From: Polaribacter ponticola
GTDB lineage: Bacteria > Bacteroidota > Bacteroidia > Flavobacteriales > Flavobacteriaceae
Length of the DNA stretch: 64,000 bases
Reading direction: 5' to 3'
Assembly (NCBI RefSeq): GCF_026191475.2
Contig: NZ_JAOSLC020000002.1
Span: 248,001 to 312,000 of the forward strand
Position numbers and translations under genes: made by a program. The notes beneath the pieces are model-generated. The model ran no database searches, was not told the DNA's origin, and saw nothing but the letters and a program-made list of their open reading frames with translations. Numbering within the stretch: the stretch's first letter is position 1; each line of letters starts with the position of its first letter. Below are positions 1 to 64,000 of this stretch, in pieces.

Positions 1-41
1 ACCCTCTACAACCCTTACTGTTAAAGGGTTTAAAAACTCAT

Positions 42-70
42 TTACCTAATGCTTTTAGGTAATTTTTTTT
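42..70 (+). terminator. hairpin with T-tract
   Basis: An 8-bp perfect stem (TTACCTAA at 42-49, TTAGGTAA at 55-62) with a five-base loop is followed by eight T on the plus strand. It would stop transcription entering from left of the window. It also lies just past the stop codon of the minus-strand helicase-like gene and may serve both strands, although the T-tract on the minus side is weak. Confidence 0.55.
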
Positions 71-1340
71 ATGCTGTTTTTTTACCTACTTTATTAATAC
101 ATAAAAACTCTCCATTCAACCATCTAATTAATAGTTGTCTCATTTTATAACTTGGTATATACAAATTCATATTTTCTTTTTTCCTAATGCATCCTCTCCA
201 TATCCATTGTACTAATTCCCCTAAAGCAAACAATTCTTCATTTAATTCAATACCACGTTGTCTAAAAAAGTTAACATTTTGTGGATGATTATATCTACTT
301 GCCAAATAAGCCATTGATTTAATATTACTGTATTTATTTGTTGCTCTTGAATTTACAGGAATAAATCCTTTTGAATAACTTCCCCCTGATAATTTAGTTT
401 CTGAAACTTTAAAAGTTGTGTAAGCATTCTCTTTGGATTTAGTCTTAAATTTTTTCCTAAAAATATAAGATGTTCTATCACTTATTTGTTTAGAGGATTT
501 CCTACTAATATTAGTGCAATAAGTAACACTGTAGGTATTCATTGAATTTTTAGATTCATTAGCAACACCTAAATAAATATTTAATGCCCTTTTAATTTCA
601 GTCAATTGATTTAGAGTGTAACTATCTTTAATATTAAAACTAATATTATGCAATTTCAAATAAGCACATAATAAAGTTCCTTTAAATAAATAGGTTAAAA
701 TTTGTACTTCTTTAAAAGCTTTAAAGATTTTAATTGGAAAGACCCAAACAAGATTATTCTTATCTAGATGGTAAACGGTATTGCTTCTGCACAATTTTTT
801 TATATCATCAAATCTCCCTTTATAATCATCATTAATAAATCTTACTCTTTTTGTTTTTTCTTCAATTAAAATATGATTTTGACTAACTAATAATTCTATG
901 TCCTTTTCACCAAGATAATTTAATTTCAGAGGGTTTACAGCTTCATCTAGTATTAGAATATAGTCTTTTAAATAGCTTGAATCTTCTTCCTTTAATAACA
1001 TAAATAGTTTATGAGTAGCTATAACATTTTGTCCTAAAGAAATAAATTTTAGAAATTGACCTCTTTTATTTAGTTTAACAAATTTATCTTTTGAATTAAG
1101 GTCAATACTTCCATCTTTTCTAATCAATCCAGAATGAATATTATAATGGATATTTTCATCAGGGTCTAAAGGAATTGACACAGAATTTTCTGGTAAACTA
1201 TCTTTAATTCTTTGTACTTCCTCTAAAAATGGTGTTATATACACGAATTTTTTTCCAGACTTTACACATTCATTCATTTTTAAAATTGCTCTATAAGTTT
1301 TTCCTGTACCCATAAGCTCATCAATAATTTCTACTTTCAT
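69..1340 (-). CDS. phage-type P-loop / helicase-like protein
   Basis: A 423-residue protein starting at the ATG at 1340. A Walker A motif (GTGKT, residues 11-15) sits right at the N-terminus and an acidic DEAV box at about residues 132-135 acts as Walker B. Near residues 376-396 there is QWIWRGCIR followed by YIPS, which resembles the arginine-bearing motif VI region of phage-type superfamily 2 helicases. The middle part is not recognised. It is the last gene of a leftward block with DUF3871 and a Sak4-like ATPase, so a role in replication or recombination of the mobile element is inferred. The family level (P-loop NTPase) is firm; helicase activity is a guess from motif order. Confidence 0.6.
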   Translation of the reverse strand: MKVEIIDELMGTGKTYRAILKMNECVKSGKKFVYITPFLEEVQRIKDSLPENSVSIPLDPDENIHYNIHSGLIRKDGSIDLNSKDKFVKLNKRGQFLKFISLGQNVIATHKLFMLLKEEDSSYLKDYILILDEAVNPLKLNYLGEKDIELLVSQNHILIEEKTKRVRFINDDYKGRFDDIKKLCRSNTVYHLDKNNLVWVFPIKIFKAFKEVQILTYLFKGTLLCAYLKLHNISFNIKDSYTLNQLTEIKRALNIYLGVANESKNSMNTYSVTYCTNISRKSSKQISDRTSYIFRKKFKTKSKENAYTTFKVSETKLSGGSYSKGFIPVNSRATNKYSNIKSMAYLASRYNHPQNVNFFRQRGIELNEELFALGELVQWIWRGCIRKKENMNLYIPSYKMRQLLIRWLNGEFLCINKVGKKTA

Positions 1341-1472
1341 ATTATATCTTTTTTAAGTTATATATAATTGAATAGACAGTTAAAAAAGTTAAATAAAAAC
1401 TATTTACTTGTGAAGTTTAAACTTGGATTTCATCACTCTACATACCTCAACCATCCTATCCAAAAACATATA

Positions 1473-1480
1473 CAAAGGTA
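1473..1480 (-). promoter_or_regulatory. Bacteroidetes -7 box upstream of helicase-like gene
   Basis: On the minus strand this reads TACCTTTG, a perfect TAnnTTTG. A TTTG lies upstream, but with only 14 bases between, shorter than the usual 19 or so. The predicted leader of about 125 bases contains a 12-bp perfect palindrome, AAGTTTAAACTT, at 1413-1424. Confidence 0.4.
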
Positions 1481-1504
1481 CAAAAAATAAATGACAAATC
1501 CTAA

Positions 1505-1726
1505 TTATTTTAACAGTATTATTGCGTTTTTATCAATAAAGACACGTATTATTTTAATAAAATAAATATACCGCAATAATAATGCATTAAATGCAACTAA
1601 AGCAGTATATCTAATTACTAGTCTATTTTCAGGAGCATTTTTTTTAGTTGATGCAGTCTCAAAAACTCCAATAGGATAAAAATACAGTATAACAACTTTC
1701 TTTAAATAAGTGTAAAATGATAGCAA
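1505..1726 (-). CDS. doubtful small hydrophobic ORF
   Basis: This open frame of 73 codons is rich in hydrophobic and aromatic residues. It has one or two segments that could span a membrane (about residues 9-20 and 40-58). I do not recognise it. It overlaps the end of the upstream small gene by 25 bases and lacks a clear ribosome-binding site, as is normal here. It may be a chance ORF in the AT-rich spacer between the DUF3871 block and the helicase-like gene. Confidence 0.2.
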   Translation of the reverse strand: MLSFYTYLKKVVILYFYPIGVFETASTKKNAPENRLVIRYTALVAFNALLLRYIYFIKIIRVFIDKNAIILLK

Positions 1727-1953
1727 TAATAAGATTGGTTTTTAACAACATAAACAGATAATAATTCTCTTGTGATTTTTACTTTGTCTACTAAAACAAT
1801 TTCATCTTTTTCTAAAACACCTATATCATACTTTACTTTAACTTTAAAAGGACATTTTAAACATTCCAATTCATTATTTGAGTTCACAATTAAAATCTCA
1901 AAAGGAGAAATATATTTTAATAAATCTGCTAATTCTTCATCATTCATTTTCAT
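1702..1953 (-). CDS. small hypothetical protein of the mobile element
   Basis: An 83-residue soluble protein, starting at ATG 1953 or at the second ATG two codons later. It has a CLKC pair at about residues 31-34 and a beta-rich C-terminal half with alternating lysine and valine, ending in an aromatic stretch (YYCYHF). No family is assigned with certainty. Its position after the DUF3871 gene, same strand, 45 bases downstream, suggests co-transcription with the element's DNA-processing genes. The motif CCAAGTTTAAA just upstream also occurs inside the palindrome at 1413-1424. Confidence 0.5.
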   Translation of the reverse strand: MKMNDEELADLLKYISPFEILIVNSNNELECLKCPFKVKVKYDIGVLEKDEIVLVDKVKITRELLSVYVVKNQSYYCYHFTLI

Positions 1954-1998
1954 TTTTTTTAAACTTGGTTATTAATCAGTTTACACAAAATAGCTATA

Positions 1999-2979
1999 TT
2001 ATAATGTTGCTAGGTACCAGTTAGGTATGCTATTTTCAATAGAATTAGCTATGTTTTGTATAAACTCGTGTGTATTAACGTTTCGTTCTAAATTAGAATC
2101 TATGTATGACGACTTGTTTGCTTCAGTAAAAAGATTGTAAACATTCCATAAACTAATTTGATTATCTGTTCTTTTGAAATTGTCATCAGTAAAATAATCT
2201 TTAACCACAGAACCAATTTGAGAATCTGTTAGCTGTAATGGAAATTTTCCTTGCTTTTCTATTTTTGATAAATAATGATACATACGCATCTTACCAATTA
2301 AATGTGCAAACTGTTTTTCATCTAAATAATAATTACTTAACCTTTCCAATTTTTCTATATGTGATTCTTGATTATAATTATAGATAAGGTTTTTTACAGC
2401 TTCTTGTAACTCTTGAATACTACTAACTCTAATTTCTGAATTCAAACCATCCGTTGCTATACAAAGGTTTGTACAAACTGTATTTTTGTAACCAATAAAT
2501 ACCTTAAATTTTTCAATAGATTTTTTAGAAAATAAATTTTCTTGGTTATAAGCCCTAACACCTCCAATTGATAAATTAAGTATTTGATTATTTACGACCA
2601 TTTGTCTATTTGGTATTTCCATCATAAAAGCCATACGCTCATAGTAGGTAGTTTTCTCATGTTCTAAGAGCTCTTTTACAGGCTTCCCGATTGCAGAAGG
2701 AATTCTACCTTTAATTTGATGAGAAACTCTAATAGAGGGAGTTATAAATGCTCCATTAAATGCAGATTCTGCAATTTCCTTGGTAGCATCAATAAATTCA
2801 AAATGAGACAATGTAGTTTCGTTGTCCTTGGCAAAAACTGGGATTATGCAATCTTGTTTTAAGTGATTTAAACTTACCTCTACAGTATTTGCTTCTATAA
2901 ATTTACTTGATGATTTCTGTACTAAATTTGTAGTATCTTCAATCATATCTTGTACTTGTTGATTAGCTACTAATTCCAT
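1999..2979 (-). CDS. DUF3871 family protein
   Basis: A 326-residue protein that I recognise as DUF3871, a family of about this length found mainly on Bacteroidetes mobile elements and prophages; its biochemical role is unknown. It has no signal peptide or membrane segment. The central part is rich in conserved-looking polar positions (RMAFMMEIPNRQMVVNNQ at about residues 114-131). Its start overlaps the end of the upstream Sak4-like ATPase gene by 17 bases (2963-2979), so the two are probably translationally coupled and act in the same process, plausibly element replication or recombination. The family call is from remembered sequence pattern, not a search. Confidence 0.7.
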   Translation of the reverse strand: MELVANQQVQDMIEDTTNLVQKSSSKFIEANTVEVSLNHLKQDCIIPVFAKDNETTLSHFEFIDATKEIAESAFNGAFITPSIRVSHQIKGRIPSAIGKPVKELLEHEKTTYYERMAFMMEIPNRQMVVNNQILNLSIGGVRAYNQENLFSKKSIEKFKVFIGYKNTVCTNLCIATDGLNSEIRVSSIQELQEAVKNLIYNYNQESHIEKLERLSNYYLDEKQFAHLIGKMRMYHYLSKIEKQGKFPLQLTDSQIGSVVKDYFTDDNFKRTDNQISLWNVYNLFTEANKSSYIDSNLERNVNTHEFIQNIANSIENSIPNWYLATL

Positions 2980-3844
2980 TTTCTGATGTTTTATTATTGT
3001 GAATAATTTCTTTATTATCTACTATCATAGATTTTACTTTCTCAATTTCTTGTTTACGATTTAAAATAGTATTGTTCAATTCCTTTTTTAGACTTGAATA
3101 TTTTTGATATAAATGTCTCAATCCTTCAACTGTTGTGCATTCTGCTATTTCTTTTTTAGCTTTTTCAATAGATAAACCTTGATGACACCAATCTAAAATT
3201 AATCTACCTGTAGCTTCTGAAATTTTAAAATCTGGTGAGTTAGTAAATAATCCAGTTCTGTCTTTACTTGCAATTGCAAAGTGTTTAATATCGACTTCAA
3301 AAACTAAAGTAAATTCATAATCAACACCATCGCGTTGAACCGCCTTTAAACCTACTTTTTCTGGAATATATTTACCATTCTTCTGATTCAAAACATAATC
3401 TTGTTTTGTTCTCATTGTTGCTATAATATGAGCATTTGCCTGTAAAATCTTATTTATAAAAGCTTTTTGACGTGGTGTTACTTTATTCCAATTGGTAAAA
3501 CTATTACCTGGTAATTTTGAATGGAAATCTATTAGCTCATCCCACACTTGTGATATGGAATCTAACACTATAACATCCATATTTGCCTCTAAACATATAT
3601 CTATAGCCTGTATATATTTTTCTGGAGTAAATGGTGGAGAAATTCTAATGACATTATATTCTCCAAGATGTGCATACAAATCTGCTGAACCATTTTCAGA
3701 ATCAATTACTGCTACTTTTGATAGGTCATTATTAGTTAAACCTTTTGCTAAAAGCAATGAACTCATCGTTTTTCCACTACCAGCACTACCTTGTAAAGCC
3801 ATCTTAATTTTAGCTTGTTTCCTTGCGGATTTTCTTAATTGCAT
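2963..3844 (-). CDS. Sak4-like RecA-fold ATPase (phage nucleotide-binding protein)
   Basis: A 293-residue P-loop ATPase. Walker A is GSAGSGKT at residues 19-26 and Walker B is MDVIVLDS at about residues 89-96; the core resembles the single-RecA-domain phage recombinases called Sak4, also grouped as AAA_24. The C-terminal tail (from about residue 215) is lysine/glutamate-rich and likely helical. Sak4 proteins promote strand annealing together with a single-stranded-DNA-binding protein. The small gene at 3964-4308, immediately upstream, could supply such a partner, but that is inference. The gene is followed with a 17-base overlap by DUF3871. Confidence 0.7.
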   Translation of the reverse strand: MQLRKSARKQAKIKMALQGSAGSGKTMSSLLLAKGLTNNDLSKVAVIDSENGSADLYAHLGEYNVIRISPPFTPEKYIQAIDICLEANMDVIVLDSISQVWDELIDFHSKLPGNSFTNWNKVTPRQKAFINKILQANAHIIATMRTKQDYVLNQKNGKYIPEKVGLKAVQRDGVDYEFTLVFEVDIKHFAIASKDRTGLFTNSPDFKISEATGRLILDWCHQGLSIEKAKKEIAECTTVEGLRHLYQKYSSLKKELNNTILNRKQEIEKVKSMIVDNKEIIHNNKTSENGISS

Positions 3845-3905
3845 AATTTTAAATATTATTGTTTATAATTAAATTCAATGAGACTATTTCACTAAAAAAA
3901 GACAC

Positions 3906-3935
3906 AAAAAAAGAGTCTACATTTCTGTAAACTCT
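3906..3935 (-). terminator. terminator after the 114-residue gene
   Basis: On the minus strand an imperfect stem (AGAGTTTAC pairing with GTAGACTCT, loop AGAAAT) runs straight into seven T. It lies between the stop of the gene at 3964-4308 and the start of the ATPase gene, so it could limit or uncouple their transcription. Confidence 0.6.
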
Positions 3936-3963
3936 ATATTGTATCTTAACTTAAAGAATTAGT

Positions 3964-4308
3964 TTATAAAACCAATTCTTTTTCCACTACATTGTTTTTA
4001 ACAACGTTTTCTTCTTCACTTACATACTGATAACTGTGCGTTAGTGTCACCATTTCGCCAGTTTCTGGTATTGCATACTCGTAAGCATCTACCTGTACTT
4101 TTTGAATACTACCAGGAAAATCTGAACCAATTAAACTTTCACACATTTCTTCATCAAATGTGCAACTGACATTTACTTTACGTGCTGTAAAATAAGTTCT
4201 TCCTGTTTCTCTGCTTTTCACTGCTTCAATTCCTCCTTGTACAATTAATGCACAAAACTCTGACCCATTTTTTCTTTCAAAGGTCTTAAATCCTACAATT
4301 TTTACCAT
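3964..4308 (-). CDS. hypothetical protein, possible ssDNA-binding partner
   Basis: A 114-residue protein without signal peptide or membrane span. The first 90 residues alternate polar and hydrophobic positions, as in a beta-barrel, and include FTARKVNVSCTF; the tail is acidic and hydrophobic (ending KELVL). A small beta-rich domain with an acidic tail next to a Sak4-like ATPase would fit a single-stranded-DNA-binding protein, but I see no diagnostic OB-fold motif. I therefore treat it as unknown. It is the first gene of the leftward DNA-processing block, separated from the ATPase by a terminator-like hairpin. Confidence 0.5.
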   Translation of the reverse strand: MVKIVGFKTFERKNGSEFCALIVQGGIEAVKSRETGRTYFTARKVNVSCTFDEEMCESLIGSDFPGSIQKVQVDAYEYAIPETGEMVTLTHSYQYVSEEENVVKNNVVEKELVL

Positions 4309-4340
4309 AGTTTCTTAAATTTTAAAGATTATTTAATAGT

Positions 4341-4400
4341 ACGGGGGTATCCCGCAATGGTAAAAGTGAGTGGGGGCTGAATTTAGATTACCTCGCTTTC
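4341..4400. other. G-rich non-coding patch with small hairpin
   Basis: In the 150-base gap between two minus-strand genes, the base composition changes abruptly. A run of five G is followed by a short inverted repeat (CGGG at 4342-4345, CCCG at 4351-4354), then a second GGGGG at 4372-4376 and CCTCGC. In a region otherwise near 25% G+C this is striking and may mark a cis-acting site of the element, such as an origin or transfer site. No function can be read directly. Confidence 0.35.
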
Positions 4401-4459
4401 ATAGTAGTAAAAGTTTTTGAAAATTTTGAAAAAAATTATTTTTTTATTTAGAGAATAGA

Positions 4460-5113
4460 TTAAGACTTACTTTGAATGACAATTATAATAGCGATTGTAA
4501 TTAATCCATCTCCAATCCAGCCAATTGTACTAAATGTATTAGACACTCCTTTTTGCAAAATCATTAATATTATAAAAAACAAATAAATCCATGATAGAAC
4601 TTCTGCAATTGGAAAGCTATTTTTATTAATTTCCTCTTCCTGATACTGTTCTACTTCCTGTTTATCAGTTAACCATTGCTCATAGCCATCTTCAAAATCA
4701 GTTTCAACTTCCACAAATATTTCTTCTCTTTTAATATTATTTTTTTCATTAATTAAAATCTCATCATTATATCCTTCTGTTGTTAAAGGTGCATCTGATG
4801 CTACTAACATAGATACATCTGCTTTTGCAAGTGTTTCTAATTGTAATTTAGCATTACCAGCATATTCTCCATCTAATTGTATTGCTACTTCAACACGCTC
4901 CCCTACTTTGAAAACATTTGGATATAAATCTAATAAGATTTTTTGTAAAGAAGCACCAATAACTTCACTATGACCATTTGGATATTTTATCTTAACAGTA
5001 GTACTTCTCCATAAATCCCCTTTATCATTTACCTTATCAATTTCACTAATAGTTTCAATCAAACCAATAGAAATAAATTCTCTCTCTCCTGACTCTTCAT
5101 TTGTTCTAATCAT
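4460..5113 (-). CDS. hypothetical protein with C-terminal membrane segments
   Basis: A 217-residue protein. The N-terminal 110 residues look soluble and beta-rich, the middle (about 110-165) is acidic and charged, and two hydrophobic stretches near residues 170-190 and 195-213 would place the C-terminus in the membrane. I do not recognise a family. Its start overlaps the stop of the upstream gene by four bases (5110-5113), the classic coupling arrangement, so it is co-expressed with the two genes before it. These three sit where mobile elements usually carry cargo, between the regulator and the DNA-processing block. Confidence 0.5.
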   Translation of the reverse strand: MIRTNEESGEREFISIGLIETISEIDKVNDKGDLWRSTTVKIKYPNGHSEVIGASLQKILLDLYPNVFKVGERVEVAIQLDGEYAGNAKLQLETLAKADVSMLVASDAPLTTEGYNDEILINEKNNIKREEIFVEVETDFEDGYEQWLTDKQEVEQYQEEEINKNSFPIAEVLSWIYLFFIILMILQKGVSNTFSTIGWIGDGLITIAIIIVIQSKS

Positions 5114-5673
5114 TTTGATTTGAGATTAATTCTTTTAATTTTTATCAATTTATCATCATTTACTCTAAATAAACTTCTATCATCCACCATTCCTTCTGGC
5201 TGGGTTAAGATTAGTTTTTCTTTCTTATTTATTTTTTGAATGCTAATATTCCATTCTTTTTGATAGACAAACTTTTTTAGTTTTTCATCATATAAATAAT
5301 AGCTAGAGTAACAACTACCTCCACAATCTACTTGAACTGTAAAATCTAAAAAACCATCAAAATTATAATCATAAAATCTCATTAGAACATAACCCAGTCC
5401 TATATTATCAGGTAAATTAACATGTTCATCAATTTGTTTATTTTTGAAGTATATTTTAAGATTTTTAATTCCTCCTAAATACTCATATTTTTCATTAGGT
5501 GTCATTTTACTATCCCAGACAGAAACAAATTCTAAATAATTAACTTTAAACTTCTTGGTGTTTTCTGTTATTTTAATATTTATTTCGTTTTCATCAGCAA
5601 AATTAGTCCAACCATCTTGTGAGTAGCTTGCTGATGTTAACAATAAGAAAAAATAAAATTTAATTTTCAACAT
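5110..5673 (-). CDS. secreted/periplasmic hypothetical with FG-GAP-like repeat
   Basis: A 187-residue protein with a clear N-terminal signal peptide (hydrophobic residues 4-18, cleavage likely after SYS). It contains YDYNFDGFLDF, a calcium-loop-like D-x-N-x-D-G-x-x-D pattern as in FG-GAP/XAC2610-related repeats, followed by a CGGSCYSS cysteine pair. It ends four bases inside the next gene, implying an operon with the membrane protein at 4460-5113. No enzymatic function is visible. It could be part of a cell-envelope cargo function of the element. Confidence 0.5.
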   Translation of the reverse strand: MLKIKFYFFLLLTSASYSQDGWTNFADENEINIKITENTKKFKVNYLEFVSVWDSKMTPNEKYEYLGGIKNLKIYFKNKQIDEHVNLPDNIGLGYVLMRFYDYNFDGFLDFTVQVDCGGSCYSSYYLYDEKLKKFVYQKEWNISIQKINKKEKLILTQPEGMVDDRSLFRVNDDKLIKIKRINLKSK

Positions 5674-5688
5674 ACACTTTTATAAATT

Positions 5689-6342
5689 TTAGTAAATACT
5701 TACTGCTTCTTTTATAGATTTTACAAAATACTCTGTTTCTACCTGTTGCTCAATAATTTTATCAATTGCTGTTATAGCATCGTATATTTTGGTGTATAAT
5801 TTCAGTAAAGTTGTTTCTAAAAAATCTAAATTTCTTAAATCATTATATTTATCATACCAGGTTATAAAATCTTTAAGGCTTAAATTTTCTTTAAAATGAT
5901 TAATATCAGAAAGCATTAATTTATACTGTTCTTTTATAAATTTGTATTTAGAATCTGCATAAAAGGTTACTTTTTCATCTTCATAAAAATGTGGTTCTAA
6001 ACTATATTTTTTCTCAATAATATTAGAACTTATAATTTCAGAACATGTATAAATATCATCTACATCAATGTTATTTTTACTTTCAATAAATAAGTCTAAA
6101 TAAAATCCTGATTTAGATATAAATGTGATTGCTTCACAACCTTTGTTACATGCACAACATATTCCATAACTAACTTTATCAAAGCCATTACAACCTTGTT
6201 TTTTAGCTTCGTTAAATTTATCTTCTAATGCTTTAAGAAAAATTGATTTATATAAATCCATATATGATTTACTATCATCAAGAAAAATACTTAGCTTATT
6301 AATATCAAAGTTTTTTATAGCTTGTATTATTTGTTGTTTCAT
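5689..6342 (-). CDS. cysteine-cluster hypothetical protein
   Basis: A 217-residue protein with no signal peptide. Five cysteines (C51, C62, C63, C65, C69) fall within 19 residues and could bind zinc or an iron-sulphur cluster. The rest is lysine/isoleucine-rich and mostly helical, with a C-terminal helical region from about residue 150. I do not recognise the family. It is the first gene of a leftward three-gene cargo unit (15-base gap to the next gene) and is transcribed divergently from the XRE regulator, with the palindromic operator between them. Confidence 0.5.
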   Translation of the reverse strand: MKQQIIQAIKNFDINKLSIFLDDSKSYMDLYKSIFLKALEDKFNEAKKQGCNGFDKVSYGICCACNKGCEAITFISKSGFYLDLFIESKNNIDVDDIYTCSEIISSNIIEKKYSLEPHFYEDEKVTFYADSKYKFIKEQYKLMLSDINHFKENLSLKDFITWYDKYNDLRNLDFLETTLLKLYTKIYDAITAIDKIIEQQVETEYFVKSIKEAVSIY

Positions 6343-6443
6343 TCTAATTAACCTGTTATATCCTTTAGTTTCTTGTGATTTTTAAAATACAACCCTAAAA
6401 GTAAATATGTATTTTTCATAGTTTTGAATAAATATAACAATTA

Positions 6444-6461
6444 TAACGCATATATGCGTTA
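6444..6461. promoter_or_regulatory. 18-bp perfect palindrome, likely XRE operator
   Basis: TAACGCATATATGCGTTA is a perfect 18-bp palindrome in the divergent gap between the cargo operon (minus) and the XRE regulator (plus). A -7-like TAGTTTTG lies at 6419-6426 for the plus-strand gene, which puts the palindrome just after the expected transcription start. That is a good place for autorepression by a dimeric helix-turn-helix protein. Binding is inferred. Confidence 0.6.
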
Positions 6462-6521
6462 ATAAAGTATATGAGGTTTATTGATTTTTACATAGTGATA
6501 AAAGTCAAAAACATAGCATTC

Positions 6522-6722
6522 ATGAAAGCATTTGGTAAATACCTAAAAATGCTAAGAAATAAAGCTAATCTATCTCAAGAAGATTTAGCCAATGACTGTG
6601 ACATATCCATATCACAAATTGGCAGAATTGAAAGAGGTGAAATTAATACAACTATTTCAACATTATATGTTCTAGCTAAAGCTTTAAACATTGAAGTCAA
6701 AGAATTATTTGATTTTAAATAA
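6522..6722 (+). CDS. XRE-family helix-turn-helix regulator
   Basis: A compact 66-residue DNA-binding protein. The helix-turn-helix core (LSQEDLANDCDISISQIGRI) is typical of Cro/cI-like XRE regulators, with no extra effector domain. I place the start at the ATG at 6522, because the 17 residues encoded from the upstream in-frame ATG at 6471 are not XRE-like; the longer form cannot be excluded. It is the only plus-strand gene of the element and probably represses itself and the divergent cargo unit through the palindrome at 6444-6461. Confidence 0.8.
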   Translation: MKAFGKYLKMLRNKANLSQEDLANDCDISISQIGRIERGEINTTISTLYVLAKALNIEVKELFDFK

Positions 6723-6763
6723 CTATATTTGAAAATAAAGAAATTTCTTTTTCATAGCAATTT

Positions 6764-6800
6764 ACTCCACCTCTCTATAGAAGTGGAGTTTTTATTTTTT
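6764..6800 (+). terminator. terminator after XRE gene
   Basis: A 7-bp stem (ACTCCAC at 6764-6770, GTGGAGT at 6783-6789) is followed by a T-rich tract on the plus strand. It separates the XRE gene from the convergent integrase gene. Confidence 0.65.
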
Positions 6801-7979
6801 ATAAAGTTTATCAACTTCTATACTCACTTTATTCTGCACAATTTTACCATAATGAGATTGAGTAACGTTCATATTAGAGTGACCCAACAATTCGGAAACA
6901 ATCTCCATAGGAACGTTATTATAAAGTAGTACAGTTGTAGCAAAAGTTTTCCTTGCAATATGATGTGTTAATCTTTTATCTATTCCAATAACCTCAGCTA
7001 TTTCCTTTAAATAAGAATTAAACTTTTGGTTGCTAATAGTAGGTAGCTTATTATCATATTTACTCAATATTTCTTTTGCTTTAGGTAGTATCGGAACAGA
7101 AATTTTACTCTTAGTTTTCTGTCTATACATTTCAATCCATTCCTTACCATCAAAACCAACCTCAATGTTTTTAACTGTTAAATTTGACATTTCAGCATAC
7201 GCTAAACCTGTATAACAGCAGAATATAAACAAATCTTTTACTTGCTGTAATCTTACTTGACTAAAGTTGTGCTTTTCTAACTTCTTTAATTCTTCATCAG
7301 TTAAATAAACAATTACAGTTTTATACTTCTTGTTTTTATATAGGTGAAAAGGGTCTTTTTTTAAATAGTTCTCAGAAATAGCAAACTGAATTATTTTCTT
7401 TACTCTTTGTATGCTTCTATAAACAGTAGCTTGTCTTAATTTCAATTCAGTTTTAAAGAAATACTCTAAGTCTTGAATAAATTTTAAATTTAAATCTTTC
7501 AGCCTTACATCCTTTCTTTTGTAGAATTTAGAAATAAATAATGCTACTTTTCTTCTACTCTCAACATATCTACTCCAAGATAATTTATTAAAGTCAATTC
7601 CTATCAATTTTTCTGTTTTATCATTATGTAAATCATAAGCACCTAAAATTGTAATTTCTTCTTTAGAATCCTCCCCTTTATACTTCCTATAAACATCATC
7701 AACATCGAAGTCATCAGGTAAGATTTGAAGCATTAAAAAAGCCTTATCTATCTGTTGATGAATAAGGCTTAGTTTGTTATTTAAAATGGTGTTTTCTTTA
7801 TTATTAGGTAAAGCTTTCTGTTTACTACTATCCCAATTATCTGGATTTATAAATATCCCAGAAGAGAATTCTTTTCTATTTTTTAAAAATGTAATCCTAC
7901 ATCTTATAGGACATTTCCCTTTTTTATTTATTCTGTTTCTTTGTAGAAAAAAGAGTACAGCTAATTTATAGTTATTCAT
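6792..7979 (-). CDS. tyrosine integrase of the mobile element
   Basis: Site-specific recombinase of the Bacteroidetes type, 395 residues from the ATG at 7979; an in-frame extension to 8027 looks non-coding. An N-terminal arm-binding region and a SAM-like core-binding domain (about residues 90-190) precede the catalytic domain. There HIARKTFA supplies H-x-x-R, ELLGHSN the next histidine, and SHYGKI the nucleophilic tyrosine. The position of the first catalytic arginine reads TGLAYAEM, with alanine instead of arginine, as known for IntDOT-like enzymes. It lies next to a tRNA cluster, as is usual for such elements, and marks the right end of the element. Confidence 0.9.
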   Translation of the reverse strand: MNNYKLAVLFFLQRNRINKKGKCPIRCRITFLKNRKEFSSGIFINPDNWDSSKQKALPNNKENTILNNKLSLIHQQIDKAFLMLQILPDDFDVDDVYRKYKGEDSKEEITILGAYDLHNDKTEKLIGIDFNKLSWSRYVESRRKVALFISKFYKRKDVRLKDLNLKFIQDLEYFFKTELKLRQATVYRSIQRVKKIIQFAISENYLKKDPFHLYKNKKYKTVIVYLTDEELKKLEKHNFSQVRLQQVKDLFIFCCYTGLAYAEMSNLTVKNIEVGFDGKEWIEMYRQKTKSKISVPILPKAKEILSKYDNKLPTISNQKFNSYLKEIAEVIGIDKRLTHHIARKTFATTVLLYNNVPMEIVSELLGHSNMNVTQSHYGKIVQNKVSIEVDKLYKK

Positions 7980-8122
7980 AGATTTTATGTTTTGTAAAAT
8001 GGTACACCAGAAGAAATAATGGTACACCTAATTGCACACCTAAAAGATGTAAATTGATTAATTGTGAAGTGATATTGAATTTAATGCGAAGTACTGCAAA
8101 CCCTTACAAAACCTGTAGAAAA

Positions 8123-8152
8123 CAAAAAAGCCTCACATTTCTGTGAAGCTTT
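8123..8152 (-). terminator. terminator of the tRNA cluster
   Basis: On the minus strand a stem (AGCTTCACA with TGTGAGGCT, loop GAAA) is followed by six T. It lies immediately 3' of tRNA-Arg and would end transcription of the three-tRNA unit. Confidence 0.7.
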
Positions 8153-8155
8153 AAG

Positions 8156-8229
8156 TGAGCCCTGAAGGATTCGAACCTTCGACCGCCTCCTTAGAAGGGA
8201 GGTGCTCTATCCAGCTGAGCTAAGAGCCC
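8156..8229 (-). tRNA. tRNA-Arg (anticodon TCT)
   Basis: A full cloverleaf can be drawn: acceptor GGGCTCT with AGGGCTC, anticodon stem CCTCC/GGAGG around the loop CTTCTAA, and a T arm with TTCGAAT. The CCA end is not encoded. The integrase of the adjacent mobile element lies just downstream. Confidence 0.95.
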
Positions 8230-8258
8230 GTATTTTTTAAGTTGTTACGACAACTGTG

Positions 8259-8333
8259 TCGGGGTGGCAGGATTCGAACCTGCGACCTCCTCGTCCCAAA
8301 CGAGGCGCGATGACCGGGCTACGCTACACCCCG
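8259..8333 (-). tRNA. tRNA-Pro (anticodon TGG)
   Basis: Acceptor CGGGGTG with CACCCCG, and anticodon stem CCTCG/CGAGG around TTTGGGA. Middle gene of a three-tRNA unit; no encoded CCA. Confidence 0.95.
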
Positions 8334-8348
8334 AGTGCAATTTTTTAG

Positions 8349-8430
8349 CGGAGAGACAGGGACTCGAACCCTGGCGACCCTAAGGTCGACAGATTAGCAA
8401 TCTGCTGCATTACCACTCTGCCATCTCTCC
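8349..8430 (-). tRNA. tRNA-Ser (anticodon GCT)
   Basis: Acceptor GGAGAGA with TCTCTCC, anticodon stem GCAGA/TCTGT around TTGCTAA, and a long variable arm as expected for serine. First gene of the unit; no encoded CCA. Confidence 0.95.
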
Positions 8431-8473
8431 TTTCGACTTCAAACTTAAAAGCTTGAATTAAAAATTGCGAGTG

Positions 8474-8504
8474 CAAATGTAATATTAGAATTACAATATT
8501 ACAA
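8474..8504 (-). promoter_or_regulatory. promoter of the tRNA Ser-Pro-Arg unit
   Basis: On the minus strand a perfect -7 box TACATTTG (8474-8481) is preceded, after 20 bases, by TTG at 8502-8504 as the -33 element. It lies 44 bases upstream of tRNA-Ser. Confidence 0.7.
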
Positions 8505-8534
8505 GACTTTTTTAAAGTTTTTATAAAACTTTTT

Positions 8535-10598
8535 TTACTCAGGATATTCTACCCTTAAATGATAAATATTCATTAACTTTTTCTTTACCACTTTTTTTAT
8601 AATTTTTATCTCTCTAAAAGTAATATCTGAATTTAAAAATTGATTATCTGCCATTTGTTTATCAAAAATTTTATCAATTAAATTACTGATTGATTGAGCT
8701 GTAGGTGTTTTTAAACTTTTAGAAGCAGCTTCTGCTGCATCACACATCATAAGTATTGCTGTTTCTTTAGAAAATGGAATTGGCCCTTGATATTGGAATT
8801 TTTTAATATCAACCTTCGTATCTGGATTTAACTCTTGTTCTTTTTTAAAAAAGTAATATGTAGAACTAGTACCATGATGTGTTCTTATAAAATCTATTAT
8901 TCTATCTGGTAAATTATGCTTTTTAGCCAACTCAACTCCTTTTATAACATGGTCTGTAATAATTTTAGTACTATCTCTTGGAGATAAATCATTATGTGGA
9001 TTTACACCAGTTGATTGATTTTCTATAAAATACATTGGATTTAACATTTTACCAATATCATGATATAATGCACCTGTTCTTAACCAACATAGAATTGGCT
9101 CCTATTTCGTTTGCTGCTGCTTCTGCCAAATTAGCTACTTGCATAGAGTGTTGAAATGTTCCTGGAGCTTTTTCATTAAGCTCTCTTAAAAGCTTTGTAT
9201 TAGTATTAGAAAGCTCTAAAAGTGTTACATCAGAAACAAGACCAAATACTTTCTCATAAATATATATTAGAATAATAGAAAGAAAAGATAATAACCCGTT
9301 TGCTGCAAAAAGCATAAAATAATCCCAATTAATTTGAGAAGCATTACCTTCTTTAATAATCGAAAACGCAAAATAAGTAATCATGTATATTAAAGTAATT
9401 TGCGCTACAGAAATAAATAAAGTTGCTCTTTTGTATAACTCAGAAACTGTTAATATGGTTACGATACCTGCAATAATATGTAAATAAATAAATTCAAAAC
9501 TATTTGGCACTATATATCCTAAAAGTAAAACGGTTAAAACATGAGTAAACAACCCTAATCTTGCGTCAAAAAATGCTTTTAAAATTATAGGAAGAATACT
9601 TAAAGGAACAACATATAAATAATCAGAATTGTATTTTATAACCAATGTTTGGATAAAAATTATAGCAAAAACATTAAAGAAAATAAAGGTTACTTTATTA
9701 TTATTATTAAATATTTCTAGTCGATATTTATTTAGAAATAAAAGTAACATCAATAAGGCTAAAGAAACTAAAATTGTATACCCAAAAATAATCCAATTAT
9801 AATTCGACTCTGTCCAAACTTTAGATTCAGACTCACTTTTTAAAGAGTTTAAAATTGCTAGTTTTTTTCCTTCAACAATATCTCCTTTTAAAATTATTAA
9901 CTTTCCTAATTCTACTTTACCTTTAGTATAAGAAATATGGCTAATCTCATTATTAATTATCTTATCAGTTAAAACATTATCATAAGAAACATTAGGTTTT
10001 ATAATACCTGCTAATAAATTAAGCACTAATTTTTGTCCATAGCTATAAGGTTCATCTTCTAAATTTGTATTAATTATTTCTAATACATTTTTAGAGGTTA
10101 ATAACTTTTTAAACAAAACATCCTGTACCTCATTTTCTTTTTTTAGTACAATTATTTCATTTCTATCAGACAATCTATCTTCACTAATAACCTCTAAAAA
10201 ACCAATATCGTATACTTTCCACAGAACTCTCTCGCCTATTTTCTTTAATCTATCTAAATCTTTATTAGTTAAAGAATCACTAGTATTTATTTGAGAAATT
10301 CTATTTTGAAATGTTTGCTTTACTTCAGAAACAATATCTCTATCATATTGAAAATATAATTTACTATTAGCTTCAATTTCTTTTTTTCAATTTTTATTTC
10401 TTCATCAGTTTTTTGAATTGCAAAATCAAAAGGAGCATATAAATTATCGTATTTCCAAAGTTGGCCATTATTAAAATCATATTTAAATTGACCTCCTTTC
10501 GGAAATAAATATACAATTGCTATAGTGGTAATTAGAAATAAAAATACCTTATATATAATTGTATTATTTCTGTAGATTTTATTTACTATTTCGCTCAT
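8535..10598 (-). CDS. PgpH/YqfF-type membrane HD hydrolase (two frameshifts as read)
   Basis: Membrane-anchored HD-domain phosphohydrolase of the 7TM-HDED family, whose members degrade cyclic di-AMP. The repaired product is 687 residues: one N-terminal membrane helix, a long extracytoplasmic region, about seven membrane helices (codons in 9300-9800), then the HD domain with YHDIGKM and later THHGTS and CDAAEA. The sequence as given breaks it into three frames. One base is missing at the T7 run 10381-10387 (eight T restore the frame). One base is extra near 9080-9081, seven codons before the catalytic HD pair. With both corrected the span is an exact multiple of three. Gene identity is firm; whether the breaks are real is open. 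Confidence 0.85.
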
Positions 10599-10737
10599 CG
10601 AATTCTCTCTTAGTATAACAAACTTACAGTAAAATAATGAAGCTTAAAAATTACACATATATTAAGATTTTAATTTGATTTAATTTGGTTAATTTAGCAA
10701 CCTATATTTTTAATATTATAAAACATAAATATTTAGT

Positions 10738-11913
10738 ATGAAAGACGTTGTAATTGTATCGGTTGCCAGAACTCCAATAGGTAGTTTTATGGGTAGTTTA
10801 TCTACTATACCTGCCACTATCTTAGGAGCAACAGCAATAAAAGGTGCTTTAGATAAAATTAATTTAGATGCTTCTTTAGTTGAAGAAGTTTTTATGGGTA
10901 ATGTTGTATCTGCTGGCTTAGGTCAAGCACCTGCAAGACAAGCTGCTATTCATGCTGGTATTCCAGATACTGTTCCTTGTACAACTGTAAATAAAGTTTG
11001 TGCTTCTGGAATGAAATCTATAATGCTTGCTGCCCAAACAATTGCTCTAGGTGATGCTGATGTAGTTGTTGCTGGTGGAATGGAAAACATGAGTTCTATT
11101 CCTCATTATCAACATGCTAGAACTGGTTCTAAATTTGGACCAATTACAATGGAAGATGGCATGCAAAAAGACGGCTTAGTAGATGCCTATGGAAAAGTTG
11201 CTATGGGTGTTTGTGCAGATGAATGTGCTACTGAATATAGTTTTTCTAGAGAAGACCAAGATGCATTTGCAATTCAATCGTACAACCGCTCTTCTAAAGC
11301 TTGGAGCGAAGGCAAATTTACTGATGAAATTGTACCCGTTTCTATACCACAAAGACGAGGAGAACCTATTCTTTTTTCTGAAGATGAAGAATATAAGAAT
11401 GTGAAAATGGAAAAAATCCCAGCCTTAAGAGCTGCTTTTACTAAAGACGGTACTGTTACTGCTGCAAATGCTTCTACTATTAATGATGGTGGTGCTGCTT
11501 TAATTTTAATGTCTGCAGAAAAAGCAAAAGAATTAAACTTAGCTCCTATTGCTAAAATAAAAAGTTACGCAGATGCTGCACACGAACCAAAATGGTTTAC
11601 AACAGCGCCAGCTAAAGCTTTACCTAAAGCTTTAGCAAAAGCAAACCTATCTATAGATGATGTAGATTATTTTGAATTAAACGAAGCTTTTTCTATTGTT
11701 GGTTTAGCAAACATGAAAATACTTGGTATTAATGATAAAAATGTAAACGTAAACGGTGGTGCTGTTTCTTTAGGTCATCCATTAGGCGTTTCTGGAGCTA
11801 GAATAGTAATTGCTTTAACATCTATATTAAAACAAAATAATGCCAAAATTGGTGCAGCTGCTATTTGTAATGGTGGTGGTGGTGCTAGTGCTTTAATTAT
11901 TGAAAGAATATAA
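10738..11913 (+). CDS. acetyl-CoA C-acetyltransferase (thiolase)
   Basis: Thiolase of 391 residues, normal full length, that condenses two acetyl-CoA to acetoacetyl-CoA or cleaves 3-ketoacyl-CoA. The acyl-accepting cysteine is C88 in NKVCASGMKS; NEAF, GHPLGVSGAR and the C-terminal CNGGGG loop supply the other active-site residues. It is cytoplasmic. The downstream NlpC/P60 gene begins inside or 10 bases after its end, so the two are probably co-transcribed. Whether its main role is beta-oxidation or acetoacetyl-CoA synthesis cannot be told from this window. Confidence 0.92.
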   Translation: MKDVVIVSVARTPIGSFMGSLSTIPATILGATAIKGALDKINLDASLVEEVFMGNVVSAGLGQAPARQAAIHAGIPDTVPCTTVNKVCASGMKSIMLAAQTIALGDADVVVAGGMENMSSIPHYQHARTGSKFGPITMEDGMQKDGLVDAYGKVAMGVCADECATEYSFSREDQDAFAIQSYNRSSKAWSEGKFTDEIVPVSIPQRRGEPILFSEDEEYKNVKMEKIPALRAAFTKDGTVTAANASTINDGGAALILMSAEKAKELNLAPIAKIKSYADAAHEPKWFTTAPAKALPKALAKANLSIDDVDYFELNEAFSIVGLANMKILGINDKNVNVNGGAVSLGHPLGVSGARIVIALTSILKQNNAKIGAAAICNGGGGASALIIERI

Positions 11914-11923
11914 TACAATAAAA

Positions 11924-12694
11924 TTGAACTTCGGTATTTGTAATCTTAGTATAGTTCCTATTCGTTCAGAAGCTTCAGACGCATCAGAAATGACAAGTCA
12001 GATGTTATTTGGAGAGCATTTTACTATTCTAGAAAAAAACAAATACTGGAGTAAGATTCGTTTATTTTATGATAATTTTGAGGGTTATATTGATAACAAA
12101 CAATTTGAAGAAATTTCTAAAGACTACTTTCAAAAATTATCAACTATAGAATCTATTTATTCAGGTGATATAATTGACTTTATCTCTAGTGATACAAACG
12201 ATTTATTTACAATACCTTTGGGTGCTAGATTACCTTCTTTTACAAATAATCAGTTTTATATTAACACTAAACGCTTTCAATACGAAGGAGCTACATTTAA
12301 AGGTGTTTTATCAAAAAATGAAATTATTCAAAAAGCGTTTACTTATTTAAATACTCCTTTTTTATGGGGAGGAAAAACTCCTTTTGGGATTGACTGTTCT
12401 GGTTTTACACAAATGACCTATAAGCTTTGTGGTTATAAAATACCTAGAGATGCTAAAGAGCAAGCTTCTAAAGGTGAGGTATTAAGTTTTATTGAAGAAA
12501 GTGAACCCGGAGATTTAGCTTTTTTTGATAATGAAGAGGGTGAAATTATACATGTTGGTATTATTTTAAATGACTACCATATTATTCATGCTCATGGAAA
12601 AGTAAGAATAGATACTTTAGATCATAGTGGAATTTTTAATTCCGATTTACAAAAACACACTCATAAACTACGAGTTATTAAAAAATTAATATAA
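11924..12694 (+). CDS. NlpC/P60 family peptidoglycan hydrolase
   Basis: A cell-wall endopeptidase-type protein of 256 residues. N-terminal SH3b-like region (about 1-75), then the NlpC/P60 domain with catalytic cysteine in FGIDCSGFTQ, histidine in HVGIIL and a third polar residue in IIHAHG. No clear signal peptide is visible. No ATG is available: I choose the TTG at 11924 (protein begins NFGICNLS after the initiator), since that is where family similarity starts; a TTG at 11900, overlapping the thiolase end, is the alternative. It ends at a strong bidirectional terminator shared with the convergent TPR gene. Confidence 0.85.
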   Translation: MNFGICNLSIVPIRSEASDASEMTSQMLFGEHFTILEKNKYWSKIRLFYDNFEGYIDNKQFEEISKDYFQKLSTIESIYSGDIIDFISSDTNDLFTIPLGARLPSFTNNQFYINTKRFQYEGATFKGVLSKNEIIQKAFTYLNTPFLWGGKTPFGIDCSGFTQMTYKLCGYKIPRDAKEQASKGEVLSFIEESEPGDLAFFDNEEGEIIHVGIILNDYHIIHAHGKVRIDTLDHSGIFNSDLQKHTHKLRVIKKLI

Positions 12695-12728
12695 AAAAAA
12701 ACCGAAACGTTAAGTTTCGGTTTTTTTT
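12693..12728. terminator. bidirectional terminator
   Basis: CCGAAAC (12702-12708) and GTTTCGG (12714-12720) form a stem extended by A/T pairs, with nine A on one side and eight T on the other. It separates two convergent genes and works in either direction. Confidence 0.85.
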
Positions 12729-12748
12729 ATATTAAGTAAGAAGCAATA

Positions 12749-14005
12749 TTATTGACCTCTTAATTTTTTATAAATTGGTCTTAAAGCATCTCCTTCAGCT
12801 TCCTTTTCTAATAAATCATAAATATTTAAAAGATTTTTTACAGAATCAAAGTCTCTTTTTAACTCATCAGCTTTCTTTACAAAAGGTAAAGCTTCTTCAT
12901 GAATCGTTTTTAATTTAGCTTCTAACTCTTCGTATTTTTTATTATTATCAAGATTGTTATTCATTTCTTCCTGAACAGCAATTCTTTTATTCAAAATAGC
13001 TGAACCTAAGTTTAAATAAGCATCTCTATAATCTGGCTTTAATTCAATTGCTTTTTTATAATAACCAATAGCGTCATCAAATTTATTTTGATTACCATTA
13101 ACAACACCTAAATTATAAAATAAAATAGGATTATTTGGATCTAATTTAACTGCTTCTTGCATAAGTTCTCCAAACTTATCCATCTTTTTTAATTTAATAT
13201 AAAGATCGGCTTCATTTAATAATAAATTTAAATCTTTAGGATTTGCTGCTCTTGCTTCTTTCATAGCAATTATAGCCTCATCACTTTTTCCTTGAGTATT
13301 TAAAATTAATGCGATATTCTTAATAATATCTCCACTTTTAGATTTAGTTTGTTTTACTTCTGGTTTTATATATTGCCCAGCTTTAACCATTAAATCTCTC
13401 TGTTGTTTAGACCCTAGGTTTTCTACTGCACCAGTAGCTTTATTAGTAGCAACATATTGAGTTTCGATACCAGTATACCCCATATCTTTTAATTCTCTAT
13501 AATACTTTAATGCTGTATCATACTCTTTTGCTTGAGTAGAAGATACAGCAGCATTAAAAACAAAAGAAGTATCCTTTGGACTTGGACTTAACTTATACGT
13601 TAAGTAAAAGTTAGTGGCAGCACTTTTATAATCTTTATCTTCATTATATAACTTAATTGCTTTTTGAGAAACATCAGCAACCAATTTATTTAACATAGGT
13701 GCAGCACTTTTTGTATATTTTGCTTTACCAATTTCTTTTTCATAATTCATTAAATCACTAAAAGCTTCAGATGCATTTAAATAATCTTGTCCGCCAGCAA
13801 AAGCTTTTCCTTTTAAGTAATAAAACTTAGCCTTATACTTAGATTCCATAGAATTTTCCATAGAGTTTAAAGAGTTTAAAACTGTAATAGCCGATTTAAA
13901 ATCATTTTTTTTAATCGCTTTTTCTGCAGCTTTAAGTTCGTTTTTTTGTGCAAAAGCTCCAATAGATATTATTCCTAAAGAAAGCGCTAATATTTGTTTT
14001 TTCAT
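12749..14005 (-). CDS. TPR-repeat secreted/periplasmic protein
   Basis: A 418-residue protein with an N-terminal signal peptide (LALSLGIISIGAFAQ, cleavage after about residue 19). Several tetratricopeptide repeats follow, clearest around residues 245-335 (for example YYKKAIELKPDYRDAYLNLG). TPR arrays scaffold protein-protein contacts; no partner is evident. It follows gyrA with only a 23-base gap on the same strand and probably shares its transcript, an arrangement that suggests linkage by position rather than by function. Confidence 0.85.
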   Translation of the reverse strand: MKKQILALSLGIISIGAFAQKNELKAAEKAIKKNDFKSAITVLNSLNSMENSMESKYKAKFYYLKGKAFAGGQDYLNASEAFSDLMNYEKEIGKAKYTKSAAPMLNKLVADVSQKAIKLYNEDKDYKSAATNFYLTYKLSPSPKDTSFVFNAAVSSTQAKEYDTALKYYRELKDMGYTGIETQYVATNKATGAVENLGSKQQRDLMVKAGQYIKPEVKQTKSKSGDIIKNIALILNTQGKSDEAIIAMKEARAANPKDLNLLLNEADLYIKLKKMDKFGELMQEAVKLDPNNPILFYNLGVVNGNQNKFDDAIGYYKKAIELKPDYRDAYLNLGSAILNKRIAVQEEMNNNLDNNKKYEELEAKLKTIHEEALPFVKKADELKRDFDSVKNLLNIYDLLEKEAEGDALRPIYKKLRGQ

Positions 14006-14028
14006 TTTACTGATTTGTTTATTTATTG

Positions 14029-16545
14029 TTATTCTTGATTTTCGTTTGAATCATTTTCAATTTCCGTGCCATTTTCAGAATCGTCTTCTAATTCTTCTTC
14101 AGCTTCTTCTTCATGAGCTACTTTAGCAACAGCAGCAATACTATCAGAATCTTTAATATTTATTAAACGAACACCCTGAGTTGCACGTCCCATAACCCTT
14201 AAATCTTCAACAGCCATTCTAATGGTTAAACCAGATTTATTAATAATCATTAAATCGTTAGAATCATCTACATTCTTAATAGCTACCAATTCTCCAGTTT
14301 TCTCAGATATATTTAAAGTTTTAACTCCTTTACCACCTCTGTTAGTAACTCTATAATCTTCTAATTTAGAACGTTTCCCATAACCTTTTTCTGATACCAC
14401 AAGGATATTGCTTTCCATATCATTTACAGCAACCATACCTATTACCTCATCATTTTCATGCTGTAATGTAATACCTCTAACTCCAGATGCAGTTCTTCCC
14501 ATTGGGCGAGTTTTTGCTTCTTCAAAACGAATTGACTTACCAGATTTTAAAGCTAACATTACTTGACTGTCTCCTGTTGTTAATTTAGCTTCTAATAATT
14601 CATCACCATCTTTTATAGTAATTGCATTAATACCATTTGTTCTTGGACGAGAATATTGCTCTAAAGAAGTCTTTTTAACTTGACCTTTTTTAGTAGCCAT
14701 AATTACATAATGGCTATTAATATACTCTTCGTCTTTTAAATCTTGAGTTACTAAGAATGCTTTTACTTTATCATCTTGCTCAATATTAATAAGGTTTTGC
14801 ATTGCTCTACCTTTGGTGTTTTTACCACCTTCAGGAATTTCATAAACTCGCATCCAGAATACTTTACCTTTTTGGGTAAAGAACATCATATATTGGTGAT
14901 TTGTACCAACAAATAAGTGCTCTAAGAAATCTTCATTTCTTGTGGTTGCGCCTTTTTGACCTCTTCCTCCTCTATTCTGAACTTTATACTCTTCTAAGTT
15001 GGTACGTTTTAAATAACCTGCATTTGAAATGGTAACTACTACTTTCGTATTAGGTATCATGTCTTCAATACGCATATCTCCACCTGCATATTCTATTGCA
15101 GATCTACGTTCATCTCCATACTTTTCTTTAATATGTAATAACTCATCTGTAATTATTTGGTAACGTCTAGGCTCGTTAGATAAAATATCTTTTAAATCAG
15201 TAATTGTTAACATGATTTCATCAAACTCAGCACGTAGTTTATCTTGCTCTAAACCTGTTAATTGACGTAAACGCATTTCTACAATTGCTTTCGCTTGTAT
15301 CTCTGTTAATTCGAAACGTTCAATTAAACTCTCTCTTGCTTCATCTGCATTGCTAGATGCTCTAATAATTTTAATTACTTCATCAATATTATCAGATGCA
15401 ATAATTAAACCTTCTAAAATATGAGCTCTTGCTTCTGCTTTCTTTAATAAAAATTCAGTTCTACGAACAACAACTTCATGTCTATGCTCAACAAAATAAT
15501 GAATTAATTGTTTTAAGTTTAATTGCTCTGGTCTTCCATTTACTAAGGCAATATTATTTACACTAAAAGAAGTTTGTAATTGCGTGTATTTAAATAATTT
15601 ATTTAAAACGATATTTGGTATTGCATCACGCTTTAAAATATAAACAACACGCATTCCATTCCTATCAGACTCATCTCTAATATTAGAAATACCTTCAATT
15701 TTTTTATCATTTACAAGCTCAGCAGTTTTTTTTATCATTTCTGCTTTATTCACTTGATAAGGAATTTCTGTAACAATAATGCACTCACGCCCTTTAACTT
15801 CTTCAATAACCGCTTTAGCACGCATTACAATACGCCCTCTACCTGTATGAAAAGCGTCTCTTACACCATCGTAGCCATAAATAATACCACCAGTAGGAAA
15901 ATCTGGAGCAGAAACATGTTGCATTAACTCATCAATTTCTATATCTCTATTTTCAATATATGCAACAGTACCATTTATAACTTCTGTTAAGTTGTGTGGC
16001 GCCATATTAGTTGCCATACCAACTGCAATACCAGAAGCTCCGTTTACTAATAAATTAGGAATACGAGTGGGTAAAACGGTAGGTTCTTGTAAAGTATCAT
16101 CAAAATTTAAACGATGATCTACAGTATCTTTTTCAATATCAGCTAACATATCTTCTGATATTTTTTGCATTCTAACCTCTGTATAACGCATTGCTGCAGG
16201 AGAATCTCCATCAACAGACCCAAAGTTACCTTGCCCATCTACCATCATATAACGTACACTCCAATTTTGAGCCATACGTACCATAGAGTCATAGACAGAT
16301 GTATCACCATGTGGGTGATATTTACCTAAAACTTCCCCAACAATTCTAGCAGACTTTTTATACGATCCAGTAGCTTTAATTCCTAATTCGTGCATACCAA
16401 ATAAAACCCTTCTATGTACTGGTTTTAAACCATCTCTTACATCTGGTAATGCTCTCGAAACGATTACTGACATTGAATAATCAATGTATGCAGATTTCAT
16501 TTGATCTTCAATGTTAATTGGAATTAACTTTTCTCCGTCTGTCAT
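14029..16545 (-). CDS. gyrA: DNA gyrase subunit A
   Basis: The cutting and rejoining subunit of DNA gyrase, 838 residues, which with GyrB introduces negative supercoils. The active-site tyrosine is Y121 in [10 protein letters not shown]. The quinolone-resistance region reads [10 protein letters not shown], with threonine at the place of E. coli S83. The C-terminal beta-pinwheel repeats contain GyrA-box-like [10 protein letters not shown] and TNRGGKG. The tail is strongly acidic (E/D-rich from about residue 810). Near 15726-15733 it contains an intact run of eight T in frame, a useful contrast to the broken A7/T7 genes nearby. Confidence 0.97.
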
Positions 16546-16816
16546 ATATATTTTATTAATATTTTACTCTAATTTTTAAAACAAGGCAAGATACTATTTC
16601 TCGTAGTTTTTTCAAAGGTTTTACTTTTTAGAATTCGCTAGAGTTATCAACATTTTTTGATAATTTTTAACATAAATTTATTTGTCTGATTTTCAATAGT
16701 TTTCTACCTTGCTTTTGTGGTCAAACTGTCATATTTTATGCTATGGCATCTTTTTTGTAATTAATCATAAAAAAAAGGACTAAATTTACAACACATCAAT
16801 AAAGACAGAAAGAAAT

Positions 16817-19381
16817 ATGGACGATAATTTTTCACCAAAAGTTAGAGATGTAATCACTTTCAGTAAAGAAGAAGCCTTAAGGTTAGGCCAAGAATTTATT
16901 GGAACAGAACATTTACTATTAGGTTTAATAAGAAAAGGAGAAGGAAAAGCAATAGAAATTTTAACAGCTTTTGATGTTGATTTAGTTTTATTACGAAAAA
17001 AACTAGAGCAATTAAACCCATCCAATCCTTCTTTTATAGATAATACAGATAAACCTAGTTTACGTTTAACTAGGCAAGCAGAAAAAGCTTTAAAAACTAC
17101 TTTTTTAGAAGCTAAATTATACCAAAGCGAATCTATAGATACCGCACATTTATTATTATGTATTTTAAGAAATGAAAACGACCCAACAACAAAGTTAATT
17201 CAAAAATACAATGTAAATTATGATGATGCTAAAGCACTTTATAAACAATTACATGTAGATGATACCGATTTAGAATTACCTTCTAACCCAATTGCAGAAA
17301 CACCTTCTGATGACGAGTTTGCTTCTGAAAAATCGAATCCTTTTGATAATACACAAAAAGGTAAAAATGTAAAAAAATCTAAAACACCTGTTTTAGATAA
17401 TTTTGGTAGAGATTTAACAGATTTGGCAGAAAAAGGAAAACTAGATCCTGTAGTTGGTAGGCAAAAAGAAATTGAACGTGTTTCACAAATTTTAAGTCGT
17501 AGAAAAAAGAACAATCCAATGTTAATTGGAGAACCTGGTGTTGGTAAATCTGCCATAGCAGAAGGTTTAGCTTTAAGAATTGTAGAACGTAAAGTTTCTA
17601 GAATTTTGTTTGATAAACGTCTAGTCTCTTTAGATTTAGCAAGTTTAGTTGCAGGCACAAAATACCGTGGGCAATTTGAGGAACGAATGAAAGCGTTAAT
17701 GAACGAATTAGAAAAGAATGATGATATTATTCTTTTTATTGATGAAATTCATACTATTGTTGGCGCAGGTGGCGCAACAGGTTCATTAGATGCTTCTAAT
17801 ATGTTAAAACCTGCTTTAGCAAGAGGAGAAATACAATGTATTGGTGCCACAACTTTAGATGAGTTTAGAACTAATATAGAAAAAGATGGCGCCTTAGAAC
17901 GTCGTTTTCAAAAGGTAATTGTAGACCCTACCTCTGTTGAAGAAACCATACAAATTTTACATAATATTAAAACTAAATATGAAGAACATCATCATGTAAA
18001 TTATACAGATGATGCACTAGAAGCTTGTGTAAAATTAACTAATAGGTACATGACAGATCGTTATTTACCAGACAAAGCTATTGATGCTTTAGATGAAGCG
18101 GGCTCTAGAATTCATATCACAAACATTATAGTTCCGCAGCAAGTTTTAGAATTAGAAGCACAATTAGAAATCATTAGAGATCGTAAAACAAAAGCTGTTA
18201 ATGGGCAAAAATACGAAGAAGCTGCTAAGTTACGTGACGATGAAAAGAACATGGAATCGGCCTTAAATTCTGCTCAAAACCAATGGGAAGAAGATTCTAA
18301 ATTAAATAGAGAAATTGTAACCGAAGACAATGTTGCAGAAGTAGTTTCTATGATGACAGGAATTCCTGTAAACAGAGTTGCAGAAGCAGAAACACATAGA
18401 TTACACGAATTGCCAGACTTAATTAAAGGAAAGGTAATTGGGCAAAATGAAGCGGTTACCAAAGTGGTAAAAGCAATACAACGTAATAGAGTTGGTTTAA
18501 AAGACCCTAACAAACCAATTGGTTCTTTTATTTTCTTAGGACAAACTGGTGTTGGTAAAACGCAATTGGCTAAAGTTTTAGCTCGTGAGTTATTTGATTC
18601 TGACGATTCTTTAATTAGAATTGATATGAGTGAATACATGGAAAAATTTGCTATTTCTCGTTTAATTGGTGCGCCTCCTGGTTATGTTGGTTATGAAGAA
18701 GGTGGTCAATTAACAGAAAAAGTAAGAAGAAAACCGTATTCTGTTATCCTTTTAGATGAAATTGAAAAAGCGCATCCAGATGTGTTTAACATGTTATTAC
18801 AAATTTTAGATGACGGTCATATTACCGATAGTTTAGGTAGAAAAATCGATTTTAGAAACACCATAATTATTATGACTTCTAACATAGGTGCTCGTCAATT
18901 AAAAGACTTTGGTGGCGGTGTAGGTTTTGGAACTTCTTCTAAAAAAGAACAAGCAGATGCCCATGCAAAATCTGTAATTGAAGGTGCATTAAAGAAATCT
19001 TTTGCACCAGAATTCTTAAACAGAATAGATGATGTTATTGTGTTTAATGCTTTAGAAAGAGAAGATATCCATTCTATTATAGATATTGAACTAGATAAAC
19101 TATTACAAAGAATAGCAGATTTAGGATATACGTTAGAATTAAGTGAAAAAGCTAAAGATTATATAGCAGACAAAGGCTTTGATAAAAAGTACGGTGCAAG
19201 ACCACTTAAAAGAGCGATACAAAAATACATTGAGGATGCTTTGGCAGAAGAAATTGTAAATTCTAAACTATCTGAAGGCGATACGATAACTATGGATTTA
19301 GATGATGACAAAAACAAGCTCACCATCAAAATTAGAAAAGGAGATAAGAAAACTGAAACTAGAACAGAAACAGAATCTTAA
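16817..19381 (+). CDS. clpC: ATP-dependent Clp protease ATPase subunit ClpC
   Basis: An 854-residue HSP100 unfoldase that feeds proteins to ClpP. Two N-terminal Clp-N repeats (about 1-150) precede the first AAA+ domain with GEPGVGKS, a UVR-type coiled linker (around [11 protein letters not shown]), the second AAA+ domain with GQTGVGKT, and the C-terminal D2-small domain. The linker and length are those of ClpC rather than ClpB, which carries a long middle domain. It is divergent from gyrA across a 271-base gap, and is followed by a strong terminator. Confidence 0.93.
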
Positions 19382-19387
19382 AATAGT

Positions 19388-19421
19388 AAAAATCCCAAAC
19401 TTATCAGTTTGGGATTTTTTT
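19388..19421 (+). terminator. terminator after clpC
   Basis: A 12-bp stem (19390-19401 with 19406-19417, core ATCCCAAACT/AGTTTGGGAT) is followed by T-rich sequence on the plus strand. Confidence 0.85.
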
Positions 19422-19531
19422 GACTTAAATAAGGTGTTTACCTTCTTATTTTTTAAATAAAAAAAGACCTTCGCTAAAAAACGAATATAAATCATTAGAA
19501 CGAAGTCTTATCCCTGTTAACGTTACATACA

Positions 19532-20179
19532 ATGAAAAAAAACTTATTTATTGGATTATTAACTATTTTTCCATTAATCTTATTTTCTCAAAATAAAAAT
19601 ATTCATTTTGGAATAAAAGCTGGAATGAACTACTCGAATTACATCGATAATATTGATTTGAATTTATTTACTCATATTCCAGCTTACTATAATGGAAAGA
19701 TAGGTTTCTATATTGGAGCTTATTCTAATATTGGAATCAATAAATTGATCTCAATAAAACCCGAATTGTTAATTTCTAAAACTGGCAGTAAAGCAACTAT
19801 TGAATTTAAAGATTTACGTAATATTTATACTAATCAAGACAAAGTAGTATATCAAGAAACAAAAGCAGTAATAAATGAATATAATGTATTAATCCCTATT
19901 TTATTAAACATTAATCTGAATAAATATTTTTTTGAAATTGGCCCACAATTTGGGTATACTTTTAGTAGAAATATATCTTATAAACATGCCCCAATTAATT
20001 CTCAACTAATTTTGAAAAACTCTAGCTCTGAAAATCTTGAATTTGCTGGAGCAATTGGTTTCGGATATAAAATATCTGAATTATATCAGATTGATATTCG
20101 ATATTCGTATGGATTTACAAAAAGACAACAATTGAATAGTTCTATTTTAAATTTTGGACTATCCTACAACCTTTATTAG
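19532..20179 (+). CDS. outer-membrane beta-barrel protein (PorT-like)
   Basis: A 215-residue protein with a signal peptide (LFIGLLTIFPLILFSQ). The mature part alternates hydrophobic and polar residues as in an eight-stranded outer-membrane barrel and ends with an aromatic final strand (LNFGLSYNLY). It resembles the outer membrane beta-barrel/PorT-like proteins that are common in Flavobacteriia. Substrate or partner is unknown. It stands alone between clpC and the convergent hutH. Confidence 0.7.
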   Translation: MKKNLFIGLLTIFPLILFSQNKNIHFGIKAGMNYSNYIDNIDLNLFTHIPAYYNGKIGFYIGAYSNIGINKLISIKPELLISKTGSKATIEFKDLRNIYTNQDKVVYQETKAVINEYNVLIPILLNINLNKYFFEIGPQFGYTFSRNISYKHAPINSQLILKNSSSENLEFAGAIGFGYKISELYQIDIRYSYGFTKRQQLNSSILNFGLSYNLY

Positions 20180-20233
20180 AAAAACTGTTTGTAACACCGT
20201 TTAAACTTTATTGTTTGTTTTGACTCTCTTGAT

Positions 20234-20252
20234 AAATTCCTTCGGAATTTTT
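20234..20252 (+). terminator. short terminator after the barrel gene
   Basis: A 7-bp stem AAATTCC/GGAATTT with loop TTC is followed by TTT. It lies between convergent genes and could act on both strands; the T-tract is short. Confidence 0.45.
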
Positions 20253-20319
20253 CCATTAGTATTTTATTTACGAAATTTACTACTTAAGAAAGGCAATAAA
20301 TCTTACACGTTAGCAAACT

Positions 20320-21828
20320 TTATCCAAACAATTCTAAACTATCAATTTCTAAAGAAGTAATAAATTTAGAAGCATTTATAATATCTGAATGTAGCACTCT
20401 ATCTTCTTCTACAATTGTTACTTCTTGTCTAAATGAACTTATTATAGATTCTAAAAATGGAGAACTTTTTCTATTTCCAAAACTTAATGCTTGTGAAGCT
20501 GTAAAAAGTTCTATTGCAAAAATGGTTTGTAAATTATCTACAATTTTTTTACATTTTGTTGCCGCATTTGCCCCCATAGAGACATGATCTTCTTGTCCGT
20601 TACTAGACTCAATAGAATCTACACTTGCGGGAGTTGCGTATTGTTTATTCTGACTTACAATACTTGCTGCAGTATATTGCGGAATCATAAAACCAGAGTT
20701 TAAACCAGGATTAGAAACCAAAAATGGAGGTAAATGTCTGTGGCCAGAAACTAACTGATATGTTCTACGTTCCGATATATTCCCTAATTCCGATAAAGCA
20801 ATGGCTAAAAAATCTAATCCTAAAGCTAATGGTTGTCCATGAAAATTTCCACCAGAGATAATTTCATCTTCATCAACAAAAATATTTGGATTGTCTGTAA
20901 CAGAGTTTATTTCAGTTAGAAAAGTTTTAGTTACAAACCTTATAGTGTCTTTACTAGCTCCATGTACTTGTGGCATACATCTAAATGAATATGGGTCTTG
21001 TACATGCTGTTTTTCTTGCGAAATTAATTCACTTTCTTCTAAAAAATCTTTAATTCTTTCCGCAGTTTTTATTTGCCCATTATGAGGTCTAGCAAAATGA
21101 ATTAATGAGTTAAAGGGCTCTATTCTACCATCAAAACCTTCTAAAGAAATTGCACCAATTAAATCTGATAAATACGATAATTTATGCGCTTTTAGCAGGC
21201 AATTAATTCCGTATGCAGACATAAACTGTGTACCGTTTAACAAAGCTAAACCTTCTTTAGATTGTAGGTTTATTTTATCCCAAGAAAAAAGGTCTAATAA
21301 TTTTTTACTTTCAATTTTATCATCTTTATAATACACCTCTCCTAACCCAATTAATGGTAAAGCCAAATGCGCTAATGGAGATAAATCTCCTGAAGCACCT
21401 AATGAACCTTGCGTATAAACAACAGGAATGATATCGTTATTATAAAATTCTATCAATCTATTTACAGTTTTTAATTGCACCCCAGAATGTCCGTAACTTA
21501 AAGCTTTTATTTTAAATAAAATCATCAATTTAACAATCTCTTTCGGCACCTCATCACCAGTTCCACAGGCATGACTCATTACTAAATTCTCTTGTAGCTT
21601 CTGTAAATTATAATCATCAATTTTCACATTATACAACGATCCAAAACCTGTATTAATACCATAAATAGGCTTCGAAATCGATTTCGTTTTAGCATCTAAA
21701 TAAGACCTGCATTTTTCGATTTTCTGAATCGCAGTTTCAGATAATACTAGTTTTTTATCCGAAGAAACTATTTCTTGAATATCTGTTAAATCTAGAGGTT
21801 TAATATCTATATAATGAAAAGAGCTCAT
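20320..21828 (-). CDS. hutH: histidine ammonia-lyase
   Basis: Deaminates L-histidine to urocanate, the first step of histidine degradation. Full length at 502 residues. The tripeptide that cyclises to the MIO cofactor is A145-S146-G147 in GSLGASGDLSPLAH, and the family segments YGINTGFGSL and SGGNFHGQPLAL are present. No other hut genes are in the window. A tyrosine/phenylalanine-type lyase cannot be fully excluded, because substrate choice depends on a few residues, but overall similarity favours HutH. Confidence 0.9.
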   Translation of the reverse strand: MSSFHYIDIKPLDLTDIQEIVSSDKKLVLSETAIQKIEKCRSYLDAKTKSISKPIYGINTGFGSLYNVKIDDYNLQKLQENLVMSHACGTGDEVPKEIVKLMILFKIKALSYGHSGVQLKTVNRLIEFYNNDIIPVVYTQGSLGASGDLSPLAHLALPLIGLGEVYYKDDKIESKKLLDLFSWDKINLQSKEGLALLNGTQFMSAYGINCLLKAHKLSYLSDLIGAISLEGFDGRIEPFNSLIHFARPHNGQIKTAERIKDFLEESELISQEKQHVQDPYSFRCMPQVHGASKDTIRFVTKTFLTEINSVTDNPNIFVDEDEIISGGNFHGQPLALGLDFLAIALSELGNISERRTYQLVSGHRHLPPFLVSNPGLNSGFMIPQYTAASIVSQNKQYATPASVDSIESSNGQEDHVSMGANAATKCKKIVDNLQTIFAIELFTASQALSFGNRKSSPFLESIISSFRQEVTIVEEDRVLHSDIINASKFITSLEIDSLELFG

Positions 21829-21911
21829 AAGTTGTTTTATTGAGTTTCAAAAGTGCAAATTCATAAGAGTATATGCAAATCATTTTAACCTTTTTTCTGT
21901 AATTTAAGCTT

Positions 21912-21919
21912 TATATTTG
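21912..21919 (+). promoter_or_regulatory. -7 box of the TlpA-like gene
   Basis: TATATTTG, a perfect TAnnTTTG, ends 21 bases before the ATG at 21941. Confidence 0.55.
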
Positions 21920-21940
21920 CAGAAAATTTAAATTTTTAGA

Positions 21941-22968
21941 ATGAAAAACATTAGCGTTATACTATTTAGCTTATTACTATTAAGTTCTTGTGGAAAAAGC
22001 CATCCAAAAGAGTACCTTACTTTATCTGGTAAACTAGAAAACAATAAAGACACTATAATTTCAATTGCAAACCAACAAGGTGTTATTAAAAAAATAGTAA
22101 TCAAAGAAGATGGTCGTTTTAAAGATACATTAAAAATTGAAAAAGCTGCTATTTATACTTTTTTAACATCGACCAACAAAAGGTCTCCTATTTATTTAAA
22201 AAACGGGTATAATATTTCTTTAAAAGGAGATGCAGATGATTTTATGAATAGTTTTAAATTTTCTGGTGAAGGTTCTGATAATAGTAACTTTATTTTAGCT
22301 CAGGTAGCAAAAAGTCAAAGTATAGGAAATCCTCAAGTAATTTTAAACTTAGAAGAAAATGCTTTTAAAGAAAAAGTAAATCAATTAAAATTTGAATACG
22401 ATAGTATTTTAAATGCATATAATAATTTAGATAGTACTTTATATAATTCAATAAAAAAACAAAACCAGCAAGTTGTTACTTATTTCAACAATGCTTATGA
22501 AAAAAACAGGTTTATGAGTAAAGGTAAACCGTCACCTAAATTTGAAAACTATATTGATATTAAAGGAGGTACAAAATCTTTAGATTCTTTTAAAGGTAAA
22601 TATGTTTATATAGATGTTTGGGCTACTTGGTGTGGACCTTGTATACAACAAATCCCTTTTTTACAATCTTTAGAAAAAGAATATCATAATAAAAATATTG
22701 AATTTGTAAGTATTTCTACAGATGAATCTAGAAGAAGTGGTGGATCTTGGGAAGCTGCTGAGAAAAAATGGAGAAATTTTGTAAAGAAAAAAATATGACA
22801 GGAGTTCAACTTTGGTCTGGTCAAGATTTTTCTTTCCAACAGGCCTATCAAATAAATGCTATACCTAGATTTATTATTATAGACCCAGAAGGTAAAATTG
22901 TAGATGCAAATGCTCCAAGACCTTCTGAACCAAGATTAAAAGATCTATTTACTTCTTTAGGCATATAA
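21941..22968 (+). CDS. TlpA-family thioredoxin-like lipoprotein (frameshifted as read)
   Basis: Periplasmic thiol-disulphide oxidoreductase of the Bacteroidetes DUF4369-TlpA type. The lipobox LLSSC puts lipidation at C17, a DUF4369-like N-terminal half follows, and the thioredoxin domain has the redox motif WCGPC at about residue 228 and a cis-proline loop AIPRFI. The frame breaks at the A7 run 22787-22793: as read, translation stops after FVKKKI. Eight A would continue into NMTGVQLW and give a normal 342-residue protein. It ends at a bidirectional terminator facing accA. Confidence 0.82.
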
Positions 22969-23017
22969 ATAATCTAAAAATTCTGGATAAAAAAATTACA
23001 AAAAAAGTGTATTCATA

Positions 23018-23053
23018 AAAAAGGCGAAATTCTTAAATGAATTTCGCCTTTAT
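23018..23053. terminator. bidirectional terminator
   Basis: A perfect 12-bp stem (AAGGCGAAATTC at 23021-23032, its complement at 23039-23050) with A/T flanks separates the convergent TlpA-like gene and accA. Confidence 0.85.
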
Positions 23054-23076
23054 ATATATAATACCTAACTGATTTT

Positions 23077-24030
23077 CTACTCTTTGTAAACACCCATATC
23101 AGAGTATTTATCCATTCTTTTCATAACTAAATCTGATTCAGATAAATCTTTTAACTCTTCAAAAGCTGCTAAAATTTGAGTTTCTACCGCTTTAAATGCT
23201 CCTTGTCTATCTGCATGTGCACCTCCAACTGGTTCTTTTATAATAGCATCAATTAACTTTAGCCTTTTCATATCTGCTCCCGTTAATTTTAATGCAGCTG
23301 CAGCTTGTTCTTTAAATTCCCAACTTCTCCATAAGATTGAAGAACAAGATTCTGGAGAAATTACAGTGTACCAAGTGTTTTCCATCATGTATACTCTATC
23401 TCCTACTCCAATACCTAAAGCACCACCAGAAGCTCCTTCACCAATCACAATTGTTATAATAGGTGTTTTTAAACGAGTCATTTCTAAAATATTTCTAGCA
23501 ATAGCTTCACCTTGTCCGCGCTCTTCTGCTTCTAAACCTGGATATGCACCAGGAGTATCCAATAAAGTTACAACAGGAATATTAAATTTCTCTGCCATTT
23601 TCATTAAACGTAAAGCTTTTCTATACCCTTCAGGATTTGCCATCCCAAAATTTCTGTATTGACGCGTTTTAGTATTGTATCCTTTTTGCTGACCAATAAA
23701 CATAAAAGATTGGTCTCCAATTTTACCTAACCCACCAATCATTGCTTTATCATCTTTTACATTTCTATCTCCATGAAGTTCCATAAAAGTACCTCCACAA
23801 AGAGCATTAATGTAATCTAACGTATATGGTCTGTTTGGGTGCCTAGACAGTTGTACTCTTTGCCAAGGGGTTAAGTTTTTATAAATATCTTTTCTAGCAG
23901 CAGCTAGTTTTTTTTCTATTTTTTTACAAGTTGCAGTAACATCTACTTCACTTTCTTCTCCAATAATTTGACACTTTTCTAGCTGATCTTCTAGCTCTTT
24001 TATTGGCATTTCAAAATCTAAATATTCCAT
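23077..24030 (-). CDS. accA: acetyl-CoA carboxylase carboxyltransferase subunit alpha
   Basis: A 317-residue alpha subunit of the carboxyltransferase that makes malonyl-CoA for fatty-acid synthesis. Family hallmarks are the N-terminal coiled region, LDTPGAYPG, and the oxyanion segment [12 protein letters not shown] Bacteroidetes -7 box TATGTTTG at 24065-24072, with TTG about 22 bases further up, lies in the gap after the EamA gene, so accA probably has its own promoter as well as read-through from tgt-lptG-eamA. Confidence 0.95.
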
Positions 24031-24104
24031 TTTGCAGTTATTTTGATTTAGTGGTTTGGATTAACAAACATACTATAAAATTTACTTTATTAAGCAAGTT
24101 CAGT

Positions 24105-25018
24105 TTACTTTTTTAGTTTTGTTTTCTGTTGAATCTTTTGTTTGATAACAGATTTATTTTTTATTACTCCGTTTAAAAGAACTACACTTAGTACTATTAT
24201 TGCTCCCATATAAAATGCTGGGTTCATTTTTTCTTTATCTCCAAAAATTATTAAGGCTAAAATTATTGCGTAAACTGGTTCTAGATTTATAGTTAACATA
24301 ACAGTGTATGGCGATAAATATTTCATCACCTTTACAGATATTATAAACGCATAAGCTGTACAAATACTACTTAAAACAAATAAGTAAATCCAATCTTTTT
24401 TGGGTAGTATAAAAAAAGTAATTGAATAACTATTATTAAAAAATAAGTAAGTAGCTACAAACAGAAAACCAAACAAGAGTTGATATAATGAGATTCTATT
24501 TGCATCATACTTTTTGATAAAGAGGCCGTTTAAAACAGAAAACAAAGCACCTAAAAAAGATGAAATTAAGGCATAAATAATTCCTAGTTTATATTCAGTT
24601 TCAAAATTAAAAATAATATACAAACCACCAATTACAATCATTCCTAAAATAATTTCTAACGATTTTACTTTTCTTTTAAAAAAAGTGGTTCTATTAAGGA
24701 TGTAAAAAAAGCACCGGTACTCATAGTAACTAAAGCAACTGAAACATTAGATACTTTTATTGCTTTAAAAAAGAAAATCCAATGAGATGCTATAATAATT
24801 CCTGAGAATAAAAATTTGATTAATCCTTTTTTGTCTACGTAAAAACTTTTCTTTTTAAAAAGAAAATAGATAGCAATAAACAAAACTGCTAATCCCATTC
24901 TAAAAAAGACTAAAGGAATTGCATCTATAGTTATAAGCGCACCTAAAATTGCAGTAAAACCCCAAATAAAGACAATGAGATGTAATAATAAGTAATTTTT
25001 AAGCCTACTTTCTAGCAT
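24105..25018 (-). CDS. EamA/DMT-family transporter (frameshifted as read)
   Basis: Drug/metabolite exporter-type membrane protein with about ten helices in two EamA halves; the repaired length is 304 residues. Substrate unknown. The frame breaks at the A7 run 24678-24684 (T7 on the coding strand). Eight would read EPLFFKRKVKSLE into the second half, which is how this junction usually looks in the family. As read, the first half ends at FLKEK and the second half lacks a start. Its first codons overlap the end of the LptG gene by 14 bases. Confidence 0.8.
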
Positions 25019-26095
25019 TGTAGTATAAATATATGGCTACAAACCCGAAAAATAAATTAGGCATCCAAACATACAAAAGGGAATTTACACCAGCTACCGC
25101 ACCTAAAACTTCCGATACTTTCATTAGAAAAACGTACATAAACATCATTCCAATTCCAATTGCTAAATTTACTCCTGTTCCTCCTCTACGTTTTCTAAAA
25201 GCTAAAGCAACTGCTATAATTGTAAGTATGTAAGATGCAATTGGTAAACTTGTTCTTTTATGAAGCTCAACCAAATATGCATTTAAATTTTTCACTCCTC
25301 TTTTTCTAGAAATATTAATAAACTTTAATAGTTCATCAGATGGCATTTCTTGTGATAAAGCTGATTTATATATTAAATCTTTTGGTGTAAAGTTAAAAAC
25401 GGTATCTAATTTATTTCCCGAAAAAATACTATCTCTGTTATTGTAAATTTGTCTTTTTCTCCAATTATTTAACGTAAAAACTGAATCTTTTTTATTGAAT
25501 CTAATATTATCTGCAACAAGTTTCGATTTTAATTTTAAACCATCATAAACTTCAGAGGTAAAGTCAAAACCAGCACTTGTACTTGTATTAAAATTTCTTA
25601 TAAAAATATAAGTACTATCTGTGAGCTGTAGACTAAAATCTCTAACATATTTTAGTTCATTTTTTTCTTATTATTATCAATATATTCTTTCTCAAATTTT
25701 TTTCTAGTTTTACTACTATTAGGCACTACAAAATGGTTCATCAGTAAAGACATAACAGTAATTAATGTAGCTCCAATAAAATAAGGATACAAAAATCGAG
25801 TAAAAGATACTTTAGCATTAGTAATAGCGATAATTTCGGTGTTGTTAGAAAGTTTAGAAGTGAATAAAATTACAGCAATAAATAATGCCAATGGCATAAA
25901 TGTATTGGCATAATAAATGGTAAAATTTTTATAATACTCATCTACTACTTGATAAAAACCTAAATCTGCATGTTCTAAAAAATTATCAATTTTTTCAGAG
26001 ATGTCTATAGCAATGGCAATAGGAATCAAAATTAATAAGGTAAACAAAAAGGTTACCAAAAATCGTTTTAATATGTACCAATCTATAATTTTCAA
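25005..26095 (-). CDS. LptF/LptG family LPS-export permease (frameshifted as read)
   Basis: Inner-membrane subunit of the lipopolysaccharide exporter (YjgP/YjgQ family). The repaired product is 363 residues: membrane helices near 10-30, 55-80 and 95-120, a periplasmic jellyroll-like middle, then three C-terminal helices ending LYYNARK. The frame breaks at the T7 run 25660-25666. Eight T would turn the stop after DNNKKKMN into DNNKKKNELKYV and join the two parts. LPS export is normally essential, which argues that the break is not real. It follows tgt by 50 bases on the same strand, a common Bacteroidetes order (tgt-lptG). Confidence 0.85.
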
Positions 26096-26145
26096 AAGCG
26101 CTGCTTTATTTTGTTTTTAAATGAAGATATTTCTTAAACCTATAA

Positions 26146-27276
26146 TTATAGGCGTTTATCCATTTGTTTTACCATTTTATCTTTCCATTCTCTAAAATCG
26201 CCTGCTAAAATATGTTTTCTAGCTTCGCGTGTTAACCAAACATAAAATCCTAAATTATGAATAGAAGCAATTTGTTTTCCTAACATTTCTTTAGCAGCAA
26301 ATAAATGACGTAAATAGGCTTTTGAATACATGGTATCTACCCAAGTAATTCCCATTTCATCTATTGGAGAAAAATCGTCTTCCCACTTTTTATTTTTTAT
26401 ATTGATAGAACCATGTGCTGTAAATAACATACCATTTCTAGCGTTTCTTGTTGGCATTACACAATCGAACATATCTATACCTAAAGCAATGTTTTCTAAA
26501 ATATTAATTGGAGTACCAACACCCATTAAATATCTTGGTTTATCTTCTGGTAAAATTTCTGTTACAACTTCCGTCATTGCATACATTTCTTCTGCAGGTT
26601 CACCTACTGAAAGTCCACCTATTGCATTTGCTTGCTGATTTGAGTTTGCTATATATTCTGCAGATTGTCTACGTAAATCTTTATAGGTACTACCTTGTAC
26701 AATTGGCATAAATGTTTGTTCAAAACCATATTTAAAAGGCAATTTTTCTAAGTGATTTATACACCTATCCAACCAACGATGCGTCATGTGCATAGATCTT
26801 TTTGCGTAATTATAATCGCAAGGATACGGTGTACATTCATCAAAAGCCATAATAATATCGGCGCCTATTGTACGTTGCGTTTTCATTACATTTTCTGGTG
26901 TAAAAAAGTGCATAGAACCATCTATATGACTTTTAAACTTTACACCTTGTTCGTTAATTTTTCTTCTACCAGATAAAGAGTATACTTGGTAACCACCCGA
27001 ATCTGTTAAGATGTTACGATCCCAATTCATAAACTTATGTAAACCTCCTGCTTTTTCTAAAATATCTAATCCAGGACGTAAGTATAAGTGATATGTGTTA
27101 CCTAAAATAATATCTGGATTAATCTCGTTTTTTAATTCTGATTGATGAACACCTTTTACAGTTCCAACAGTTCCTACGGGCATAAAAATAGGAGTTTCAA
27201 TTACACCATGATCGGTAGTTATTACTCCTGCTCTAGCCTTACTTTTTGGGTCGGTTATTTTTAAGTCGAATTTCAT
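26146..27276 (-). CDS. tgt: queuine/preQ1 tRNA-ribosyltransferase
   Basis: Exchanges guanine-34 of Asn, Asp, His and Tyr tRNAs for the queuosine precursor. Start taken at ATG 27276 (MKFDLKITD), 376 residues; the TTG nine bases upstream is unlikely. DSGGYQVYSLS carries the catalytic/base-binding aspartate, and GGLSVGE and MPTRNARNG are intact. The C-terminal zinc site of the family is altered: where three cysteines are expected, the protein reads MGITWVDTMYSK, without cysteine. A -7 box TATCTTTG ends only six bases before the ATG, so the message may be leaderless. Confidence 0.92.
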   Translation of the reverse strand: MKFDLKITDPKSKARAGVITTDHGVIETPIFMPVGTVGTVKGVHQSELKNEINPDIILGNTYHLYLRPGLDILEKAGGLHKFMNWDRNILTDSGGYQVYSLSGRRKINEQGVKFKSHIDGSMHFFTPENVMKTQRTIGADIIMAFDECTPYPCDYNYAKRSMHMTHRWLDRCINHLEKLPFKYGFEQTFMPIVQGSTYKDLRRQSAEYIANSNQQANAIGGLSVGEPAEEMYAMTEVVTEILPEDKPRYLMGVGTPINILENIALGIDMFDCVMPTRNARNGMLFTAHGSINIKNKKWEDDFSPIDEMGITWVDTMYSKAYLRHLFAAKEMLGKQIASIHNLGFYVWLTREARKHILAGDFREWKDKMVKQMDKRL

Positions 27277-27380
27277 TGACAGCAAAGATACTATTATTTA
27301 AGAATTGAAAAATTAAATGAACTGTTATAAAAATTACAAAAAGATAATTTTAATGCTTTTAACTGGCAAAAATGTGCGTT

Positions 27381-27495
27381 AAGGATTGAAGCGGCATCCT
27401 TTTTATACTTACTAAAGAAGCGAAAGCATTTTTAGTAAGTATAAAAAGATATAGCGTAAAGCCTGACTTTATTTTGAATGCTTTCAGAATAAAGT
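27381..27495. other. structured intergenic element (multiple hairpins)
   Basis: Three inverted repeats lie in tandem. AAGGAT/ATCCTT is at 27381-27386 and 27396-27401. A perfect 18-bp pair is at 27399-27416 and 27431-27448. ACTTTATT/AATAAAGT is at 27466-27473 and 27488-27495. The first and second overlap by three bases and so may be alternative folds. The 223-base gap between tgt and the pseudouridine synthase holds no ORF. The layout suggests a non-coding RNA or a dispersed repeat; I have a vague memory of similar flavobacterial intergenic elements but cannot confirm a name. Confidence 0.45.
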
Positions 27496-27508
27496 AACGT
27501 ACTAAAAA

Positions 27509-28399
27509 TTACCAGCGTTTCTTTTTAGATGAAAAACCTGTAGATTTCTTTTTGTTTTTAGGTGATGATTTTCTAAAAGATGCACTTTTTTTATTAAACT
27601 CATTTTTAGATGGTGCTAGTTTTCGCTTCGATTTTTGTGCTTTGGGTTTTTCTTTAACTACAGAAGCTTCTTCGGTTTTTGATGATGAAGAAATCATTTT
27701 ATTAATTTCTTTCATTTCTTCTTCAGTTAATTCTCGCCAATCTCCAGCTTGTAAATAACCAAGTTCTACATTCATAATTCTTGTACGTTTTAACTTAGTT
27801 ACTTCGTAATCTAAGTACTCGCACATTCTACGAATTTGACGATTTAAACCTTGTGTTAATACAATTTTAAATATTTTGGCACTTACTTTTTCTACCACAC
27901 ATTTATTAGTCATAGTACCTAAAATTGGAATTCCGTTTCCCATTTTTTCGATAAAATCGTCTGTAATTATTTTGTTTACAGTAACAAAATACTCTTTTTC
28001 GTGATTGTTACCTGCTCGTAAAATTTTATTTACAATATCGCCATCATTTGTAAGGAAAATTAACCCTTCCGATGGTTTATCTAAACGACCAATAGGAAAC
28101 AATCTTTCTGGATAATTTACATGCTTTACAATATTATTAGGTTCTCTATCATCTGTAGTAGAAACTATACCAACTGGTTTATTTAATGCAATATATAAGG
28201 TAACGTTTTTGGGTGTTACTAAACGACCGTCGAACTTTACAACATCTTTTTTACCAACTCTATTACCTAATTGTGTTGGTTTACCGTTTATAGTTATTCT
28301 ACCTTCTTTAATAAATTTTTCTGCTTCTCTACGAGAACAAACTCCAGAAGAACTTATATATTTATTAAGGTTTATAGATTGTTGATTTGAATTATCCAA
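27509..28399 (-). CDS. RluF-type 23S rRNA pseudouridine synthase
   Basis: Pseudouridine synthase with an N-terminal S4 RNA-binding domain ([19 protein letters not shown]) and the RluB/E/F catalytic motif [10 protein letters not shown], in which the aspartate is catalytic. Best match by feel is RluF, which modifies U2604 in 23S rRNA. The C-terminal 60 residues are very basic and low-complexity (K/S-rich). No ATG fits: TTG at 28399 or TTG at 28426 must serve; I prefer 28399 because it begins close to the S4 domain. Confidence 0.88.
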
Positions 28400-28453
28400 A
28401 GAAAAATATTTTATGCAAAAATACAATTTATTTCAAGGGAGAAAAGCATACAA

Positions 28454-29061
28454 TTAAGATTTCAACTCAATAGTTCTAAAGGTTAAATTAATTCGTGGAG
28501 TATTTACTTTTTTTGTAGGTGGTAATCTGTGTAACCAATTGGTTTGAGTCCCATTTTTCATAACCAACAAACTCCCTCTTTCTAAAACAATATCTATTCT
28601 TTGCTTATTTTCTTTATGCTTAAATGAAAATTTACGTTCTGCTCCTAAAGACAAAGATGCAATTGCTCCATTTTTTTCAACATTTTTTCTCCGTCAGAAT
28701 GATAAGCCATTCCTTCTTCTCCAGAATGATATAAATTTAACAAACACGAATTATAAGTTTCGTTACTCTCTTGCTCAACAATACTTTTTAACTCTAACAG
28801 TTCTTTAGTAAAAATATTTGCAGTTTTTGTTACTTTAGAATAGGTATAAGAATACTCAGATTCTCCATACCAAGCTACTTTTCGTTTTGTAATTATTTTT
28901 TTACCAAAAATAATTGCTTCATCATTTTTCCAATTAATCGTATTTATTAATTGCTGGTAATAAAACTCACATTGGCTTTTGTTTAAAACAATTCCATGAT
29001 AATTTGTAATGCCATCAAAAGGTAAAATATTTTTTATTTTTTCAGAAGAGAATAAATCCAT
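28454..29061 (-). CDS. AlkB-like 2-oxoglutarate/Fe(II) dioxygenase (frameshifted as read)
   Basis: DNA/RNA repair dioxygenase that removes alkyl groups from bases. Repaired length is 202 residues. The iron-binding H-x-D is in AYHSDGE, the distal histidine is in WLHRLPP, and the 2-oxoglutarate-binding arginines are in PRINLTFR. The frame breaks at the T7 run 28671-28677: as read it ends KKMEQLHLCL, with eight it becomes KKNGAIASLSLGAER and continues into the second part. It is the last gene before the surface-protein island. Confidence 0.83.
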
Positions 29062-29130
29062 GAATTAAAAGTAGTAAAAAAACCTCAACAAAAATGGAAA
29101 TATCAAAATCAGTAATTATTTTTTTTACAA

Positions 29131-29165
29131 AAAAATAGCCCAAAGCATAAACTTTGGGCTATAGA
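29131..29165 (-). terminator. terminator after the large adhesin
   Basis: An 11-bp stem (ATAGCCCAAAG at 29135-29145, complement at 29152-29162) is followed on the minus strand by a T-rich tract. Confidence 0.8.
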
Positions 29166-29207
29166 ATTTGAATTAAAAAATGGGGACTGTTTTACTTATT
29201 TAAAATA

Positions 29208-32200
29208 TTAATTTTTAACCACTTTTTTAATTGCTTGTTTACCATCTACTGTCGTTATTTTTACTAAATAAATACCTTTAGATATTGAACTAATATTTAT
29301 TTTTTTAGTTCTAAACTTCTGAACTAACTGACCTTGTAAATTAAATAATTCAATAGTTTTAACCTCTTCTTGTAAACCAAAAATTAAATTCCCTTTTGTT
29401 GGGTTTGGATACAATTCAAAATCAAACTTATTTACATCACTTACACTAGCAGTACTACTGAAGGTTACAGTAATATTTTTATCTGCATCCATTGTAACAC
29501 TTAAAGGGTTTGTTGTACCGTTTGCATCTCCAGACCATTCTGTAAACCCAAATCCTGAAGCAGCTGTAGCTATTAAACTTAAAACAGTACCGTCCGCATG
29601 TGTACCATTAGGAGATGAACCACTTGCTAAAGTAACTGTTCCATTTCCTACAACAGTTACATTTAAAATTCTTTGTATTTGACTAAATGTAGCTGTTACT
29701 GTTTTATCTGCATCCATTGTTACATTTACAGATGCAGTTGCACCACTCGCATCTCCAGACCATCCATCAAATTGATATCCTGCAGCTGGTGTTGCTGTTA
29801 AACCTACAACTGTTCCGTTATCATAAGTTCCGTTTGTTGGGTTTGGATTTGTTACAACTGTTCCATTTGTAGCATTAATTGTTAATGTACGTTGGATTAA
29901 ACTAAATGTAGCAGTTATTGTTTTATCTGCATCCATTGTTACATTTACAGATGCTGTTGCTCCACTTGCGTCTCCAGACCATCCATCAAATTGATATCCT
30001 GCAGCTGGTGTTGCTGTTAAACCTACAACTGTTCCGTTATCATAAGTTCCGTTTGTTGGGTTTGGATTTGTTACAACTGTACCATTTGTAGCATTAATTG
30101 TTAATGTACGTTGGATTAAACTAAATGTAGCAGTTATTGTTTTATCTCCATCCATTGTTACATTTACTGATGCTGTTGCTCCACTTGCGTCTCCAGACCA
30201 TCCATCAAATTGATATCCTGCAGCTGGTGTTGCTGTTAAACCTACAACTGTTCCGTTATCATAAGTTCCGTTTGTTGGGTTTGGATTTGTTACAACTGTA
30301 CCATTTGTAGCATTAATTGTTAATGTACGTTGGATTAAACTAAATGTAGCAGTTATTGTTTTATCTCCATCCATTGTTACATTTACAGATGCTGTTGCTC
30401 CACTTGCGTCTCCAGACCATCCATCAAATTGATAACCTGCAGCTGGTGTTGCTGTTAAACCTACAACTGTTCCCTCATCATAAGTTCCGTTTGTTGGGTT
30501 TGGATTTGTTGCAACTGTACCATTTGTAGCATTAATTGTTAATGTACGCTGTACAACAGGTATTAAACTAAACATTGCTGTAGCTGTTTTATCTGCATCC
30601 ATTGTTATACTTAATGGATTTATTGTCCCACTTACGTCTCCAGACCAACCATCAAATTGATAGCCTGTGTTTGGTGTTGGAGTTAAAGTAACCACAGATC
30701 CATCTAAATAAGTACCATTTACTGGATATGAATTTGGAGTTACTGTTCCGTTTGTGGCATTTATTGTTAACGTACGTTTTATTAAACTAAAGTTAGCTGT
30801 ATATGCTTTATCAGCATCCATCGTAACACTTAAAGAACTTACAGTACCTGTTGCATCTCCAGACCAACCATCAAATTGATATCCTGTATCTGGCGTTGCA
30901 GTAATTGTAACTACTAAACCATCTGTATACGTACCATTTGATGGGTTTGGGTTTGTTGTTACTGTACCATTACCAACAACTGACGTTGTTAAGGTTCTAT
31001 TTATTACAACAGTACTAGGAGTAGAGCCAGTCTCATATGCCCCCATATCTACAGTAGTATTAAAAACACGTTGGTTTCCTAATAAATCTGAAGTAGTTGT
31101 TACATAACTATTATCTCCACTATCTTCTGCTGGCGAACCTGCTGTTAAAGTAAAATCTTCATTTGCTAAATTTGTAAATAATGGATCTGAATCACTTGTA
31201 GCAGTTGCTGAAGTAATTGTAGCATCATTAAAATTATTTTCATCAATAGAGTTATATACATTTACAGAAGCAACTGGTATTTTATAAAGATCTGTAATTG
31301 ATCTAGTTACTGCACCACCGGTAGTTTTATTATTCCAAAAAATAGAATTCGAAATTACTGCATTAAATGTACCTTGAAACCCAGAGGATCTAGAAATAGC
31401 TAATACTGCATGTGTAGAAGCATTTAAACTTTCCTGAGTACCTGTATCTATATTGTTAACTAATGTATTATTCGTAAAATTAAAATTAACATCAGACGTA
31501 TTTCCTAACATTCTAAACCAACCAGCACTTCCACTATAAGCTGTAGCTGCAGCTGTCAAATCAGCAACAGTATTTTTATTAAATAATGTGTTTGAAATAT
31601 TTATATCTACATTCGTATTACTCCTTACAAAGCTATAAACACTAGTACCGTAACGAGACATGTTATTAGTAAATTCGCAATTTTCTATAGTTAATAAACC
31701 TCTAGTTCCTGTAACATTATTTAATTCAAACTCTGCCATTAAACCAGCATTTGCATTTCTTGAAACATTATTCTTAATTATACAATTTTTAAGTGTTAAT
31801 TTAGAAACTGCTTTGTTTTTTAAAATTGCACCTCCATGTTCTGTAGCATTTTTACTATTATGAGCATCACTTATTGTTAAGCCATCTAATAATAAATCAT
31901 TTCCTGTAGCTGTAATATTAATTATATGAAAACTATTTACATTTTGACGTGTTGAATTACTATAATTATCAAAATAACCTGTAACATTGGCATCATTCCC
32001 TTGTAAATCTCCAGATAAAATAGTTTCATTCATTCCAAAAATCCTATCAGAAATTTTTGATTCTGTACCAGCAAAACCTCCATAAATTTTTACGCCATTC
32101 TTTGTTATCTCATAATAAACACTTGTATCTGATACACTCGGTGTATACGTACCACCAGCAATCCAAATTTCAGAATTATTAACAATATTTGCTAAAGCAG

Positions 32201-34817
32201 TATTTAAATCTGTATAAGCATCTGCCCAAGTTAAACCATCGTTATTTCCTGTAGCATTCTTGTTAACATATATTCTTGACTTAGAAAAATTAGCTGTAAC
32301 AGTTAACGTATTATTTACTAATACTCCTAAAGTACTAGTGTTACCTACAACATCTCCTGTCCAACCTGTAAATTCATAACCTGGTTCTGGTGAAGCTACT
32401 AAATTTAATGATGTTCCATAATCATGATTTTGTGAAGCAGGATGATTTACAGTACCATTACCTACAACTAATACATTTAATTTGTATGTAATTGATGCAT
32501 AAGGATCAAACTCATATGATCCCATATCAACAATACTTGCAACAATTCTATCTTTACCTAATAAATCTTTAGTAATTGTTGCTGGTAATTTTGCGTTGTC
32601 TCCAGAATTAATCGCAGGAGAACCTGTTAATAATATAAACTCATTATTTGCTACATCTTTAAATAGAGGATCTGTATTACTTGTATTTGTTAAGTTAGCT
32701 GTTGTTAATCTAGAAAAGCTACCTTCATCAATTGAGTTCGTTACTGTAACATTTCCTAATGTTGCACTGATTCCTGTAATAGAATTACCAACTGCGCCAC
32801 CTGTTATGGTATTATTCCAAAAAATACTATTTGCAACTTCTAAATTCATTGTACCTCCATAATCTGTAGAAGCACCAACAGTTGCTCTATTAAGGTTACT
32901 CATAGAAGAATGGGTACCAATATCATTATTATTAACATAAGTATTGTTAATTAAACTAGCGTTTACTATAGTAGAAGCATTACCAATTGCTCTTAACCAA
33001 CCAGAACTACCTCCTGTACTATTATTACTACCACTTAAATTTCTAGTTTCATTATTACTAAATAAAGAATTACTAACATTAAATGTAAAAGTACCACCAG
33101 ATCTAGCCCAAGCACTAAAAGAAGTACTAAGACGTGCAAGATTGTTATCAAAAATACAGTTTTCTATATCTAATGTTCCTCCTCCAGATGTGAATTCTGC
33201 AAATATACCTGCTGCATTATAGGCAACATTATTTTTAATAGTACAGTTTTTTACGGTTAGTGAGTTTACAGGTTTTGCTTTAAAAATTGCACCACCAGCA
33301 GCATTATCTCCAGAGTTATTTGCAACACCATCTCTAATAGTAAAACCATCTAAAACGGTACCATGTTTATTTATTTCTACAACATGATAAGCATTTTCAC
33401 CTCTAACAGTTCCTCCAATAGCTCCAGCATCATTCCCTGCTAAATCACCAGATAAAATAGTTTCATTTGCTATAAAATCTCTCTGACTTAAAGTAGTTTC
33501 TGTACCATTAAAACCTCCATAAAACTCAACATTAGTATTCCCAATTATAAAAGAACTATTTCTATCTGTAGTAGCTGGCACATATGTACCTTTTGCAACC
33601 CAAACTTTACCATTATCTTGTAGTGAACTTAAAGCATCTTGTAGATCTGTATAAGCATTTGACCAAGAAGTTCCATCGTTTGTACCTGTTGCATTTTTAT
33701 TAACGTACGTAATTCCGTTTGTTCTTACTTCTAAAGGAGAAGACCACGACGATATAATAGAACTTGTACAAGGAGTTCTTAAGTGTATATTATAAATAGT
33801 ACCAGGCTGTAAACCTGTTAAATTTTGAACATCATTGGCAGTGTAATTTATGTTTGAAACTATTGTTGCATTAGAAAAAGATTCTCCTTTAGCAACATAG
33901 GCTAAATCGAATGTACCTGATTCTGTCCAAGAAACATCTGCAGTTGTTTCTGTAATATTAGTTGAAGTTATGGTTGATGCTAGTGGAGGAAAACAAAAAC
34001 TATTTACAGTAGCTATTTGTGTTACTTCTGCCTGAGTTATTCTTCTTGTATAAATATTTAAATCATCTATAGCTCCATCAAACCTATTTGAATTGCTCAA
34101 ATTATTACCTCTATTGTTTCCAACTGTAAAATTTCCAGTATTGTCATGAGATTGTAATAATCTAAAACCACCAGAACTTGACCCAGCTTCATCAATTCCT
34201 ACTTGACCTTGATCTATACCATCAATATATACTCTTGCTCGTGTATAAATAAAACGAGTTAATCCAGAACTACTAATGTTATATGTATTACCAATTGTCA
34301 TTACTACATGATGCCAATTACCATCACTTACATTTAAAGTAGATTTTTTAGTTGCTGTTTTATAGCCTGTATTTCCATGAAACAATACTCTTGTAGTTAC
34401 TCCAATCTGTCCTCTTTCTAAAAAAATATAATACCCAGTCCAAGAAGCACTATTTAAACTTGAATTATTATTAGAATCATCAATAATAATTCTCTTATTA
34501 TTATCATTTGTAGTTGTTTTAACCCAAAAACTAACAGTACCATCGTTACCATAAGCAGCTCCTAATCCATTATCTGGATAAGCTACATCTGTTCTTGTTA
34601 AGTAATCTCCGTTTAAATTAATTGCATTGTTTGCTGCTGAAAAACGATCATTATCATTTGTTAGCGCTGTTCCTGTTTGTGTAAAACTTACTGCATTTGC
34701 TGCATCTGAAAATGCTCCGTTTGTAAATTCGTATTGTGCAACTAAACCATTTGTTGGTATTTGAGCGAAAACACTACCTACAACAAATAGCATTAAGTAT
34801 AATAATTTTGTTTTCAT
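29208..34817 (-). CDS. giant T9SS-secreted surface protein with LamG and InlB-type repeats
   Basis: 1,869 residues. A signal peptide (LLYLMLFVVGSVFAQ) is followed by a LamG/concanavalin-like domain (about 20-270), a fibronectin-III-like segment (about 275-365), and two parallel beta-helix modules (about 370-770 and 850-1270). Each module begins with a YVNKNATG-type motif. Eight InlB-B/Flg_new-type repeats (GYQFDGWSGD core) are present, four of them nearly identical. The T9SS sorting domain (LYPNPTKG to KKVVKN) ends the protein. It should be exported by type IX secretion and displayed on the surface, likely for adhesion or glycan contact; the ligand is unknown. It has a LytTR-type direct-repeat promoter upstream. 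Confidence 0.88.
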   Translation of the reverse strand: MKTKLLYLMLFVVGSVFAQIPTNGLVAQYEFTNGAFSDAANAVSFTQTGTALTNDNDRFSAANNAINLNGDYLTRTDVAYPDNGLGAAYGNDGTVSFWVKTTTNDNNKRIIIDDSNNNSSLNSASWTGYYIFLERGQIGVTTRVLFHGNTGYKTATKKSTLNVSDGNWHHVVMTIGNTYNISSSGLTRFIYTRARVYIDGIDQGQVGIDEAGSSSGGFRLLQSHDNTGNFTVGNNRGNNLSNSNRFDGAIDDLNIYTRRITQAEVTQIATVNSFCFPPLASTITSTNITETTADVSWTESGTFDLAYVAKGESFSNATIVSNINYTANDVQNLTGLQPGTIYNIHLRTPCTSSIISSWSSPLEVRTNGITYVNKNATGTNDGTSWSNAYTDLQDALSSLQDNGKVWVAKGTYVPATTDRNSSFIIGNTNVEFYGGFNGTETTLSQRDFIANETILSGDLAGNDAGAIGGTVRGENAYHVVEINKHGTVLDGFTIRDGVANNSGDNAAGGAIFKAKPVNSLTVKNCTIKNNVAYNAAGIFAEFTSGGGTLDIENCIFDNNLARLSTSFSAWARSGGTFTFNVSNSLFSNNETRNLSGSNNSTGGSSGWLRAIGNASTIVNASLINNTYVNNNDIGTHSSMSNLNRATVGASTDYGGTMNLEVANSIFWNNTITGGAVGNSITGISATLGNVTVTNSIDEGSFSRLTTANLTNTSNTDPLFKDVANNEFILLTGSPAINSGDNAKLPATITKDLLGKDRIVASIVDMGSYEFDPYASITYKLNVLVVGNGTVNHPASQNHDYGTSLNLVASPEPGYEFTGWTGDVVGNTSTLGVLVNNTLTVTANFSKSRIYVNKNATGNNDGLTWADAYTDLNTALANIVNNSEIWIAGGTYTPSVSDTSVYYEITKNGVKIYGGFAGTESKISDRIFGMNETILSGDLQGNDANVTGYFDNYSNSTRQNVNSFHIINITATGNDLLLDGLTISDAHNSKNATEHGGAILKNKAVSKLTLKNCIIKNNVSRNANAGLMAEFELNNVTGTRGLLTIENCEFTNNMSRYGTSVYSFVRSNTNVDINISNTLFNKNTVADLTAAATAYSGSAGWFRMLGNTSDVNFNFTNNTLVNNIDTGTQESLNASTHAVLAISRSSGFQGTFNAVISNSIFWNNKTTGGAVTRSITDLYKIPVASVNVYNSIDENNFNDATITSATATSDSDPLFTNLANEDFTLTAGSPAEDSGDNSYVTTTSDLLGNQRVFNTTVDMGAYETGSTPSTVVINRTLTTSVVGNGTVTTNPNPSNGTYTDGLVVTITATPDTGYQFDGWSGDATGTVSSLSVTMDADKAYTANFSLIKRTLTINATNGTVTPNSYPVNGTYLDGSVVTLTPTPNTGYQFDGWSGDVSGTINPLSITMDADKTATAMFSLIPVVQRTLTINATNGTVATNPNPTNGTYDEGTVVGLTATPAAGYQFDGWSGDASGATASVNVTMDGDKTITATFSLIQRTLTINATNGTVVTNPNPTNGTYDNGTVVGLTATPAAGYQFDGWSGDASGATASVNVTMDGDKTITATFSLIQRTLTINATNGTVVTNPNPTNGTYDNGTVVGLTATPAAGYQFDGWSGDASGATASVNVTMDADKTITATFSLIQRTLTINATNGTVVTNPNPTNGTYDNGTVVGLTATPAAGYQFDGWSGDASGATASVNVTMDADKTVTATFSQIQRILNVTVVGNGTVTLASGSSPNGTHADGTVLSLIATAASGFGFTEWSGDANGTTNPLSVTMDADKNITVTFSSTASVSDVNKFDFELYPNPTKGNLIFGLQEEVKTIELFNLQGQLVQKFRTKKINISSISKGIYLVKITTVDGKQAIKKVVKN
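29668..30548 (-). repeat. four near-identical 219-bp tandem repeats inside the adhesin
   Basis: The anchor GTTAATGTAC recurs at 29881, 30100, 30319 and 30538, exactly 219 bp (73 codons) apart. The units between differ at only a handful of bases, for example GAT/GGT at the DGDK/DADK position. Each encodes one InlB-B-like repeat. Such units are prone to copy-number change and to assembly collapse. Confidence 0.9.
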
Positions 34818-34850
34818 TTTTTCTTTTTTTATTAATTAGATTGTTTTATG

Positions 34851-34913
34851 CAATGATATAATTTTACAATAGTTCTAAAAGAAAGCGGTTTATGAATAGC
34901 AATTTGGCTTTGT
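34851..34913 (-). promoter_or_regulatory. LytTR-type direct-repeat promoter A (giant adhesin)
   Basis: Plus-strand repeats CGGTTTAT (34886-34893) and GGCTTTGT (34906-34913) start exactly 20 bp apart. The -7-like box TATCATTG (minus strand, 34858-34851) lies 36 bases from the proximal repeat's CATAAA. The ATG at 34817 follows after a leader of roughly 27 bases. Same architecture as sites B-E. Confidence 0.75.
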
Positions 34914-35022
34914 AAATGGTAAAAAAGACCAATTTTTAGACTTAAATTTTATGTAACCAAAAAATTTAATTTTCTAAAAATCTAGAGAACATTTTTGTAA
35001 ACTTACATTGTTAACAGTATTG

Positions 35023-35592
35023 TTAAAATTTACGTACTGGACGTATAAGGAAATTATTATTCTTAACCTTGTACGTAGTTTTTCCGTTATAAACATCCAT
35101 TATCCAAGCATAGTTCTGGTCTCTATTTGAAGAAGTCCAATAATCATTTATTCTTAAATCATCTCCTTCATTATCTACTGCGGTTGCATTTACTATTTCT
35201 CTATTTTCATAAATCTCATTCATTTCTGTTCTACTTGGTAAATACCAATCTGAATATCCGTTTGCTATATAATCGAAACATAATTTTGCAGCAGTGTTAT
35301 CTGTAGCACAAGCTGCTTTAATTGCAATGGTATTTTCCATACCGTCATAATAATTTTGACCATTTGCATTAGGTATATCAGTTCCTCTGCATCCCCATTC
35401 TGCTCCTTCTTTTCCTAAATCTTCTATTGCACAAACCAATCCTTTGGTATCATCGTCTGGATCTACATAAAAAACAACTCCACCATAAATAAAATCACCT
35501 ACTTTTACTGAAATAAGATCTTCATTTTCACTACAACTAGTTCCTAACATTAATGTTAAAATTACTAGTAAAATATATTTTTGCTTCTTCAT
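35023..35592 (-). CDS. DUF1566-type (Lcl-like) lipoprotein
   Basis: A 189-residue lipoprotein: lipobox LGTSC with the acylated cysteine at about residue 20. The body has the Bacteroidetes DUF1566/Lcl pattern: GGVVFYVD near the start, then SDWYLPSRTEMNEIY and YWTSSN, ending FLIRPVRKF. This domain occurs in surface proteins and is related to C-type-lectin-like folds. It lies between the giant adhesin and the tiny peptide gene; no direct-repeat promoter is seen in front of it, so it may be read from promoter B or have a weak promoter of its own. Confidence 0.8.
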   Translation of the reverse strand: MKKQKYILLVILTLMLGTSCSENEDLISVKVGDFIYGGVVFYVDPDDDTKGLVCAIEDLGKEGAEWGCRGTDIPNANGQNYYDGMENTIAIKAACATDNTAAKLCFDYIANGYSDWYLPSRTEMNEIYENREIVNATAVDNEGDDLRINDYWTSSNRDQNYAWIMDVYNGKTTYKVKNNNFLIRPVRKF

Positions 35593-35679
35593 TTATTTGC
35601 TATTTAAATATTAGCAAGCTTCTACTCGCTGACTTTTGTTTTATCTTTATTTGTGATTTTAATTATTGTTGTTGTCTTT

Positions 35680-35838
35680 TTAAAACCCACTTCCAGGAGC
35701 TTCTGGACTTTGTGCTTGTGCTTTTTGTGGATTCAAAATTAAGTAAGTACCTAATGCAGTTAAAGCAGCATATTTACCATAGTTTCCTATTTTTTTTAAA
35801 GCCTCTTTTCTGTCTATATTTTTATCTTGATTGTTCAT
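35680..35838 (-). CDS. 52-residue signal-peptide-only protein with short mature tail
   Basis: A tiny protein starting at the ATG at 35838; the in-frame upstream extension to 35925 reads through a non-conserved spacer. It has a basic N-region with DRKEALKKIG, reminiscent of a degenerate twin-arginine motif. A hydrophobic core follows (residues 23-35), then NPQKAQA, a good signal-peptidase site. Cleavage after AQA would release only QSPEAPGSGF, ten residues. It sits 87 bases after the surface protein at 35925-38873, on the same strand, probably in its transcript. Function unknown; a secreted peptide is a hypothesis. Confidence 0.6.
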   Translation of the reverse strand: MNNQDKNIDRKEALKKIGNYGKYAALTALGTYLILNPQKAQAQSPEAPGSGF

Positions 35839-35924
35839 GGTGTTTTCTGTTTTTGAGTTCAATAAATAAAGTAATAAGTAGAGTTTTGGTGGTTTTAAAC
35901 AGCGTTTAAACCGCCATGAACTCA

Positions 35925-38873
35925 TTAATTTAAGATTACTTTCTTGTTTACGCTTCCGTTTGCAGTTTGTATTTTTATAAGATATACACCTGTAGACAAG
36001 CTTATTGGTAATTGTACTGTTGTTTTTTGTTGTACTTTAATACTTGTATTAAAAACTTCTTTCCCTAAAATAGTATATACTTTTACACTATTTTGTTCTT
36101 GGTTGGCTAAACCTGTTATGGTTAAAGTTCTTGTATTAGACTTATAAACATAAATGCTATTTAATGCTGCAATACTAGTACCAACACTTAAAATTCTAGA
36201 AGTTGTATGTAAGTAAAAACGACCAAATCCATTTACATCATTACTTACTGTAGTTGTATAAGTTGCTTGTACAGTCTCTAAAAGTGTAAAGGTGTTTTCA
36301 ACTTTATCCTCTATATACACTTTAATAGCAGATGGTAAATTTTCTATAGCTGCTGTAAATGAAAGTGTTGTATTTTCAACTGCATTTACACCTAAAGGTA
36401 TTACCATAGCTTCATAATTATCTATTGGTAAAGATTGTATACCAAAACCAACAGTAGTATCATTAGACAATAGTTTTGTATATACATTAAATGCCTGTGC
36501 TTCGCCAGAGAAAACACCAGCATCATAACCAGGGTCTAAACCAATAGTAGCTGTATTGTAATATTTAACATCAGTACTTTTTTGTAAGCTTCCGTTAGAA
36601 ACTAATAACTTTATTGAAGGCACTGTATTTGATGTTTTTGATGCTGAACCTGCATTACCTTGATGATTTTGCATTGCTTCTGTAAACTGAAGCGAACCTC
36701 CACCATTTTTAGATTCTACAAAAAACGCTTGCGTTGGTGCAATGTGTTTAGATGCTGTTGTATTATTTACAATATCATAAGAATTATTTGAAGCATTCCA
36801 AACATACATAGCAACTCTTAAAGGGTCTAACTCATTTGCATTAACTGTTAAAAAGTTATTAGCTGCATGAGCATTTGTATTTCCATAAATACTAGAGGTA
36901 AAAGGATTACCAACTAAGTTCCATTTATTACCTGTTGCACTACCATCTGTTATTGCCATTGGCACATCAATAGTATTTAAAGCTCCTTCAAAAGAGAATA
37001 TACCAGATGTAGATCTTTGAATTGAATATCCTTTTCCTTTTACAAAATTACCAGACGTATTAACATCATTTGTACCTGCAGCAGTTGTATAATAATTGTA
37101 ACGATTTGTTGCTAAAGTATTAACATAAGGTGCAATTGCGTATTTTGTTCCATTATCAGATACATCATTTTTAAAAGCTGCTATACTTTGCCCCTCAACT
37201 GGAGATGTTAATAAATGCCAATTAGAAGTTACCTCTCTATTATAAGTTACATTACCAGTAGCCGTTCCTTTTAAAATTAAAGATCCGTGGTTTAATAATG
37301 AACTATCTGAAGTAATATTAAAAGTTCCGTTTTGAGTTAAATTACCTTCAATAGTTAGTGTTTTTCCTCCGTCTATTAATAATGTTCCTCCTGCTTGAAT
37401 TTCTAAATCTCTTACAACCATAGAAACTGATCTAATAATTGGATAATTACTACCAACATTAGGTATAACTGCATTTACTGTAGCTGTAGGCACGCCATTT
37501 GTCCAATTTGAAGCTAAATTCCAACTATTAGAAGGAGAACCAACCCAAGTAGTTAATAGTGTAGTGTTTTCGTAAACTCCCATGTCTACAGTAGTATTAA
37601 TGATACGTTGATTACCTGCTAAATCTTTAGTAATACCAGCTAGAATCTTTGAGTTATCACCAGTATTTAATGCAGGGGAACCAGATTGTAATGTATAATC
37701 TGACGCACTTGTAAATAAAGGATTTGCATTACTTATACTCGTTGTAGATGTTATAGAAGAATCTGTAAAATTATTTTCATCTATAGAATTGTAAACGTTT
37801 ACAGAAGCTACTGGTTCTAAATATAGATCTGTTATAGATTTAGTTACAGCATTACCAGTAGTTTTATTATTCCAAAATATATTATTAGCAATTTCTGCAT
37901 TTATTGCACCATTTAATCCACTATTTGCTTTACTGATACCTAAAACTGCGTGCGAAGTTGCATCTAAGCTTTGATCTGTACCATCATCTAAATTATTAAC
38001 TATTGTGTTATTAATAAACTTTAAGTTAACATCACAGGTATTACCAGACATTCTAAACCAACCGACACTTCCGCTTAAACCTTGTGCAGTACTTGCATTT
38101 AAATTACCAGTAACATTATTATCAAATAATGTATTGGTAATAGTAACATCTATATTTGCATTACTTTGTATTTCACTATAGATACATGATCCCCAACGAG
38201 ACATGTTATTTATAAATTGACAATTTTCTATATTTAATTCAGCTCTAGTACCTCCTAGATTATTTAATTGAAAACCTGCATGCAAACCTGCATTACCATT
38301 TCTACTTACATTATCTTTAATAATACAATTTTTTAATGATAGCTCTTTAACAGAAATTTCTTTTAAAATTGCTCCACCTTGCTCTGTAGCACTCAAGTTA
38401 TTATGAGCACCACTTATTGTTAGGCCATCTAATAACACACCACTTCCATTATATGCAATCTCAATAATATGATAGCTATTATCTGCATTACGAGTTGTAT
38501 TTGAATAATTAGATATAAAATCTGTAACATTTACATCATTATTACCTAAATCTCCAGATAAAATAGTTTCATTAACTCCCAAAACTCTTTGTGAAATAGC
38601 AGTTTCTGTACCTGCAAAACCACCATAAATCTCAAGATCTCTTGCGCTAATTGTAAAGTAAGTAGATCTTGAAGAAGCATGCGGAGTATAAGTACCTGTT
38701 GCTAACCAAAGAACATCATTATTACTTGCATTTGCTAAAGCAGTTTGTAAATCTATTGCATTTGCCCATGAAGACCCATTTCCAAACCCTGTTGCAACTG
38801 GTTTTACATACCAGTTTTGTGCAGAAACACTAAGTGTAATAAATAAACAAAGTAGTACTGTAATTTTTTTCAT
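35925..38873 (-). CDS. T9SS-secreted beta-helix surface protein
   Basis: 982 residues. A signal peptide (ITVLLCLFITLSVSAQ) precedes a parallel beta-helix module (about 20-420, starting NWYVKPVATG) closely similar to the second module of the giant adhesin. A region with TWVGSPSNSWNLASNW (about 440 on) follows, as in Bacteroidetes G8/autotransporter-like segments, and then a T9SS sorting domain (VYTILGKEVF to NKKVILN). Predicted to be exported and surface-bound. It is preceded by direct-repeat promoter B and followed by the tiny peptide gene. Confidence 0.87.
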   Translation of the reverse strand: MKKITVLLCLFITLSVSAQNWYVKPVATGFGNGSSWANAIDLQTALANASNNDVLWLATGTYTPHASSRSTYFTISARDLEIYGGFAGTETAISQRVLGVNETILSGDLGNNDVNVTDFISNYSNTTRNADNSYHIIEIAYNGSGVLLDGLTISGAHNNLSATEQGGAILKEISVKELSLKNCIIKDNVSRNGNAGLHAGFQLNNLGGTRAELNIENCQFINNMSRWGSCIYSEIQSNANIDVTITNTLFDNNVTGNLNASTAQGLSGSVGWFRMSGNTCDVNLKFINNTIVNNLDDGTDQSLDATSHAVLGISKANSGLNGAINAEIANNIFWNNKTTGNAVTKSITDLYLEPVASVNVYNSIDENNFTDSSITSTTSISNANPLFTSASDYTLQSGSPALNTGDNSKILAGITKDLAGNQRIINTTVDMGVYENTTLLTTWVGSPSNSWNLASNWTNGVPTATVNAVIPNVGSNYPIIRSVSMVVRDLEIQAGGTLLIDGGKTLTIEGNLTQNGTFNITSDSSLLNHGSLILKGTATGNVTYNREVTSNWHLLTSPVEGQSIAAFKNDVSDNGTKYAIAPYVNTLATNRYNYYTTAAGTNDVNTSGNFVKGKGYSIQRSTSGIFSFEGALNTIDVPMAITDGSATGNKWNLVGNPFTSSIYGNTNAHAANNFLTVNANELDPLRVAMYVWNASNNSYDIVNNTTASKHIAPTQAFFVESKNGGGSLQFTEAMQNHQGNAGSASKTSNTVPSIKLLVSNGSLQKSTDVKYYNTATIGLDPGYDAGVFSGEAQAFNVYTKLLSNDTTVGFGIQSLPIDNYEAMVIPLGVNAVENTTLSFTAAIENLPSAIKVYIEDKVENTFTLLETVQATYTTTVSNDVNGFGRFYLHTTSRILSVGTSIAALNSIYVYKSNTRTLTITGLANQEQNSVKVYTILGKEVFNTSIKVQQKTTVQLPISLSTGVYLIKIQTANGSVNKKVILN

Positions 38874-38892
38874 AATTATTTTTTTTATTGTG

Positions 38893-38955
38893 CAATAATA
38901 CTAAGGAAGAATCCTATAAAAAGAAAGTAATTTATGAGTATCAATTTGAGTTTAT
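38893..38955 (-). promoter_or_regulatory. LytTR-type direct-repeat promoter B
   Basis: Repeats TAATTTAT (38928-38935) and GAGTTTAT (38948-38955) start 20 bp apart. The -7-like TATTATTG (minus strand, 38900-38893) is 36 bases from the proximal CATAAA. It lies upstream of the ATG at 38873. Confidence 0.72.
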
Positions 38956-38992
38956 AAACAACAAATATTTAGCAAATTATAAAAGATAAAAA

Positions 38993-39022
38993 CAAAAAAA
39001 GCTCAGTATTACACTGAGCTTT
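38993..39022 (-). terminator. terminator after the 689-codon gene
   Basis: A stem of AAAGCTCAGT (38998-39007) with ACTGAGCTTT (39013-39022), followed by T on the minus strand. Confidence 0.75.
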
Positions 39023-39157
39023 CAAACAAAACTAATCAACCACTTTTTATAATATGACTATTTTATAAAAAGCAAACTCCTACTCTCTCTTTTTAAACAT
39101 ATATTTTAGTTTTATGCAAAACTTAATTCTTTTAAAAAATTGAATTCATCAACTTTA

Positions 39158-41194
39158 TTACATTAATATTTTTTTTGACAAAACACCTTTATCAGTTATA
39201 ACTCTTATTATATAAATCCCTTTTGATAAATTGTTAACTGCTAAACGAGTTGTGTGCTTACTTACTTGTTTGTTTTTCCAATTCTGTGCTTTTTTACCTA
39301 ATAAATCATAAATTTCTACTGCAGTAATTTCTGTATCATCTAATCTATTTAAAACTAATTCTTTATTGTTTGAATTATAATAATAATGTAATCGATTTTC
39401 TAATAAATGTTCAGATTCAAAAGATAAAACTGAATTATTTTGAATAGTTATAATGTCTGAATAAAAAGAATTACCTCCATATAAAGTAACTTTAACCTTT
39501 AAAATATTAGTGCCTTGTATAAAATGATGAAACCCAATTGTATGTTCTAATTTATTTGGAATATAATTAGTACCAATAACACTGTTATTTAGTTCATATT
39601 CAATTAATCTAACTTTATTATTTTTATCTTTTAGAGATACATTAATTAAAACATTTTGCTCTGAGGTTAAAGTAACACTATTAGACGTAGGTAAATTAAT
39701 TGTAATGTCTAAACTGTCTTTTTTTATATCTGTGCCATATTCAAATGCTCCTAAGTCTATTCTTGTATCACGAATGTTTCCAGAAAAATCATACACATCA
39801 AAATTATGATTCGTACCAGAATTGATTGCAGATGAAGTTTCATTTAATTCAACATTTTTATTTATAAAATCTTTAAAACCTATCTCAGAGACATCTTTAT
39901 TTATAAGATTAAAAGAAACTGTACCTATATCTGCTTTTATTCCTTTAGTTGGATAAGGATCATTTAAAGTATCTTTTTTTCCATAACCAAACACAATATT
40001 ATTTTTTATATCTATTGTCTGAGGACTATATGAGGTAATTCCATTACCCGATCCTCCTTCGATTGTATTATTATAAATTTCTATAATACCGTCTAGGTTC
40101 AAATAATTTCGATTGTTAAGATATAATCCAGTATAACCAGAGCCTAAAACAACATTGTTATATATTTTGGTATTTCCAGTAGCATTTATTTGCATACCAT
40201 TAGATTGTTTGGTTCCATTTTCAATCCAATTTCCATGTATCACTGCTACAGATCCATCACCTACTAATATTCCTTCATCATGATGTCCAATTTCTCTAAA
40301 TGCATAATCTTTTATTACATTATTATAAATTTGTGCATTACGATGTGTATTTTTCACCTGTATTCCATCCCATCCAACTCTTTCAACTATATTATTATAT
40401 ATAAATAAATTACTTATAAAATGCGGAAAGTTTTCACTTGTACATGCCTCTCCTGTAGTATAAGATTTAACAATGGTTCCTTGAGAAAAACCATACCCAA
40501 TATATAAACCTTCTCCAAAAACATCGTGTATGTAATTATCGTGAATAAATACATTTTGCATTTCAAATTCACCTGCATCTGTACTTCCTCCATTAGGATC
40601 ATCTCTACAAATTGGTTGAGATTTTGCCATTATACCTGCAAAACCTAATAAATTTTTTGGAGTTATTGAACTTGCATTCTCTATTGACTGAGCTACAGTG
40701 TCTCCAGCAATTTCTACATGAGCAATTTCAAAATCGGTAGTTTTATTAATCATTTGTAGGTAAGAATTATTATGAGTAGTTACCTTAAAACCGTATTTAT
40801 GGTTAGAATCTCCGTTTCCCAATATTTTAAAATATTTGGAATTTTGAAATTTCCATCCATAAGATGCTGTTATACTTTTTATTTTAACTTTTCCATTGAT
40901 GTTTGTTATAATAACAGGTTTAACAGAGTCTCCAATTATATTTTTAAATCGTAAAAATTTATATTGAACAGAAGCATCTAAACAAATTACATCTCCTCCT
41001 TTAAGCTTTAAAGAATCTCCTCTTTCTATAACTATCTGTGATTCTGCATCATGAATTGTTACATTGCCTTGTTTACCAATATTAGATCCATCAAAAGACC
41101 ATTTATAACTATTAATAGTATAATTACATTTTTGAGCAGACATTTGCCCAATAATAACAATTGTAAAAAGTAAAAAAAGAGTTTTCTTTAACAT
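39158..41194 (-). CDS. T9SS-secreted right-handed beta-helix protein
   Basis: 678 residues from the ATG at 41194 (MLKKTLFLLFTIV); an upstream ATG at 41227 lies in the promoter region and is rejected. A signal peptide ends at QMSAQ. The body is a right-handed parallel beta-helix with repeated N-rich turns (for example IYNNTIEGGSGNGI), typical of polysaccharide lyase-like or adhesin folds. A beta-sandwich and a T9SS sorting domain (IYDLLGKKAQNW to SKKILM) follow. Catalytic residues are not evident. The final codons contain an in-frame run of eight A. Promoter C lies upstream. Confidence 0.85.
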   Translation of the reverse strand: MLKKTLFLLFTIVIIGQMSAQKCNYTINSYKWSFDGSNIGKQGNVTIHDAESQIVIERGDSLKLKGGDVICLDASVQYKFLRFKNIIGDSVKPVIITNINGKVKIKSITASYGWKFQNSKYFKILGNGDSNHKYGFKVTTHNNSYLQMINKTTDFEIAHVEIAGDTVAQSIENASSITPKNLLGFAGIMAKSQPICRDDPNGGSTDAGEFEMQNVFIHDNYIHDVFGEGLYIGYGFSQGTIVKSYTTGEACTSENFPHFISNLFIYNNIVERVGWDGIQVKNTHRNAQIYNNVIKDYAFREIGHHDEGILVGDGSVAVIHGNWIENGTKQSNGMQINATGNTKIYNNVVLGSGYTGLYLNNRNYLNLDGIIEIYNNTIEGGSGNGITSYSPQTIDIKNNIVFGYGKKDTLNDPYPTKGIKADIGTVSFNLINKDVSEIGFKDFINKNVELNETSSAINSGTNHNFDVYDFSGNIRDTRIDLGAFEYGTDIKKDSLDITINLPTSNSVTLTSEQNVLINVSLKDKNNKVRLIEYELNNSVIGTNYIPNKLEHTIGFHHFIQGTNILKVKVTLYGGNSFYSDIITIQNNSVLSFESEHLLENRLHYYYNSNNKELVLNRLDDTEITAVEIYDLLGKKAQNWKNKQVSKHTTRLAVNNLSKGIYIIRVITDKGVLSKKILM

Positions 41195-41215
41195 AATTTT
41201 GTTTAAAGTTTGATA

Positions 41216-41278
41216 CAAAAAAAACATATTATATAGATTTTAGAACAAAGCGTTTTATGAATATTAATTTGACTTTGT
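41216..41278 (-). promoter_or_regulatory. LytTR-type direct-repeat promoter C
   Basis: Repeats CGTTTTAT (41251-41258) and GACTTTGT (41271-41278) start 20 bp apart. At the same 36-base distance stands TTTTTTTG (minus strand, 41223-41216), the least typical of the five -7-like boxes. It lies upstream of the ATG at 41194. Confidence 0.7.
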
Positions 41279-41292
41279 GAATGTTCTAAAAC

Positions 41293-42347
41293 TTATCTTA
41301 CATTAACAGTATTACCACAACCAGAGTTAGCAGTATATACTTTTGTTTTTGATGATCTATAAGAATAAGTACTTCCTTTAATAGTTTCAATCATTATATA
41401 AGCATCTTGATCACAGTTCCAAGATGCAGTTCCGCCCGCTCTTATTTCTGTACCTTTATTAGCACTACCACTAGTACCTACATAAATTGTCTTACTACCT
41501 TTATTTCGAAGTGTTACAGAATTTTGAGCTTTTGCTGCTTGGTAATTTGCTTCATTTCTTTTAATTCTTCTTTGTAAATCTTGGTGTTCTGGTGTTGCTC
41601 TTACAGAATCATTATATCTTTTTATATCTTCTATTACTTTCTTTTTAGCATTTATAAGGTTTTTATCACTCATTTTTTGCTTATCAGTTCTACCATCTTG
41701 CTTAACTTTCATAGCAACTAAATAATCTGTAATCATTTTATTTAAATTCTTACCTTCTAAATCTTTATGCTCTGGTCCAAAATTACGAGATGTAGACTTA
41801 CCTAACCCTCCCTTTTTTAGAGCTTTCATTTTCTGAAAAAAAGACATTTTTTTCTTTTTCTTATTCTTTTTTGGAGTTATTTTAGTTGTCTCCTCTTTTA
41901 ATACTCCTTCTTTTATTTTAATATATACGTCATCAATACTACTAAAAGATGTTCCGTCTTTAGAAATACCATTTAGCGTAAAAATATAATCTCCAATTGC
42001 TACAATTCCATCTTTTTGATATTTATGTCTAATAACACTCTCATAAGGATAGCCATTGTATTCATAATATCCACTTGCAACATTATATGCTTCAGATTTT
42101 TTTCCTTTTTTTCACCTTCTTGAATAATTGCAGATATACTATACCCTTCACCTGTAGATAAATGTTTTAATTCAAATTTTAAAATAAATCGTTTGTCATT
42201 AATTTGATAAAAACCATCATTATCTTTATCTGTTACGCTTAAATATTCTTGGTATTTATCATTTTCAGAAATAGTAGTAAATAAGCTGTTTTGGGCATTT
42301 ACAAAAGTTGCAAATAAAAATGCAATTGCAATAAATAAATTTTTCAT
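41293..42347 (-). CDS. secreted hypothetical protein (frameshifted as read)
   Basis: A 351-residue protein when repaired. Start at ATG 42347 (MKNLFIAIAFLFATFVNAQ, a clear signal peptide). The first part is beta-rich, the middle very basic (KKNKKKK near codons at 41860), and the C-terminal domain contains GTEIRAGGTASWNCDQDAYI, with two cysteines near the end. The family is not recognised and there is no T9SS sorting domain. The frame breaks at one of two adjacent T7 runs (42097-42103 or 42106-42112); eight T restores KKSEAYNVASGYYEY. It is under direct-repeat promoter D, so it belongs to the same regulon as the surface proteins. Confidence 0.65.
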
Positions 42348-42372
42348 TAAGTTTTGTTTAATTATTAGATAA

Positions 42373-42435
42373 CAATAATACGCTGTCATAAATAATAAAC
42401 TAGAATCTACTTTATGAAATACAAATTGACTTTGT
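42373..42435 (-). promoter_or_regulatory. LytTR-type direct-repeat promoter D
   Basis: Repeats TACTTTAT (42408-42415) and GACTTTGT (42428-42435) start 20 bp apart. The -7-like TATTATTG (minus strand, 42380-42373) is 36 bases from the proximal CATAAA. It lies upstream of the ATG at 42347. Confidence 0.75.
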
Positions 42436-42470
42436 GGATGGTAAATTCAAAAAAATAAGCAAGAAGATAT

Positions 42471-45389
42471 TTAAAATCTCTTTTTAAAAGGCATTGTTAA
42501 AATAACTTTAGTTCCTTTAGCAATTTCATTTTCAATTAAATCTTCAATTACATAACCAATATTTTCAGAATACTGTTCTTTGAAAATTTCTAAACGTTTT
42601 TTTATAGCTCTTAGTGCAAAAGGTTCGTGATGGCTTCCTTGGCGTTGTCTAATTTCTTCTGCTTTCTTCCTTCCTACACCATTATCTGTAATGGTACATC
42701 TTAAAATACTTTCTGTAAAGTCGAAATTAATATGAAGCTCTTTATTACCAGATTTATGCATTAAACCATGCACTAAGGCATTCTCTATAAAAGGCTGTAT
42801 AATTAAAGACGGAACTTCTAAATATTCATTTTTATCATAATTAATAGAATAGTTAAATAAATCTCCAAAACGAAGTTTCTCTAATTGCAGATATAATTTT
42901 AAAAAATCTAACTCTTTTTCAATAGAAATAAAATCTTGACTAGAATAGTTTAAAGTATTTCTAACCAAATTTGCAAACATTACAATATAATCATAAGATG
43001 CTTCTGTATCTTCTTTTAAAATTAAATCTTGAATAGAATTTAAAGCATTAAAAATAAAATGTGGATTCATTTGAGAACGAAGAGCTGTTAAATTAATTGA
43101 CATCAACTCTTTCTCTAAAGAAATTTTTTCTAATTCTGCCAACTTCTCTTTTTCTTCTATCTTTATTTTTCGATTAAAATATATTATAGTACTTCCAAAG
43201 AGTAAGACAAAACCTCCTAAAACAAACCACCAAGCTTTCCAAAACGGTTTATTTATTTTAAATTTAATAGATTTAATTTTGTCTTTAGTAACTTCTTTTT
43301 CAGAAACAGGCTGCACTTGAAATATATAATTACCAGCAGGTAAACTATTATATTTTACAGAATTAACATGTATATCTGTTGTTAGCCATGTATCATTAAA
43401 CCCTATTAAACGATACTTGTATCTGTTTTTTTCATTATATAAATAACCGTTTACATTAAAACCTATTTTAATAGCATTCTGATTATAACTTAAATCATAA
43501 TTAGAAGTTATTAAAGTATCCTTCTCATTAATTTCTACTTCTGTAAAATAAATATTTGGATTTGGGCTTTTAAAAGGTTCTTTTTTGTTGATAGAAAACA
43601 AACCCTCATTAGAAGAAAAATAAACCTTATTTTTAAGTATTTCAATACCAGAAACGTCATAAGAAACTATACCATCTCTTTTTGTTAATGTTTGTAGTTC
43701 TTTTGTGTTAACATCTAATAATTGAATACTATTTTCTAGAGCAATCCATAATTTATTTTTATCTGCTTTAATAACACCAATATTATTAGATGTTAAACCA
43801 TTTTTAGTTGAATAATGCTGAATTACACGTTCGTTTTTTATACCATAAATACCATCTTTAAAAGTAGATACCCAAACAATACCATTACTTGTTTCAGTAA
43901 TAGATTTAACATAAATTGGTTTGCTCTTATAAATAATAGGTTTCGCTTTCCAAAGACTATCATATTGTATTAAATTATCTATATAAGCAATAAAAACAGC
44001 TTTTTTTGGTTTATTGTAGTGCGATGCATAAGTTCTTTTTCCTCTTTGAATAGAATCAAATATGTTCTCTTCAAATTGTTCATCTTGTAATATTCTTACA
44101 CTATTATTAGTGGTAAAAAGCAACTTATTATCATCTATTGAAGTTAAACTTTTTGCTGTAGTAAAATATTTAAAAGTTGAAACTTTTAACGTTTTATTAT
44201 TTATTGTATAACTATAAAAATCTTTACTTATATAAGTAGTATTATTGTTAACTTGGTATTTTAAAGCAGAAACACGATCGCTCGTTGGTAATTTTATAAT
44301 ATTCAACTTATTTTTAGATACATCATAAAAACCTACATTCCCTTTCGTGTTTCCAAAAACTAATGTGTTATTATTAATACGATCTAAACTAGATATATTC
44401 TTATTTTCTTCAGAAATATTAACGTTTTCTATATTTATATTTGGTACAATATAAATACCGTTATTTAATGTTGTAAACCAATAATTATCTTCGGTATCTT
44501 TAACTATTTTTGTTATATTTTTATTTTTTAAAAAACGTTTTTGTAATTTAAAAGATTCGTTAATAAGTTCATAAACCCAAATACCAGTTGCTGTTGCAAA
44601 CCAAACTTCATTGCCTGTTACAAATTGATCATAAATACGTTCGTTTTTTAATTCTTTTATAATATCTAGTTTACTAATTTTATTTTCTGATAATTTAAAA
44701 TACTGATTTATACCAGATCTTTTTTGTCTAAAAAATAAATTTGACCCTATTTTAAAGATGATTAGTTTATAAATATTTAGTCTTTTTCCTTTTTTATCTC
44801 TAGTAGGCAGGTTTACATTTGTTGATACTTTAAATTCGTTTTGAGAATTAATTTTAAAAATAAAATTTGAATTACCAATATACACTTCATCTTCCAACTT
44901 AAAAGGCTTACCAAATGTTTGATTTGAATTAGTATAATCAAATTCTACAATCTTTGTTTTTAAATTTATCTTATAAATTTTATACTGTCCTATAATCCAT
45001 AAATAATTACCTTTTACAATAAAATCTGCTAATTGACCTTTTAACTCTTTACTAAAATCGATAAACAATTCTAATTTATTACCTTGTAAGTAAAAAAACT
45101 GACCAGAAACATTATTACACCAAATACGTCCTAAATTATCTTCTTGTAAATTAAAAATAGATGAACTACGTTGTAATTCGTTAGTATATTTTTTATAAGC
45201 TTTACCATCATATCTAAAAAGGCCTTTGTCTGCTGCCAACCAAACAAACCCCTTACTATCTTCTATAAGATCATAAAACTCTTTATCTGGTAAACCATTT
45301 TTTTCAGAAAAATGTACAAAAACTGGCTCTTGTGCATTAATTAAAAATGTTACACATAATAATATTAATAAACATATTTTTTTAATCAA
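42471..45389 (-). CDS. LytS-type sensor histidine kinase with periplasmic propeller
   Basis: 972 residues. A signal peptide/anchor (CLLILLCVTFLINAQ), then a large periplasmic two-component-regulator-propeller region (about 20-620), a Y_Y_Y domain (RYKYRLIGFNDTW), one membrane helix (WWFVLGGFVLLFGSTIIYF), a short coiled coil and a His_kinase domain. The phosphorylated histidine is about H777 in QMNPHFIFNALNS, and the ATP site includes DNGVGR. Its partner is the LytTR regulator encoded 15 bases upstream on the same strand. The ligand is unknown; propellers of this type often sense glycans in Bacteroidetes. Confidence 0.92.
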   Translation of the reverse strand: MIKKICLLILLCVTFLINAQEPVFVHFSEKNGLPDKEFYDLIEDSKGFVWLAADKGLFRYDGKAYKKYTNELQRSSSIFNLQEDNLGRIWCNNVSGQFFYLQGNKLELFIDFSKELKGQLADFIVKGNYLWIIGQYKIYKINLKTKIVEFDYTNSNQTFGKPFKLEDEVYIGNSNFIFKINSQNEFKVSTNVNLPTRDKKGKRLNIYKLIIFKIGSNLFFRQKRSGINQYFKLSENKISKLDIIKELKNERIYDQFVTGNEVWFATATGIWVYELINESFKLQKRFLKNKNITKIVKDTEDNYWFTTLNNGIYIVPNINIENVNISEENKNISSLDRINNNTLVFGNTKGNVGFYDVSKNKLNIIKLPTSDRVSALKYQVNNNTTYISKDFYSYTINNKTLKVSTFKYFTTAKSLTSIDDNKLLFTTNNSVRILQDEQFEENIFDSIQRGKRTYASHYNKPKKAVFIAYIDNLIQYDSLWKAKPIIYKSKPIYVKSITETSNGIVWVSTFKDGIYGIKNERVIQHYSTKNGLTSNNIGVIKADKNKLWIALENSIQLLDVNTKELQTLTKRDGIVSYDVSGIEILKNKVYFSSNEGLFSINKKEPFKSPNPNIYFTEVEINEKDTLITSNYDLSYNQNAIKIGFNVNGYLYNEKNRYKYRLIGFNDTWLTTDIHVNSVKYNSLPAGNYIFQVQPVSEKEVTKDKIKSIKFKINKPFWKAWWFVLGGFVLLFGSTIIYFNRKIKIEEKEKLAELEKISLEKELMSINLTALRSQMNPHFIFNALNSIQDLILKEDTEASYDYIVMFANLVRNTLNYSSQDFISIEKELDFLKLYLQLEKLRFGDLFNYSINYDKNEYLEVPSLIIQPFIENALVHGLMHKSGNKELHINFDFTESILRCTITDNGVGRKKAEEIRQRQGSHHEPFALRAIKKRLEIFKEQYSENIGYVIEDLIENEIAKGTKVILTMPFKKRF

Positions 45390-45404
45390 GAAATAACTAT
45401 AATT

Positions 45405-46156
45405 TTATAGGTTAATAATTTTTTCAAAATCTTCTATTCGAGCTCTTGAAATTTTAGATTTCACTTTGTTTTCTTTTGCTAATGTAATAGTTAATTCTGT
45501 TTTATTAAAAAAAGTTATGTAATCTAAATTAATAATCCATGCTCTATGAGATCTAAAAAAAGAAATATTTTTAGGCAGAACATCTTCAAAATATTTTAAG
45601 TTTTTACTTGTAGTAATAATTTTATTTTCTTTTAAATAAATTTTACTGTAAGCCCCATCAGCTTCCAACGCAATAATATTATCAATATCAACAATTCTCC
45701 TATTTCCTAATTCCGGAATTATAATTTTTTTATAATCTTTGTCTTTAATAGATTTTAATAAGGTTTGATAATCAATAAGAGCTGCTTGATTTTTAATTTG
45801 ATTTTCTAACTTACTTAATGTTAAAGCTAATTTCTTCCTATCAATAGGTTTTACCAAATAATCAATTGCATTTAATTCAAATGCTTTTATAGCATAGTGA
45901 TCATAAGCAGTAACGAATATAATTTCAAAATCTATCTTTTCAAAGAAATTAACAATCTCATAGCCTGCATAATTTGGCATTTGTACATCTAAAAAAACAA
46001 CATTGGGTTTCATTTTTTTATTTGCAAAACACCCTCTTCTAAATTATTACAAGTTGCAACAATTTCAATATTAGTAGAAGTTCTTTTTAATAAATTAGTA
46101 AGAACATTTCTAGCGCTTTGCTCATCATCAATAAGTATTGCTTTTATTTTAAACAT
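45405..46156 (-). CDS. LytTR-family response regulator (frameshifted as read)
   Basis: A DNA-binding response regulator, 250 residues when repaired. The receiver domain begins AILIDDEQSAR (acidic pocket), the phospho-accepting aspartate is in VVFLDVQMP, and the LytTR domain covers the last 100 residues (IIALEADGAYSKIYL, FFRSHRAWIINLDYI). The frame breaks at the T7 run 46013-46019; eight T joins LQIKK to MKPNVV. The gene has its own copy of the direct-repeat promoter (site E), which points to autoregulation. It is followed by its kinase gene. Confidence 0.88.
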
Positions 46157-46161
46157 AGTTA

Positions 46162-46224
46162 CAAATATAACAATCAATTACTACTAAAAACCGTAAGACT
46201 TTATGAATAGCAAAATGACTTTGT
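46162..46224 (-). promoter_or_regulatory. LytTR-type direct-repeat promoter E (regulator gene)
   Basis: Repeats GACTTTAT (46197-46204) and GACTTTGT (46217-46224) start 20 bp apart and are the best matching pair. TATATTTG (minus strand, 46169-46162) is a perfect -7 box at the same 36-base distance. The ATG at 46156 starts six bases after the box, suggesting a leaderless message. Confidence 0.78.
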
Positions 46225-46267
46225 AAAATGAAGATATACTTAAAATTTAAGCCCATTTTGTATTAAA

Positions 46268-46300
46268 ATAAAAAAGCCTTACATAAAATGCAAGGCTTTT
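46268..46300 (-). terminator. terminator of tRNA-Ser
   Basis: A 9-bp stem (AAAAGCCTT at 46272-46280 with AAGGCTTTT at 46292-46300), T-rich on the minus strand, directly after the tRNA. Confidence 0.8.
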
Positions 46301-46302
46301 GG

Positions 46303-46387
46303 CGGAGAAAGAGGGATTCGAACCCCCGGACCTGTTACAGTCAACAGTTTTCAAGACTGCCGCATTCGACCGCTCTGCCATTTCTCC
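46303..46387 (-). tRNA. tRNA-Ser (anticodon TGA)
   Basis: Acceptor GGAGAAA with TTTCTCC, anticodon stem GCAGT/ACTGT around CTTGAAA, long variable arm. A -7 box TATATTTG lies upstream at 46423-46430. No encoded CCA. Confidence 0.95.
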
Positions 46388-46630
46388 AGTGCGTCTCATC
46401 AGGTATTCCCTGAATGCGGATGCAAATATATAAAGCTTTTTCATTTTAGAAAATAAAAAAGACATTATTTTTCATTTTTTTGAATATAATTTTAACCAAT
46501 TCATATCTACTTAATAATCAGACATTATAATTAAAAATTAGTTTTTAGAAATCATTACAAAAGTAATGTTATCTATTTTTCTTGCTAACATGTTTATTAT
46601 ATTTGTCATAACTATTCTAATTATATTATT

Positions 46631-47695
46631 ATGTCGTTTAATTCTTTCGGAAATTTATTAAAAGTAACAACATATGGTGAATCTCATGGTATTGCTATTG
46701 GTGGTGTTATAGATGGTTTTCCTGCTGGTTTAGAACTAGATTTTGATGCTATACAAAACGAACTAAATAGACGTAAACCAGGTCAATCCAAAATTGTTAC
46801 TCAGCGTAAAGAACCAGATACCGTTGAGTTCTTATCTGGTATTTTTGAAGGAAAAACAACAGGTACTTCCATTGGGTTTATTATTAGAAATACAAATCAA
46901 AAATCTAAAGATTATAATCATAATACTAATGTTTACAGACCTTCTCATGCAGATTATACATATGATAAAAAATATGGAATAAGAGATTATAGAGGAGGTG
47001 GTAGAAGTTCTGCTCGGGAAACTGCAAATTGGGTTGTTGCAGGTGCTTTAGCAAAACAATTAATAAAAAATATGAATATAAATGCATTTACTTCGTCAGT
47101 AGGTGATATTTTTATTGATAAGCCTTATCAAGATTTAGACTTTTCAAAAACAGAAAACAATATAGTTAGATGTCCTGATGATAAATCAGCTGAAAAAATG
47201 ATTTCTAAAATCCAAGAAATAAGAAAATCCGGGGATACAATTGGAGGAACTATAACTTGTGTAGTTCAAAATGTTCCTATAGGATTAGGTGAACCTATAT
47301 TTCAAAAATTACACGCACAATTAGGTAGTGCGATGTTATCTATAAATGCAGTAAAAGGCTTTGAATTTGGGAGTGGTTTTTGTGGAGCTAAAATGAAAGG
47401 TTCAGAACACAATGATATTTTTAATGCTGATGGTACAACTCAATCAAATTTATCTGGTGGAATTCAAGGAGGAATAAGTAACGGTATGGATATTTATTTT
47501 AGAGTTGCTTTTAAGCCAGTAGCAACTATTATGAGTTCTCAACAAACTATAAATTCTGAAAGTGAAGTTACAGAAATTACAGGAAAAGGAAGACATGACC
47601 CATGTGTAGTTCCTAGAGCTGTTCCAATAGTAGAAGCTATGGCTGCTTTAGTTTTAGCTGATTATTGGTTAATAAATAAAACAAGAAAAATATAA
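46631..47695 (+). CDS. aroC: chorismate synthase
   Basis: Last step of the shikimate pathway: converts EPSP to chorismate using reduced flavin. 354 residues, full length. Signature stretches are [14 protein letters not shown] near the start, [12 protein letters not shown], and [14 protein letters not shown] near the end. A -7 box TATATTTG at 46598-46605 lies 25 bases before the ATG. It is a single-gene unit closed by a bidirectional terminator. Confidence 0.96.
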
Positions 47696-47721
47696 TTTAT
47701 TTAAAAGAAAAATACATTTAT

Positions 47722-47754
47722 AAAAAAAGTGAAACTTATCGTTTCACTTTTTTT
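47722..47754. terminator. bidirectional terminator
   Basis: Fourteen paired bases (AAAAAAAGTGAAAC at 47722-47735 with its complement at 47741-47754) and loop TTATC, between convergent aroC and the DUF3467 gene. Confidence 0.85.
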
Positions 47755-48064
47755 ATGCTTGCCCAGTAGGACCAAAACTCATTGGAACCTGTGGTTGTCC
47801 AGAGTCTTTAATTTCACCATGTTGCTGTTCAAATTTACGAACATTATCTGCTAGGGCTTTTGCTAATCTTTTTGCATGTTGTGGTGTTAAAATAATTCTA
47901 GACTTAACTTTTGCCTTAGGTACACCAGGCATAATATTAATAAAATCTACAATAAATTCTGACATAGAATGATTAATAATAGCTAAATTAGAATAAGTAC
48001 CTTCAGCAATTTCTTGATCTAACTCAATATTTAATTGCCCTTCTTTGTTTTGATTCTCTTCCAT
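47753..48064 (-). CDS. DUF3467 family protein
   Basis: A 103-residue cytoplasmic protein of the DUF3467 family, which in Bacteroidetes typically lies just downstream of rpoC. It contains SRIILTPQHAKRLAKAL and a short acidic N-terminus; function unknown. A strong terminator between rpoC and this gene (48113-48166) suggests that it is not simply part of the rpo transcript. Confidence 0.8.
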   Translation of the reverse strand: MEENQNKEGQLNIELDQEIAEGTYSNLAIINHSMSEFIVDFINIMPGVPKAKVKSRIILTPQHAKRLAKALADNVRKFEQQHGEIKDSGQPQVPMSFGPTGQA

Positions 48065-48112
48065 AATATCAATAAAATTTATATTTAATTAAAAGCTTAA
48101 AGTTAATAAAAT

Positions 48113-48166
48113 AAAAAAAGTTGAATTGAATAATGTAAATAATTTACAATAAACAATTCAACTTTT
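48113..48166 (-). terminator. terminator of the rpoBC operon
   Basis: A 13-bp stem (AAAAGTTGAATTG at 48116-48128 with its complement at 48154-48166), with a further inner inverted repeat TGTAAAT/ATTTACA, then T-tract on the minus strand. Confidence 0.75.
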
Positions 48167-48189
48167 AAGAATTTTTAACGTTTATACGT

Positions 48190-51100
48190 TTATTGGAAAC
48201 TTTGTTCCATCTCGTCTTTTGGTCCAACAATAACTTTATCATAAGATCTCATACCTGTACCTGCTGGAATTTTCTTACCAACAATTACATTTTCTTTCAA
48301 CCCTTCTAAAGTATCAATTTTACCATTTACAGCCGCTTCATTTAATACTTTTGTAGTCTCCTGGAAAGAAGCTGCAGAAATAAACGATTTAGTTTGTAAT
48401 GACGCTCTTGTAATACCTTGTAAAACTTGTTCTGCAGTTGCTGGTTTAGCATCTCTTGCAACAACTAAGTTTAAATCATTTCTTCTTAATAAAGAATTCT
48501 CATCTCTTAATTGACGTGCAGAAATAATTTGACCTGCAACTAAGTTCTCAGAATCTCCTGCTTCTTCAACAACTTTCATTCCGTAGATAGCATCATTATC
48601 CTTAATAAAATCAATTTTATGAATTAACTGGTTCTCTAAGAATAAAGTATCTCCAGAATCTATAATTTTAACTTTACGCATCATTTGACGTACTACAACT
48701 TCGAAATGTTTATCATTAATTTTTACACCTTGTAAACGATATACTTCTTGAATTTCGTTTACTAAGTATTCTTGAACTGCAGATGGTCCTTTAATTCTTA
48801 AAATATCTGAAGGAGTTGTTGCTCCATCAGAAAGTGGCATACCTGCTTTAATGAAATCATTTTCTTGAACTAAAATTTGATTAGAAAGTTTAACTAAGTA
48901 CTTTCTTATATCTCCAGTCTTTGTTTCAACAATAATTTCTCTATTACCACGCTTAATTTTACCGAATGACACTACACCATCAATCTCCGAAACTACAGAA
49001 GGATTAGAAGGGTTACGTGCTTCAAATAATTCTGTTACACGAGGTAAACCTCCAGTAATATCTCCAGCTTTACCAGATTTTCTAGGTATCTTAACTAAAG
49101 TATGTCCAGACTCAACTTTATCTCCATCACTTACCATAAGGTGTGCCCCAACAGGTAAACTATAAGAACGTAAAGCGTTTCCATCAGCATCTTCAATAAT
49201 TAAAGAAGCTATTAACTTTTTGTTTTTAGAGTCAGTCATTACTTTCTCTTGGAAACCAGTTTGCTCATCAACTTCTACAGAGTAATTAATACCTTGTGTT
49301 AAGTTATCAAACTTCACTTTACCTCCAAATTCAGAAACAATAACTCCGTTAAATGGATCCCATTGAACAATAACATCACCTTTCTTGATAGATTTACGTT
49401 CTTTATCAAATATGATAGAACCATAAGGAATAATGTTTGTACTTTGAGTAATCCCAGTTTTCTTATCAATAATTTTAATTTCGGCAGTTCTAGAAATAAC
49501 GATATCTACTTCATTACCATCATTGTCTTTACCAACTACTGTTCGTAAATCTTCAATAACAACTTTACCTTCAAATTTAGCTATTAATTTGTTTTCTTCA
49601 GAAATATTACCAGCAACCCCACCAACGTGGAATGTACGTAATGTTAATTGTGTACCAGGTTCTCCAATAGATTGTGCAGCAATTACACCTACAGCTTCTC
49701 CAGTTTGCACTTTATTAAGTGTAGATAAACTTTGACCATAACATTTTGCACAAATTCCTTTCGTAGATTCACAAGTTAAAGCAGATCTTACTTGAACAGC
49801 ATCTATTCCAGAAGCTTCAACCGCATTCGCTAATTTTGAATTAATTGCTTGATTAGCTTCTAACAATAACTCTTCGGTTACGGGATGATAAACATCATTT
49901 AAAGAAACTCTACCTTCAATTCTATCTGATAGAGATTCTACAATCTCATCATTTTTCTTTAAAGGAGCTACTTCTAAACCTCTTAATGTACCACAATCTT
50001 CTTCATTAATAATAACATCTTGAGAAACATCAACTAATCTACGAGTTAAGTAACCTGCATCAGCTGTTTTTAAAGCCGTATCTGCAAGTCCTTTACGAGC
50101 ACCGTGAGTAGAAATAAAGTATTCAAGAATTGATAAACCTTCCTTAAAGTTTGAAAGAATCGGATTCTCAATAATTTCTCCACCACCAGCAGTAGATTTC
50201 TTAGGTTTTGCCATTAGTCCACGCATACCTGTTAACTGACGAATTTGCTCTTTAGAACCCCTTGCACCAGAATCAAGCATCATGTATACTGAATTGAAAC
50301 CTTGTTGATCTTCACGTAAACGTTTCATAGATAACTCAGTTAAATCGTTATTGGTTCTACCCCAAATATCAATTACCTGATTGTAACGCTCTTTTTGCGT
50401 TAACATACCCATGTTATAATTAGATACAATTACATCCACCTCTTTATTGGCTTCATCAATCATACCTTGCTTTTCTTTAGGAATAATAATATCTCCTAAT
50501 GAGAATGATAAACCACCTTGGAAGGCAAATTTATATCCCATGTTTTTTATCTCATCTAAGAAATTTCCTGTTGTAGGTATATCTGTAGCTTTTAAAATAC
50601 CACCGATAATTCCACGTAAGTTTTTCTTAGTTAATACTTCATTAATATAACCAGCAGCAGCAGGAACTTTTTCATTAAATAAAACTCTACCAACAGTAGT
50701 TTTAATAATTCTAGTTACTTGCTCTCCATTTTCATCAATATCTTGAGTTCTTACTTTAATCCCAGCATTTAAGTCTACCATTTCTTCGTTAAAAGCAATA
50801 GTTACTTCTTCTGGTGAATAGAAAGTTAATCCTTCTCCTTTAATTGGCACTTCTGGAGTAGAAATTCTTTCTTTAGTCATATAGTATAAACCAAGTACCA
50901 TATCCTGAGAAGGTACAGTTACTGGTGCACCGTTTGCAGGATTTAAAATATTATGAGAAGCTAACATTAAAATTTGTGCTTCTAAAATAGCTTCTGGCCC
51001 TAATGGTAAGTGAACAGCCATTTGATCCCCATCAAAATCGGCATTAAATGCAGAACACGCTAATGGGTGTAACTGGATTGCTTTTCCTTCAATTAATTTT

Positions 51101-52467
51101 GGTTGAAAGGCTTGTATACCTAGTCTGTGTAAAGTAGGAGCCCTGTTTAATAAAACAGGATGACCTTTAATTACATTTTCTAAAATATCCCAAACAACAG
51201 GTTCTTTTCTATCTATAATTTTCTTAGCAGATTTAACTGTTTTTACAATTCCTCTTTCAATTAATTTTCTAATTACAAAAGGCTTATAAAGTTCAGCTGC
51301 CATATCTTTTGGGATACCACATTCTGACAATCTTAATTCTGGTCCAACAACAATTACGGAACGTGCAGAATAATCAACACGCTTTCCTAATAAATTCTGA
51401 CGGAAACGTCCTTGTTTACCTTTTAATGAATCTGATAAAGATTTTAAAGGTCTGTTAGATTCAGTTTTTACAGCAGATGATTTACGTGTGTTATCAAATA
51501 AAGAATCTACAGATTCTTGTAACATACGTTTTTCATTACGTAAAATAACTTCAGGAGCTTTTATCTCAACCAATCTTTTTAAACGATTGTTTCTAATAAT
51601 AACTCTTCTATATAAATCATTTAAATCTGAAGTTGCAAAACGTCCTCCATCTAATGGCACTAATGGTCTCAACTCTGGTGGAATTACCGGAACTGCTTTC
51701 ATTATCATCCATTCAGGATTATTTTCTCTATTTTTTTGAGAATCTTTAAATGCTTCAACAACATTTAACCTTTTTAATGCTTCTGTTTTACGTTGTTTAG
51801 ACGTTTCAGTATTTGCTTTATGCCTTAATTCAAAAGATAAAGATTCTAAATCTATACGTGCTAATAAATCAATTAAACATTCAGCACCCATTTTTGCAAT
51901 AAACTTATTTGGGTCTGCATCATCTAAATATTGATTTTCAGCAGGAATAGCATCTAAAATATCTAAATATTCTTCTTCAGTTAAGAAATCCATTTTTTGT
52001 AATGGTTCTCCTTCTACATTTTTAGCAATACCTGGCTGAATTACTACATACCTCTCGTAGTAAATAATCATATCTAACTTTTTAGAAGGTAAACCTAAAA
52101 GGTACCCCATTTTGTTAGGTAATGATCTAAAGTACCAAATATGAGCAACAGGTACAACTAAGTTGATGTGCCCTACTCTATCTCTACGTACTTTCTTTTC
52201 TGTTACTTCTACACCACATCGGTCACAAACGATACCTTTATAGCGAATTCTTTTGTACTTTCCACAAGCACATTCGTAATCCTTTACAGGACCAAAAATA
52301 CGCTCACAAAATAAACCATCTCTTTCTGGTTTGTGTGTACGGTAATTTATTGTTTCTGGTTTTAAAACTTCACCTTTAGAAATTTCTAAAATAGCTTCTG
52401 GTGATGATAAACCAATTGAGATTTTATTAAACTTTTTTACAGTGTACTTCTCTTGTTTTCTTGCCAT
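48190..52467 (-). CDS. rpoC: RNA polymerase subunit beta'
   Basis: A 1,425-residue catalytic subunit. The N-terminal zinc site is [20 protein letters not shown], the magnesium-binding loop is [15 protein letters not shown], and the second zinc site is [13 protein letters not shown], with a more distant CGTLRG. The length is normal for Bacteroidetes. It lies about 100 bases downstream of rpoB with a hairpin in between. Confidence 0.98.
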
Positions 52468-52530
52468 GTTGATGGATTCGAATTAAAATTGTAAAAATGG
52501 CCTCAATGAGACTTATAAATAAATGATAAT

Positions 52531-52558
52531 AAGAAGTAAGTTTTTACACTTACTTCTT
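52531..52558 (-). other. hairpin in the rpoB-rpoC gap
   Basis: A perfect 10-bp inverted repeat AAGAAGTAAG/CTTACTTCTT with an eight-base loop lies 13 bases past the rpoB stop. On the minus strand it lacks a proper T-tract, so it is more likely an RNA processing or stability signal than a terminator. Confidence 0.45.
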
Positions 52559-52570
52559 AAATCAATTTTG

Positions 52571-55500
52571 TTATTCTTCTAACCTAACGTCTAAACCTAA
52601 ACCTTTAAGTTCATGCATTAATACGTTAAATGATTCTGGTAAACCAGGTTCTGGCATAGTTTCACCTTTAACAATACTTTCGTATGTTTTGGCTCTCCCC
52701 ATTACGTCATCAGATTTTACAGTTAAGATTTCCCTTAAGATACTTGATGCACCATATGCTTCAAGTGCCCAAACTTCCATCTCTCCAAAACGCTGACCAC
52801 CAAACTGAGCTTTACCTCCTAACGGTTGTTGTGTTATTAAAGAATAAGGTCCAATAGAACGCGCATGCATTTTATCTTCAATCATGTGACCTAACTTAAT
52901 CATATAAATAATACCAACTGTAGCTGGCTGATCGAAACGTTTTCCTGTTCCACCATCATATAAGTGAGTATGTCCAAATCTTGGCACACCTGCTTCATCA
53001 GTAATTCCATTGATTTGCTCTAAAGATGCTCCATCAAAAATTGGTGTTGCATATTTAGTGTTTAATTTTTGACCTGCCCAACCAAGAACAGTTTCATAAA
53101 TCTGACCAATATTCATACGAGATGGTACACCTAATGGGTTCAAGACGATATCTACAGGAGTTCCATCTTCTAAGAATGGCATATCTTCAGCTCTAACAAT
53201 ACGAGCAACAATACCTTTATTTCCATGACGTCCTGCCATTTTATCACCTACTTTTAACTTACGTTTTTTAGCGATATAAATTTTAGCTAATTTTAAAATA
53301 CCTGCTGGTAACTCATCACCTACAGAAATTGTAAACTTTTGACGACGTAGTGAACCTTGTAAATCATTAACTTTAATTTTGTAATTGTGAACTAATTCAC
53401 CTACTAAATCATTTAAATCTTTATCTGTAGTCCAAGAACCAGTTAAATGCACATAATCATCTACTGAATTTAACATTTTTAGCGTATATTTTTTACCTTT
53501 TGGTAAAACTTCCTCACCTAAATCATTAAATACTCCTTGAGAAGTTTTTCCACTAATTAAAGTGAATAATTTTTCTATTAATTCGTCTTTTAATCCTTCA
53601 AATTTAGAAACAAAAGATCCTTCTAAAGTAGCAACTGCTTCTTTATCTCTTAATCTCTTATTTTTATCTTTTAAAGCTCTCTTAAATAATTTCTTATCAA
53701 TTACTACACCTCTTAAAGATGGAGAAGCTTTTAATGATGCATCTTTTACATCACCTGCTTTATCTCCAAAAATTGCACGTAATAATTTTTCTTCTGGAGT
53801 TGGATCAGATTCTCCTTTAGGTGTAATTTTACCAATTAAGATATCACCTGGATTTACTTCTGCTCCAATTCTTATCATTCCATTTTCATCTAAATCTTTA
53901 GTAGCTTCTTCAGAAACGTTAGGAATATCATTAGTTAACTCTTCAGTTCCTAATTTTGTATCTCTAACATCTAAAGAATACTCATCAATATGAATAGATG
54001 TAAATATATCTTCACGAACTACTTTTTCAGAAATTACAATTGCATCCTCAAAGTTATACCCTTTCCAAGGCATAAAGGCTACTTTCATATTTCTACCTAA
54101 AGCTAATTCTCCTTTTTGTGTTGCATAACCCTCACAAAGAACCTGTCCTTCTTCAACTCTATCACCTCTTTGTACAATAGGTTTTAAGTTAATATTAGTT
54201 CCTTGATTCGTTTTTCTAAACTTAATTAAGTTATATGAAACTTCATCTGTATCAAAACTTACTAGTTTTTCTTCTTCAGTTCTATCATACTTAATTGTAA
54301 TTTTATTAGCATCTACATAAGTTACTTCACCTGCACCTTCTGCATTTATAAGAATACGAGAATCTTTTGCAACTCTACGTTCTAAACCAGTACCAACAAT
54401 TGGAGATTCTGGTCTTAATAATGGAACTGCTTGACGCATCATGTTAGATCCCATCAATGCTCTATTGGCATCATCATGTTCCAAAAATGGAATTAAAGAT
54501 GCAGATATAGATGCAATTTGATTAGGGGCAACATCCATTAAATTAATTTGATCTGGAGTAACAACAGGGAAATCACCTTCTTCTCTAGCAATAACTCTAT
54601 CTAAAACAATAGAACTGTCTTCATTTAATTCTAAATTAGATTGGGCAGTTTTCATACCTTCTTCTTCTTCAGCACTTAAATAGATTGGTTCTTCTGTTGA
54701 TACAATTCCGTTTTCAACTTTTCTATATGGAGTCTCAATAAAACCTAAGTTATTCACTTTTGCAAAAACTGCAAGAGATGAAATTAGACCAATATTTGGT
54801 CCCTCTGGAGTTTCAATAGGACATAAACGACCATAATGAGTATAGTGAACATCACGCACCTCAAAACCAGCTCTTTCTCTTGATAAACCACCAGGTCCAA
54901 GTGCAGATAATCTACGCTTATGAGTAATCTCTGCTAATGGATTTGTTTGATCCATAAACTGAGATAATTGGTTTGTACCAAAAAATGAGTTAATTACAGA
55001 TGATAACGTTTTAGCATTAATTAAATCGATAGGAGTAAACACTTCATTATCACGTACATTCATACGTTCACGAATTGTTCTAGCCATACGAGCTAAACCA
55101 ACACCAAACTGACCTGCTAATTGCTCACCAACAGTTCTTACACGTCTGTTTGATAAGTGATCAATATCATCAACTTCTGCTTTAGAGTTGATTAACTCAA
55201 TTAAATATTTAATAATAGTTATAATATCTAACTTTGTTAATACCTTTTGATCAATAGGCTCATTTAATTGAAGTTTAGTGTTCATTCTAAAACGACCAAC
55301 TTCACCTAAATTATATCTTTGTTCAGAAAAGAACAATTTATCGATAATACCTCTTGCAGTCTCTTCATCTGGCGGTTCTGCATTACGTAGTTGCCTATAG
55401 ATGTGTTCTACTGCTTCTTTTTCTGAATTCGTAGGATCTTTTTGTAATGTATTGTGAATAATAGCATAATCTGCCATATCGTTATCCTCCTTATGAAGTA

Positions 55501-56380
55501 AAACGGTTTTAGCACCTGCTTCTATTATTTCGTCAATATGTTCTTTATCTAAAATAGTATCACGATCAAAAATTATTTCATTTCTTTCGATAGATACAAC
55601 TTCACCAGTATCTTCATCTACAAAATCTTCATGCCAAGTTTTTAAAACTCTAGCAGCCAATTTTCGACCTAATACTTTTTTTAATCCAGCTTTAGAAACT
55701 TTAACTTCTTCTGCAAGGTCAAAAATTTCTAAAATATCTTTATCTCTTTCAAAACCGATAGCTCTGAATAATGTTGTTACTGGTAATTTTTTCTTTCTAT
55801 CAATATAAGCATACATAACTTGATTGATATCGGTAGCAAACTCTATCCAAGATCCTTTAAAAGGAATAACTCTTGCAGAGTATAATTTTGTACCATTTGC
55901 ATGGAAAGATTGTCCAAAGAATACACCTGGTGATCTGTGTAACTGTGAAACTACAACACGCTCTGCACCATTAATTACAAAGGTACCTGAGTTTGTCATA
56001 TAAGGTATTGTACCAAGATAAACATCTTGTACAATTGTTTCGAAATCTTCGTGTTCTGGATCTGTACAGTACAGTTTTAGACGTGCCTTTAAAGGTACAC
56101 TATGAGTAAGACCTCTCTCAATACATTCTTGAATAGAATATCTTGGTGGATCTACGAAGTAATCTAAAAATTCTAAAACGAATTGATTTCTTGTATCTGT
56201 AATTGGAAAGTTATCCATGAAGGTTTTGTACAAACCTTCTTCACCTCTTTCTTCTGCCTTAGTTTGAAGTTGGAAAAAATCTTGAAAAGATTTTACCTGA
56301 ATATCCAAAAAGTCTGGATACTCCTTTATCATTTGAGAAGTAGCGAAGTTGATTCTTTCAGTAGTGTTTTTCGTTGCCAA
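52571..56380 (-). CDS. rpoB: RNA polymerase subunit beta
   Basis: A 1,269-residue subunit. The rifampicin pocket reads [15 protein letters not shown] and [13 protein letters not shown], without an obvious resistance change at the main positions. The C-terminus contains [10 protein letters not shown] and [18 protein letters not shown]. It is the first RNA-polymerase gene after the ribosomal stalk genes. Confidence 0.98.
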
Positions 56381-56441
56381 AAGAGAATATTTTTTTGATT
56401 AAAATCTGAATAAAAATAAAAAACGAATATATACACAAAAT

Positions 56442-56519
56442 GGTTTAGGTCTAAAAACAAAAAGTTCTTAGTACCTAAACCTAAATTTGTTATCCCGCTA
56501 TGCCTTAACTTAGTCGGGA
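56442..56519 (-). other. rplL-rpoB intergenic hairpins
   Basis: The 147-base gap contains two inverted repeats: TCCCG/CGGGA at 56493-56497 and 56515-56519, and GGTTTAGGT/ACCTAAACC at 56442-56450 and 56473-56481. This is where many bacteria attenuate or process the transcript between stalk proteins and polymerase genes. Function here is inferred from position. Confidence 0.4.
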
Positions 56520-56527
56520 GTTGTAGC

Positions 56528-56902
56528 TTACTTAAGCTCTACCTCAGCTCCAGCTTCTTCTAAAGATTTTTTAAGACCTTCTGCCTCATCTTTAGTTACA
56601 CCTTCTTTAACTGCTGCAGGAGCACTATCTACGATACCTTTAGCTTCTTTTAAACCTAAACCAGTTAATTCTTTAACTAATTTTACAACTGCTAATTTAG
56701 AACCACCTGCTGCTGTTAAGATAACATCAAATTCAGTTTGCTCTTCTGCTGCATCATCTCCACCTGCTGCTGGACCTGCTACTGCTACTGCTGCTGCTGC
56801 TGGCTCAATACCATATTCATCTTTTAAAATAGTAGCTAATTCATTAACTTCTTTTACTGTTAAGTTAACTAATTGCTCTGCGAAATCTTTTAATTCTGCC
56901 AT
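56528..56902 (-). CDS. rplL: 50S ribosomal protein bL12 (L7/L12)
   Basis: A 124-residue stalk protein that recruits translation factors. N-terminal dimerisation domain, alanine/glycine-rich hinge ([16 protein letters not shown]), and the C-terminal factor-binding domain ([18 protein letters not shown]). Follows rplJ in the usual order. Confidence 0.97.
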
Positions 56903-56952
56903 TTTAATTGTTTTTAAAAATTTTGTTTATTATAGTTTATTTGTGCGCGTAA

Positions 56953-57471
56953 TTATTTTTCAGATAAAGTTTTAATAATACCTGAAAGTGTCTGACCACC
57001 TGATTGTAATGCTGAAATAACATTTTTAGCTGGTGATTGTAATAATCCAATGATTTCACCAATTAATTCCTCTCTAGATTTAATATCTACTAAGGCATCT
57101 AATTGATCATCTCCAATATATACAGATTCTTCTGCGAAAGCTCCTTTTAATAAAGGTCTATCTTTAGTTTTCTTTCTGAATTCTTTGATTAATTTTGCTG
57201 GAGCATTTGCTGCTTCAGAAATCATCATTGATGTATTACCTTTTAATACTGTTGGTAAGTCTCCAAATTCTTTATCTGAAGCTTCCATTGCTTTTGCAAG
57301 TAATGTATTTTTAACAACTGATAACTGTACACCTGCTTTAAAACAAGCTCTACGTAAATTAGATGTAGTTTGTGCATCTAATCCAGAAATATCTGCTAAA
57401 TATAAAGTGTTTGTATCTGCTAATACCGCTGTTAAATCTTGTATTACTTGTGATTTCTCTTCTCTAGTCAT
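56953..57471 (-). CDS. rplJ: 50S ribosomal protein uL10
   Basis: A 172-residue base of the ribosomal stalk, which anchors bL12 dimers through its C-terminal helix (residues about 135-170) and binds 23S rRNA with the N-terminal domain. Order rplA-rplJ-rplL is conserved. Confidence 0.96.
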   Translation of the reverse strand: MTREEKSQVIQDLTAVLADTNTLYLADISGLDAQTTSNLRRACFKAGVQLSVVKNTLLAKAMEASDKEFGDLPTVLKGNTSMMISEAANAPAKLIKEFRKKTKDRPLLKGAFAEESVYIGDDQLDALVDIKSREELIGEIIGLLQSPAKNVISALQSGGQTLSGIIKTLSEK

Positions 57472-57490
57472 AATTATAAGTTTTAACGTA

Positions 57491-58180
57491 TTAAACAGTT
57501 TTCACCTCAACAGCTATACTAGGACTCATAGTACTAGACATAAAAACGCTTTTTACATACGTTCCTTTTGCAGTTGTTGGTTTCAATTTAATAATAGTTT
57601 GTATTAATTCGTTTGCATTTTCTTCAATTTTCTTAGCATCAAATGATACTTTTCCAATTGCAGCATGAACGATACCAGTTTTATCAACTTTAAAATCGAT
57701 TTTACCAGCTTTTACATCTGTAACAGCTTTAGCAACATCCATAGTTACTGTACCTGTTTTTGGGTTAGGCATTAAACCTCTAGGACCTAAAATTCTACCT
57801 AAAGGACCTAATTTACCCATAACACTAGGCATAGTAATTATTACATCTACATCAGTCCAACCACCTTTAATCTTCTGAAGGTATTCATCTAAACCAACAT
57901 AATCTGCACCTGCTGCTGTAGCTTCTGCTTCTTTATCTGGTGTAACTAATGCTAAAACTTTTACATCCTTTCCTGTTCCATGAGGTAATGTTACTACACC
58001 ACGAACCATTTGATTTGCTTTACGAGGATCTACTCCTAAACGTATAGCTAAATCTACTGACGCGTCAAACTTTACATTAGTAATGTCTTTGACTAGCGCT
58101 GAAGCCGCTGCTAAATCATAAGATTTAGAGCTATCTACTTTTGCGTAAGCTTCTTTTTGCTTTTTTGTTAATTTTGCCAT
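57491..58180 (-). CDS. rplA: 50S ribosomal protein uL1
   Basis: A 229-residue component of the mobile L1 stalk, with the signature [10 protein letters not shown] and flanking [12 protein letters not shown]. In many bacteria it represses its own operon; no L1-type target is evident in the leader here. It lies 20 bases after rplK. Confidence 0.97.
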
Positions 58181-58200
58181 TTTACTACTTTTTATAAAGT

Positions 58201-58638
58201 TTATGCTGGTGCATCACCTTTTACTGTTAATCCCATTGAACGAGCTGTACCTGCAATCATACGCATTGCTGAAGAAATTTCAAAGGCATTTAAATCTACC
58301 ATTTTGTCTTCTGCAATAACTTTAATTTGATCCCAAGTAACTGATGCTACTTTTTTTCTGTTTGGTTCACCTGAACCTTTTTTAATTTTGGCCGCTTCTA
58401 GTAACTGAACTGCTGCAGGAGGAGTTTTTACAACAAAATCAAACGATTTGTCTTTATAAACAGTAATAACAACAGGTAAAACTTTACCTTGCTTATCTTG
58501 CGATCTTGCATTAAACTGTTTACAGAACTCCATAATGTTAACACCAGCAGCTCCTAAAGCGGGTCCAACCGGCGGCGATGGATTCGCTGCGCCTCCCCTT
58601 ACTTGTAACTTAACTACTTTACTAACTTCTTTTGCCAT
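58201..58638 (-). CDS. rplK: 50S ribosomal protein uL11
   Basis: A 145-residue GTPase-centre protein that binds 23S rRNA. The N-terminal PxPPVGP-like stretch ([11 protein letters not shown]) and the C-terminal SARTMG-like segment ([10 protein letters not shown]) are present. It is first of the rplKAJL run, 75 bases after nusG. Confidence 0.97.
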
Positions 58639-58713
58639 TTTAAAATGTTTAATGATTTGTTTTAAATTTGGAAGCTTAAAAACAAATCGTTATATATAAT
58701 ATTTGTGTAACAA

Positions 58714-59262
58714 TTATATCTTATCTACTTGCATATAACTCAATTCTAAAGGTGTTTTTCTTCCAAAGATTTTCACCATTACTTCAAGTTTACGCTTTTC
58801 TTCGTTTACTTTCTCAATTGTCCCGTCAAACCCATTAAAAGGACCATCTACAACTTTTACTGTTTCTCCTACATTAAAAGGGATTGCAATATTTTCGTCT
58901 TGAACAGAAAGCTCATCTACTTTACCTAACATTCTGTTAACTTCAGATTTACGCATTGGTACAGGCTCTCCACCTTTTACCTCTCCTAAAAACCCGATAA
59001 CTCCTGTTATTGCTCTAATAACGTGAGGAACTTCTCCTGAAAGATTAGCCTCAACCATTATATAACCAGGAAAAAAAGCTCTTTCTCTATTAACTTTTTT
59101 TCCGTTTCTTATTTGCACTACTTTTTCAGTAGGCACAATTACTTGACTCACATAATCTGACAGACCTACTCTAGAAATTTCAGTTTCTATATAAGCTTTC
59201 ACTTTATTCTCTTGTCCTCCAATGGCTCTTACAACATACCATTTCATTACTGAATCAGCCAT
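58714..59262 (-). CDS. nusG: transcription termination/antitermination factor NusG
   Basis: A 182-residue factor that links RNA polymerase to ribosomes and Rho. NGN domain (WYVVRAIGGQENKVK, PGYIMVE) and a C-terminal KOW domain (GPFNGFDGTIEKVN). It lies 10 bases after secE and is co-transcribed with it. Confidence 0.97.
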   Translation of the reverse strand: MADSVMKWYVVRAIGGQENKVKAYIETEISRVGLSDYVSQVIVPTEKVVQIRNGKKVNRERAFFPGYIMVEANLSGEVPHVIRAITGVIGFLGEVKGGEPVPMRKSEVNRMLGKVDELSVQDENIAIPFNVGETVKVVDGPFNGFDGTIEKVNEEKRKLEVMVKIFGRKTPLELSYMQVDKI

Positions 59263-59272
59263 AATTTATTTC

Positions 59273-59461
59273 TTAAAATAATTTGAAAAAGTTATCTAAT
59301 CCAGTTTGAAAAACATAATCAATACCAGCTACAGCTAAAGCGAATACAATTGTAAACACAGCTACTGTAACTGTTGATTTTTGTGCATCTTCTTTTGAAA
59401 TCCACGTCATGTGGTTGTTTAACTCCTCAAAAGAATCTTTAATATATTGTATAAAGTTCAT
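59273..59461 (-). CDS. secE: preprotein translocase subunit SecE
   Basis: A 62-residue single-membrane-span subunit of the Sec translocon. The amphipathic N-terminal helix contains ELNNHMTWIS (family ExxxVxWPS-like), then one hydrophobic helix at about residues 33-53. Short form, as normal in Bacteroidetes. Encoded between tRNA-Trp and nusG. Confidence 0.93.
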   Translation of the reverse strand: MNFIQYIKDSFEELNNHMTWISKEDAQKSTVTVAVFTIVFALAVAGIDYVFQTGLDNFFKLF

Positions 59462-59481
59462 CTTACTATTATGTTTTATTG

Positions 59482-59553
59482 CACGGGCGGAGAGATTCGA
59501 ACTCCCGACAGCTGGTTTTGGAGACCAGTGCTCTACCGCTGAACTACGCCCGT
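59482..59553 (-). tRNA. tRNA-Trp (anticodon CCA)
   Basis: Acceptor ACGGGCG with CGCCCGT, anticodon stem CTGGT/ACCAG around CTCCAAA. It lies between tuf and secE, the conserved place. Confidence 0.95.
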
Positions 59554-59629
59554 ATTTTATTCATTATTAAAGGCGTTCCGTTAAAAACGGAACACCCTTA
59601 TAATTTATTGATTAACAAACTAATAAATA

Positions 59630-60817
59630 TTAGTCTAATAATTCAGTTACCTGACCTGCACCTACAGTTCTACCACCTTCACGGATAGCGAAACGTAAAC
59701 CTACATTTAATGCAATTGCTTGAATTAAGTCTACAGTAATTGTTAAGTTATCTCCTGGCATTACCATTTCAACTCCATCAGGTAAATTAATTGTACCTGT
59801 TACGTCTGTAGTTCTTACATAGAACTGAGGACGGTAATTATTATGGAATGGAGTATGACGTCCACCTTCTTCTTTTTTCAAAACATAAACCTCTGCTTTA
59901 AACTTAGCATGTGGAGTTACAGAACCTGGCTTACAGATTACCATTCCTCTTTTTATATCTTCTTTTGCAATACCTCTTAATAAGATACCTGCATTATCTC
60001 CTGCCTCACCTCTATCTAAGATTTGACGGAACATTTCAATACCAGTAATAGTAGAAGTCATTTTTTCAGCTCCCATACCAATAATATCAACAACATCACC
60101 AGTATTAGCAATTCCAGTTTCGATACGACCTGTAGCTACAGTTCCACGACCAGTAATTGAAAATACATCTTCAACAGGCATTAAGAAATCTTTATCAACC
60201 TCTCTTAAAGGCTCTTCAATCCAAGCATCAACTTGCTCCATTAATTCTAGAACAGTATTAACCCATTTTTCTTCACCATTTAAAGCTCCTAAAGCAGAAC
60301 CTGAAACAACAGGACCATTATCTCCATCATACTCATAGAAAGACAACAATTCTCTTACCTCCATATCAACTAACTCTAACAACTCCTCATCATCTACCAT
60401 GTCAACTTTATTCAAGAAAACAACCATACGAGGAATTCCTACCTGACGACCTAATAAGATATGCTCTCTAGTTTGAGGCATTGGCCCATCAGTTGCAGCA
60501 ACAACTAAAATTGCACCATCCATTTGAGCAGCACCAGTAACCATGTTCTTTACGTAATCCGCGTGACCTGGACAGTCTACGTGAGCGTAATGACGATTCT
60601 GAGTTTGATACTCAACATGTGAAGTGTTAATTGTAATACCTCTTTCTTTTTCTTCTGGAGCATTATCAATCTGATCAAAAGATCTAGCTTCAGAGAATCC
60701 TGCATCAGCTAATACTTTAGTAATAGCCGCAGTTAAAGTTGTTTTACCGTGATCTACGTGTCCGATAGTACCAATGTTTAAGTGTGGTTTCGAACGGTCA
60801 AAAGTTCCTTTTGCCAT
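59630..60817 (-). CDS. tuf: elongation factor Tu
   Basis: A 395-residue GTPase that brings aminoacyl-tRNA to the ribosome. G1 GHVDHGKT, G3 [13 protein letters not shown]4 NKVD are all intact, with the two C-terminal beta-barrel domains. No Shine-Dalgarno precedes the ATG (upstream is purely A/T), in line with other genes here. Flanked by tRNA-Thr upstream and tRNA-Trp downstream. Confidence 0.98.
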
Positions 60818-60877
60818 AATTATTAATTTTAATTCTTAGTTTAAATATATTTAGTGTCTAATAATACGTATTAAATG

Positions 60878-60950
60878 AGCCAGCGATGGGACTTGAACCC
60901 ACGACCTCATCCCTACCAAGGATGCGCTCTACCAACTGAGCTACACCGGC
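60878..60950 (-). tRNA. tRNA-Thr (anticodon GGT)
   Basis: Acceptor GCCGGTG with CGCTGGC, anticodon stem CATCC/GGATG around TTGGTAG. Last of four tRNAs before tuf. Confidence 0.95.
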
Positions 60951-60965
60951 TTGTTGATATTTTTG

Positions 60966-61038
60966 AGCGAAAGACCGGGTTCGAACCGGCGACATTCAGC
61001 TTGGAAGGCTGACGCTCTACCAACTGAGCTACTTTCGC
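60966..61038 (-). tRNA. tRNA-Gly (anticodon TCC)
   Basis: Acceptor GCGAAAG with CTTTCGC, anticodon stem TCAGC/GCTGA around CTTCCAA. Confidence 0.95.
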
Positions 61039-61051
61039 AATATGTAAATTG

Positions 61052-61133
61052 TGGGGAGAGCAGGATTCGAACCTGCGAAGACGTAGTCAACGGAGTTACA
61101 GTCCGTCCTCGTTGGCCGCTTGAGTATCTCCCC
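61052..61133 (-). tRNA. tRNA-Tyr (anticodon GTA)
   Basis: Acceptor GGGGAGA with TCTCCCC, anticodon stem ACGGA/TCCGT around CTGTAAC, long variable arm. Confidence 0.95.
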
Positions 61134-61175
61134 TTTAATTTACTATTTTAATGAACTTATATTTTACTCTTTTTG

Positions 61176-61249
61176 AGCCGATGGAGGGACTCGAACCCAC
61201 GACCTGCTGATTACAAATCAGCTGCTCTAGCCAGCTGAGCTACATCGGC
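61176..61249 (-). tRNA. tRNA-Thr (anticodon TGT)
   Basis: Acceptor GCCGATG with CATCGGC, anticodon stem GCTGA/TCAGC around TTTGTAA. First gene of the tRNA-tuf-rpl-rpo cluster. Confidence 0.95.
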
Positions 61250-61289
61250 TTTTGTTGCAAAAAAACAACCCGCTATTTCTAACGGATTG

Positions 61290-61297
61290 CAAATGTA
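61290..61297 (-). promoter_or_regulatory. -7 box of the tRNA-tuf cluster
   Basis: TACATTTG on the minus strand, a perfect TAnnTTTG, 41 bases upstream of tRNA-Thr(TGT). The -33 region is only TTTT-like. The same box sequence serves the other tRNA unit (8474-8481) and rpsU. Confidence 0.6.
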
Positions 61298-61357
61298 TAA
61301 AGTTTTTTTTAAATTCTAAAACTATTTACTATTATTTTTTTTACTTTTTTTCGCTTT

Positions 61358-61666
61358 TTATGAAATTAGCGAATCCCTATGTTTTTCCTTAGACCTTTTT
61401 AACTGCCTCTTTAAATTATCTACAGCAGAGTTTACACCTTCTTCAAAGGTTTTAGTCTCTCTTTTAACAATTAATTCACTTCCAGGAATATTGATTTTAA
61501 CTTCTGTTATTTTATTTTCTTTATCACTTGTGTTTTGAACTTTTAAAAAAACCTCTGCATCGACTATCTTATCATGATACTTAGTTAACGAACCCACTTT
61601 CTTTTCTGCAAATTGTATTAATTCATTATCTGCATTAAAGTTAACTGATTGTGTGAATACTTTCAT
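61358..61666 (-). CDS. HPF/RaiA short-form ribosome hibernation factor
   Basis: A 102-residue ribosome-associated inhibitor of the HPF/YfiA (RaiA) superfamily, acting on resting ribosomes. It lacks the long C-terminal dimerisation domain, so it is the short type. Fold markers: an N-terminal strand (FTQSVNFNADNELIQFAEKK) and the basic C-terminus DNLKRQLKRSKEK. It lies three bases after the repaired xerC, a common pairing in Flavobacteriia. Confidence 0.88.
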   Translation of the reverse strand: MKVFTQSVNFNADNELIQFAEKKVGSLTKYHDKIVDAEVFLKVQNTSDKENKITEVKINIPGSELIVKRETKTFEEGVNSAVDNLKRQLKRSKEKHRDSLIS

Positions 61667-61669
61667 AAA

Positions 61670-62556
61670 TCATTCTTTTTTATCGCCCCTAGGGTGAGCT
61701 TGGTTATATACTTTTTTTATAGCATCAAGACTATTATGTGTATAGACTTGAGTTGAAGCTAAAGAGGAATGCCCTAGCAATTCTTTAACTGAATTTAAAT
61801 CTGCTCCTTCATTTAATAAATGTGTAGCAAAAGAATGCCTTAGAATATGGGGGCTTTTTTTACTTTCGAAGAGACGTTACTAAAGTATGAATTTATAATT
61901 CTGTAAACAAGAGTTTCATAAATTTTATTTCCATTCTTTGTTATAAAAAGCTCTTCTAAACCTAAGTTAAATTCTTTTTTTAATTCCAAATATCTATTTA
62001 GAGTTACTTCAACAGATTGCAAAAGAGGCACAAAACGTTCTTTATCTCTTTTTCCTAAGACCTTAATAACACCACTAGATTTATTAACATTTTTTTCTTT
62101 TAGATTAATTAATTCTGCTCTTCTTATCCCCGTAGAATAAAACAACTCTACAATTAATTTATCTCTTACAGACTCAAAACTATCTAACTCATCAATTTTA
62201 TCAATAACTAAATTAATTTCTTTTGATGTAAATGGGACCTGTATTTTTTTAGTCTCTTTTAGGGCCTTGTGCTTAGACAAGGGGTTTATAAAAATCTGCT
62301 CACTCTTTTGAAGAAATTTATAAAACGATTTTAAAGAACTTACTTTTCTATTAATTGTTCTATTTGAAACTTTACTTTCGACTAAATAAACAATCCAACT
62401 TCTTATTTGATGGTAATTAACCTTTAATAGATCTTTCTCTTCGAATTCGATTATTATAAAACTCTTAAAATTAGCTAAGTCATTTTTATATGCTGTTATA
62501 GTATGTACAGAATATTTTTTCTCTAACAATAAGTAGTCAAAAAATGAATCTATCAA
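61670..62556 (-). CDS. xerC: XerC-type tyrosine recombinase (frameshifted as read)
   Basis: Chromosome-dimer-resolving recombinase, 295 residues when repaired. SAM-like N-terminal domain ([16 protein letters not shown]), first arginine in STGIRRAEL, then [22 protein letters not shown] and the nucleophile in QVYTHNS. As read, the frame breaks at the T7 run 61855-61861 and stops after KKAPIF, losing the catalytic H-R-Y. Eight T gives KKSPHILRH. Such a protein would be inactive, so a sequence error is likely. Confidence 0.87.
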
Positions 62557-62601
62557 ATTATCTTTTATTAATTTAAGGTAAAACTACAAAAAATAGTGCA
62601 T

Positions 62602-62636
62602 AAAAAAATCTCGTAATGAAAATTCATTACGAGATT
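62602..62636 (-). terminator. terminator of rpsU
   Basis: A 14-bp stem (AATCTCGTAATGAA at 62607-62620 with its complement at 62623-62636) with a T-tract on the minus strand. Confidence 0.85.
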
Positions 62637-62658
62637 TAAATTTTAAAAAGTGGTATTA

Positions 62659-62856
62659 CTAACCTACTTCTTCTTGTGTTCTTAAACGTTGAACGTAAGA
62701 AGCTTTAATTCTTTGAGCTCTATTAGCTACTGAAGGTTTAGTAAAGTTCTTTCTAGCACGTAAGTTTTTCATCGTTTTAGTACGATCGAATTTTCTTTTA
62801 TAACGTTTTAAAGCTCTATCGATATTCTCTCCTTCTTTTACAGGTATAATTAACAT
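62659..62856 (-). CDS. rpsU: 30S ribosomal protein bS21
   Basis: A 65-residue small-subunit protein, highly basic, with the core RALKRYKRKFDRTK. In Flavobacteriia bS21 helps hide the anti-Shine-Dalgarno end of 16S rRNA, and its own message carries a strong Shine-Dalgarno for feedback control. Here such a site is indeed present at 62864-62873, while neighbours such as tuf and rplK lack one. Confidence 0.95.
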   Translation of the reverse strand: MLIIPVKEGENIDRALKRYKRKFDRTKTMKNLRARKNFTKPSVANRAQRIKASYVQRLRTQEEVG

Positions 62857-62863
62857 AAGTTGG

Positions 62864-62873
62864 CACCTCCCTT
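62864..62873 (-). promoter_or_regulatory. strong Shine-Dalgarno of rpsU
   Basis: On the minus strand AAGGGAGGTG matches the 16S anti-Shine-Dalgarno complement AAAGGAGGTG at nine of ten bases. The last G is seven bases from the ATG at 62856. It is exceptional in a genome where other genes lack such sites, and fits known bS21 autoregulation. Confidence 0.8.
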
Positions 62874-62931
62874 CATAGTATCTTGCATATTTTGAATAGT
62901 AATTAAACTATTGATTTTATTTTTTGGACTG

Positions 62932-62962
62932 CAAATGTAATTACAAATTATGAAATGACAAT
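62932..62962 (-). promoter_or_regulatory. rpsU promoter
   Basis: -7 box TACATTTG (62932-62939) with ATTG at 62959-62962 after 19 bases, matching the Bacteroidetes consensus spacing. Confidence 0.7.
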
Positions 62963-63012
62963 TCATTAAATTAATTTATTTTACAAATGATAAATTAATC
63001 GATGTAGAAAGA

Positions 63013-63058
63013 ATAAAAAATATCATTTCCGAAATTCAAAATTTCAAAAATGATATTC
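63013..63058 (-). terminator. terminator of the acyl-CoA dehydrogenase gene
   Basis: A long stem (AATATCATTT/AAATGATATT with an inner GAAATT/AATTTC) is followed by T-rich sequence on the minus strand. Confidence 0.8.
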
Positions 63059-63098
63059 TTAATTTTTATCCAACTTAACTAAATTGTACTAATTTATT

Positions 63099-64000
63099 TT
63101 AAGTTGCTGGTTTATACTCCTTATTATCTATTACCATTTTTGCGATAATCTCTTTTAATATTTCAGAAGTACCACCTCCAATAGGCCCCAATCTACTATC
63201 TCTTAACAAACGCGCCATTGGATAATCTTCCATATACCCATATCCTCCTAACATTTGTAGAGCATCATAAATTACTTCATCAGCCATCTTTGTAGACAAC
63301 AACTTAGACATACTAGCCTCTTTAACAACATATTGCCCATCATTCAAACGCTTAGTAATAGAATAATTATATTCCCTACACATATCTACTCTACTTGCCA
63401 TTTCTGCAATTTTGTGTCTTAAAACCTGAAATTTGTCTAATGATTTCCCAAAGGCTACTCTTTCTTGCATATATTTTAACGTATACTCAACTGCATATTC
63501 TGCTCTAGCATGTGCATTAACACCCATTATTAATCTTTCTAGTGCAAAATGCTGCATAATATAAGGAAAACCTTTCCCTTCTTCGCCCATTAAGTTTTCG
63601 ACGGGAATTTCTACGTTATCAAAAGCTATTTCTCCAGTATCAGATGCTCTCCAACCTAATTTATCTAATTTGGTAGCTGACACTCCTTTTGCTGCTCTAT
63701 CTACCACAAAAATACTGATTCCTTTATATTTATCTGAAGGATCTGTTTTTGCAGCAACAACTAAATAATCTGAATAAATTCCGTTTGTAATGAACGTTTT
63801 TGACCCGTTTAAAATATATTTATCTCCTTTTTTAATTGCTGTAGAACGCATTCCTGCAACATCAGAACCTCCAAAGGGCTCTGTAATACACAAGCAACCA
63901 ATCATATCTCCTTCTACACTTGGAGTTAAATATTTATTTTTAATAAAATCATCACCTTCTTTATTTAGATGTGTCATTGCTAAATATTCATGAGCCCACA
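63099..64000 (-). CDS. acyl-CoA dehydrogenase (partial, N-terminus outside window)
   Basis: Flavin-dependent dehydrogenase that introduces the first double bond in acyl-CoA breakdown. The frame is open up to the window edge (WAHEYLAMTHL...), so the true start lies to the right. Visible motifs: CITEPFGGSDVAGM (flavin and substrate contact), RLIMGVNAHARAEYAVEY, and QMLGGYGYMEDYPMARLLRD with the C-terminal GGTSEI. The catalytic base expected near GGTSEI-type sequences cannot be mapped with confidence here. Which acyl chain it uses is not evident. Confidence 0.9.
   Translation of the reverse strand, partial: WAHEYLAMTHLNKEGDDFIKNKYLTPSVEGDMIGCLCITEPFGGSDVAGMRSTAIKKGDKYILNGSKTFITNGIYSDYLVVAAKTDPSDKYKGISIFVVDRAAKGVSATKLDKLGWRASDTGEIAFDNVEIPVENLMGEEGKGFPYIMQHFALERLIMGVNAHARAEYAVEYTLKYMQERVAFGKSLDKFQVLRHKIAEMASRVDMCREYNYSITKRLNDGQYVVKEASMSKLLSTKMADEVIYDALQMLGGYGYMEDYPMARLLRDSRLGPIGGGTSEILKEIIAKMVIDNKEYKPAT

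Follow-up and report, generated by a model that had tools for sequence, protein, structure and literature searches.

To our knowledge, little is known about how Bacteroidota choose which surface proteins to make. A gene cluster of Polaribacter ponticola raises the question in compact form, since a LytTR response regulator and a LytS-type kinase are encoded there beside large secreted and surface proteins, and similar paired repeats precede five of the genes. Are these repeats operators through which the regulator would control its neighbors and itself? LytTR sites are described as pairs of repeats, direct or inverse, each 9-11 nt long and separated by 11-13 nt, that have no common consensus (PMC4847170). 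The window is the whole stretch of 64,000 nucleotides that was analysed (contig NZ_JAOSLC020000002.1, positions 248,001 to 312,000), and all positions below are counted from its first letter.

Genes of the cluster

The six genes considered here are as follows.

45405..46156, minus strand: gene of the LytTR response regulator, its frame interrupted at an A-run near 46016
42471..45389, minus strand: sensor with Reg_prop propeller, Y_Y_Y and LytS-type His_kinase, 972 aa, TTG start
41293..42347, minus strand: conserved secreted protein gene, frame broken at an A-run near 42100
39158..41194, minus strand: right-handed beta-helix surface protein, T9SS tail, 678 aa
35925..38873, minus strand: surface protein, T9SS tail, 982 aa
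29208..34817, minus strand: LamG and InlB-repeat surface protein, T9SS tail, 1869 aa

The earlier note paired a LytTR protein with a propeller-containing LytS-type kinase, and the Reg_prop, Y_Y_Y, His_kinase and LytTR domains were all found. The regulator has a LytTR DNA-binding domain (PF04397, E 1.3e-14) and, in its C-terminal ORF, part of a receiver domain (PF00072), whose N-terminal DDE region is intact in aligned relatives and lies in another frame in the window. The kinase has His_kinase PF06580 (E 8.9e-24) behind a sensor part made of Reg_prop and Y_Y_Y. Hybrid two-component systems of Bacteroidota polysaccharide loci likewise carry a periplasmic Reg_prop propeller and Y_Y_Y and regulate neighboring genes, as the apparent targets here are neighbors too; unlike those systems, kinase and regulator are here separate ORFs with a LytTR instead of an AraC DNA-binding domain, so the pair is not an AraC-fused hybrid system. 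The genome has 34 LytTR domains in all.

The T9SS sorting domain PF18962 ends all three large site-bearing proteins of the window and is lacking in the secreted protein, whose structural model (mean pLDDT 76.4, pTM 0.53) gave no confident PDB match (best E 0.012). The units beginning at 46156 and 42347 are present as had been claimed, but both of their ORFs are interrupted by frame breaks. In aligned relatives the regulator is intact (247-252 aa), and the secreted gene together with the ORF at 41293-41847 forms a single gene (326-361 aa). By eye, an ORF that we named AlkB-like (28645-29061) seems shortened in the same way as the frames broken at A-runs, which suggests assembly indels or slippage. 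Directly upstream of the cluster, at 46300-46387, is a tRNA-Ser (TGA) gene; together with the patchy distribution described below, it may mark the place where the cluster was inserted.

Layout of the five sites

One ungapped element stands before the five minus-strand genes that start at 46156, 42347, 41194, 38873 and 34817. It consists of two TTYRYAAA-type half-sites whose starts are 20 bp apart (9 bp plus 11 bp), followed at a constant distance by a TAnnTTTG-like box; the conserved unit is the TTYRYAAA core with part of the 11-bp middle.

46199..46227, minus strand: predicted operator of the regulator gene, half-sites TTTACAAAG (46227-46219) and TTCATAAAG (46207-46199), starts 20 bp apart; recurs before orthologs
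46162..46169, minus strand: -7 box TATATTTG of the regulator gene, 5 nt before ATG; predicted leaderless or with a 1-nt leader
42410..42438, minus strand: predicted operator of the conserved secreted protein gene, box 42380-42373
41253..41281, minus strand: predicted operator of the beta-helix surface protein gene, box 41223-41216
38930..38958, minus strand: predicted operator of the 982-aa surface protein gene, box 38900-38893
34888..34916, minus strand: predicted operator of the LamG/InlB-repeat surface protein gene, box 34858-34851

The five sites are where the earlier note had placed them, and the 20-bp distance between half-site starts holds at every one. With repeats of 9 nt, 11 nt between them and a position upstream of the promoter, all five fall within the geometry described for LytTR operators. 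Two details needed correction. The box was said to lie 36 bases from the proximal repeat; its distance is indeed constant in all five, but is 35 bases when counted from the first base of the proximal RYAAA core, the 36 having been counted from another base. The repeat pair, given as two 8-bp repeats, is present five times, but both exact 8-mers occur only at the regulator site and the repeat is both shorter than 8 bp and looser. The remaining four sites diverge, their half-site pairs reading, on the plus strand, GACTTTGT/TACTTTAT, GACTTTGT/CGTTTTAT, GAGTTTAT/TAATTTAT and GGCTTTGT/CGGTTTAT. The boxes, in the order of the genes above, are TATATTTG, TATTATTG, TTTTTTTG, TATTATTG and TATCATTG, and stand 5, 25, 21, 19 and 33 nt before the respective ATG.

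Columns 34-37 of alignment A4 hold a TTTG-like stretch (T 77, 88 and 77%, G 44%) after the proximal half-site and 22 nt before the -7 box. By analogy with AgrA promoters, as far as these are covered in PMC4227749, it possibly reflects an over-long -33/-7 spacing.

Scans of the window and its genome

The pair of 8-mers is a weak pattern when used alone. With up to three mismatches it gave 11 matches in the window vs 5.3 expected (11 was reached in 1 of 100 shuffles), and with up to two mismatches 18 matches in the genome vs 21 for the reversed pattern. Searching by 8-mer pairs only was dropped as uninformative in both, and the claim therefore rests on the whole arrangement of 67-73 bp.

Position matrices separate the five sites from the rest of the genome. 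A model trained on the sites themselves scores them at 50.4-57.1 bits, the next match in 3.58 Mb reaching 14.0 bits; genome matches at or below that score were treated as chance. Another matrix was built from 13 regulator promoters, all of other genomes and excised according to their distance from the ATG. When it is run over both strands of the window, the five sites take ranks 1-4 and 6 (12.6-33.5 bits), and one non-site of 12.9 bits falls between them. With a 34-bp matrix made from 24 sites they rank 1-5 (25.2-39.2 bits, against 5.3 for the next match); its sites came from records with no sampled 60-mer in common with the training loci, but had been chosen with a matrix that contained the window sites. 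Finally, a model of 43 sites, the five included, gives 40.6-48.4 bits for the five and 16.8 for the next match in the genome, so that no further match comes near them and the scatter of equally good matches that would have told against the earlier note is absent.

Half-site repeats were also sought at the other LytTR genes of this genome, where no excess appeared at spacings of 20-22 (28 scorable of 30 loci fetched, for the 34 domains); the upstream stretches of those genes look mostly coding-like by eye.

Regulator orthologs

At E<=1e-60, regulator orthologs were found in 10 of 162 genomes of the window's genus and in three more genomes of a 397-genome family sample that included its own genome. 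Scanning named genomes yielded 41 loci, including 33 with 43-100% identity to the regulator, in Tenacibaculum, Polaribacter-labelled genomes, Lutibacter, Aureibaculum, Lacinutrix, Aquimarina, Dokdonia, Reichenbachiella, Crocinitomicaceae and MAGs. Reichenbachiella belongs to the order Cytophagales. The element was found again beside the regulator in further members of the window's own order and in one bacterium outside it. Nine loci (L126, L133-L136, L143, L146, L148 and L156) are contigs of genomes already used, L126 for instance being contig C21 of G121, and were left out of the counts of further orthologs, of sites in independent loci and of targets. A 60-mer check on L127-L166 showed sharing in eight of the nine dropped loci and in none of those kept.

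In the first 14 orthologs the upstream half-site starts 66-68 nt before the ATG, and the box lies 34-35 nt after the downstream one and 4-5 nt before the ATG. The spacing of 20 in all 14 was imposed by the search pattern, so it was excluded as a test and replaced by 24 further orthologs. Among these, 16 have half-sites at spacing 20 in the expected place, against a mean of 0.06 and a maximum of 3 in 500 mononucleotide shuffles; other spacings from 10 to 30 are reached by at most three. The conservation of spacing beside orthologous lytTR genes that the earlier note looked for is thus upheld across genera. The pattern is missing from the expected place in eight of the 24 (L142 and L149-L155, 49-60% identity); L151-L153 look 21-spaced by eye, and in L142, L154 and L155 a site lies at another place in the locus. 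At seven distant LytTR relatives (L159-L165, 35-38% identity) there was neither the pattern nor a site above 20 bits.

Co-occurrence of site and regulator

A model trained on the window alone matched 39 of 166 genus genomes at E<=0.01 and seven at E<=1e-5, all seven with the regulator. In the genus comparison, each of the 10 genomes with the regulator has sites at E<=1e-5, and none of the 152 that lack it does (Fisher p 4e-16, with a cut picked afterwards and species that are not independent). Regulator and sites were each scanned in 162 genomes, apparently the same draw, as the listed misses agree. Eight of the ten positive genomes had fed the model; G142 and G053 had not. When the cut is relaxed to E<=1e-3, weak matches of 21-27 bits appear in 10 regulator-negative genomes of the genus.

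At the same cut, 19 of the 397 genomes of the family sample have a match. G000, G186 and G244 have the regulator, 15 matches are weak (20.5-26.6 bits), and G441 has two strong sites, one of them before a truncated regulator that matches residues 1-53. G191, with two regulator orthologs at 55-56% identity, has no site at E<=1e-3. Among relatives, strong sites sit in clusters that include the regulator; the exceptions seen are distal sites in G053 and T. soleae and the case of G441.

The R1 matches in G160, G085 and G153 (26.5, 14.9 and 21.4 bits) were dropped, as the two-block matrix finds nothing above 14 there. The best regulator match of G160 has 33% identity; G085 and G153 are not among the ten regulator matches listed for the 162 genus genomes.

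Predicted target genes

The two-block matrix found 44 sites above 20 bits in the 25 loci of the first set, of which 18 had served for training. In 32 independent loci (562 kb) that have no sampled 60-mer in common with the training loci it found 46, and the reversed control gave 0 in either set. Nineteen of the 32 independent loci hold one or more such sites. A tally over 49 loci comprises 92 sites in about 31 genomes, which precede the following.

29 sites: regulators (one of them, at L157, only 171 aa)
7 sites: the conserved secreted family, without a tail
13 sites: T9SS type A proteins, by a simple signature
2 sites: T9SS type B proteins, by a simple signature
10 sites: lipoproteins, by a simple rule
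3 sites: TPR kinases of Aquimarina
17 sites: other genes
11 sites: no ORF within 160 nt

The T9SS tail signature undercounts, missing two of the window proteins, and two frame-broken genes fall into other bins (the window regulator under 'other', the L166 secreted gene under 'no ORF'). Among the 11 sites with no ORF in that range, five of Aquimarina type and two in G121 have a surface gene a few hundred nt downstream, and the rest stand before short, broken or masked stretches. Domains met among the targets are cadherin, LRR, NHL, PARCEL, LamG, InlB repeats and beta-helix.

A T9SS tail is therefore not a mark of every target. The earlier note had described a regulon over T9SS surface genes; its targets are indeed secreted and surface proteins, and the three large ones of the window are all tailed, but elsewhere they are often lipoproteins, so that the regulon is not T9SS-specific.

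Several loci merit separate description. G186 has two lipoproteins with a near-identical cadherin N-terminus and different C-terminal repeats. At L115:8581-12286, two lipoproteins have a common cadherin N-terminus but finish in either NHL or LRR repeats, which looks like an exchange of recognition ends behind one promoter type. The Aquimarina loci L138, L139 and L141 have a second kinase, of TPR plus LytS type, with an operator (Pfam domains were scanned in L138 only). Intact operators also stand before seemingly broken surface-protein genes, at L092:3299 and L093:6711. The distal site of G053 (23.1 bits and E 3.3e-4 in the genus scan, 32.6 bits in the target tally) precedes a protein of 1891 aa that has a type B tail by signature and is LamG-like by eye. 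That of T. soleae (E 1.6e-6; L177:858-1153) precedes a gene for a 67-aa peptide with a GG leader, MLKKIANLGKTLEKTEQKVINGG..., which presumably is akin to the double-glycine peptide precursors of Bacteroidota. Gram-positive LytTR regulators often control such peptides.

Alternative explanations

The element could serve a different regulator or an alternative sigma factor whose gene lies elsewhere, the LytTR gene being just one of its targets. The link from LytTR to the element is predicted from sequence, the regulator gene itself bears the element, and weak matches occur in some regulator-negative genomes, all of which suits such a reading. Yet we consider it improbable, as strong sites co-occur tightly with this regulator in the genus, the direct repeats have the geometry described for LytTR sites (PMC4847170), and the boxes resemble the TAnnTTTG type given for housekeeping promoters (PMC9723704). 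Recent duplication of one region would make the five promoters similar by descent, not through selection of a binding site, and some surface proteins of the clusters are in fact partly alike. Against this, 43 sites show conservation in the operator and box columns but not in most of the 29 nt that separate the two (a T-rich run beside the proximal half-site is the exception), and in other genera these columns persist in front of unrelated families of targets; duplication is accordingly a very remote prospect.

It is also conceivable, if unlikely, that in this genome the regulator is a true pseudogene and its sites are relics. Both the regulator ORF and that of the secreted protein break at A-runs, and G441 has a truncated regulator beside a kept site. 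On the other side, the kinase and the three large surface genes are open, the five operators are intact, and both breaks lie within A-runs, where errors of long-read assembly typically occur.

Proposed mechanism

The computational checks thus favor the earlier reading of the repeats. In all likelihood, judging from sequence, the five elements are operators of the cluster's own LytTR regulator and define an autoregulated, mostly local surface-protein regulon. With the same two-part switch on five genes, recurring beside the same regulator, the cluster looks like a sensor system for a changeable set of surface proteins. The LytS-type kinase would sense an external ligand with its periplasmic propeller and phosphorylate the regulator, two molecules of which would sit next to each other on the DNA, at about -70 to -42, and recruit the housekeeping RNA polymerase. 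The position of the element points to activation rather than repression; the proximal repeats of AgrA lie at about -60 (PMC4227749). As the regulator promoter is among the predicted targets, positive feedback would result, from a leaderless mRNA. In Flavobacterium psychrophilum the -7 box is placed at -12 to -5, and the leaderless class is given as 5.5% of mRNAs (PMC9723704); a box so placed would start transcription 0-1 nt before the regulator ATG, hence the prediction. The output would be mostly local, species-variable proteins, secreted, T9SS-sorted or anchored at the surface as lipoproteins.

Relation to known systems and significance

Like the operators of AgrA (Staphylococcus aureus) and YpdB (Escherichia coli), the sites lie upstream of the promoter and consist of two repeats, each about 9-11 nt long, with a gap of 11-13 nt, and YpdB is paired with a LytS-type kinase as is the regulator here (PMC4227749, PMC4847170). 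Unlike in those systems, the half-sites have another sequence, the box is the -7 box of Bacteroidota, the apparent targets are secreted and surface proteins, and the regulator gene comes first and is predicted to be leaderless. PorXY-SigP is reported to control T9SS genes in Porphyromonas gingivalis (PMC4800418), though PorX is said in PMC5005315 not to regulate those genes directly. The present pair is similar in tying two-component control to T9SS and differs in its apparent targets, which are secreted and surface proteins, whereas PorXY-SigP concerns the genes for the secretion machinery.

LytTR operators are a known class, but we have met no description of a regulon of this type. The earlier note knew of none for the site, and among the matches listed from open full-text literature there was likewise none; subscription journals fall mostly outside that scope.

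Tentatively, the cluster may be viewed as a patchily distributed 'display cassette' of Bacteroidota, in which the propeller LytS/LytTR pair and one operator are constant and unrelated surface modules are swapped between species. The modules would, on the same tentative view, include beta-helix, LamG/InlB, cadherin plus LRR, cadherin plus NHL and PARCEL repeats, and sometimes a GG-leader peptide or a second kinase. With modules swapped behind one operator, the sensor would stay while the displayed proteins turn over. The fixed spacing also suggests a promoter part for Flavobacteriia. By tying an operator of fixed geometry to one of 34 LytTR domains, the analysis gives an anonymous two-component pair a testable regulon, whose targets the operator predicts in about 31 genomes from sequence alone.
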